Shown here piece by piece: positions 1 to 33,687 of a stretch of DNA of 33,687 nt. The notes below the pieces were generated by a model. The model ran no database searches, was not told the DNA's origin, and worked only from the letters and a program-made list of their open reading frames with translations. Where the stretch lies: the IMG/VR virus record IMGVR_UViG_3300033146_000933, positions 1 to 33,687 of that record; one strand, written 5' to 3'. A program made the translations under genes and the position numbers. The stretch comes from a virus. The stretch's first letter is position 1. Every line of letters begins with the position of its first letter.

Positions 1-468
1 GTAACTGGTGTTAATTTTTCTTTAAGAGCAATGCGGCTACCTAAAGACGGGGTACGAAAATATACGAAAGAGGAAAATTTAAAACGAGCTAAAAATCTAA
101 TTCTCGCTGGAACGGATCATGCAAAATTCTCACGAGGAATAATGCTTTATGTGACAGTCAAAATGCAGGCAGGCTTTATGATTGAATTTGAAACTTACCG
201 ACACGGAGTGGAAGTAATCTCAACCTCTTCTTCAATGCACAACGAACTTAAGGAATTAACTGGTGAAGCACTTGCGGAAAAGAAACAAGTGGGCCTTTCG
301 AAAAAAATATACACCCGAAGCATGACTATTTCTTTCCAAGCTCTACGTGCTATATATAAAGCCCGTAGAACTCACCGCCACCCCGACTGGCAAATATTCT
401 GTGATTTCATTGAAAGAATTCCGCACTTTGAAACACTGATAATGCCAGAAAATTCTCCTGGAGAATAA
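1..468 (+). CDS. ThyX-like fold protein, 5' end cut by window edge
   Basis: The frame is open back to base 1, and no ribosome binding site precedes the first ATG at 31, so the true start probably lies upstream. The visible part is about 155 codons. It has FETYRHG followed by a serine-rich stretch (STSSSM), and further on a helix with QALRAIYKARRTHRHPDW. This order recalls flavin-dependent thymidylate synthase ThyX, where an RHR motif is followed by a serine and later by a helix carrying an arginine. The exact ThyX signature RHRxxSxNExSxRY is not present, so catalytic activity in dTMP synthesis is doubtful. It may be a divergent ThyX-fold nucleotide enzyme or a phage protein of unknown role. 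It ends one base before the next start codon, which suggests co-transcription. Confidence 0.5.
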   Translation, partial: VTGVNFSLRAMRLPKDGVRKYTKEENLKRAKNLILAGTDHAKFSRGIMLYVTVKMQAGFMIEFETYRHGVEVISTSSSMHNELKELTGEALAEKKQVGLSKKIYTRSMTISFQALRAIYKARRTHRHPDWQIFCDFIERIPHFETLIMPENSPGE

Positions 469-469
469 A

Positions 470-736
470 ATGAAAACAGTAGTGAACGGAAATGAAGCAA
501 TCTGCAAGCAATGTTCAAATGTCGGAGCGGTAATTACCGACTTTGGAGTTGCTTGCCCTCAGTGTGGATCAAAAGATTTACTAAACCCACTAGGAGGGGA
601 ATTTAGTCCTCTATTTGGGCATGATTCAGAAAATGTCTACCAAATAAATAAATACACAAAGATCATGCCTGATAGGAGAAAATCTAACCGACTTTGGCCT
701 AAATTTAAAGAAAGGAGGGCATGTAATGTGGAGTAG
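470..736 (+). CDS. small zinc ribbon protein
   Basis: An 88-residue protein with two CxxC pairs, CKQC near residue 12 and CPQCGS near residue 31. This is the spacing of a zinc ribbon. The rest has no recognisable domain; the C-terminal third is basic (PDRRKSNRLWPKFKERR) and could contact nucleic acid. The start codon follows the stop of the previous gene directly, and the end overlaps the next gene by 11 bases, so the three genes are probably one transcript. No specific function can be assigned. Confidence 0.7.
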   Translation: MKTVVNGNEAICKQCSNVGAVITDFGVACPQCGSKDLLNPLGGEFSPLFGHDSENVYQINKYTKIMPDRRKSNRLWPKFKERRACNVE

Positions 737-1274
737 TATGAAAACTATTTTACTGACCTGTGTAATAACTTTAGGAATTATTATTATAAGCGTTTTTATT
801 GTTTCTATAATGGATTCTTTTTTTATTTCCCAACTATCTAAGGAAAGTTCTTTTACGGAAAAAGAATTACATTTAGATCAACTCTATTCATTAATCGAGG
901 AAAATAAAAGAGCAGATAAACTTCTTGCTATCGCATTGCCTGGATATAAAAAAGATGCCGTAGTATACTCAATTAAAGTCACCGCTACTTCATATAATCC
1001 ACTTGAAAAACAATGTGATAAAACTCCACTTATAGATTCAAACAATAAACTTGTTATGCCAGGAACAATCGCAGTTCCTAAAAAATTTAGAGAGAAGATA
1101 GGTATAAAATTAGGGCAGATAGTTTTACTTGACGGATTTGGTCTATTCACAGTTACTGGACACATGAATAATAGATTTAAAGACGAACCAAAAGTAGACA
1201 TAATTAGCTTTATCCCAGAATGGTCTAAAAAATTCGGTGTTCATAAAAAAGTTAGGATGTACTGGTGGAATTAA
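726..1274 (+). CDS. membrane-anchored 3D-domain (double-psi barrel) protein
   Basis: Residues 5-30 are a long hydrophobic segment, most likely an N-terminal transmembrane anchor or uncleaved signal. Residues about 85-180 match the 3D domain, the double-psi beta-barrel fold of MltA and RlpA-like proteins: VTATSYNP, then a Cys and TPLIDS, GTIAVPKKF, a G-rich strand LGQIVLLDGFGLF, and the terminal VTGHMNNR and DII. Proteins of this fold in phages and bacteria often act on peptidoglycan or accompany lytic enzymes. The Asp normally found where this protein has GHMN is not obvious, so enzymatic activity is uncertain. A strong binding site, AAAGGAGGG at 711-719, precedes the ATG at 726. It lies next to early replication genes rather than a lysis cassette. 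Confidence 0.65.
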   Translation: MWSSMKTILLTCVITLGIIIISVFIVSIMDSFFISQLSKESSFTEKELHLDQLYSLIEENKRADKLLAIALPGYKKDAVVYSIKVTATSYNPLEKQCDKTPLIDSNNKLVMPGTIAVPKKFREKIGIKLGQIVLLDGFGLFTVTGHMNNRFKDEPKVDIISFIPEWSKKFGVHKKVRMYWWN

Positions 1275-1282
1275 TTTTTATA

Positions 1283-1311
1283 TTGACATCCCAACACATA
1301 TCTCTTATGAT
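1283..1311 (+). promoter_or_regulatory. sigma70-type promoter before the replication initiator operon
   Basis: TTGACA at 1283-1288, a 17-base spacer and TATGAT at 1306-1311 match the bacterial housekeeping consensus almost fully. It sits in the gap after the 3D-domain gene and about 45 bases before the ATG at 1357. It should drive the 1357 and 1740 genes and probably the helicase. Confidence 0.75.
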
Positions 1312-1356
1312 ATACACATATACAGTTATTTCAATATTTTACAGTCGGAGTAATTA

Positions 1357-1728
1357 ATGGATGTTTTATATCGAGGAGTTATTTTTGGAGGAACTATCAA
1401 CGAAACAAAAGTTTATGGTTTTGTTTCCGCAGCCCTTCTACATAGATACGCCCAATGTGAATTTATTTCCTTAATTGAAGAAAACATTGAACCAGAAGAA
1501 GCAGACCCAATATTTTGGTTCAAAATAAATAGAGATCACATTTTTGGAATAACAAACCTTTCTTTTGAAGAACAGAAAAAAGCCGAAGAAATTTTAAAAT
1601 ACTTCTCTGTATTAGAAGTTTCTGATGATGGCGGTGATTCCGTGAAAATAAGAATCAATCACAAAGTGGAACAAGCCATTCTACAATGCCCCGAATATTA
1701 CATAAAACAATTTAAAAAAGCTATATAG
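1357..1728 (+). CDS. unknown protein, first gene after the promoter
   Basis: A 123-residue protein with no family I recognise. It is acidic in the middle (ENIEPEEADPIFWFK) with a helical, lysine-rich C-terminus. The ATG follows a CGGAG site. It is the first gene downstream of the consensus promoter and lies 11 bases before the probable replication initiator, so a role in initiation or helicase loading is possible. That rests on position alone. Confidence 0.6.
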   Translation: MDVLYRGVIFGGTINETKVYGFVSAALLHRYAQCEFISLIEENIEPEEADPIFWFKINRDHIFGITNLSFEEQKKAEEILKYFSVLEVSDDGGDSVKIRINHKVEQAILQCPEYYIKQFKKAI

Positions 1729-1739
1729 TGAGGTAGGAA

Positions 1740-3257
1740 ATGACAGACTTAAAGCAGGTTAAACCTACGTGCTTTACTACGTTTACGGAAATGATAGACA
1801 TTTTTGGTAAAACTACTGCTGCTGCTTTTGGTTTAATTCGACAAATGGCGCTAAACTCAAATGAAAATACAATTACTATAGGCCAAGACTATATCGCTAA
1901 AGTCACAAAGACAAGCAAAGCTCAATATGGTCGAGGGTTTAGAGAACTTGAAGAATGGAAATTGTTAAAAATAACACGGAATAGTTTCGGTAACATAAAA
2001 AAATATAAAGTGTTCGAGGCTAACTTTCAAATATTTATCCACTTCCCTGAATTTTATAAAGAAAATGTAAATAAGCAAAATATGGAATATTTATTCACAA
2101 AAATAAAAACGAAAACTTTTGTGGATACTGATCTTGCTTTAGAATTGGTTGAAAATGCAAAACAGGATTCAGAGTTAGATTTAAAAACGATCAAAGGCAA
2201 TATCAAAAAATTAGAAAAAAGACACTTGGGAATTTTGAATGAACCGACCCCTCCTCCAAGGGGTGCCTTAGGTACAGAAAACAATCCCAGTGGATCAGGA
2301 CCGACCCCTCCTCCAAGGGGTGCAGTTCATATATATAAAAGAAGTTTATTAAAAGAACTTCCTTCGGAAGTTAAACCACTTTTTTCAAAAGTGACTGGAG
2401 CGAGGACAAAGTTGAATAGGAGGAAGATTGTAAAATCTAAACCATCTATAAGAAGCCAAGTAAAAGGAGGCTTTGCTCAACCAATAAAAGATAAACCACT
2501 TTCAGCTAAAAGAAAAGCAATCAACAATTTCTACAATGCAAAGACCTTTGTCCAAATTAAACGACATTGGAACTCATTGCCTGGTTTAAAGAAGATTTCA
2601 GATTTGAAAGAGAAACAAAATAAAACGTTGGATACTTCTATCCTTGCAGTCAAAAACTTATTGAATGGCACATTGTATCAAAAAGGAATTACTTTAGAAG
2701 GTGGGAAGAATAGAAAATTGATTGTCCCTGACGGAGTAATCCCCGATAGAGAAATTTCAGCAGCTTGGTTGATTTCTAAAATTACTTTGTTTAGCCAAAT
2801 TGTGAATGATAAAGGTTTGTTTCCAGAAAATAAACAATTCATATCGAAATTAACATTGGGGGATTTCATATTAGGAACAGAACGTGGACAATACGAATTT
2901 AATTCCTCGTTGTTTGAATTATGTTGTGGTGAATTGAAAACAGTTTGGAATGACCCTCATCCAGATATTACTCGTGTAATTGGAAATTGTTTCAATGAGT
3001 ATACCGAACAAGATAAGAAATTTACTGGAAGAGATTTACAATCATTTTCTGAACTTGGTTCTAAGCTTGTTAAATTTTCTAAATTACCAGATGCAAAGAG
3101 GAGCTTTCGAATGAAATATGGAAAGCCTAAAATTATAGCAGGCATATTCTTTGTAACCCTTTCACAAGAATGGAGAGGTAGGATATTAGAAAAGACTCCA
3201 AAGTATTTTGCTGGGGAACATGCTTGGGGAGTTTTTGAAAAACGTGTTGAATTTTAG
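1740..3257 (+). CDS. probable replication initiator with N-terminal winged helix
   Basis: A 505-residue protein. Residues about 10-105 look like a winged-helix DNA-binding domain of the replication initiator or DnaD type: MALNSNENTITIGQDYIAKVT, then a helix RGFRELEEWKLLKITRN and a wing with GNIKKYKVF. Residues about 168-195 form a Pro/Gly-rich linker that contains PTPPPRGA twice, followed by a basic region (about 205-270). The C-terminal half is not recognised. It lies directly before the helicase and after a promoter, where phages usually keep the initiator. GAGGTAGG precedes the ATG. Binding sites may lie inside the gene, as in lambda O (see the repeat entry). Assignment rests on the N-terminal pattern and context; a transcriptional regulator is the alternative. 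Confidence 0.5.
   Translation: MTDLKQVKPTCFTTFTEMIDIFGKTTAAAFGLIRQMALNSNENTITIGQDYIAKVTKTSKAQYGRGFRELEEWKLLKITRNSFGNIKKYKVFEANFQIFIHFPEFYKENVNKQNMEYLFTKIKTKTFVDTDLALELVENAKQDSELDLKTIKGNIKKLEKRHLGILNEPTPPPRGALGTENNPSGSGPTPPPRGAVHIYKRSLLKELPSEVKPLFSKVTGARTKLNRRKIVKSKPSIRSQVKGGFAQPIKDKPLSAKRKAINNFYNAKTFVQIKRHWNSLPGLKKISDLKEKQNKTLDTSILAVKNLLNGTLYQKGITLEGGKNRKLIVPDGVIPDREISAAWLISKITLFSQIVNDKGLFPENKQFISKLTLGDFILGTERGQYEFNSSLFELCCGELKTVWNDPHPDITRVIGNCFNEYTEQDKKFTGRDLQSFSELGSKLVKFSKLPDAKRSFRMKYGKPKIIAGIFFVTLSQEWRGRILEKTPKYFAGEHAWGVFEKRVEF
2243..2323 (+). repeat. two identical 24-bp repeats, each forming a hairpin
   Basis: Copies at 2243-2266 and 2300-2323 are identical over 24 bases, 57 bases apart. 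Each contains ACCCCT-CCTCCA-AGGGGT, able to form a 6-bp stem with a 6-base loop. The spacing is a multiple of three, so both encode PTPPPRGA in the linker of the probable initiator. They are much more GC-rich than the gene around them. They could be initiator binding sites, a duplicated linker module or a structured mRNA element. Confidence 0.8.
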
Positions 3258-3358
3258 CGGTAATCGATTTTAAATTTTTATTGCTATGCTGCTATGCTTT
3301 TTTATTTAATGTCTACGGACGATGAGGCTCCGCAACGGAGCCTATAGGATTTGATGCA
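3253..3358 (+). promoter_or_regulatory. origin-like or regulatory spacer before the helicase
   Basis: The segment begins with TTTAGCGGTAATCGATT (3253-3269), a 17-mer also present in inverted orientation at 20130-20146. It continues as a very AT-rich stretch with a tandem 8-mer TGCTATGC (3282-3289 and 3290-3297), then a hairpin AGGCTCCG/CGGAGCCT (3325-3332 and 3336-3343, loop CAA). The hairpin is followed directly by CTATAGG and the helicase ATG at 3359. There is no U-run after the hairpin, so it is not a standard terminator. An origin, an operator or an mRNA leader are all possible. Confidence 0.5.
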
Positions 3359-4936
3359 ATGACAGAACGTAAAACGCTAAAAGAATTAAAACTTGATTCA
3401 AATCAAGAGGATTTGTTCCTAACAGGGATGATCGTATCCGAGGAATTCATGAAAGGAATTGTTCATGTAATGGAGCCCAGATTCTTTCGCTCCCCTCATA
3501 TTCGAACAGTTTCTGGTTGGGTTTTAGAATTTTATGAAGAATTTAAGATTGTGCCTGGAGAGCAGATCAGCGAAATATTTGAAATAGAATCCAGGAATCA
3601 AGATTTAGCAGATAAAGAATTAATCGAAAGGTTGTTGATAACTATATCCGATAGATTCAGTGGTAAGCCATTCAATTCTGGATATTTACTTCCGAAGATG
3701 CTTGACTACATTCGGGAACGAGTGGTTGAGATAGCAATCGAGGATGCTGCTTGGAGTTTAAAGAAGAATGGAGCTACCGCTGCTTGGGATACTTTGAATG
3801 ATATAAAGAAGGTTAACGAAAAAATGCCAAGAGGTGTGACATTCTTTCGTGAATTTTCAGATCGATTTGAAGAATGGTACTATAAAGATAAACAAGAGAT
3901 CATGAGGTTTCCTGGAGCACTCGGTAGTTATTTTGCCCCGCTGCTTCGAAAGAAACTGATTGCTTTCATGGGGAAACCGAAAAGTGGCAAAAGTTGGTGG
4001 CTACTGTATTGTGCCTACATTGCTTCCACATACAAACTTCGAGTTGCTTTCTTTTCCTTGGAGATGGATACTTCCGAAGTTGAAGAACGATTAGCAGCGA
4101 TGCTCACATTTCGGGAATTTGGAGAAGGATCGAAAGATTATAAAATCCCTGTATTTGATTGTATTTTAAATCAGAATGGGGAATGTTTAAAATCAATCTG
4201 TACAAACCCAGGTGAATCTATCCTTGAAGAGGAAGATGGGGTTCCTGATTATATGGATACCCCACATACCATCTGTGAAGTTTGTAGACGAGATTGGTCT
4301 GATCGAGATGCTGGAGAGCAGGAATCTGATTTTGAATGCACAACTTGGATGGAAGTAGAAAATCTTCCAAAGCTAAGTGCAAAGGAAATCAACAAAGCAA
4401 TGGAGAGTTTCAAACTTCATTTCGGTCAGGACACATTGAAAATATTTAGCCATAGAATAGGGTCAACAACAATATCAGAATTAGAGGACGAGCTTGATAG
4501 CGTTGAGCAATTGGAGGGTTGGATTCCTGATGTGGTTATTATTGACTATGCCGATATTGCTAAGAAGGATTCTCAGATAGGGGAAAGACGACATCAACTA
4601 TCCGATATTTGGGAACAGATTTCTGGTATGGCGAAAGAACGAAATGTTCTATGTTTCACTGCAAGTCAAGGTAATCGAGGAGCTGCCGAGAAAACAACCC
4701 TTGGTGAGATTGATATTGCCGAAGATTACAGCAAAGTTATGATCGTTGATGGATTGATTGGAATCAACGAGGATAACACCCAGAAAAATAAACTTTACAA
4801 AGATAAATATTGGCAGCGGCAGAACTTGAAATGGATTGCCCATCGTTACAAAAAAGATATGAAAGATTGGGAACGCTGCGTTGTATTAAATAACTTGACA
4901 CTTGGACAAGTTTATATTGATTCAGAAATAACATAA
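3359..4936 (+). CDS. DnaB-like replicative helicase with zinc-type insertion
   Basis: A 525-residue RecA-fold helicase of the DnaB/gp41 group that would unwind DNA 5'-3' at the fork. The N-terminal ~160 residues are helical (NQEDLFLTGMI is typical of DnaB-type N-domains). Walker A is GKPKSGKS at residues 205-212, followed by FFSLEM, a standard DnaB motif. Walker B is VVIIDY with Asp396, and TASQGNR lies near 440. Unusually, residues about 260-345 carry an insertion with C268, then ECLKSIC, CEVC and FEC, which looks like one or two zinc sites placed inside the motor core between Walker A and Walker B. It stands alone between the origin-like spacer and a run of small genes. Confidence 0.85.
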   Translation: MTERKTLKELKLDSNQEDLFLTGMIVSEEFMKGIVHVMEPRFFRSPHIRTVSGWVLEFYEEFKIVPGEQISEIFEIESRNQDLADKELIERLLITISDRFSGKPFNSGYLLPKMLDYIRERVVEIAIEDAAWSLKKNGATAAWDTLNDIKKVNEKMPRGVTFFREFSDRFEEWYYKDKQEIMRFPGALGSYFAPLLRKKLIAFMGKPKSGKSWWLLYCAYIASTYKLRVAFFSLEMDTSEVEERLAAMLTFREFGEGSKDYKIPVFDCILNQNGECLKSICTNPGESILEEEDGVPDYMDTPHTICEVCRRDWSDRDAGEQESDFECTTWMEVENLPKLSAKEINKAMESFKLHFGQDTLKIFSHRIGSTTISELEDELDSVEQLEGWIPDVVIIDYADIAKKDSQIGERRHQLSDIWEQISGMAKERNVLCFTASQGNRGAAEKTTLGEIDIAEDYSKVMIVDGLIGINEDNTQKNKLYKDKYWQRQNLKWIAHRYKKDMKDWERCVVLNNLTLGQVYIDSEIT

Positions 4937-4947
4937 CAGGAGGAGTT

Positions 4948-5175
4948 ATGATTGAAAAATTAATAGAAAACAGATTAAAACTCCTGCATAAAAAAGCTTG
5001 GTTTGACCCATTTTCGAGAAGATTTGTAGAAAACATTGCCGATCAGAATTGGATATCAGAAAAACAAATCGAGTTATTAGAAAAGCTTGAAAATGGTTTA
5101 GATTCAAAATTTAAAAAATGGAATCATTCAACGAAAGATGGAGATTCCGATTATTTACAATCGGATATATTTTAA
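4948..5175 (+). CDS. unknown 75-residue protein
   Basis: A small charged helical protein preceded by a perfect AGGAGG 7 bases before the ATG. No family recognised. It lies 11 bases after the helicase stop and 12 bases before the next gene, and is probably translated from the same mRNA. Confidence 0.65.
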   Translation: MIEKLIENRLKLLHKKAWFDPFSRRFVENIADQNWISEKQIELLEKLENGLDSKFKKWNHSTKDGDSDYLQSDIF

Positions 5176-5187
5176 CAGGAGGAAACA

Positions 5188-5604
5188 ATGTGTGAAAAAA
5201 AGGCAGCAAGGGCTATCTGCGAACGGTTTGCAATTCAGCATAAATTGATATTTGAGGATGAAGGGGAATGTGGATTCCTGCGAGACTGTGTTGGATTCCT
5301 TTCTCGGTCTGGAAATTGGATTGCTCATAATCCATACAATTCAATCGATTACAAACCTGTTCCAGATTTAGAATGTGCGGCTGCGTACCCTCCGAAAGAA
5401 GTAAAAAATGCGTACCATAAATATGATTGCCTTGCCATATTAGGAAGAGGGGAAGAAGCAATCCATGAATTAGCTTTATGGGTTTTGCATTTAGAATCAC
5501 AAGGGACGGTTTCTGTTAGGGATTATGAAACAGGGGCTACTGGACTTCAATTACTAACCGCCGGTATGATTGATTATGCGATTTTCGTGGAAGTAGGAGA
5601 GTAA
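5188..5604 (+). CDS. unknown cysteine-containing 138-residue protein
   Basis: The ATG follows AGGAGG. The protein has six scattered cysteines (two of them within GECGFLRDC near residues 30-37) but no paired CxxC zinc site. The C-terminal half has an amphipathic helix (EEAIHELALWVLHLES). I do not recognise the family. It lies between two small genes of the same operon. Confidence 0.65.
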   Translation: MCEKKAARAICERFAIQHKLIFEDEGECGFLRDCVGFLSRSGNWIAHNPYNSIDYKPVPDLECAAAYPPKEVKNAYHKYDCLAILGRGEEAIHELALWVLHLESQGTVSVRDYETGATGLQLLTAGMIDYAIFVEVGE

Positions 5605-5605
5605 A

Positions 5606-5839
5606 ATGAAAACATTCACCATTAAAGATGATGAAGCCGCTTTGATTATTCATGATGGGGCGGTTGAAGTAATAATTCCGGAGAAAGAAGGAGCTACTGC
5701 GAATGCTGGGCAAATGTACATTGTCACTATTGGTGCTCTTATGGCCGCAGACCCAGAAAAAGAGCCTGGATTTCATGCCTTAATCCGTGCTAAAATGAAT
5801 CAATTTTTTAACGAGGACACGGCTAAAAAAGATGAATAG
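5606..5839 (+). CDS. unknown 77-residue acidic protein
   Basis: A short protein with an N-terminal beta pattern (MKTFTIKDDEAALIIHDGAVEVIIPEK is only partly quoted here as its first strand TFTIKDDEAALII), then a helix and an acidic end. GTAGGAGAG precedes the ATG. It overlaps the next gene by 8 bases, pointing to coupled translation. Function unknown. Confidence 0.65.
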   Translation: MKTFTIKDDEAALIIHDGAVEVIIPEKEGATANAGQMYIVTIGALMAADPEKEPGFHALIRAKMNQFFNEDTAKKDE

Positions 5840-6086
5840 GATTGCAGTAGTTCAATTTATTTATTGTTGTCCACAAAACTTTTCTACTCAATATAAAAAA
5901 TTGATGAAGGAATTTAAAAAAGCAAAATGCACCATACTAGAATTAGATGAGTGTATTTTACGAAATTACTTTGGTCGATTTGAAAATCGATTCGTTTCCG
6001 ATAAACCGTTTAGATGTTCAAAATGTAGGGAAATCCGAGATTTCGATGGAGTTCGGGTAACCATAAAATACGAAATACCGAGATAA
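5832..6086 (+). CDS. unknown small protein with CxxC site
   Basis: An 84-residue protein starting inside the end of the previous gene. It has FRCSKCRE near residue 60 and further cysteines upstream (YCC, AKC, DEC), so it may bind zinc. No clear ribosome binding site is visible, consistent with coupling to the upstream gene. Function unknown. Confidence 0.55.
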   Translation: MNRIAVVQFIYCCPQNFSTQYKKLMKEFKKAKCTILELDECILRNYFGRFENRFVSDKPFRCSKCREIRDFDGVRVTIKYEIPR

Positions 6087-6087
6087 A

Positions 6088-6243
6088 ATGTATTTAAAAA
6101 TCACATGTAAAAAATGTAAATCAGACATAACAAAAAATCCACAGTTCCATGGATTTTATTCATGCAATAAATGTGATAGTTGGACAAACCAAGTTACTGT
6201 AGAAAAGAAGCCATTATTCGATGTGCATCTAACAACAGCATAA
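6088..6243 (+). CDS. very small zinc ribbon protein
   Basis: A 51-residue frame starting one base after the previous stop. It contains CKKC at residues 7-10 and CNKC near residue 28, a compact double CxxC zinc ribbon. The frame ends just before the AGGAG of the next gene. There is little upstream binding site, so translation is probably coupled. Function unknown. Confidence 0.6.
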   Translation: MYLKITCKKCKSDITKNPQFHGFYSCNKCDSWTNQVTVEKKPLFDVHLTTA

Positions 6244-6254
6244 GGAGAAAAACA

Positions 6255-6515
6255 ATGAGTAGTTTTAAATTCGGTCTAGGGAAAAAAGTAAAATGCACAA
6301 TTACTGGGTTTACTGGAGTTATCATATCTAGGACACAATGGCTTACCAATTGCAATACCTACGGAGTAAAATCACAAACTTTAAAAGACGGAAAGCCTAT
6401 GGAGTCCGTTTGGTTTGATGAACCTACTTTACAAATCGTTGATGAAGTTCCAGTAATGAAAGAATCTAGGTCTACTGGTGGACCAACAGAATCTATTTCT
6501 TTAACAAACCGATAG
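6255..6515 (+). CDS. unknown 86-residue protein, SH3-like pattern
   Basis: The start at 6255 is chosen because AAGGAGAAAA precedes it; the frame is open further upstream, to 6180, without a binding site. The protein has a beta-rich pattern with GLGKKVKCTITGFTGVI, resembling small SH3-like phage proteins in which a KV..TGF.G.I strand pair recurs. It directly precedes queD with a 9-base gap. Function unknown. Confidence 0.65.
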   Translation: MSSFKFGLGKKVKCTITGFTGVIISRTQWLTNCNTYGVKSQTLKDGKPMESVWFDEPTLQIVDEVPVMKESRSTGGPTESISLTNR

Positions 6516-6524
6516 GAGAATAAA

Positions 6525-7142
6525 ATGGACAAGCAATTCGTGGTACCAGAACATAAAGATGATCGCCATATTCCTTTTTCAAAAGAGCATTTTCGAACTG
6601 TTCATAGAAATATTAAAGATGAGCAACAAGTCCTAGGAAAAGGATTCGTGCTTGATTCCCAGCTTTCCGATGATCTTATTTCTAATATTGGAAGTAAAGA
6701 GTTATCCGAAGATTTTAAAAGTAGCAGTATGATTACTATTTCGAAAGAATTTTCATTCGCTGCGGCACATGCTCTTCCTCATCATAAAGGAAAATGCCGA
6801 TTTTTACATGGACACGAATGGAGATTGAAAGTTTCTATTACAGGGCCGGTTGACGCAAAAGAGGGAATGGTAATGGATTTTTCCGATCTGAAAAAGATTG
6901 TAAATTCCTGCGTCATAGATAAACTGGACCATTCCTATGTTAACGGACTTCTATTTAATCCTACAGCAGAAAATATGGTAGTGTATATTTGGAACTGCCT
7001 ACAATACGAAGGGAATCTAAAAGGAATATCGAAGATTGTTCTTTGGGAAACCCCGACCTCCCATGCAATTTTGGTTGCTTCTTCCATGAGTAAAATGGTT
7101 ACCGGTATGTGGGGGGATAGGACTTATAATGAGAATAGCTGA
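6525..7142 (+). CDS. queD: QueD, 6-carboxytetrahydropterin synthase, with N-terminal extension
   Basis: Converts dihydroneopterin triphosphate to 6-carboxy-5,6,7,8-tetrahydropterin, the second step to 7-deazaguanines. Zinc ligands are His82 in FAAAH and the HGH at 95-97; the catalytic Cys91 is in GKCRFLHGH. DFSDLK, LDHSYVN, PTAENM and ETPTSHA follow in the usual family order. At 205 residues it is longer than the usual ~120 because of a ~68-residue N-terminal extension with no recognised domain. The ATG at 6525 has a TAGGAG site, while the internal ATG at 6729 has none, so the extension is probably translated. It overlaps queE by 14 bases. Confidence 0.9.
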   Translation: MDKQFVVPEHKDDRHIPFSKEHFRTVHRNIKDEQQVLGKGFVLDSQLSDDLISNIGSKELSEDFKSSSMITISKEFSFAAAHALPHHKGKCRFLHGHEWRLKVSITGPVDAKEGMVMDFSDLKKIVNSCVIDKLDHSYVNGLLFNPTAENMVVYIWNCLQYEGNLKGISKIVLWETPTSHAILVASSMSKMVTGMWGDRTYNENS

Positions 7143-7806
7143 AATATTTGAATCCATATCAGGCGAAGTAGGAACAACCATCCGCCAAGGGGAACCTTGC
7201 ACTTTTGTTCGTTTCTTTGGTTGCCCAGTGCAATGCGTTTATTGTGACACCCAAGAATCGTGGAACATAACAGAGGATGCCCGACCGATACACTATACAG
7301 TAAAACAAATTATCAAGGAAGTTAAGTGCATCGGTAATCAAAATATAATTATTACCGGAGGAGAGCCAGTAATTCAAAAAGGTTTTGAAGATTTATTATT
7401 AGCCATGTGGAAAGATGATTGGATAAAAAAGATCGTCATTGAAACCTCTGGAATTCCTCCTTTGTTTGATTCTAGAAACACTCAAGGAAGAAATTTCAAA
7501 ATAGTTTGGGCTGTTGATTATAAACTACCTTCAGCAAAGTCTTCTTATCCAGAGCTGAACAAATTCCCGTACCAGTATTTAAAAGAGCATGATTTAATAA
7601 AATTCTTGATTTTTACTGAAGAGGATTTAAAAGAGGCAATCGATGTTTGTGAGCAATTCAATGCCTTATTCGCATATGATTGCCCTAAGTTGGTATTCGC
7701 TCCTGGGGACAAGAAATTAACTAAATTAATACTTGCATCGGCAAAGCAAGCCGGTGTAGAAATAATAATCAACGTCCAAATTCATAAAATTTTAAATATT
7801 GCTTGA
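7129..7806 (+). CDS. queE: QueE, 7-carboxy-7-deazaguanine synthase (radical SAM)
   Basis: Radical SAM enzyme that rearranges 6-carboxytetrahydropterin to 7-carboxy-7-deazaguanine (CDG). The cluster motif is C32-x3-C36-x2-C39 in GCPVQCVYCDT, preceded by IFESISGE, a QueE hallmark for substrate binding. TGGEP follows near residue 82. Length (225) is normal. The ATG at 7129 follows a G-rich binding site (GGGGGGATAGGA), and the gene overlaps the end of queD, so the two are translationally coupled. A promoter for the next genes overlaps its last codons. Confidence 0.92.
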   Translation: MRIAEIFESISGEVGTTIRQGEPCTFVRFFGCPVQCVYCDTQESWNITEDARPIHYTVKQIIKEVKCIGNQNIIITGGEPVIQKGFEDLLLAMWKDDWIKKIVIETSGIPPLFDSRNTQGRNFKIVWAVDYKLPSAKSSYPELNKFPYQYLKEHDLIKFLIFTEEDLKEAIDVCEQFNALFAYDCPKLVFAPGDKKLTKLILASAKQAGVEIIINVQIHKILNIA

Positions 7807-7831
7807 CATGTAGTACACATGCGTATATAGT
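7803..7831 (+). promoter_or_regulatory. sigma70-type promoter with overlapping dyad
   Basis: TTGACA at 7803-7808, a 17-base spacer and TATAGT at 7826-7831, about 30 bases before the ATG at 7861. The -35 end and spacer carry an inverted repeat CATGT-N5-ACATG (7807-7821), a plausible operator. It would give the zinc ribbon, the 8022 gene and the folE part of the modification cluster independent expression. Confidence 0.75.
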
Positions 7832-7860
7832 ATATGTAAATAAAACAAAGAGAGGAGCTT

Positions 7861-8025
7861 ATGGAAGAATCAGTAACAATCCACAAACTAACATGTGAGC
7901 GATGCGGCCATTCTTGGGTGCCAAGAGTTCAAACAGTGAAAACTTGCCCTAATTGCCGTTCCCCGTACTGGGACACACCGAAGCAGAAAAAGAAAGTAAC
8001 TCAATCTCAAGGAGAAGAAAAATGA
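7861..8025 (+). CDS. 54-residue zinc ribbon protein
   Basis: A short protein with CERCG at residues 12-16 and CPNCRSPYW at 29-37, a standard small zinc ribbon that ends in a lysine-rich tail. AGAGGAG precedes the ATG. Its stop overlaps the next start (ATGA), so the two are coupled. Single zinc ribbons of this form in phages often have unknown roles, possibly nucleic acid binding. Confidence 0.75.
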   Translation: MEESVTIHKLTCERCGHSWVPRVQTVKTCPNCRSPYWDTPKQKKKVTQSQGEEK

Positions 8026-8591
8026 AACATGCCGAATTGAAAGCACTCGTGGAAAAACTCAACGAACTGAAACTGGAAGGTATCGAATCCCTGCGTACGG
8101 TAGGAGTGAAAGGAACTGTCCTGAAGGAAAATTTCCTTCTGGCTATTGAGGAAATTGATGAAAAAGGTATGACTGATCAACTTCCTGATCCTTTCGTGGA
8201 TGCGTACAATGAGCTATCTAAAGAGAGCGAAGGCGATGGCGATGCTGCCGAAGCTCCAGTCAAGGACAAGCCTGCGAAGGACAAGCCTGCGAAGGACAAG
8301 CCTGCGAAGAAAAAAGTCGCCGGTGTTGGTAAAAATAAAGGTGCCGAACCTTCTCGCTACGGTCATGTGAAAACAGCAGTTTCTGGTAAACTCGATGATC
8401 TTTTGTTTGCTGGCAACACCGTTACTTTCATGATGAAAGAACTCGGAATTGCCCGTACTCGGGTTGTTAATCATGTGAAACACCTGAAAAATGATAAAGG
8501 TCTGAAGGTTACGGAAACTAAGCCGGAAGGCAAAGATGTCAAATTGAATGATACGCATTACCAGGTCGAAGAAGAATTTTGGACCAAATAG
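8022..8591 (+). CDS. probable DNA-binding protein with KDKPA repeats
   Basis: The start at 8022 is chosen because AAGGAGAAG precedes it and it overlaps the previous stop as ATGA. The 189-residue protein has a helical N-terminal domain (about 1-65), an acidic patch, a linker with three KDKPA repeats and a basic end (about 80-108), and a C-terminal domain (about 112-189). In the last, MMKELGIARTRVVNHVKHL fits a helix-turn-helix or winged helix, followed by a KGLKVTET wing. It is more GC-rich than its neighbours. It could be an abundant nucleoid-type or transcription factor; no family is recognised. Confidence 0.7.
   Translation: MKHAELKALVEKLNELKLEGIESLRTVGVKGTVLKENFLLAIEEIDEKGMTDQLPDPFVDAYNELSKESEGDGDAAEAPVKDKPAKDKPAKDKPAKKKVAGVGKNKGAEPSRYGHVKTAVSGKLDDLLFAGNTVTFMMKELGIARTRVVNHVKHLKNDKGLKVTETKPEGKDVKLNDTHYQVEEEFWTK
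8262..8306 (+). repeat. three tandem 15-bp repeats
   Basis: AAGGACAAGCCTGCG occurs three times without a gap (8262-8276, 8277-8291, 8292-8306), encoding KDKPA. Exact identity at DNA level suggests recent slippage expansion of the linker. Confidence 0.9.
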
Positions 8592-8628
8592 ATTAATCAA
8601 GTAGTTCCCGTCACTTAATTGTGAATCT

Positions 8629-8708
8629 AAAAGTTCGTGGTTCGGGTAGCAGTCTAAAAGCCTACATAACTGTCCGGTAAAACTTAAAGCTGTATCCCAC
8701 GAACTTTT
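8629..8708 (+). ncRNA. structured RNA element A in the folE leader
   Basis: AAAAGTTCGTGG (8629-8640) pairs perfectly with CCACGAACTTTT (8697-8708), closing a 56-base domain. Inside, CGG/CCG (8643-8645 and 8674-8676) stacks with CAGT/ACTG (8650-8653 and 8669-8672). Alternative pairings are TACA/TGTA (8663-8666 and 8691-8694) or GTAG/CTAC (8646-8649 and 8662-8665), so two folds compete. It lies 22 bases before the folE ATG, and no gene occupies 8592-8730. A smaller TCAC/GTGA hairpin lies upstream at 8611-8624. It shares a sequence core with element C. A cis-regulatory RNA or an independent small RNA are both possible; no known class is recognised. Confidence 0.6.
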
Positions 8709-8730
8709 CTTTCTATCAAGGATATAAAAA

Positions 8731-9312
8731 ATGAGCAGTGAAGCAATCGCACGAGCCGCCGTAGCGGAATTATTGGATTTTGCCGGAGACAATCCCGACA
8801 GAGAAGGTTTGCTTGAAACTCCAGATCGTGTTGTTCGTTCTTTTAAAGAGCTTTACAGTGGTTATAATATTGACCCGAAAAGCGTACTTAAAGCATTCGA
8901 CCCCGAAGACGTTGCTCTTGGGGATAATGTTAATTACGATGAAATTGTCTTGGTAAAAGATATTGAATTATTCTCCACATGTGAACACCATATGCAGCCG
9001 TTCTTCGGAAAAGCACATATCGCTTACATGCCAACTAAGAAAGTTCTCGGAGTGTCGAAGCTTGTCCGATTAATGGAAGTCTTCGCTCGCCGGTTACAAA
9101 TACAGGAACGAATCGGAAAACAAATCACAAATGCCCTTATGGAATATGGTCTATGTTCCGGTGCTGCGTGTATCATTGAAGCACAGCATTTCTGCATGAC
9201 CTCGCGAGGTGTTCAAAAGCAAAACTCTAAAATGGTAACAAGTTCCATGCAGGGGTGCTTTTTAGAAAACCAAACTACTCGACAAGAACTCATGATGCTG
9301 ATTAAGGGGTAA
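8731..9312 (+). CDS. folE: FolE, GTP cyclohydrolase I
   Basis: Opens GTP to dihydroneopterin triphosphate, the first step of the 7-deazaguanine (and folate) pathway. Zinc-binding motifs are STCEHH near residue 88 and HFCM near 155; GKAHIAYMP, GVSKLVRL and the C-terminal SRGVQKQNSKMVTSSM match type I enzymes. The length of 193 residues is normal. CAAGGA precedes the ATG, which follows structured element A. The stop overlaps the radical SAM gene start. In this setting it supplies phage-encoded precursor for the DNA modification rather than folate. Confidence 0.93.
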   Translation: MSSEAIARAAVAELLDFAGDNPDREGLLETPDRVVRSFKELYSGYNIDPKSVLKAFDPEDVALGDNVNYDEIVLVKDIELFSTCEHHMQPFFGKAHIAYMPTKKVLGVSKLVRLMEVFARRLQIQERIGKQITNALMEYGLCSGAACIIEAQHFCMTSRGVQKQNSKMVTSSMQGCFLENQTTRQELMMLIKG

Positions 9313-10304
9313 TGATGAAGGTTGTTAAAGCAGAAATTCTTTTTAGTCGCAAATGTAACTTGGATTGCAGTTATTGTGGCATGGTTACAGGAAAAGAGAA
9401 TAACCGAAGTGTTGGTTCTTGGTTTAACGGCATGAGGAACTTAAAAGAACTAGGATGCGAATTTGCAGCATTCTATGGTGCCGAGCCACTTCTTGAGTTT
9501 GATAAATTGATAGACGTTGTGGCTTTCGCAGAACAAATCGGCATAAACACAACGATTATCACTTCTGGAATAGTTCCTAGTTTCCGAGAGAAACTAAAAC
9601 TGCTTTACGAAGCTGGAGCTAAAAGTATTTCTATGTCCTACGATATGCTTCCACTTGACTACTCCAGTGAATTGAAGATGGTAGGTACAATCGAAGATTT
9701 GCTTTATTTCCAGAGTCTTGGAGATATTAGGGATGTTGCTGCTATTTCTACCCTTACCAGAACTAATTTTCATTTACTACCGGAAACAATTATAAAAAAT
9801 TCGCAATTGGGCATTTGGACGTTCTTTGACTTCATCCACCCCGATAGGGGATTGCCAGGGAGTAAGTGCAGAGGAGACGGCGGTGGTCTGTTGTTTAAAG
9901 AACAAGACTTTCCTTATTTACTAAAAACTTTGTATGAAGTTCAAGAGCTTAAAGAAAATGGAGCACTTGTACACGCTTCAACAGAATTTCTTGCATTAAT
10001 GGCACAAGAAAACTTTTCCTTACTGAAAAACTTTAATTGGAATTGTGCAAAACACGATGTTTTTCCTTCTTGGGTAACAATCGATTGTGATGGTTCGGTA
10101 CATTATTGTGATGATTTTCAAGAGCAACGGAAAAAACCAAAATTTGATATGACTACAATTCATGAAAATTGGGAATATTTTTCTGAGTATGGTAAAGAAT
10201 TAATTTCCACCCGATGTAGAGGGTGTGCTTGGTCTACCCATATTGATGCTCATTACATCAAGATGGGGGTTAATTCTTTAAATTCTTACATCCACGGTCT
10301 GTAA
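9312..10304 (+). CDS. radical SAM protein with SPASM-like cysteine-rich C-terminus
   Basis: The N-terminal motif KCNLDCSYC gives C15, C19 and C22 for the SAM-binding [4Fe-4S] cluster. FYGAEPLLEF follows where the GGEP motif is expected. The last ~100 residues carry WNC, IDCDGSVHYC and TRCRGCAW, a cysteine set like SPASM or twitch domains that hold auxiliary clusters. Such enzymes commonly modify peptides or other complex substrates. It lies between folE and queC and overlaps the folE stop, so it belongs to the 7-deazaguanine operon, but none of the standard steps to preQ0 needs it. Start is ATG 9312 or 9315. The substrate is unknown; tailoring of the 7-deazaguanine base or a separate modification are possibilities. 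Confidence 0.85.
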   Translation: MMKVVKAEILFSRKCNLDCSYCGMVTGKENNRSVGSWFNGMRNLKELGCEFAAFYGAEPLLEFDKLIDVVAFAEQIGINTTIITSGIVPSFREKLKLLYEAGAKSISMSYDMLPLDYSSELKMVGTIEDLLYFQSLGDIRDVAAISTLTRTNFHLLPETIIKNSQLGIWTFFDFIHPDRGLPGSKCRGDGGGLLFKEQDFPYLLKTLYEVQELKENGALVHASTEFLALMAQENFSLLKNFNWNCAKHDVFPSWVTIDCDGSVHYCDDFQEQRKKPKFDMTTIHENWEYFSEYGKELISTRCRGCAWSTHIDAHYIKMGVNSLNSYIHGL

Positions 10305-10347
10305 TCATTTGATTTAAAAGGTAAATAAGAAAGAGAGAGATTATTAT

Positions 10348-10428
10348 CAGCGGTGAGTCGGTCTATAGAAGTGTTGATCACCTTCTGAGAGGGTCGCTAC
10401 CGAGGGGGTTCGAATCCCCCGCCGCTGC
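10348..10428 (+). tRNA. tRNA-like gene, isotype unresolved
   Basis: A 7-bp acceptor stem CAGCGGT/GCCGCTG (10348-10354 and 10421-10427, one G:T) and a perfect T arm GGGGG-TTCGAAT-CCCCC (10404-10420) are exactly as in a real tRNA, with the normal direct junction between them. The D arm is weak. The anticodon arm is ambiguous: ACCT/GGGT with a TCTGAGA loop gives anticodon TGA (Ser) but a C at position 33, while the loop TTCTGAG would give CTG (Gln) with poor stem pairing. A short GGT/ACC hairpin (10392-10401) could be a variable arm. CCA is not encoded. It is either a divergent functional tRNA or a tRNA-derived element. Confidence 0.6.
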
Positions 10429-10440
10429 AAAGGAGAATTT

Positions 10441-10599
10441 ATGAAAAAAATAGTTAGTATTTTATTTCCAAAAATAAGAGTTAATCCTTTAGAATTGCAA
10501 AGGAAAATCGAGTCTGAAGGAAATCTTGTAAATTTTACTTTGTCTTCAGGAGAGCATGAATTAGCAATCCGTGGAATATACACAGCAAGACTAAAATAA
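10441..10599 (+). CDS. small hypothetical protein, 52 residues
   Basis: A short frame with AAAGGAG just before the ATG, starting 12 bases after the tRNA-like element. The protein has a basic start and a beta pattern (LVNFTLSSGEHELAIRGIY) but no known motif. It lies between two structured RNA segments. Whether it acts as a protein or as a leader peptide cannot be told. Confidence 0.5.
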   Translation: MKKIVSILFPKIRVNPLELQRKIESEGNLVNFTLSSGEHELAIRGIYTARLK

Positions 10600-10600
10600 A

Positions 10601-10718
10601 TAAGACGCTGCTACCGTCTAAAAATTCATAGTAACGAACTCGGAAGGTGAGCTGCTATGTTAAGTACAGGCTGGTACTGGTATAACCCCCCTCCGTACTA
10701 AGTCAGCCCAGCGTTTTA
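10601..10718 (+). ncRNA. structured RNA element C
   Basis: TAAGACGCTG (10601-10610) pairs with CAGCGTTTTA (10709-10718), a 10-bp closing helix with one G:T. Inside is a helix CATAG/CTATG (10627-10631 and 10655-10659) with an inner CTC/GAG, and a long hairpin GGCTG+GTAC/GTAC+CAGCC (10669-10677 and 10695-10708) that stacks directly on the closing helix, giving a three-way junction. The loop holds CCCCCCTCC, which could pair with the AAGGAG site at 10718-10723. The core GTCTAAAA...TAAC...CGG...AGCTG is shared with element A. No gene lies in 10600-10728. No known RNA class is recognised. Confidence 0.65.
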
Positions 10719-10728
10719 AGGAGCAAAA

Positions 10729-10872
10729 ATGAAAATAGAAACGACCGAATGGGATAAGGAAGAAAATGAATTTTATATTCTCCCATTATTGTCTGCTGCG
10801 AAATCGAATAAAATAATTACAATAAATATTGGATGGCTTCTTTGGGCATTCAGTTTTCAATTCCGATATTAA
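10729..10872 (+). CDS. small hypothetical protein, 47 residues
   Basis: A short frame with AAGGAG 5 bases before its ATG; that site touches the closing helix of element C. The N-terminal half is charged (TEWDKEENEF) and the C-terminal half is hydrophobic and aromatic (ITINIGWLLWAFSFQF), so it may associate with membrane. No family recognised. It could also be a regulated leader peptide upstream of queC. Confidence 0.45.
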   Translation: MKIETTEWDKEENEFYILPLLSAAKSNKIITINIGWLLWAFSFQFRY

Positions 10873-10874
10873 TT

Positions 10875-10967
10875 TCCTTCGGCCTCAATGGTGAGGTGCT
10901 TCTATAGTGAACTGATTTTCGGATTCAGTTATGCGACACTATGGAAGCAACGAAGGATTCAGGAGGC
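10875..10967 (+). promoter_or_regulatory. structured queC leader (element D), candidate riboswitch-like switch
   Basis: TCCTTCG/CGAAGGA (10875-10881 and 10951-10957) closes a three-way junction. One arm is CCTC/GAGG (10883-10886 and 10893-10896). The other is GCTTCTATAGTG with CACTATGGAAGC (10898-10909 and 10937-10948, 12 bp with one G:T), extended by AACTGA/TCAGTT (10910-10915 and 10925-10930). The queC ribosome binding site AGGAGG (10961-10966) can instead pair: GCCTC at 10882-10886 matches GAGGC at 10963-10967. The first arm and this pairing exclude each other, which would switch translation on or off. The ligand, if any, is unknown. Confidence 0.65.
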
Positions 10968-10970
10968 TCT

Positions 10971-11948
10971 ATGTATAATAAAATTCTATGTCTTTCTGGT
11001 GGTTTAGATTCTGTAATTGCTTATTACTTTTTAGGCAAACCTCAAACCATCTTCTTTGATACGAAAACCTATTCAGATAAAGAAAAAGCGGTCGTGCTAA
11101 AAATAGCACCGCATACTATAATTGACAACTCTTTGGATTTTTCTGAAATAGACACAAACGAAAATGCTTTCATACCAGGAAGAAATTTACTATTTGCTAT
11201 GAGAGCAGCACAATACTCTGATGAAGTGGTAATTGCCGGAGTGAAAGATGATGTAGTTGGTGATAAGAATGAAAATGCTTTTTATTCCATATCCAGAACA
11301 ATCCGATTGATTTTAAATAATCCAGATTTTAAATTAACTTCTCCATTCTGGGAAGTGACAAAATCCGATATAGTTAAGTCGTTACTTGAAAATGAAACCG
11401 ATGCAGTGAACATTATCAATTCCACTTTCTCTTGTTATTCCCCTAATATGTTTGGTAAAGAATGTCATGCGTGTCCAGCATGTTTTAGAAAATGGAATGC
11501 CCTATGGGATAATAATATTAAAACACCATTTACCAATAAAGAGTTAATGCAAGAGTATTATACAAAAGCACTTGATGATGGGTACATTGAGGAACGGAAT
11601 AAATCAATTATAAAATGTGTGGAAGAATTTCGAATGAAATCCCCTCCAGAAGGTGCTAAAAGAAAACACACCTTTTGTTTTGATATTGATGGGGTACTCA
11701 CAAACGAAACTGAAGGTCATGATTATCTCAGTAGAACCCCAAATGAAAATACTATTTGGAAAATACGGGAACTTTACAATAGCGGAGCAACAATAATCTT
11801 ACAAAGCGCAAGGTGGCATTGTGATCTAAATGTTACGCAATCTTGGCTGGATAAATACAGCGTTCCTTACCATGAATTACATTTAGGAAAGCCAAAAGCA
11901 GATTTTTATATTGATGATCGCATGATTAAAATAGAGGACATAGGATGA
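10971..11948 (+). CDS. queC: QueC (preQ0 synthase) fused to a HAD phosphatase domain
   Basis: The start at 10971 is chosen because AGGAGG lies at 10961-10966; the upstream ATG at 10941 falls inside a helix of the leader and has no binding site. Residues 1-~230 are QueC, which converts CDG to 7-cyano-7-deazaguanine (preQ0) with ATP and ammonia: PP-loop SGGLDS at 9-14, NENAF and GRNLL, and the zinc cysteines in FSCYS and ECHACPAC. Residues ~232-325 are a HAD domain: FDIDGVLTN with Asp238 and Asp240, then LQSAR, GKPKAD and IDDR. HAD domains with this YHEL...GKP.AD.YIDD ending are common phosphatases in sugar-related clusters. The fusion is unusual; the HAD substrate is unknown. Overlaps dpdA by 4 bases. 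Confidence 0.9.
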   Translation: MYNKILCLSGGLDSVIAYYFLGKPQTIFFDTKTYSDKEKAVVLKIAPHTIIDNSLDFSEIDTNENAFIPGRNLLFAMRAAQYSDEVVIAGVKDDVVGDKNENAFYSISRTIRLILNNPDFKLTSPFWEVTKSDIVKSLLENETDAVNIINSTFSCYSPNMFGKECHACPACFRKWNALWDNNIKTPFTNKELMQEYYTKALDDGYIEERNKSIIKCVEEFRMKSPPEGAKRKHTFCFDIDGVLTNETEGHDYLSRTPNENTIWKIRELYNSGATIILQSARWHCDLNVTQSWLDKYSVPYHELHLGKPKADFYIDDRMIKIEDIG

Positions 11949-12814
11949 GTGTTACTTTCTTTCTTGATAGCGGGGCTTTCTCTGCCGATTCACAAGGTAA
12001 GCCAATTGATGTTGCTGATTACATTTCCTACATAAAAGAGCATGAGGATGTTATCGATATTTATCCCGTTCTTGATGTTATCGGCAATGCACAAGCGACA
12101 TGGAAAAATCAGAACATTATGGAAAGTTCTGGTTTAACTCCAATGCCAGTGTTCCACGTTGAAGATGACATTAGTTATCTGTACCAATGTTTAGATTATG
12201 AATACTTTTGTTTAGGGGGGATGGCTGGTGGGGCTTCCCATAAATCACGACAACATTTCCTAAACAATTGCTTTGATATTATCTGTGACACTCCAGATAG
12301 AAAACCTAAATGCAAAGTTCATGGGTTCGGATTAGCTGCTCCGTCTTTAATGACTGCTTATCCATTTTACAGCATCGATACTTCTAGTTGGGTGTCTTAT
12401 TCACAATATGGAATTATCCTTCTCCCGAAACTTGGGACGAACGGTCTTCCGCGGTATGACAAGACCCCAATCAAAATATTTGTTACCGAGCGTTCTCCTA
12501 AAAAATCTATGGAAGGTTTACATATTCAAAATTTAACTAAATCGGAACAATCGGGGGTTAAAGAATACATTGAATATATGGGATTCCAAGTGGGGGAGAG
12601 CTATACTTTCGAAGCGGATCCAGACTATGAATTGAAAGAGCAAGAGCTATTCATCAATAAAGAAAAAACTTGCGTGGAGCACGTGGTTACGCTCGGAATT
12701 TGCAACAACAATTCACTTCGTTATGCTTTAAATATGAACTACTTTCAAAAGATCGCTGATTCCTGTCCAGAATGGCCTTGGTCCTGGACTCCACAGATAC
12801 GATCATTTTTTTAA
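11945..12814 (+). CDS. dpdA: DpdA-like DNA guanine transglycosylase
   Basis: A 289-residue protein related to tRNA-guanine transglycosylase, of the phage DpdA type that replaces guanine in DNA by a 7-deazaguanine base. Family features are FFLDSGAFSA at 5-14 (catalytic-type Asp), PVLDVIGNA near 42 (second Asp), FCLGGMAGG near 88, KVHGFGLAAPSL near 125 and YSIDTSSW near 143. The zinc-binding CxCxxC of tRNA enzymes is not evident. It follows queC with an ATGA overlap, so it should be made together with preQ0 synthase. The residues match the family well, but the exact subfamily and its sequence preference cannot be read from the window. Confidence 0.82.
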   Translation: MSVTFFLDSGAFSADSQGKPIDVADYISYIKEHEDVIDIYPVLDVIGNAQATWKNQNIMESSGLTPMPVFHVEDDISYLYQCLDYEYFCLGGMAGGASHKSRQHFLNNCFDIICDTPDRKPKCKVHGFGLAAPSLMTAYPFYSIDTSSWVSYSQYGIILLPKLGTNGLPRYDKTPIKIFVTERSPKKSMEGLHIQNLTKSEQSGVKEYIEYMGFQVGESYTFEADPDYELKEQELFINKEKTCVEHVVTLGICNNNSLRYALNMNYFQKIADSCPEWPWSWTPQIRSFF

Positions 12815-12837
12815 TTAACTGAAAAGGAGATTATACC

Positions 12838-13101
12838 ATGGGGAAAAATGTATGCAACGTGCAGGCTAAATTTGAAATAGAGGAACTGTGTGAGGAAGTT
12901 CAGGAAAGCTGTTACGATTCTCTGGCCGTTATCGGGGTAAAAGACTTGCCAGGGGACACTATGGGAATTTCTATAGCAACAACCTCGGATGTTACCCCAA
13001 CAATGACCATAGCCTTATTACACCAAGTAATTGATGGTCTTGTAGAGAAACACGGGGAATCGGTAATGCCCCCAAAAGGTCTTAGAAAGACAAGGCATTA
13101 A
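12838..13101 (+). CDS. unknown 87-residue protein
   Basis: AAAGGAG precedes the ATG. The protein begins with cysteines (VCNVQAKFEIEELCEEVQESC) and has a beta strand pattern around GDTMGISIATTSD. No family recognised. It is the first gene after dpdA and may be a partner of it, but nothing in the sequence shows this. Confidence 0.6.
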   Translation: MGKNVCNVQAKFEIEELCEEVQESCYDSLAVIGVKDLPGDTMGISIATTSDVTPTMTIALLHQVIDGLVEKHGESVMPPKGLRKTRH

Positions 13102-13105
13102 TATC

Positions 13106-13297
13106 ATGCGAATATTTTTTGCTGGTAATTTCGAATACCTTGGTAAGGTGGAAAAAGAAACTGAGTTAGCCAATCTATGTCTCGACTGTTCAGGGGAATA
13201 TAATCGGCTGTCCTCGTTCTTCTTTTTGAAGGAAACAAACAACGTGATTGAAGTAATGAAGAACTTAAAAGGAGGAACAGATGGCTCGAGGAAATAA
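13106..13297 (+). CDS. small protein downstream of dpdA, possibly an N-terminal remnant
   Basis: A 63-residue frame without a good binding site, overlapping the next gene by 17 bases. It begins MRIFFAGNFEYL and continues with LSSFFFLKETNN. This start recalls the first strand and helix of several larger phage proteins near DpdA genes, so it may be a truncated remnant or a small standalone domain. The next gene's binding site lies within it. Low certainty that it is translated. Confidence 0.4.
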   Translation: MRIFFAGNFEYLGKVEKETELANLCLDCSGEYNRLSSFFFLKETNNVIEVMKNLKGGTDGSRK

Positions 13298-13622
13298 TAA
13301 CGGATGGGACTTTATTAAAACTGGTGAATTGTATCAATACAAAGAAAGTCATGCTATTCTAGTTGTTGAAGTTTTAAAAGATTACTCCACCGATTCAGAG
13401 TATTCTTTTTTACTCAAACCTATTGCATCAACTGTTGATCTCTCCGAGGAATTCATTGTCACCCACAATAAAAAATCTACCGGAGCATACAATGGACAAG
13501 TGCAATTGTATGAGACACCGGAATATTTAATGATGCCTATTGGATCTTCGTATCCATTTATCTATGATAAAGAAAAATTAAACAACTCACATTTTATCTG
13601 GGAGAAAACTGATGAAGATTAA
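13281..13622 (+). CDS. unknown 113-residue protein before the sliding clamp
   Basis: AAAGGAGG precedes the ATG. The protein is beta-rich (ESHAILVVEVLKDYS, EYSFLLKPI) with no known motif. It overlaps the sliding clamp gene by 11 bases, so the two are co-translated. A role with the clamp is possible only by position. Confidence 0.65.
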   Translation: MARGNNNGWDFIKTGELYQYKESHAILVVEVLKDYSTDSEYSFLLKPIASTVDLSEEFIVTHNKKSTGAYNGQVQLYETPEYLMMPIGSSYPFIYDKEKLNNSHFIWEKTDED

Positions 13623-14637
13623 AACAGCCGAGCTTAAAAAAGCAATCAAATCTTGTCTTGCAGGAACAAGCACAAAGGATCTTGTAGTTCAAATGGCACA
13701 TATTGTATTTACTGGGGAAGAAATCTTGGCATACAATGATCGTGTTTCCGTCATGATTCCATTTGAAACTGGCGTATCGTGTTCTGTGCCTGCCGAAGAT
13801 TTGAATAAAGTTCTTTCCGGTATCTCAGATAAAGAAATTGAAATTTCTGCAAGCGAAGGGGAAGTATGCCTATCCTCCGACAGTACAGAAGCAATTATCT
13901 CTACAGAAATTGAGTCCCGTGTTGTTGAGGAGTTTTTCAAAGGGGTGGACTTTGATGAAATGGATTGGAAAGAACTTCCAGGAAATTTTCTTGATCAGAT
14001 TGCACTTGCTCGGCTGTCTGCTTCCACAAACGCATTGGATTCAAATAATTTGTTTTGTGTTCACATAAAAGGAAAATCTATTTCTGCAGGAGACGGACAC
14101 AGACTATCCCTTCTAACTCTCGATCTAAAAATGGAAGAGATTCTTATTCCAGCAACGTCAGTAACGGACATTGTTGGGTTTGATACTTTTGATGAGTACG
14201 CTGTACATAATGGTTGGATTCATTTTTCAAATGAAGATGGGGCAATCCTGAGTTGTCGTACTGTTTCTGGAGAGTTCCCAGACTTTACACCAATCTTTAC
14301 AAACTTCAAAGCGATTACTGCAATCGAGGTGGATTCAAATCTTATTCCTGTTTTGCAAAATCTAGGAGGCCTCGTTGAAGGACAGTCAGGTTTCATGCGA
14401 TCTGTTGACATTCGTATTGTAAATGGACAGACAACTATCTCGGGGAGAAAAGAAGGACTTCGTATTCAAAAAGTCCTCGATAATAAACACAGCAAGGAAA
14501 CGGTTGAATTTTCAATCTCCCCTGATTTTCTTGCCCACATCTTAACAATGACAAACTCACTATCCATTGCCGATACGAGTGCGATGTTTTCCAGTAAGAC
14601 GTTCAAGCACATTGTCCAGCTCCCAGTAAAAGATTAA
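13612..14637 (+). CDS. dnaN: DNA polymerase sliding clamp (DnaN/beta type)
   Basis: A 341-residue protein with the three-domain layout of the bacterial beta clamp, which encircles DNA and tethers the polymerase. The N-terminal domain starts MKIKTAELKKAI and ends near SVPAEDLNKVLSGI; the middle domain carries ISAGDGHRLSLL, the match to the clamp motif TDGHRL; GEFPDFTPIF near 220 corresponds to the conserved G.FPDY...P. The C-terminal end is divergent but collinear. It lies just before the polymerase gene and upstream of the clamp loader. Phage homologues of the bacterial beta clamp are known. Confidence 0.85.
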   Translation: MKIKTAELKKAIKSCLAGTSTKDLVVQMAHIVFTGEEILAYNDRVSVMIPFETGVSCSVPAEDLNKVLSGISDKEIEISASEGEVCLSSDSTEAIISTEIESRVVEEFFKGVDFDEMDWKELPGNFLDQIALARLSASTNALDSNNLFCVHIKGKSISAGDGHRLSLLTLDLKMEEILIPATSVTDIVGFDTFDEYAVHNGWIHFSNEDGAILSCRTVSGEFPDFTPIFTNFKAITAIEVDSNLIPVLQNLGGLVEGQSGFMRSVDIRIVNGQTTISGRKEGLRIQKVLDNKHSKETVEFSISPDFLAHILTMTNSLSIADTSAMFSSKTFKHIVQLPVKD

Positions 14638-14657
14638 TTCTTTCGAAAGGCAAGACG

Positions 14658-17234
14658 ATGGCTAAAATTCACAGCTTCTTCGGAAATTCCGAGGAAGCAG
14701 TTGATATGCGATGTGGTTCCTGTGGATTAGATTCCAGATGCAAACATCCTAGAATAGAATATGCTGGTAAAGGGGAAAAAGGAATCCTGATTGTCATTGA
14801 TTCAATTGATGATCAAGCCAACAGAACTGGAAATTTAACTGACAGCCAACAATATAAATTCTTAACCACCGAATTAAGAAAGCACAAAATAAACCTGTAC
14901 AAAGATTGTTGGGTTACTTCTGCGATAAAATGCAATCTTGGAGAAGCAAAGCCGTCTAAAAAAGAAATGCTGAAATGCAATTACCGATTGATGGATGAAA
15001 TTAAAGAACTGTCTCCAAAATATATTTGGACGTTCGGTAATATTTCTTTAGGAGCAATCACTGATAAATATTATTCTGGGATACAAGATACGGCGATACA
15101 TGGAGAAGCTGTTCCTATTCATGAACTGTCCGCTTGGTTGATGCCTTTCTTTGCTATATTTATGGTACAAGCTAAGAAGAAAGATCCGAACTTTCAATCG
15201 GTATTCACAAGAGATTTAAGGAAAGCTACTGCCTTCATAAAGAAAAATGTCGAGCTTCCAACTTATGATTATACCAATTCTAAAAACATAACTTTTCTAT
15301 TAGATGCCGATGATGTCATTGAAAAGCTTGACGAGCTGATCGAACTTGGAGGACATCAGGCATTTGACTTTGAAACTACTGGATTAAAACCGCAAGCCGA
15401 CGGACATAAAATCCCTACAATAGCAATCTCTACGAAAGACCATTGTTGGGCATTCCCTGTAGACTATCAAGAATATTGGTCTGATGAAGATTGGGAAGAC
15501 ATAACGGAAACGCTGCAAGATTATTTATCCAGCACAAACGTAATCCATATCGCACATAACAAGAACTTTGAAAATGTTTGGGGAAGGCACATTCTAAAAT
15601 CATCCGAGTATGTAAATTTCTGTACCCAAGCAACGCAACACATACTTGACCATCGTAAGATGACAAAGAGTTTAAAATATCAAATCTTTAAACGGTGGGG
15701 GCTTCATTCGTATGAAAAGAATGCAAGTCGGTATATAAAATCTACAGGTGGGGCGAACAGCTTCAATAAAATGGATGAAATGCCATTGCCAGAACAATTG
15801 CTTTATGTAGGTATTGATGCCTATTGTACAATGAAATTGTTCTTGGCACAACGGGAAGAATTAAAAGGAAGATTAAAAAATGCGGACGCTTTGTGGCAAG
15901 AGTCTGTTGATACCATGTCTTATATTCAAGAGACTGGAATCAGAGTAGATCCTGATTACTATGAACTGACGGAAAAAGAACTGTCTGCTACAATCATTGG
16001 GCTTGAAAAATCAATAAAAAATAACGAAAATGTTGTGGCATTCACAAAGAAATTCCGTAGACCTTTCAATGAAACTTCCCCAGACGATTTAAAAGATTTG
16101 CTGTTCAAACAAATGGGGATTGAATCAATAAAAGAAACTGAAGGTGGGAGTCAAGCTGTTGATGCCGAAGTTCTTAAAAAGCTTGATCTTCCAGTAACAA
16201 ATTACATCCTTGATCTCCGTAAATATCTAAAATTAAGAGACACATACCTTGCACAGTACAAACGTGAGGAGGTTGATGGTTTCTTACATCCGTTCTTTGG
16301 ATTGACCGTAGCTGTTTCATATCGATCACAATCAAATGATCCAAACTTTCAAAATATTCCAAAGCGAGACAAAGAATCTAAGAAATTGATTCGTAGAGGA
16401 ATCATTCCAAGAAAAGGGAACATGCTTGCAGAGATTGACTTTTCCGGTATGGAAGTTTCTACATCAGCAACGTACCATAAAGACCCTAACTTTATAAAGT
16501 ACCTTGTAACCCCAGGTACAGATATGCACAGGGATAATGGCTCTGATATTTGGATGCTTCCTGGAGAAGAAATAACCTCAGAAATTAGATTCTTTATAAA
16601 AAATGGATGGACATTCCCTCAATTTTATGGAGACTACTTCGGTTCGTGTGCTCCTAATCTATGGGAAACCTCTCTTGATCTTAAAATAAAGTCAGGCATT
16701 ACATTAAGAGATCACATGCGGGAGCTTAAAATCTATACGGTTGATGAGTTCACCGAGCATTGTAAAACAGCAGAAGACATAATGTGGAATAAACGATTCA
16801 AGGTTTATACTGCATGGAAAAAAGAAATAAATGATTTCTACTTACAAAACGGGTACGTGGAAACTCATTTAGGTTTCCGTTTCACTGGTTACATGGATAA
16901 AAAACAGACAGCAAACTTTCCTATTCAGGGAACTGCATTCCACCTGCTGCTTGTATGTTTGAATCTTCTTAGAAAAAGGAAACAGCAATACAAATGGAAA
17001 TCAAACATCATTGGACAAGTACATGATAGTGGGATACTTGATTTAGTTCCGGAAGAATCATTGGAAATACTATCTGAATTTAAGCACATTGCCGAAGTTG
17101 AATTAGCTCAAATGTTTTCATGGATTAATGTACCGTATCGTATTGATATGGAGCTATCAGAAATAGATGGAAACTTTGCTGAATTATCAGAACATAAACT
17201 TATAAATGGAATTTTTGTTAAAGTGGAGGATTAA
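14658..17234 (+). CDS. family A DNA polymerase with UDG-like N-domain and 3'-5' exonuclease
   Basis: An 858-residue replicative polymerase. Residues 1-~185 resemble a uracil-DNA glycosylase domain of the iron-sulfur type, with C19GSC22, C28, then CWVTSAIKCNL and CNYRL near 92-117. The exonuclease spans about 225-400: FDFETTG near 235, AHNKNFENVW and YVGIDAYCTM. The second motif has Glu where Asp is usual. The polymerase domain covers about 410-858: motif A LAEIDFSGME with Asp594, finger motif RFFIKNGWTFPQFYG, and motif C VHDS with Asp790. A UDG-like extension on the polymerase is also known from SPO1-type phages. It sits in an operon with clamp and loader. Whether the UDG-like domain is active is not known. 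Confidence 0.9.
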   Translation: MAKIHSFFGNSEEAVDMRCGSCGLDSRCKHPRIEYAGKGEKGILIVIDSIDDQANRTGNLTDSQQYKFLTTELRKHKINLYKDCWVTSAIKCNLGEAKPSKKEMLKCNYRLMDEIKELSPKYIWTFGNISLGAITDKYYSGIQDTAIHGEAVPIHELSAWLMPFFAIFMVQAKKKDPNFQSVFTRDLRKATAFIKKNVELPTYDYTNSKNITFLLDADDVIEKLDELIELGGHQAFDFETTGLKPQADGHKIPTIAISTKDHCWAFPVDYQEYWSDEDWEDITETLQDYLSSTNVIHIAHNKNFENVWGRHILKSSEYVNFCTQATQHILDHRKMTKSLKYQIFKRWGLHSYEKNASRYIKSTGGANSFNKMDEMPLPEQLLYVGIDAYCTMKLFLAQREELKGRLKNADALWQESVDTMSYIQETGIRVDPDYYELTEKELSATIIGLEKSIKNNENVVAFTKKFRRPFNETSPDDLKDLLFKQMGIESIKETEGGSQAVDAEVLKKLDLPVTNYILDLRKYLKLRDTYLAQYKREEVDGFLHPFFGLTVAVSYRSQSNDPNFQNIPKRDKESKKLIRRGIIPRKGNMLAEIDFSGMEVSTSATYHKDPNFIKYLVTPGTDMHRDNGSDIWMLPGEEITSEIRFFIKNGWTFPQFYGDYFGSCAPNLWETSLDLKIKSGITLRDHMRELKIYTVDEFTEHCKTAEDIMWNKRFKVYTAWKKEINDFYLQNGYVETHLGFRFTGYMDKKQTANFPIQGTAFHLLLVCLNLLRKRKQQYKWKSNIIGQVHDSGILDLVPEESLEILSEFKHIAEVELAQMFSWINVPYRIDMELSEIDGNFAELSEHKLINGIFVKVED

Positions 17235-17243
17235 TAACTCATT

Positions 17244-17519
17244 ATGATAAAAATAAATTATCCGAAAAGTAAAATATATGTAACTCCGGAGGAAGATGGA
17301 GTTAGTATATACGCATATGTAAAAAAACAGTCAATGATAGATGACGAGGCAATGAAATATGAACGGCTTTATGAACAAAGAGAGGATCTTATACAAAACG
17401 AATGTCATTCCTCATTACGGGAATCAACGAGAGCCATTGTTCAGCATTATTATATTCTCAAGGAGGAATGGGAAGTTATAGTGGTGACCCGCGATTATTT
17501 TAATAACAAATTAATATAA
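17244..17519 (+). CDS. unknown 91-residue protein
   Basis: Lies between the polymerase and clamp-loader genes. The only binding site candidate, GGAGG, is about 14 bases from the ATG, inside the end of the polymerase gene, so translation may be weak or coupled. The N-terminus is a beta pattern, and the middle is helical and charged (KYERLYEQREDLIQNE). Function unknown. Confidence 0.6.
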   Translation: MIKINYPKSKIYVTPEEDGVSIYAYVKKQSMIDDEAMKYERLYEQREDLIQNECHSSLRESTRAIVQHYYILKEEWEVIVVTRDYFNNKLI

Positions 17520-17530
17520 CAGGAGGAAAC

Positions 17531-18451
17531 ATGTCTGAACCGTTGCACATTTTATATCGTCCACAGGAACTTGATGAAGTTGCTGGAAACAAAGGTGCCG
17601 TAGCTACGATTGAAAGCTTACTTGAAAGGGATTTAAAAGACATCCCGCATTCATGGTTATTCTCAGGTGCTTCTGGATGTGGCAAAACAACCCTCGCACG
17701 TATCGTAGCTGATAAGCTTGGCTGTGCGGACATTGATTTTTATGAGTACAATTCAAGTTCAATGCGGGGTATCGATTCTATTCGGGAGATTGAACAAAAG
17801 TGTAAGCTCTCTCCTATGGGTGGGAAAGTAAAAGTATATCTACTTGATGAGGTGCATCAGCTTACCTCGGCTGCTCAAGATGCTTCATTGAAAATACTGG
17901 AAGATGCCCCTAAAAATGTGTTCTTCTTCCTTGCTACCACAAATCCAGAGAAATTAAAGAAAGCAATGCGAACCCGATGTACCGACATTGCCGTGAAGTC
18001 TTTAAATTCCCGTGAGATAATGGGACTGCTGAAAGAGATAGTCGAAGCAGAGGAAAAAGAGGTGGACATTGAAGTAATTAAAAGAATTTCTATGTCCTGT
18101 GATGGCTCCCCTCGTGAAGCGGTGAAGATGCTTGACATGGTAATCGATACTGCCGAAAAAGATTTAGCTTTAGAGGTCATAGAAAATACCCATGCTTCGG
18201 AAGCTAGTGTTATTGAATTATGCAGGTCTCTTGTTAAAGGGGATGCTTGGAAAAACGTTGCCAAAATACTAGATAATTTAGAAGCCGAGCCAGAACAAAC
18301 TCGTAGAGCTATTGGAACGTATCTTTCTAAGGTTTTAATGGGAAGCGGAGAACAAAGAATTTCAGAAATGTTGGAGTTCTTTGAAGAAAATTTATATGAC
18401 AGCGGGAAATTTGGATTAATCAATAGATGTTTTGCGGCAACAAAAGTTTAA
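17531..18451 (+). CDS. clamp-loader AAA+ ATPase (DnaX/gp44-like)
   Basis: Opens and loads the sliding clamp. The N-terminus YRPQELDEVAGN is the classic clamp-loader start. Walker A is GASGCGKTT at 46-54, Walker B VYLLDEVHQLT near 100, sensor 1 ATTNPEKL, and the arginine-finger motif is RTRC, matching SRC of the family. Lid and C-terminal collar helices follow. At 306 residues it is short, like phage gp44, and lacks the zinc module of DnaX. AGGAGG precedes the ATG. No second loader subunit is visible in the window, so it may form a homo-oligomer or use an unrecognised partner. Confidence 0.9.
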   Translation: MSEPLHILYRPQELDEVAGNKGAVATIESLLERDLKDIPHSWLFSGASGCGKTTLARIVADKLGCADIDFYEYNSSSMRGIDSIREIEQKCKLSPMGGKVKVYLLDEVHQLTSAAQDASLKILEDAPKNVFFFLATTNPEKLKKAMRTRCTDIAVKSLNSREIMGLLKEIVEAEEKEVDIEVIKRISMSCDGSPREAVKMLDMVIDTAEKDLALEVIENTHASEASVIELCRSLVKGDAWKNVAKILDNLEAEPEQTRRAIGTYLSKVLMGSGEQRISEMLEFFEENLYDSGKFGLINRCFAATKV

Positions 18452-18453
18452 AC

Positions 18454-18482
18454 TTGATTTTTCTATGAGTTTCTTGTATGAT
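18454..18482 (+). promoter_or_regulatory. sigma70-type promoter for the recombination genes
   Basis: TTGATT at 18454-18459, a 17-base spacer and TATGAT at 18477-18482. The region just after the -10 (TATGATATTCATTTACAGT) resembles that after the promoter at 1283-1311 (both TATGATAT...ACAGT), suggesting shared regulation. It lies 46 bases before the UvsY-like gene. Confidence 0.65.
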
Positions 18483-18528
18483 ATTCATTTACAGTATAAA
18501 TTAACCTCTAACAGAGAAAGGAATGGTG

Positions 18529-19026
18529 ATGTCACATGAAGAAATAGATTATGAAAAGGATATGGAGCTTGACCAACACGGGCTAGATTTTGAATGGCTC
18601 CGACAGTCCTCGTTGTATCTGAAATACTCAGTTCTGTACGCCGACTTAGCATCTTATCGGGACGAAGCAAAGGAAGAGCTTCAACGCCTAGATGCTGTAA
18701 TCGATTTGGAAATTCGTGCTAACTGGGGGTCATTCGGATTTGAAACGAAACCAACTGAGCCCGCAATCAAAGCGGCTATCTTGCAAGATGATCGGCACAT
18801 CAAAGCAGCCAAAGATTTTATCTTTGCTGTTCGTGAAATGAACATCGCCCAAGGTGCGAAGACCGCACTAGATCACAAGAAAGCGGCACTCGAAAGATTG
18901 TCTACTCTTTACTTGTCTGGTTATTGGGCAGATCCGAGAATAACGAAAGAAGCCAAAAACTCATATCAAACAGATATCCAATCAGCGCATAGGTCGCATC
19001 TGGAAACTAACGAAAGGATAAAGTAG
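18529..19026 (+). CDS. UvsY-like recombination mediator, tentative
   Basis: The ATG at 18529 is preferred to the one at 18523 because AAAGGA lies six bases before it. The 165-residue helical protein has a hydrophobic helix LYLKYSVLYADLASYRDEAK, a basic middle (IRANWGSFGF), an acidic helix, and the ending ALDHKKAALERLSTLYLSGYW. The layout resembles T4 UvsY (helix with LYSKWL, charged middle, C-terminal helix), which loads recombinase onto SSB-coated DNA. Its place immediately before the SSB gene and near RecA supports this. Sequence identity is low, so this is a suggestion. Confidence 0.5.
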   Translation: MSHEEIDYEKDMELDQHGLDFEWLRQSSLYLKYSVLYADLASYRDEAKEELQRLDAVIDLEIRANWGSFGFETKPTEPAIKAAILQDDRHIKAAKDFIFAVREMNIAQGAKTALDHKKAALERLSTLYLSGYWADPRITKEAKNSYQTDIQSAHRSHLETNERIK

Positions 19027-20055
19027 ATGGCTAAAAAATCACGTTTCCGCAGTGCTAAAGGTTCTGCGAAGGAAGAAATGGTTGCACGTACAGAGGAATC
19101 TCAAAAGCGTCAAGGAGGTTCTGGAAAATGGAATGATTATCTTATCGATGATTTCAAAGGGGACAAGTGGAATGCCAAAGATGGTAATCACTTGATCGAC
19201 ATCATTCCATATCTTGCTGGTTCACAAGACCCTAAATTGAACGAAGGTGATCGTTCATACATGGTCGATGTTTACGTTCACCAAAAGGTTGGTACAAATG
19301 AAGATTCAATTCTTTGCCCGTCTTCAAACTACCGCGGAACAAAGTGCCCTATTTGTGAGTATCATGCGAAAATGCAACAATCTAAGCAGTTCACTGATGA
19401 CGAGCTTAAGGCACTTAAACCAAAACGTCGGGTACTTTACAATATCATTTGCTACGACAACCCAGAACAGGAAGCTAAGGGCGTTCAAGTTTGGGAGGCA
19501 TCTTATCATCTTACCGAGAACGAAATACTTGGTATCGCTCGTAATCGCCGGGGTGGTGGTCATGTCGCTTTTGCTGATCCTGATGATGGGAAATCAATCG
19601 ACTTCTACCGTGAAGGTACCGGTGCCGCCACACGCTATAAAGGCTACATGTTTGTAGATCGGGAAGGCGCTGTAATTTCAGACGATGATTTGGATTCCGC
19701 TTATTGTCTGGACGAACTCCTTGATATTAAGGGGTATGATGAGATCAATGAAATCTTCTTACCCACTGCTCCTCCGATTGATGGAGAAGGCAAAGCGCAT
19801 GATGATGACGGTGAGGAAGAAGAAAAGGAAGAGCCTGATTATCAGGAAGATCGCAAAGCTCGTGGCGGTCGTCGGTCAAGGAAAACTCAGTCGGAAGAGG
19901 ACAATAAAGAAACTCTGAAAGACATGGGGGAGATCAACGAAGCCCGCGAGGAAGAAAAGGAAGAGGAGGAAGAAAAAGATCCTCCGTTTGAAAAAGATGA
20001 AGCAGAAGAAGAACCAAAACGTACTTCTCGGATGGCCCGTCGCCGTCGTCGGTAA
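19027..20055 (+). CDS. single-stranded DNA-binding protein, gp32-like
   Basis: A 342-residue protein. The core (about 20-225) has the T4 gp32-type pattern: a basic N-terminus, GNHLIDIIPYLAG, and a zinc site built from CPSSNYRGTKCPICEYH near 98-114. Strands RRVLYNIICYD and VQVWEASYHL follow. From about 255 onward it is strongly acidic, as in SSB tails that bind partner proteins. Unusually, the tail does not end acidic: the last residues are PKRTSRMARRRRR, a strong positive patch. It lies between the UvsY-like gene and RecA and is followed by a terminator. Confidence 0.8.
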   Translation: MAKKSRFRSAKGSAKEEMVARTEESQKRQGGSGKWNDYLIDDFKGDKWNAKDGNHLIDIIPYLAGSQDPKLNEGDRSYMVDVYVHQKVGTNEDSILCPSSNYRGTKCPICEYHAKMQQSKQFTDDELKALKPKRRVLYNIICYDNPEQEAKGVQVWEASYHLTENEILGIARNRRGGGHVAFADPDDGKSIDFYREGTGAATRYKGYMFVDREGAVISDDDLDSAYCLDELLDIKGYDEINEIFLPTAPPIDGEGKAHDDDGEEEEKEEPDYQEDRKARGGRRSRKTQSEEDNKETLKDMGEINEAREEEKEEEEEKDPPFEKDEAEEEPKRTSRMARRRRR

Positions 20056-20059
20056 ATAA

Positions 20060-20091
20060 AAAGCTGCGGAGGATTCGTTCTCCGCAGCTTT
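20060..20091 (+). terminator. intrinsic terminator after the SSB gene
   Basis: AAAGCTGCGGAG and CTCCGCAGCTTT form a perfect 12-bp stem with an 8-base loop, starting four bases after the stop codon and ending in a short T tract. It is symmetrical and could work in both directions. It would limit RecA expression from the upstream promoter. Confidence 0.85.
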
Positions 20092-20129
20092 ATCAGTAAA
20101 AACGATACATACATCATAAAATTAAAAAT

Positions 20130-20160
20130 AATCGATTACCGCTAAAGCTACGCAGCGGTA
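20130..20160 (+). promoter_or_regulatory. inverted copy of the 3253 17-mer plus hairpin, before recA
   Basis: AATCGATTACCGCTAAA (20130-20146) is the exact reverse complement of 3253-3269. TACCGCT (20137-20143) pairs with AGCGGTA (20154-20160) to form a hairpin with a 10-base loop. It is followed by GCCTATA before the recA ATG, as in the helicase leader. AT-rich sequence lies upstream. It may be a binding site for a phage regulator or initiator. Confidence 0.6.
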
Positions 20161-20181
20161 GCCTATATATATGAGGTAAAT

Positions 20182-21222
20182 ATGTCTCTAAAAAGAAGAT
20201 CAAAAGAAGAAACAACGATTGCGACCAGAAAGATTGAAAAAGGGAAGCCTAAAACGGAGGACTCTTATGTGTCAATTGACAAGGACACTTTACTTATTTC
20301 GACTGGCTCTACTCTACTTGATCTTGCTATTGCCGGTGGTCGTGTTCGTGGTGGTGGCATCCCCGGTGGTATTATGTGTGAAATTTTCGGACCATCTGCG
20401 GCAGGAAAGACGGGACTAATTACTGAAATTGCTGGAGCCGCACAAGACAAAGGCGGGGATGTATACTTTGTTGATCCAGAAGCCCGAATAGATAAAGAGT
20501 ATTCAAGAATCTACGGATTTGAAATGACAAAGGAAAATTATGCGAGACCAGACACCGTCACGGAAACATTCCAACTCATTGAAGAATGGACACCAGAAAA
20601 TACAAACGTCATCAACGTCTTTGCAGCCGACTCTATCGCAGCTTTGTCAACAACTATGGAAATGGGAGAAGGCGACAAGAGAGGCCAACGAAAAGCTAAA
20701 GAGCTTTCAGAAGGCTGTAGAAAAACTGCAAGGCTCATTGCCCACAATAACAAATTAATTCTCTTTACTAATCAAGAGAGAGACGGGGAGTTTGGCAAAA
20801 CTACTCCTGGCGGTCATGCTATCCCCTATCACTGCTCTTTGCGCCTTCGTGTTACTCGGAAAGGACGTATTGAAAAAGAAAAGAAAATCAGCAGCGGGAA
20901 ACTTGTTAAAAAAACAATAGGCATCCATTCAGAAGTCTTAGTTAAAAAGTCCACTGTTGATGATGAATATCGATCTGCCCCTCTTTATATTATCTTCGGT
21001 GTTGGGATTGATGATGTTCGTGCAAATCTTCAATACATCAAAGATATGGAGAAACGCACAAAATATTGGTGCGTTGACGAGGAGTATGTACAGATGGATA
21101 AATCAATCTTGTACATTGAAAGTAACGATCTTGAACCTCAATTGAGAGAGAAGGTCATTGATATTTGGGAGGAAATAGAGGGGAAATTTAAAATGGACCG
21201 TAAAAAGAAAGTTAGATTCTAA
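20182..21222 (+). CDS. recA: RecA/UvsX-type recombinase
   Basis: A 346-residue strand-exchange ATPase. ISTGSTLLDLAIAGG and GGIPGGIMCEIFGP lead into Walker A GPSAAGKT at 70-77. YFVDPEA near 94 carries the catalytic-type Glu of RecA/UvsX, and VFAADSIAAL near 150 is Walker B. Loop region TNQERDGEFGKTTPGGHAIPYH matches the L2 region of RecA. The C-terminus is charged. A GAGGT site lies 5-6 bases before the ATG. It follows SSB and precedes exonuclease, resolvase and ligase, so it is part of recombination-dependent replication and repair. Confidence 0.88.
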   Translation: MSLKRRSKEETTIATRKIEKGKPKTEDSYVSIDKDTLLISTGSTLLDLAIAGGRVRGGGIPGGIMCEIFGPSAAGKTGLITEIAGAAQDKGGDVYFVDPEARIDKEYSRIYGFEMTKENYARPDTVTETFQLIEEWTPENTNVINVFAADSIAALSTTMEMGEGDKRGQRKAKELSEGCRKTARLIAHNNKLILFTNQERDGEFGKTTPGGHAIPYHCSLRLRVTRKGRIEKEKKISSGKLVKKTIGIHSEVLVKKSTVDDEYRSAPLYIIFGVGIDDVRANLQYIKDMEKRTKYWCVDEEYVQMDKSILYIESNDLEPQLREKVIDIWEEIEGKFKMDRKKKVRF

Positions 21223-21392
21223 TGGATTTTTATACAAGCGAAACTGATATTGGGGAAAGCATTATTAGGATGTCAAAAAAGGAAGCAAAGATTCTTATGG
21301 ACATGCTTGAATTTGCTTCGGAGAATAATAAACGAAAGCCAACATTCAAAAAAATGTATAAAAGCTTTTCGTCCAATCTTGCTTGTTATTAA
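21222..21392 (+). CDS. small hypothetical protein, 56 residues
   Basis: The ATG overlaps the stop of recA (TAATG), pointing to translational coupling. The protein is helical and charged (MSKKEAKILMDMLEFASENN) and basic at the end. No family recognised. A second frame over the same bases has no start signal and is less likely. Confidence 0.55.
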   Translation: MDFYTSETDIGESIIRMSKKEAKILMDMLEFASENNKRKPTFKKMYKSFSSNLACY

Positions 21393-21397
21393 AAAGT

Positions 21398-21427
21398 GCC
21401 CGACGCTCCAGGAGGTGAACGTCGGGC
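21398..21427 (+). promoter_or_regulatory. hairpin presenting a Shine-Dalgarno-like loop
   Basis: GCCCGACG and CGTCGGGC form a perfect 8-bp GC-rich stem, six bases after the stop of the 56-residue gene. The 14-base loop contains AGGAGGTGA, an excellent anti-16S match, but no ATG follows within reach. There is no T run after the stem, so it is not a standard terminator. It may protect the mRNA end, or present a ribosome-binding decoy. The rest of 21428-21475 is an A-rich leader of the next gene. Confidence 0.6.
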
Positions 21428-21475
21428 TAAACATTTCCAACCACAAACATAATATCAACAATTTAGGAGATTGTC

Positions 21476-21673
21476 ATGGAAAAAAATGAAATGGAAATCA
21501 CAGTCACAATGAGCAAGACCATCCAAGAAAAACAATTCGAACCATTAGTTATTTCCTTGTCAGCTACAATGAAGACAGACAATGATTCCGTCGATCAAGA
21601 TTTTCAAGATGGGATGAACTTCTTGGAGAGTCTTTTAAAAGAGAAATTTGCTGATCGTGGATTGAAATGGTGA
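21476..21673 (+). CDS. unknown 65-residue protein
   Basis: TTAGGAGA precedes the ATG. The protein has a strand-rich first half (MEITVTMSKTIQEKQFEPLV) and an acidic helix at the end. Small phage proteins of this shape are common, but I cannot name a family. It stops just before the exonuclease start. Confidence 0.65.
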   Translation: MEKNEMEITVTMSKTIQEKQFEPLVISLSATMKTDNDSVDQDFQDGMNFLESLLKEKFADRGLKW

Positions 21674-21677
21674 TGTG

Positions 21678-22571
21678 ATGGCAGACTTGCTTAATAAACC
21701 GAGAGTGGTATTGATAGATAGTGGCTGCATTGGAGCAAGAGCTGTATTTTCAATGGGGGACTTATCTTACCACGAAGCTCCTACAGGTGTAATTTTTGGG
21801 TTCTTAAAAGAAATTCAGAAAGTTGCAACGGAGTTTAAAACGAATGACATTATGTTTTTCTGGGACTCTGAATATTCAAAACGGAAAGAAATATTCCCAG
21901 AGTATAAAGAGAAGCGAGCGGATAACAGAACAAAGAAAGAAAAGGAAATCTGGAGCATAGCTTTTGAACAATACGAGGAATTATTTTCTAACATTCTTCC
22001 AAGTATTGGTTTCCTTAACCAACACAAAGCTTATGGTTATGAAGCCGATGATTTGCTTCACCAAGCAGCAATGCAGCTTCATGAAGAAGGAACCCATGAT
22101 GTTATCATGGTGACCTCTGATCAAGACATGTACCAGAGTTTAAGCTATTGCTCTATCTACAATCCTTCTACAAAGAAGGAAATCGATAGACTTGATTTTT
22201 TAAATTCCCATGGAATTACCCCAGAAGAATGGGTTAAAGTAAAAACTTTAGGTGGCTGTTCTTCTGATGAGATACCAGGGATACCTGGAGTGGGGGAAAA
22301 AACAGCAATCAAATTTATCACTCGTGAGTTAAAGAGGCACTACAAAACGTACAACGCGATTGTTAGTGGTGCTTGGACATCGGTTCTTGAAAGGAATGCG
22401 AAGCTGGTGACCCTTCCATATCCAGGAACTCCTACTTTGGAATTTTGGCAGAATGAATTTAGCATCGATAATTTCATTTCTGTTTGTGAAAGACTTGGAA
22501 TGGTATCGTTGCTTGGTCACTATTCTCTTAATGAATGGGAGTGGATCTTAAATGATGAGCAAAGAAGATAA
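21678..22571 (+). CDS. 5'-3' exonuclease / flap endonuclease
   Basis: A PIN-like FEN domain protein of ~297 residues, like the N-terminal domain of DNA polymerase I and T5 D15, which removes RNA primers and flaps. Metal-binding motifs are seen as LIDSGCIGARA at the start, MFFWDSE, GYEADDLLHQAA, MVTSDQDMYQ and DEIPGIPGVGEKTA, the last being the helix-hairpin-helix. ATG 21678 is preferred to GTG 21675. The family A polymerase in this genome has no 5' nuclease domain, so this gene supplies that activity in trans. Confidence 0.9.
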   Translation: MADLLNKPRVVLIDSGCIGARAVFSMGDLSYHEAPTGVIFGFLKEIQKVATEFKTNDIMFFWDSEYSKRKEIFPEYKEKRADNRTKKEKEIWSIAFEQYEELFSNILPSIGFLNQHKAYGYEADDLLHQAAMQLHEEGTHDVIMVTSDQDMYQSLSYCSIYNPSTKKEIDRLDFLNSHGITPEEWVKVKTLGGCSSDEIPGIPGVGEKTAIKFITRELKRHYKTYNAIVSGAWTSVLERNAKLVTLPYPGTPTLEFWQNEFSIDNFISVCERLGMVSLLGHYSLNEWEWILNDEQRR

Positions 22572-22767
22572 AGAAAGAATGTGGAAGTATAGAAAAGAAA
22601 ACTTCCTTGTAAAAATTGAAATAGCGGAACCGGATTGGAAATCGTATGACCAAAGAGTGTACACAATCTTTGCTACAGGGAACGGTTCCCAATATTCTGC
22701 TATCTCTCTATATGGTAAAGAAGAACTCTTAGCTTTAAAAGAAAAGATTGATTCTATCCTCTGTTAA
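22552..22767 (+). CDS. unknown 71-residue protein
   Basis: Begins within the last codons of the exonuclease gene (20-base overlap), with only a weak binding site, so coupling is likely. The protein has a charged helix, then a strand pattern (YTIFATGNGSQYSAISLYG) and a helix. Function unknown. Confidence 0.55.
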   Translation: MMSKEDKERMWKYRKENFLVKIEIAEPDWKSYDQRVYTIFATGNGSQYSAISLYGKEELLALKEKIDSILC

Positions 22768-22784
22768 TAAGTTTGGAGTTAATA

Positions 22785-22994
22785 ATGCTACCGACTACAA
22801 TCGTTACTGATCCGAGTTTAAAAGAAAATGGCATTCCGATTAAAGGAGCAATGATATTTAACAGCCACATACGAGTGCATCCAGATAACTTGGAGAAAGT
22901 GCTTGATGGGCTTAAACTGATGACTGAAGGATCAGTTGAATTTAATGTTATTTCTGTACAAGAATTTAAGGAGACTTCCCGTGAGCTTAATTAA
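22785..22994 (+). CDS. unknown 69-residue protein
   Basis: The ATG at 22785 follows TTGGAG. The protein has a mixed alpha/beta pattern (PIKGAMIFNSHIRVHPDN, then LEKVLDGLKLMTEG). Its end overlaps the resolvase start by 14 bases. Function unknown. Confidence 0.6.
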   Translation: MLPTTIVTDPSLKENGIPIKGAMIFNSHIRVHPDNLEKVLDGLKLMTEGSVEFNVISVQEFKETSRELN

Positions 22995-23541
22995 AAGAAG
23001 AAGAGGAGAAATATTTATCGGCCTTGATCTATCTCTAACGGGCACTGGCATTATTGTTTTGAATGAAAGTAAAGAATTACTTTTTTCGGACACTCTAAAA
23101 AATAAACTTAGAGGAATGGAACGTCTTGATTATATCCGTGGAAAAGTATCAGATGTTATTCATAAATTCCCAGGCTCCCATTTCTGCATAGAGAACTATG
23201 CAATGGGGATACGAGCTGGACAATCTTTTTCTATCGGGGAACTTGGTGGCGTTATTAAATTAATGCTCTTTGATTTCGAAATTACTCCGTCATTAATAAC
23301 TCCAACTCAATTGAAAAAGTTTGTTACCGGAAAAGGTGCTGCTGATAAAAGTATGATTATGCTATCAGTTTACAAACGATGGGGATTCGATCCTCCTGAT
23401 GACAATCAAGCTGATGCCTATGGTCTAGCAAAGATCGCCAAAGAATTATATTCAATGAGTGCCGATCTAACAAAACCGCAGCTTGAAGTTATTGAAAATA
23501 TCATCAATCCTCCAGTAAAAAAGAAGAAAGGTAAATCATGA
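22981..23541 (+). CDS. ruvC: RuvC-like Holliday junction resolvase
   Basis: The GTG at 22981 is chosen as start because AAGGAG lies at 22968-22973; the frame runs further upstream without a site. The 186-residue RNase H-fold nuclease has GLDLSLTGTGIIVL with the first catalytic Asp near residue 15, CIENYAMGIR with the catalytic Glu near 71, and DNQADAYGLA with the final acidic pair near 140. The lysine-rich tail ends KKKKGKS. It would cut branched DNA formed in recombination and clear junctions before packaging. It overlaps the ligase by 4 bases. Confidence 0.85.
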   Translation: MSLIKRRRGEIFIGLDLSLTGTGIIVLNESKELLFSDTLKNKLRGMERLDYIRGKVSDVIHKFPGSHFCIENYAMGIRAGQSFSIGELGGVIKLMLFDFEITPSLITPTQLKKFVTGKGAADKSMIMLSVYKRWGFDPPDDNQADAYGLAKIAKELYSMSADLTKPQLEVIENIINPPVKKKKGKS

Positions 23542-24899
23542 ACTTCCAACAAATATTAAATACTCTTGAGGAACTTCAATATTGTCCGGCAACTAACGGA
23601 AAGAAAGAACTCCTCTATTCTTTTTTAAAAGATGAGGAATTTTCAACCGTAGTTCGTATGGCTCTTGATCCTAAACTGTCTTTCAAAATGACGAAGCTCC
23701 CTGCAGCAAAAGATGATCTATTCTCGTCTGCTGCACAACTTAACGAGGAAGAAGTATTTTCAGTATTGAATGGATTTGCTTCACAAAGGGGGGTTTCAAA
23801 TTTAGAAAAGTCGGAACTTGCTGGAGCGGTAAGAAAAGTTATTGGAGCTACAGAAGTTATCAATCGGATAGTAGGTAAAGATTTACGCTGCGGTGTAAAG
23901 CTTGCGGTTGTTAATGCTGTCTGGCCAGATTTTGTAAAGGTGTGGCCATATATGCGTTGCAAATCCCACTCGGAAAAGAATTTTGATAAAATAAACTATC
24001 GCGCCATTGCCCAACTAAAAGCAAACGGAACCCACATAGACATTGTTTACAATGGTAAAAAGTTATCTTTTCGTTCCCGAGTCGGAAATGAGTATGATTT
24101 TTTAGGTCAGCTCACAGTTGAATCCATGGAGCTTTTTAATAATGGAAGCTTTATTGGTGTCTTCATTGGGGAAGGTGTTGTCTTAGATAAAAAAGGAAAC
24201 ATCCTTCCACGAAAGACCGGCAATGGTATTATTACTAAAGCTTTAGAAGGAACGATTACAGAAGATGAAGCCTCTCGGATTCGTATTCAATTGTGGGAGT
24301 ATGTGCCATATAAATATTTCTTTGAAGAAATTGGAGAGGGGATGAAATACGAAGACTCCCTTGAAATGGTAGAAATGCAAACTTCTGGTCTTCATAAAAT
24401 TTCAACGGTGGAATATCAAATTGTTGAAAACTATGAGGAGGTTCTTGCTTTCTACAAAGATGTGAAAGAGCGTGGACTTGAAGGGTTGGTTGTAAAAAAC
24501 ATAGATGGAGTTTTCAAATCAACAAACTCCGGAACTCCTAATCAAGTGAAAATGAAAGCTATTCTTGGTGAGGAATTTGAAGCAGAATTTAGAATCATTG
24601 GAATTAAACCAGGGAAAGAAGGAACTAGATTCCAATATGGTATTGGATCATTAGAATATGTTTCCGAATGTGGGAAAATAACTGGTTATGTAGGATCAGG
24701 ATTTTCTCACGAAGAACGAGACATGTGGCAGCCCAAAGATGTTATTGGGGAAATTGCAACGATCCGATTCGATGAACTTATACAAGACAAGCGGGATGAC
24801 TCCACGTATGCCTTGTATGCACCGAGGTTCATTGAATTTAGAGAAAAAGATATTGCCGATACTTTGGAATATGTGCAAGAGCTTACAGAAGGGAAATAA
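23538..24899 (+). CDS. ATP-dependent DNA ligase with variant active-site motif
   Basis: A 453-residue ligase that seals nicks after repair and lagging-strand synthesis. The N-terminal ~150 residues are a helical DNA-binding domain. The nucleotidyltransferase domain has motif I as AQLKANGTHI with the nucleophile Lys161; the usual KxDG is here KANG, so the Asp is replaced by Asn. Motif III-like IGEGVVLD, motif IV GLEGLVVKN and motif V QVKMKA follow. The C-terminal OB domain contains RIIGIKPGKEGTRF. The layout is close to T4 ligase. ATGA overlap with the resolvase. Confidence 0.88.
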   Translation: MNFQQILNTLEELQYCPATNGKKELLYSFLKDEEFSTVVRMALDPKLSFKMTKLPAAKDDLFSSAAQLNEEEVFSVLNGFASQRGVSNLEKSELAGAVRKVIGATEVINRIVGKDLRCGVKLAVVNAVWPDFVKVWPYMRCKSHSEKNFDKINYRAIAQLKANGTHIDIVYNGKKLSFRSRVGNEYDFLGQLTVESMELFNNGSFIGVFIGEGVVLDKKGNILPRKTGNGIITKALEGTITEDEASRIRIQLWEYVPYKYFFEEIGEGMKYEDSLEMVEMQTSGLHKISTVEYQIVENYEEVLAFYKDVKERGLEGLVVKNIDGVFKSTNSGTPNQVKMKAILGEEFEAEFRIIGIKPGKEGTRFQYGIGSLEYVSECGKITGYVGSGFSHEERDMWQPKDVIGEIATIRFDELIQDKRDDSTYALYAPRFIEFREKDIADTLEYVQELTEGK

Positions 24900-24900
24900 A

Positions 24901-25089
24901 ATGGGAACTTTGCATATTGAAGTCGATGAAAAAATGGTAACCAAATTGGTTAGAGAGTACATCATTAATGATGTTGGGATAGATTTGGTTGAGGATTCGG
25001 ATATTACCATCGAAGTGAAATCAAAACAAAATTATCGTTCTGAATGGGAAAAAGCCGCATTTCGAGCTGTTGTGAATAAAATTCTATAG
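24901..25089 (+). CDS. unknown 62-residue protein
   Basis: The ATG at 24901 follows the ligase stop by one base, with AGAAGGG upstream. The protein is acidic (VDLVEDSD-like stretches such as GIDLVEDSDITIEVK) with a C-terminal helix. No family recognised. Confidence 0.55.
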   Translation: MGTLHIEVDEKMVTKLVREYIINDVGIDLVEDSDITIEVKSKQNYRSEWEKAAFRAVVNKIL

Positions 25090-25100
25090 GAGAAAAAAAA

Positions 25101-25310
25101 ATGAAAACTTTAAAAGCATTTAATGGTCTGATCATTACCAAAAATAGTGATGTAAATATCAATCAGAGAAAGTACCGTGTACGTAATCTGAAAGATAATA
25201 AATTTGTTACCTGCAGAATAGGCAAGCCGTTTCCGGTTATTGGCAGCGAATTTGGCGCACGAAAATTTAACTTTTTTAAATCAGAAGTTGGTAAACTCCC
25301 ATACATTTAA
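25101..25310 (+). CDS. unknown 69-residue basic protein
   Basis: AGGAGAA precedes the ATG. The protein is lysine/arginine-rich with strand patterns (KYRVRNLKDNKFVTCRIGK) and could bind nucleic acid. It lies in a run of small genes between ligase and the MazG-like gene. Function unknown. Confidence 0.6.
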   Translation: MKTLKAFNGLIITKNSDVNINQRKYRVRNLKDNKFVTCRIGKPFPVIGSEFGARKFNFFKSEVGKLPYI

Positions 25311-25321
25311 TAGGAGGATGT

Positions 25322-25663
25322 ATGCAGCTAGATATTATTGAATCATCCGAAGAGATTCTTTGTGAAGGAATAGTTTGGAGAGGTAGAGTCTCCTCCTGGT
25401 GTTCTGATGGAGTAATACAATCTAAAAAATCCATATCCATATTGAAAAGAAAATCGTGCAAGGGTTGTGTACATTGTGAATGGCTGCAGGATTTTTTAAA
25501 AGAAGATATTGGTATGAATGAAAAAGAAGATGTTCTTTCCAATATAGAGGATGGAAAATTATACATGGTCTTTTTTAATTTCATAAAAGATTATGAAAGT
25601 GGATATGAAGAAATAGACGGATGGGAATTAAAGGAAGTTCCTGATGGAAAAGAGGCAGAATAA
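25322..25663 (+). CDS. unknown 113-residue protein with CxxCxxC
   Basis: AGGAGG precedes the ATG. The centre has KSCKGCVHCEW near residues 42-52, a possible metal site, and the C-terminus is acidic with KLYMVFFNFIKDYESG. No family recognised. Its stop overlaps the next start. Confidence 0.6.
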   Translation: MQLDIIESSEEILCEGIVWRGRVSSWCSDGVIQSKKSISILKRKSCKGCVHCEWLQDFLKEDIGMNEKEDVLSNIEDGKLYMVFFNFIKDYESGYEEIDGWELKEVPDGKEAE

Positions 25664-25962
25664 TGAATATGGAAGACCATCTTTTACTTCTTCTTATGGA
25701 AGAATGTGCAGAAGTTCAGCAGGCCTGTTCGAAGATACTTAGATTCGGAATGGACGACTCCGAAACTCCTATGCACTTAAACAACGAAGATAGATTGTTA
25801 AATGAAATTTATGATCTCCTTTCTGTTTTAGATTTAGTGCATGAGGAGGTTTCCTCGATTGCTTTAGGGCATGAACTTTTTGAAATTTCCGCTATTAAAA
25901 AAGAGAAAATAAAAAAATGGATGAAATATTCGAAAACGAAAGGGAAATTAGATGATTACTGA
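25663..25962 (+). CDS. MazG-like nucleotide pyrophosphohydrolase
   Basis: A 99-residue all-alpha protein of the MazG/dUTPase-type NTP pyrophosphatase group. EECAEVQQACSKILRFG gives the ExxE metal motif, and NEIYDLLSVLDLV gives the second acidic helix (ExxD). Such enzymes hydrolyse NTPs or dNTPs to monophosphates and PPi. Phage versions are thought to adjust nucleotide pools, including ppGpp in some reports. The substrate cannot be read from sequence. Confidence 0.72.
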   Translation: MNMEDHLLLLLMEECAEVQQACSKILRFGMDDSETPMHLNNEDRLLNEIYDLLSVLDLVHEEVSSIALGHELFEISAIKKEKIKKWMKYSKTKGKLDDY

Positions 25963-27004
25963 TTTAGAAATTGTTAATTTTCAATCCCATAAAAATACAA
26001 ACCTTTCATTTCATCCTGGTGTGAATGTAGTCGTTGGGCAAAGCGATACTGGAAAATCGTCTATCATTCGGGCAATCAATTGGGTAATGTCAAACAGACC
26101 ATCAGGGGATTCTTTTCGTGCAAACTTCTCAAAGAACATGACCGAAGTAGCTATGGCTTTCGGAGAGGATTTTGTTGTTCGTCAAAAAGGAAAATCGATC
26201 AACAAATACGAAGTTCCAAGTGGGGAGTTAAAAGCCCTTCGTACTGATGTTCCACAAGAAGTAAAAGATATTACCCAGATGCAAGATGTTAATTTACAAC
26301 CCCAGCATAAATCTTACTTTCTATTGGATGAAACTCCTGGCAATGTGGCAAAGTCTTTTAATTCTGTTTCGGGTCTTGAAGAAATGGATGCTGCATTGAA
26401 AAACATCAATTCCAAAGTTCGGGATACTTCATGGAAAATCACTCACACAACTGAAAAGATCGACGGTCTGGAGATCGATATTGAAAAGGTTCAGTGGGTG
26501 GATGAAGCACAAGAAAGTTTGAAATGGGTAGCTGAATGTAGTTCCGATCTTTCCGGTCTACAGGAGGTACATACTTTTGTTAAAAAACTTATCTCCGAAG
26601 TAGAAGAACAAGAGGAAGAATTAAATTCGCTACCAGATTTTTCTGCACTTCCAAGAATAAAAGAAATTCAGGATCTTGATGCAGATATAAATACTAAATT
26701 GGAACATACCAATTCAATTTGTGATCTTATTGACAGCTTAAATGAGCTGCAAAAAGAACAGAAGCGATACACAGCATTAAATCAACTGGACTTGTCTACT
26801 ACCGCTAGTATTTCGCAGCGGATTGATGATGAAACAACAAAGCTAAATGCACTTCGATTGCTTATCTCAGAAATAAAAGACAAAGATCGGATTTATTCTG
26901 TAACAAACAATCAGGTTCGAGTATGCAAGCAGGAATTTGATGATCTCGAATCCCGATTAAAAATTTGTCCAACGTGTGGTCAGATTATTAAGGAGAAGTC
27001 ATGA
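25952..27004 (+). CDS. sbcC: SbcC/Rad50-like ATPase, N-terminal half ending at the zinc hook
   Basis: A 350-residue protein covering only the first half of a Rad50/SbcC (gp46-like) ATPase. LEIVNFQSHKNTNLSF and Walker A GQSDTGKS at 29-36 define the N-terminal ATPase lobe, and RAINWVMSNRPSG and the Q-loop region follow. From about 155 it is coiled coil, and it ends with CPTCGQ (C339, C342) eight residues before the stop. CPTCGQ is the zinc hook found at the tip of the coiled coil in full-length Rad50. The missing C-terminal half is encoded separately at 28081. ATG 25952 overlaps the MazG-like gene. Confidence 0.85.
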   Translation: MITDLEIVNFQSHKNTNLSFHPGVNVVVGQSDTGKSSIIRAINWVMSNRPSGDSFRANFSKNMTEVAMAFGEDFVVRQKGKSINKYEVPSGELKALRTDVPQEVKDITQMQDVNLQPQHKSYFLLDETPGNVAKSFNSVSGLEEMDAALKNINSKVRDTSWKITHTTEKIDGLEIDIEKVQWVDEAQESLKWVAECSSDLSGLQEVHTFVKKLISEVEEQEEELNSLPDFSALPRIKEIQDLDADINTKLEHTNSICDLIDSLNELQKEQKRYTALNQLDLSTTASISQRIDDETTKLNALRLLISEIKDKDRIYSVTNNQVRVCKQEFDDLESRLKICPTCGQIIKEKS

Positions 27005-27876
27005 AATTTTTATGCACTGCTGATTGGCACGTTAGAAAAGAAAATCCAAAGTATAGAAAAGATCAATATTTTGAAACACAAATCAAGAAGATTGAGTGGA
27101 TTGTTAAAAAAGCAAACGAACTTGATGCCCATCTTTTGATTGCTGGTGATATATTCGACAGTCCGAAAGCTGGTTATGCGGTAACTAACCGAGTGTCGAG
27201 GGAATTACAAAAGATGGTTTACTCCGTTATCACTTGCTTTGGGAATCATGATACCACATTTCATTCTCAAGACTTATCAAATACCCCATACGGAAATTTA
27301 ATTGTAAGCAAAGTAATTGAGGAAGATCGAACTTTTTTCAACGAAATGACTTCGATAAAATCTCTTGGTTGGGAAGGGGAAATTCCTACTCCATGGAAAG
27401 GGGACACAAACATTTTACTTGGTCATGTTTCTGTGTTTGAAAAAGAAGTTCCGTTCTGGTGCGAAAATGGAATAACAGCAAAGCAGATCAAGAAGCTCTA
27501 TCCTGGGTTCGATTACTACGTATTTGGCGATATTCATATTCCATTCGTATCTAAAAATATAATCAATCCAGGTTCATTAACTCGATCTACAACCGCACAA
27601 GTAGACTTTAAACCAAGGGTCTATCTTCTCGATACGGAAAAAGGTTCAAGCGAGGAGATAGAGATTCCTATTGAACCTGCAGAAAAAGTATTTAATTTAG
27701 ACCAGCAAGAGATTGATAAGATGAAAGATGTGAAAGCCTTAAACTCCTTCATTGATACAATCAAGTATTCTGGGGATAAACCAAATTTTAAAAGTGTCCT
27801 TGATGATGTTATCAAGCAGGCTAACGCAACCGACGAAGTAATAGAAGTTATCAACACTGTACTGGAGGAAATATGA
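27001..27876 (+). CDS. sbcD: SbcD/Mre11-like nuclease
   Basis: A 291-residue metallophosphoesterase, the nuclease partner of Rad50/SbcC for processing DNA ends. The five motifs are in order: DWH (Asp8, His10), GDIFD near 49, GNHD near 81, LGHVSV near 140 and FGDIHIP near 177. NPGSLTRS follows as in Mre11/SbcD. The C-terminal ~60 residues are helical and may hold the Rad50-binding part. It lies between the two halves of the ATPase and overlaps each neighbour by 4 bases. Confidence 0.9.
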   Translation: MKFLCTADWHVRKENPKYRKDQYFETQIKKIEWIVKKANELDAHLLIAGDIFDSPKAGYAVTNRVSRELQKMVYSVITCFGNHDTTFHSQDLSNTPYGNLIVSKVIEEDRTFFNEMTSIKSLGWEGEIPTPWKGDTNILLGHVSVFEKEVPFWCENGITAKQIKKLYPGFDYYVFGDIHIPFVSKNIINPGSLTRSTTAQVDFKPRVYLLDTEKGSSEEIEIPIEPAEKVFNLDQQEIDKMKDVKALNSFIDTIKYSGDKPNFKSVLDDVIKQANATDEVIEVINTVLEEI

Positions 27877-28121
27877 GCGACTTAATGGATCGTTTGCAAT
27901 TCGCAAAACGCAAACTGGAGAAAGCTGAAAAGGAAAAGATCGTAATTGAAACAAAGATCGGTTCCTTACTTGAAAAGCTCAACGATGAAGGTTACGATGA
28001 CGTTGGGAAAGCGAAAGAAGCCGTCAAGAGCATGGAGGAAACCATCTTTGAAATGGAAGATACTTTAGGGAGAATGCTAAATGAATTTGAATCCAAATAT
28101 GATTCCCTTATGGGAGACTAA
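27873..28121 (+). CDS. small coiled-coil protein between Mre11 and Rad50 C-half
   Basis: An 82-residue protein, almost entirely a predicted coiled coil (MDRLQFAKRKLEKAEKEKIV with heptad-like spacing, then MEETIFEMEDTLGRML). It overlaps SbcD by 4 bases and the next gene by 41. It could be a detached piece of the coiled coil arm of the ATPase, or a bridging subunit. Confidence 0.65.
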   Translation: MSDLMDRLQFAKRKLEKAEKEKIVIETKIGSLLEKLNDEGYDDVGKAKEAVKSMEETIFEMEDTLGRMLNEFESKYDSLMGD

Positions 28122-28692
28122 AATAAATAAAGCGAAAGGGAAAAAAGAATTACTTGAATCCCAATTGCAAGAGGCTCTTGATGTGAACATTGGAAATGCC
28201 GAGCATTTAGAAAATCTACAAGTGTCCAGGAGTTTGATACAGAAAGCCGCACAGCTAACACAAGAAAGGCTGTCTGTTCATATCAGTGATTTGGTTTCTC
28301 TTGCGCTGCGCTCCGTGTTTGAGGATCCATATGAATTTCAAGCCACATTTGAAAATCGCAGAAACACAATGGAATGTGATTTGATGTTCGTAAAGGATGG
28401 AAATGAATACAAGCCATTGGACTCTTGTGGGTATGGTGCTGCTGATGTTGCAAGCTTCGCACTTCGTATTGCCTATTGGTCTCTTGGAGAAACGCGACCT
28501 GTTCTTATTTGGGACGAACCTTTCCGACAGCTCGATAAAAAGAAACAAGCTATGGCTGCGGAAATGGTTGCAAAGCTTTCAAAGGAACTTGGATTGCAGA
28601 TTATTATTATCACCCACTCGGAAGAATTAGCTGAATGTGCTGATAAGGTATTCCACGTTTCTATTGAGAATGGAATATCGAAAGTGGTGTAA
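28081..28692 (+). CDS. sbcC: SbcC/Rad50-like ATPase, C-terminal half
   Basis: A 203-residue protein. Residues ~10-75 are coiled coil; the rest is the C-terminal ATPase lobe. The signature motif is SCGYGAADVASF at 115-126, a divergent form of the ABC LSGG motif. Walker B is VLIWDEPFRQLD with Asp145 and Glu146, and the switch histidine is in IIITHSEEL. It should pair with the N-terminal half at 25952 to make one working ATPase head. GGGAGA lies 7 bases before the ATG at 28081, inside the preceding gene. It is the last + strand gene before the terminator. Confidence 0.85.
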   Translation: MNLNPNMIPLWETKINKAKGKKELLESQLQEALDVNIGNAEHLENLQVSRSLIQKAAQLTQERLSVHISDLVSLALRSVFEDPYEFQATFENRRNTMECDLMFVKDGNEYKPLDSCGYGAADVASFALRIAYWSLGETRPVLIWDEPFRQLDKKKQAMAAEMVAKLSKELGLQIIIITHSEELAECADKVFHVSIENGISKVV

Positions 28693-28756
28693 GCTCGAAA
28701 TTTGCTCTGTGCTTGACGTTCTTTTAAAAAGCATAGCACGTATCGTTTTAAAAAAG

Positions 28757-28799
28757 AAAATGACGCTCCGCTTAAATTAGATCAGCGGAGCGTCATTTT
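28757..28799. terminator. bidirectional terminator between convergent gene blocks
   Basis: AAAATGACGCTCCGCT and AGCGGAGCGTCATTTT form a perfect 16-bp stem (28757-28772 and 28784-28799) with an 11-base loop. It has A and T tracts at its two ends and so works on both strands. It lies exactly between the last + gene and the last - gene. A weaker GTGCT/AGCAC pairing lies upstream (about 28720-28740). Confidence 0.93.
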
Positions 28800-28804
28800 C
28801 TGAA

Positions 28805-29143
28805 TCAATCTTTTGTAATATCTTGAGAGAAGGACCATTTCCCCTCTAAAACAGTAGCAATCTTCCCATCACCATCAATTATCTCAACGTCATAATAAAA
28901 AGTTCCAAGATGGTCAACGTTTTGAGCAGTGAATGGAAATGTTATTGACCCTTCCACATCGTTGATCGTTCCAACTGATTGAAACACATAATTATTTGTG
29001 GTAGGTGCTTTTTTATCAGACACGGACAACCTAGAGGTGCATCCAGCTAATGGGTAAATTACCTTCTTTTGTGTGAGATTGATTTTAAAATCTTTTGTAT
29101 CCCCACGCTTCCTCTTAATATCAACCTTTGCAATCTCGCTCAT
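28805..29143 (-). CDS. probable baseplate or tail protein, BppU-like N-domain
   Basis: A 112-residue protein from ATG 29143, which overlaps the previous stop (TGATG). The pattern KRKRGDTKDFKINLTQK, then YPLAGCTSRLSVSDKK and a late strand FYYDVEIIDGDGK, is like the N-terminal beta domain of phage BppU-type proteins, which attach receptor-binding parts to the baseplate. It is the last gene of the - strand block. Assignment is by pattern only. Confidence 0.6.
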   Translation of the reverse strand: MSEIAKVDIKRKRGDTKDFKINLTQKKVIYPLAGCTSRLSVSDKKAPTTNNYVFQSVGTINDVEGSITFPFTAQNVDHLGTFYYDVEIIDGDGKIATVLEGKWSFSQDITKD

Positions 29144-29310
29144 CAGCACAGCTCCACGTCTATAGTATCGTCAAAAATTTCCACTTCGATTGCGGATTCG
29201 ACCTCAACCTCAATTGTATCATCAACCACTTCTACATCCAAAGAGTCCAAGATAATTGTAACCTCTCCGGTACAAACGTCTATTCCTAACCAATTTGGGA
29301 AGATGCTCAT
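29143..29310 (-). CDS. small acidic repeat protein, 55 residues
   Basis: Coupled by ATGA-type overlaps with genes on both sides. After a short start (FPNWLGIDVCTGEVTII) it is a string of acidic, valine-rich strands: LDVEVVDDTIEVEVES and AIEVEIFDDTIDVEL, an internal duplication. Probably a small structural part of the tail or baseplate; no family recognised. Confidence 0.65.
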   Translation of the reverse strand: MSIFPNWLGIDVCTGEVTIILDSLDVEVVDDTIEVEVESAIEVEIFDDTIDVELC

Positions 29311-29969
29311 ACTGGAGTCCTTGTTCGCTTGTCTGGACTTATATCAAATTCATGGGAAACTGTTCCATCAGTATTGTAAATCGTAGTGTGCAAATCATCG
29401 GAGGAAATAACAGCTTTTCCTTTGATGTCATTTTTAACTAAAGCCATTACCGACTCAGCAGGGTATCCAGAAGCTACCAAATATTCCCAAACACTTGTTG
29501 GTATATTTGAAGTATTATTATCAATGTTTGTCAACTTCGCATCTTGTTCAGAAGATAAACCACTTCCAGTTGACAAAGTAACAACCTCAGTCATACTCGA
29601 CAATCTAAGCATGAGAGTGGAAGTATATTGTGGGTGTTTCTCCATTACAGGCTTACCGGCAACGTCAGGATATAAATTACCAGAAACTTCTACAATAATA
29701 TCATCAACGTCAGGAGGAACGCCTATCCAATCATTGGAAACTTTTATGAAAATGTAACTACCAACAGTTACTCCTCCACCAATGTCCTGACCACCGATAA
29801 CTTCGAAAGCAGCAGGGAATTTTGCTCCATCCTCATACTTTACCCATCGCTTCCATTCGGAATATAGGTCAGCGGCAGTAAATCGATACCACCGCTGACC
29901 ATTGATGATTGTGTAGTCACCATTTGGATCAATGTAAATTTTTCTTGCCGATCCATCAAATATGAACAT
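29307..29969 (-). CDS. structural protein, probable tail component
   Basis: ATG 29969 is used, with AGGGGT before it; TTG 29972 is the alternative. The 220-residue protein begins with strands IFDGSARKIYIDPNGDYTI and LYSEWKRWV, a start seen in many phage structural proteins. It contains GGGVTVGSYIFIKVSNDW in the middle and VWEYLVASGYPAE near 165, followed by a helix and a C-terminal strand region. It is likely a tail or baseplate protein, but no exact family can be named. Its stop overlaps the small acidic gene. Confidence 0.65.
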   Translation of the reverse strand: MFIFDGSARKIYIDPNGDYTIINGQRWYRFTAADLYSEWKRWVKYEDGAKFPAAFEVIGGQDIGGGVTVGSYIFIKVSNDWIGVPPDVDDIIVEVSGNLYPDVAGKPVMEKHPQYTSTLMLRLSSMTEVVTLSTGSGLSSEQDAKLTNIDNNTSNIPTSVWEYLVASGYPAESVMALVKNDIKGKAVISSDDLHTTIYNTDGTVSHEFDISPDKRTRTPV

Positions 29970-29979
29970 CAACTACCCC

Positions 29980-31344
29980 TTATGGGTTTGTGTAGGTCAA
30001 CTCGTCATTGGCAACGAACGTGAAGTTGTTCGATTTAGTTCTTTGTATAGTACCACTTGTAACAACGTACTGTGCAGATTCAAGACCGATAGCTACCAGA
30101 GTTACTGGAACATCCGTGCCAGCAGAGCCTGCCCCCCGTTGGATATTACCATCGTAATCATAATCGAAAGTAATTGAAGATTGTCCATTAACAGTGCCAG
30201 AAATATCAACGCCGCTATTATTCTTTACGAGAATTGCATCATCAGTACCATAATCATCACCGGAGTTATCACCAGCATCATCATTGGTAAAGTACATCCG
30301 ATAGATCGCATCAACATCCGATTGTAGAGCAGCATTAAATGCCATGCTTCCAGCAGACGCATAAGGATACTGTCTTTCAATTCCATCTTGATCTAAGAAT
30401 ACAATCCTGTTCAAATCAACGCCCTGAATATTTTCAATGAAAACACCCTGCATTGTATGAAGGGTATCACCAACCCACCACAGAAGTTCATCAGTGGTGT
30501 CACCTCGAACAGTTCCAGCGCCTTCATCAATATCACCAGTCTGGCGTAACTGATACTGAATTTTCTCATAAATCTGTTCGAGAGTTTTTGAATCCCCTTC
30601 AATGATAACCCGGAAGGGATAATCAGCAGCACCGATAGTTTCATCTTGATCGGTTGCAAAATAAGTGATGTCGATGCCGGTGTACGGAGCAAGACCAACA
30701 GCAGTATCATCATGGGTAACTTTGATTGCATCAGAAGCATTCGACAACGGCAACGCATACTTCTTGTAGGTCAAAGCAGAAATGTTCTGTTCTGTCAAAA
30801 GGTCGTAGCTATCAAACGTCTTGGCTTGTTCCCGCAAGAACATAGTAAAATCACCACGGAAGTCGAAGTTTCCGTGAGTTGCGTCACCATAAATTTGAAT
30901 GGCTTGATTGACTTCCCCATCTAAAGTGATGTCTAAAGGCGAAGCAGGATCTCCTTGAGTGTAATACCCTTGATCGGTACCAGACAAGAATGCACCAAGA
31001 GAAGTTACGTTCATCCACTCTTCCTGAGAAATACCACCACCATCTTTCAATGCCCAACCACCATCTCGAAGAAGTCCGGTAGTTGTAGTGTTCAACCATG
31101 ACCAGCCACCAACAAGGTCAAACTGAGTACCAGACGGACCATCGATTGGTTTCAGTGGAAAAGGATGTTTGATTAAAGTAGAATCTGCTTTCCATTCCTC
31201 TTTGAAGAATGAATAACAACACTGAATTGCCACTCCGTCATTTGAGAGATTGCCAGCTACTGCAAGAGCAATCGTTTTTGCCGAGGTATCAAAAATTACT
31301 TCTGTACCTTGGTTCAGATCATCAGGATCAATAATTTTAGCCAT
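29980..31344 (-). CDS. large structural protein, tail or head decoration type
   Basis: A 454-residue protein, GC-richer than the replication genes. It starts AKIIDPDDLNQGTEVIFDTS and continues as a mixed beta protein with many aromatic residues and Asp/Asn/Gly-rich loops, including DDAGDNSGDDYGTDDA near 375. TFDYDYDGNIQRG and VPVTLVAIG lie near the end. The overall pattern is that of phage virion proteins known mainly from metagenomes; the role is not defined. AAAGGAG precedes the ATG. It lies 11 bases from the upstream gene in the same operon. Confidence 0.7.
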   Translation of the reverse strand: MAKIIDPDDLNQGTEVIFDTSAKTIALAVAGNLSNDGVAIQCCYSFFKEEWKADSTLIKHPFPLKPIDGPSGTQFDLVGGWSWLNTTTTGLLRDGGWALKDGGGISQEEWMNVTSLGAFLSGTDQGYYTQGDPASPLDITLDGEVNQAIQIYGDATHGNFDFRGDFTMFLREQAKTFDSYDLLTEQNISALTYKKYALPLSNASDAIKVTHDDTAVGLAPYTGIDITYFATDQDETIGAADYPFRVIIEGDSKTLEQIYEKIQYQLRQTGDIDEGAGTVRGDTTDELLWWVGDTLHTMQGVFIENIQGVDLNRIVFLDQDGIERQYPYASAGSMAFNAALQSDVDAIYRMYFTNDDAGDNSGDDYGTDDAILVKNNSGVDISGTVNGQSSITFDYDYDGNIQRGAGSAGTDVPVTLVAIGLESAQYVVTSGTIQRTKSNNFTFVANDELTYTNP

Positions 31345-31355
31345 GTCGTACTCCT

Positions 31356-33687
31356 TTAAATTGAGTTAATGTCAAGTGCCCAAAAGCCACATTTATTCGC
31401 CATAGTATATGAATTTGAATTACCATCGTTACCTGCATCGAATGATACAAATTCAATTTCGTCATTAGCTAACAAATGGTAAACACCGACAGCTCCGATT
31501 GCCATGTCCCATGTATCTGTTGACGATTGATCGTTCCTTTGATAACTCCCCGATTCCCCAACTTTTTGGGAAACTCCATTTATCACAAACTTTAATCCAC
31601 GAGTAAGACGGGTTCCTCCAGAATGTGCAGTATTATTTATAAATGCGGAAGCTCCAAGTATCCAATACCCTTCTGTTTGGCAGGTCATCTTTGTTGCGCT
31701 TGTTTTCAATATGTCCGTAGAAGCTTCAATTTCGGTTTCTGCAAGTGTTAATGACAAATCAGTGGTTGTAGTTACAAGCTGATTCGCCGTGGTATCTTTA
31801 TAGCTGCAATATTCACATCCTGTCACATCAAGAATAAATACGCAACTGGTATCTACTCTCCTAACAACCGTGCCGTCGACCAGAGCATCCCCCCTCTGGG
31901 CAAAAAGTTCCAGAGTTTCGTTGCTTGCTCCGGTAGAGTACATGAACATATTACCAATGTCCCCATACTCATCAGACGCTTGCCTCATATAAGCATAACT
32001 GAAAGAAGCAGGAATGTCAGTACCATTTATCACCGCTTTTGAAACCCTTTGCGTTCTGTTATTTGAACTCTGGGCAAACGCAATACCATAAGAAATTAAA
32101 TAATCTTTATTTGCTGCAAGAGTGAACGTATTAGTTGATCTAGTGATAGACGAACCTAGTGTAGCAATCGTATTATTCCATTGTATCGTGTTCCAAGTAG
32201 TGCCGGTATATCCACTAACATCGGCTGAGTCATTTGCCAACAACAAGGCCACTGGAGTCATGTTGATAATCTGGATGTGGCAATATTCTGCTATCGATCC
32301 TCCAGTAAGTAGATCCGTATCACTACGATGCTCAAACTTCACCACGTCCCCTGCGGTTGCTCCATGAATGTAGCTGGTGCTACGAACCCAAGAAATCTTA
32401 TTGTTTGAATCACGACTAAAGCCACTGCCATAGATTGGGGCTTCTTCTCCACCCCCGACGTAGACAATCCTACCCTCTGGATCAACCCGACCGTTAGAAT
32501 CATCTTGGTATTTCATCGTAGCGATAACAAGGAAGTCTCCAGCAGGTAAGGCATAGTTGCCACTAGAATTAGAAAAAGCTCCATTGATGTTTGTGACTTC
32601 CGTTTCAAAATTTACAGTAACCCAAGAGGTCGTAGGTGCAACGCCTCCTACATCATTTTCATAAATTGCATAAAGTTTCACATCTATCCACGATCTTGTC
32701 GCAGTGTCTACCGAAACATTAGCTAAAACATTATCGGCTGTTTCTTCACAGTAAAAATCATGGTCAAGATCAGCAGCAATCAGGGTGTAAACTGTTGTTG
32801 TTTCCCCTGTCAGTGCCGCCCATGTCCCGCCAGAAGGTCTTCTATACCATTGATACGAATACGTGATTGTGCCAGAACCAGTCCAAACACCAGGTTGACA
32901 AGTAAAATCATTACCAGTACCAACTGCACCAGTAATGTAAGGGGCAACGAGATTTGAAACTGGTATAGGTTGTTCCCAATCGTTATCATAAGTTAAATCC
33001 TCATCAAGTAACAAGTTTCCATTAAAAGTGTAATCTTCCCTTCCTAACAAGATGTCAGTCTCAAAATGAAGCTTATCCCCTTCCACATTATGAAGAACTA
33101 TTCGGGTAAGAAGGGAAATATCGACAACGAAATCAACACTTATATTAGGACCGGTTGCACTATCAATAAACTCTACCCCGCCAAGCAATGCCAAACTGTC
33201 GTTGATGTCGTAAACTCTAACCTCTGTTTTGTCAGGAAGATTTGTGAAAAACAAAGTTCTCGTTATCGGCTGTCGTCCACCGGTAAACAAATCTAGTTTA
33301 TCAGCAGTACCCAACACACTATTCCATACTGCAAGGTTGCTCATCTTACTGTGAAGATTGTAAGCAGTGAAAGAAGTGGTATGTACTCTTAGTGCTGCTT
33401 CTTTACCGATGTTGGCTGCCACCGTTGATGCTGGTATTGAGGTGATAGGCGATGTTAAGGAGCTAACCAATACTCCATTCTGATACAGTTTCATCGACCC
33501 AGCATTATATTCAAACAATAGGTGGGAATTTTCATCTATTCGAAGAGGGGTTCCATAAATAACATCACTGGTGGTTGTACTACTAACTATCCCACACATC
33601 GGTATCATACCAGCAGTTAGTGATAAATAGATGCCATAAGTAGCGTTACCTATTAATATAATATTTGCAGTCAGCGTATCAAGAGTA
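31356..33687 (-). CDS. LamG / Ig-like / triple C1q-like virion protein, 5' end cut by window edge
   Basis: The frame is open to the window edge beyond the first internal ATG at 33608, so the true start lies outside. At least 776 residues are visible. Counting from the ATG at 33608: a LamG/concanavalin-type lectin domain (about 1-110, HLLFEYNAGSMKLYQNGVLV and LAVWNSVLG), a linking region, an Ig-like domain (about 215-305, TYSYQWYRRPSGGTW, a pattern of bacterial Ig repeats), then three C1q/TNF-like beta domains of ~145 residues each (about 308-450, 450-597, 600-750), each with W..I.W or similar early and a hydrophobic final strand. Probably an adhesin or tail fibre that binds the host surface. 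Confidence 0.75.
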   Translation of the reverse strand, partial: TLDTLTANIILIGNATYGIYLSLTAGMIPMCGIVSSTTTSDVIYGTPLRIDENSHLLFEYNAGSMKLYQNGVLVSSLTSPITSIPASTVAANIGKEAALRVHTTSFTAYNLHSKMSNLAVWNSVLGTADKLDLFTGGRQPITRTLFFTNLPDKTEVRVYDINDSLALLGGVEFIDSATGPNISVDFVVDISLLTRIVLHNVEGDKLHFETDILLGREDYTFNGNLLLDEDLTYDNDWEQPIPVSNLVAPYITGAVGTGNDFTCQPGVWTGSGTITYSYQWYRRPSGGTWAALTGETTTVYTLIAADLDHDFYCEETADNVLANVSVDTATRSWIDVKLYAIYENDVGGVAPTTSWVTVNFETEVTNINGAFSNSSGNYALPAGDFLVIATMKYQDDSNGRVDPEGRIVYVGGGEEAPIYGSGFSRDSNNKISWVRSTSYIHGATAGDVVKFEHRSDTDLLTGGSIAEYCHIQIINMTPVALLLANDSADVSGYTGTTWNTIQWNNTIATLGSSITRSTNTFTLAANKDYLISYGIAFAQSSNNRTQRVSKAVINGTDIPASFSYAYMRQASDEYGDIGNMFMYSTGASNETLELFAQRGDALVDGTVVRRVDTSCVFILDVTGCEYCSYKDTTANQLVTTTTDLSLTLAETEIEASTDILKTSATKMTCQTEGYWILGASAFINNTAHSGGTRLTRGLKFVINGVSQKVGESGSYQRNDQSSTDTWDMAIGAVGVYHLLANDEIEFVSFDAGNDGNSNSYTMANKCGFWALDINSI

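Follow-up and report, generated by a model that had tools for sequence, protein, structure and literature searches.

The interval between a radical-SAM protein gene and queC in a viral 7-deazaguanine gene cluster probably harbours a real, previously undescribed structured RNA, element C, which is present in at least two related phages and is unrelated to element A, a hairpin in the leader of folE with which the original prediction had united it. Both elements lie on the + strand of the window, i.e. the entire 33,687-base viral contig analysed here (IMG/VR record IMGVR_UViG_3300033146_000933), and both are found where they had been placed, A at 8629-8708 and C at 10601-10718.

The locus is indeed the 7-deazaguanine cluster that had been proposed, as QueD (window position 6525), QueE (7129), FolE, QueC and a TGT/DpdA-like protein (11945) are all present, and this gene set corresponds to that for preQ0 in phages whose DNA contains 7-deazaguanine (PMC6884629). 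folE, encoding GTP cyclohydrolase I (8731-9312, + strand; PF01227, E=6e-67), is located downstream of A, and an ORF whose function is not known (8022-8591) lies directly before the folE leader. The radical-SAM protein gene (9315-10304, + strand) lies upstream of C. Directly 3' of C the window contains a small ORF of 47 aa (10729-10872, + strand), whose Shine-Dalgarno (SD) sequence AAGGAG adjoins the closing helix P1 of C, and the next conserved gene downstream of C is queC (10971-11948, + strand; PF06508, E=4e-16; TIGR01689), its reading frame being open from 10941 and position 10971 being the start that has a good SD sequence. QueC carries a C-terminal HAD-like phosphatase domain (TIGR01689-like), a fusion that is unusual for the preQ0 pathway and is kept in the nearest relative of the window.

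This nearest relative is a single 13.6-kb contig (IMGVR_UViG_3300039186_000478, hereafter L003) with a protein identity of 59-90% (76% for the radical-SAM protein over the part present in L003), and the gene set is also found in L033 and L011/L034, both of which are more distantly related. Two genes of L003, those for a DNA polymerase (L003:5029-8691) and a UvsX-like recombinase (L003:1-1974, minus strand), have in-frame insertions after residues 758 and 76, respectively, where the window genes are uninterrupted, and both insertions are probably inteins. Elsewhere in the window, perfect hairpins of 18 bp (28755-28801) and 12 bp (20060-20091) are likely to be bidirectional terminators.

Conservation and architecture of element C

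A covariance model built from the window copy of C alone and run over 207 kb recovered a homologue at L003:12813-12954(-), at a score of 44.6 bits (E=3.6e-10). This homologue, which was reached by two independent routes, i.e. via the protein neighbourhood and via a DNA pattern, occupies the same interval as in the window, from the radical-SAM gene to queC. In a local alignment the two copies score 37 as compared to 15.5 for shuffled sequences, and none of 2000 shuffles was as good. In the model alignment of the pair 98% of the pair cells are standard and nine pairs are changed on both sides, whereas sliding the partners by 1-3 columns as a control leaves only 31-43% paired, with 0-2 double changes. 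The best register set by hand gives 11 compensatory pairs (six of seven in P2, two of five in P3 and three of ten in P1), all of this covariation being one comparison between the only two C sequences in the collections searched.

Element C is predicted to be branched, with P1 closing the structure and P2 and a P3/P4 arm inside. P1 is formed by TAAGACGCTG (10601-10610) and its partner at 10709-10718, and its outermost three pairs are not all kept in L003. Both closing helices had been described as perfect, which holds for the 12 bp of A, but not strictly for the 10 bp of C, one of which is a G-U pair. The inner helix of C that had been given as CATAG/CTATG does form, with a probability of about 0.78 in the folding ensemble, and is longer than described: P2 comprises 7 bp between CATAGTA (10627-10633) and TGCTATG (10653-10659), and its counterpart in L003, CTGTTAG/CTAACAG, supports it by covariation. 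P3 pairs GGCTG (10669-10673) with CAGCC (10704-10708) and is replaced by GTCCG/CGGAC in L003. The letters that are invariant between the two copies, in contrast, are mainly single-stranded, namely the block CTACC (10611-10615), the P2 loop block CGGAAGGTG (10641-10649), the junction AAGTACAG (10662-10669), the last G of which opens P3, and the terminal loop ACCCCCCTCCG (10685-10695), so that C is marked by the block series CTACC...CGGAAGGTG...CCCCCCTCCG. As far as two sequences can tell, helices that vary around loops that do not are the pattern that functional RNAs show, and we regard C as a genuine conserved RNA, a structured candidate not described before that belongs to a narrow phage lineage.

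The folding energy of C is ordinary (z=-0.79 in the window and -0.95 for the L003 copy), and stability alone would thus not have singled it out. Two pseudoknots, UACC/GGUG and CGGA/UCCG, are possible and invariant, the underlying complementarity being no more frequent than in shuffled blocks. A leader peptide encoded by a frame of 14 codons within C (MLSTGWYWYNPPPY) was rejected; a coding explanation of C is unlikely, as the L003 copy lacks a start codon for this frame and the reading frame is not maintained from one copy to the other.

Element C appears to be lineage-specific, since the collections searched yielded no copy besides these two. Three DNA-pattern searches in 2.9 million viral contigs yielded, besides chance matches, L003 only, and pattern matches in L004, L023-L031 and L035 were dismissed as coding-sequence or sequence-level coincidences. 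The DNA-pattern search in 85,000 bacterial and archaeal genomes gave no copy, and the alignment of the radical-SAM protein revealed no prophage relative among bacterial and archaeal genomes. In 50,697 phage records, blastn with C, A and the L003 region as queries found chance matches only. Of 16 phages with related clusters, whose full records were searched with the two-sequence C model, L003 alone matched and the other 15 gave nothing. Between the radical-SAM gene and queC of the more distant relatives L033 and L011 there is no C-like element. Rfam 15, preQ1 and THF classes included, gave nothing at the gathering cut-off in the window and nothing relevant even at E<=10, in agreement with the earlier statement that no preQ1 riboswitch class fits, and no Rfam match was obtained in the L003 region at gathering or permissive thresholds.

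Element A and its resemblance to element C

A and C had been proposed to be paralogous copies of one RNA family next to 7-deazaguanine genes. In favour of this idea, GTCTAAAA is present in both elements (8652-8659 and 10616-10623) and is followed by AGCTG in the same order, and both closing helices are flanked by A and T. The resemblance of the proposed shared core (GTCTAAAA...TAAC...CGG...AGCTG) is nevertheless at chance level. A local alignment of the two interiors scores 19, the shuffle mean being 16.7 (sd 3.4), with 1318 of 5000 shuffles (26%) being as good, and of 16,778 further windows taken from this contig, 950 (5.7%) match A as well as C does, or better. Moreover, GTCTAAAA and AGCTG are both absent from the L003 copy of C, i.e. 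the letters shared with A are not those that are conserved. Nor does the helix TACA/TGTA in A hold, as its pair probability is 0.0 and the minimum-energy fold uses these bases otherwise. Searched for homologues, as had been suggested for the presumed family, the A model retrieved none and the C model only the L003 copy, and neither finds the other element: the C model gives A 3.1 bits, as compared to 5.3 bits on the wrong strand and 44.6 for the L003 homologue, and the A model gives C 1.1 bits. Since the similarity is at chance level, the covariance models fail in both directions and the helix in A is not predicted to form, the covariation that had been read from A and C compares two unrelated molecules, and we consider a common family of A and C highly improbable. 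Of the two structured RNAs originally described, C thus stands as conserved in L003, whereas A is a hairpin without a homologue and no relative of C.

Element A consists of a 12-bp helix (8629-8640/8697-8708) enclosing an interior of 56 nt and followed by a T-rich tail. An inverted repeat of 12 bp occurs in 0.04% of shuffles of the folE leader (P=0.0004), and A folds somewhat better than shuffled sequences (z=-2.55). No homologue of A was detected by blastn in the 50,697 phage records or by the covariance model, and upstream of folE in 17 other phages no A-like element was evident by eye or found by the model. In L033, however, the same junction, i.e. that between the homologue of ORF 8022-8591 and folE, contains a strong 12-bp hairpin with a sequence unrelated to that of A, and a hairpin at this site may thus generally serve termination or the folE leader without any kinship in sequence. 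Most simply, A can be read as a hairpin of the terminator or leader type located between the upstream ORF and folE, a reading to which we give about an even chance. The 12-bp helix, its flanking A-run and T-run and the tail CTTTTCTTTC fit an intrinsic terminator, but the interior is longer than a textbook terminator would allow, and A is not among the sites given by the terminator scan. The THF-II riboswitch (folE motif) is likewise located just upstream of folE, with the ribosome-binding site within its P1 (PMC6800512), whereas the closing helix of A contains no ribosome-binding site and A has no covariance-model match.

Two further structured sequences lie close to C. A branched element at 10875-10957, directly upstream of the SD sequence of queC, is closed by a 7-bp stem and contains a 6-bp hairpin as well as a long arm, which is made up of 12-13 bp and a further 6-bp hairpin; none of 200 shuffles reaches its stability (z=-4.80), and its GCCTC is complementary to GAGGC of the SD region. 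It is a better candidate than A for a leader element of queC, and no such element precedes queC in L003. Upstream of C, a tRNA-like sequence (10348-10427) combines an acceptor-like stem of 8 bp with a perfect T-arm (GGGGGTTCGAATCCCCC), whereas a clean D-arm and a clean anticodon arm are missing. ARAGORN does not report it in default mode, and the relaxed modes, which do, disagree on its identity (Ser(TGA) and Arg(TCT)).

Possible roles of element C

As its unpaired blocks are strictly conserved, we infer that C works via a specific fold, through which it may bind a ligand, a protein or a partner RNA. Our tentative guess is that C might regulate, from its intercistronic position, how strongly the downstream end of the preQ0 operon, i.e. 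the queC side, is expressed, riboswitch action included. In the window the conserved CCTCC loop of C (CCCCCCTCC) could, judging by complementarity, pair with GGAG of the SD sequence AAGGAG that follows P1, but no SD-like sequence directly follows C in L003. The next ORF differs as well: where the window has the 47-aa ORF, an ORF of 109 aa follows in L003 after ~270 nt in which no gene is evident. As the gene directly 3' of C is not conserved, regulation in cis is weakened. That C is kept while the next gene changes would be expected of a stand-alone phage RNA that acts in trans, is transcribed together with the operon and may be processed out of its transcript, a reading that we regard as nearly as likely as regulation in cis and also only as a possibility. 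The stretch without an evident gene behind the L003 copy and the tRNA-like sequence in the window would be in line with a stand-alone RNA, whereas the position of C, in the same interval in both phages, speaks against it, as does, albeit as a weak test, that no consensus promoter or terminator was recognised around C. In terms of placement, both copies are situated between the radical-SAM gene and queC and are followed by different ORFs, which are two cases only. The region behind the L003 copy (L002:815-1085, L003 minus strand) contains several short hairpins, has an ordinary folding energy and gives no Rfam match.

More specific activities are less probable. If C acted as a metabolite riboswitch, it could sense an intermediate of the 7-deazaguanine pathway such as preQ0 and control the queC side; this would suit its location inside the preQ0 gene cluster and its conserved unpaired blocks. 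The nearest parallel is the preQ1-III riboswitch (RF02680), which C resembles in its size of about 100 nt, its several helices and its 7-deazaguanine gene context, and in which the P4 loop has been proposed to pair with the SD sequence (PMC11625349), loosely like the CCTCC loop of C that faces the SD sequence in the window. No preQ1 class in Rfam matches C, however, the covariance model of preQ1-III included, and the L003 copy lacks the SD sequence that such pairing would address, so that we consider a riboswitch unlikely. A self-cleaving ribozyme or a processing signal might likewise be compact and branched with invariant unpaired blocks, but as no known ribozyme family in Rfam matches C, this strikes us as more doubtful still. 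If C were either a new ribozyme or a riboswitch that responds to a 7-deazaguanine intermediate, it would be the first of a new class of phage RNAs in a DNA-modification operon, for which we see a small chance. An element of the operon that acts in cis or a separate RNA that acts in trans are the readings we hold to be more plausible.

The T4 stable RNAs C and D are short, encoded in the tRNA region of T4, and their function is not known; element C can be likened to them by description and differs in being located in a base-modification operon. With the orphan RNAs that emerged from comparative genomics (e.g. PMC2864571, PMC8040213) C shares the intergenic position, the covarying helices and a function that is not known, whereas C stems from two phage contigs only.

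With element C, the orphan RNAs known from phages gain a member that is supported by covariation, and its two sequences form the basis for a real family model. Showing that A is no relative of C keeps a false consensus out of the seeds of future searches. To our knowledge, no RNA sensor is known in a phage DNA-modification pathway, and C would be the first if preQ0 or a related base is indeed what it senses.
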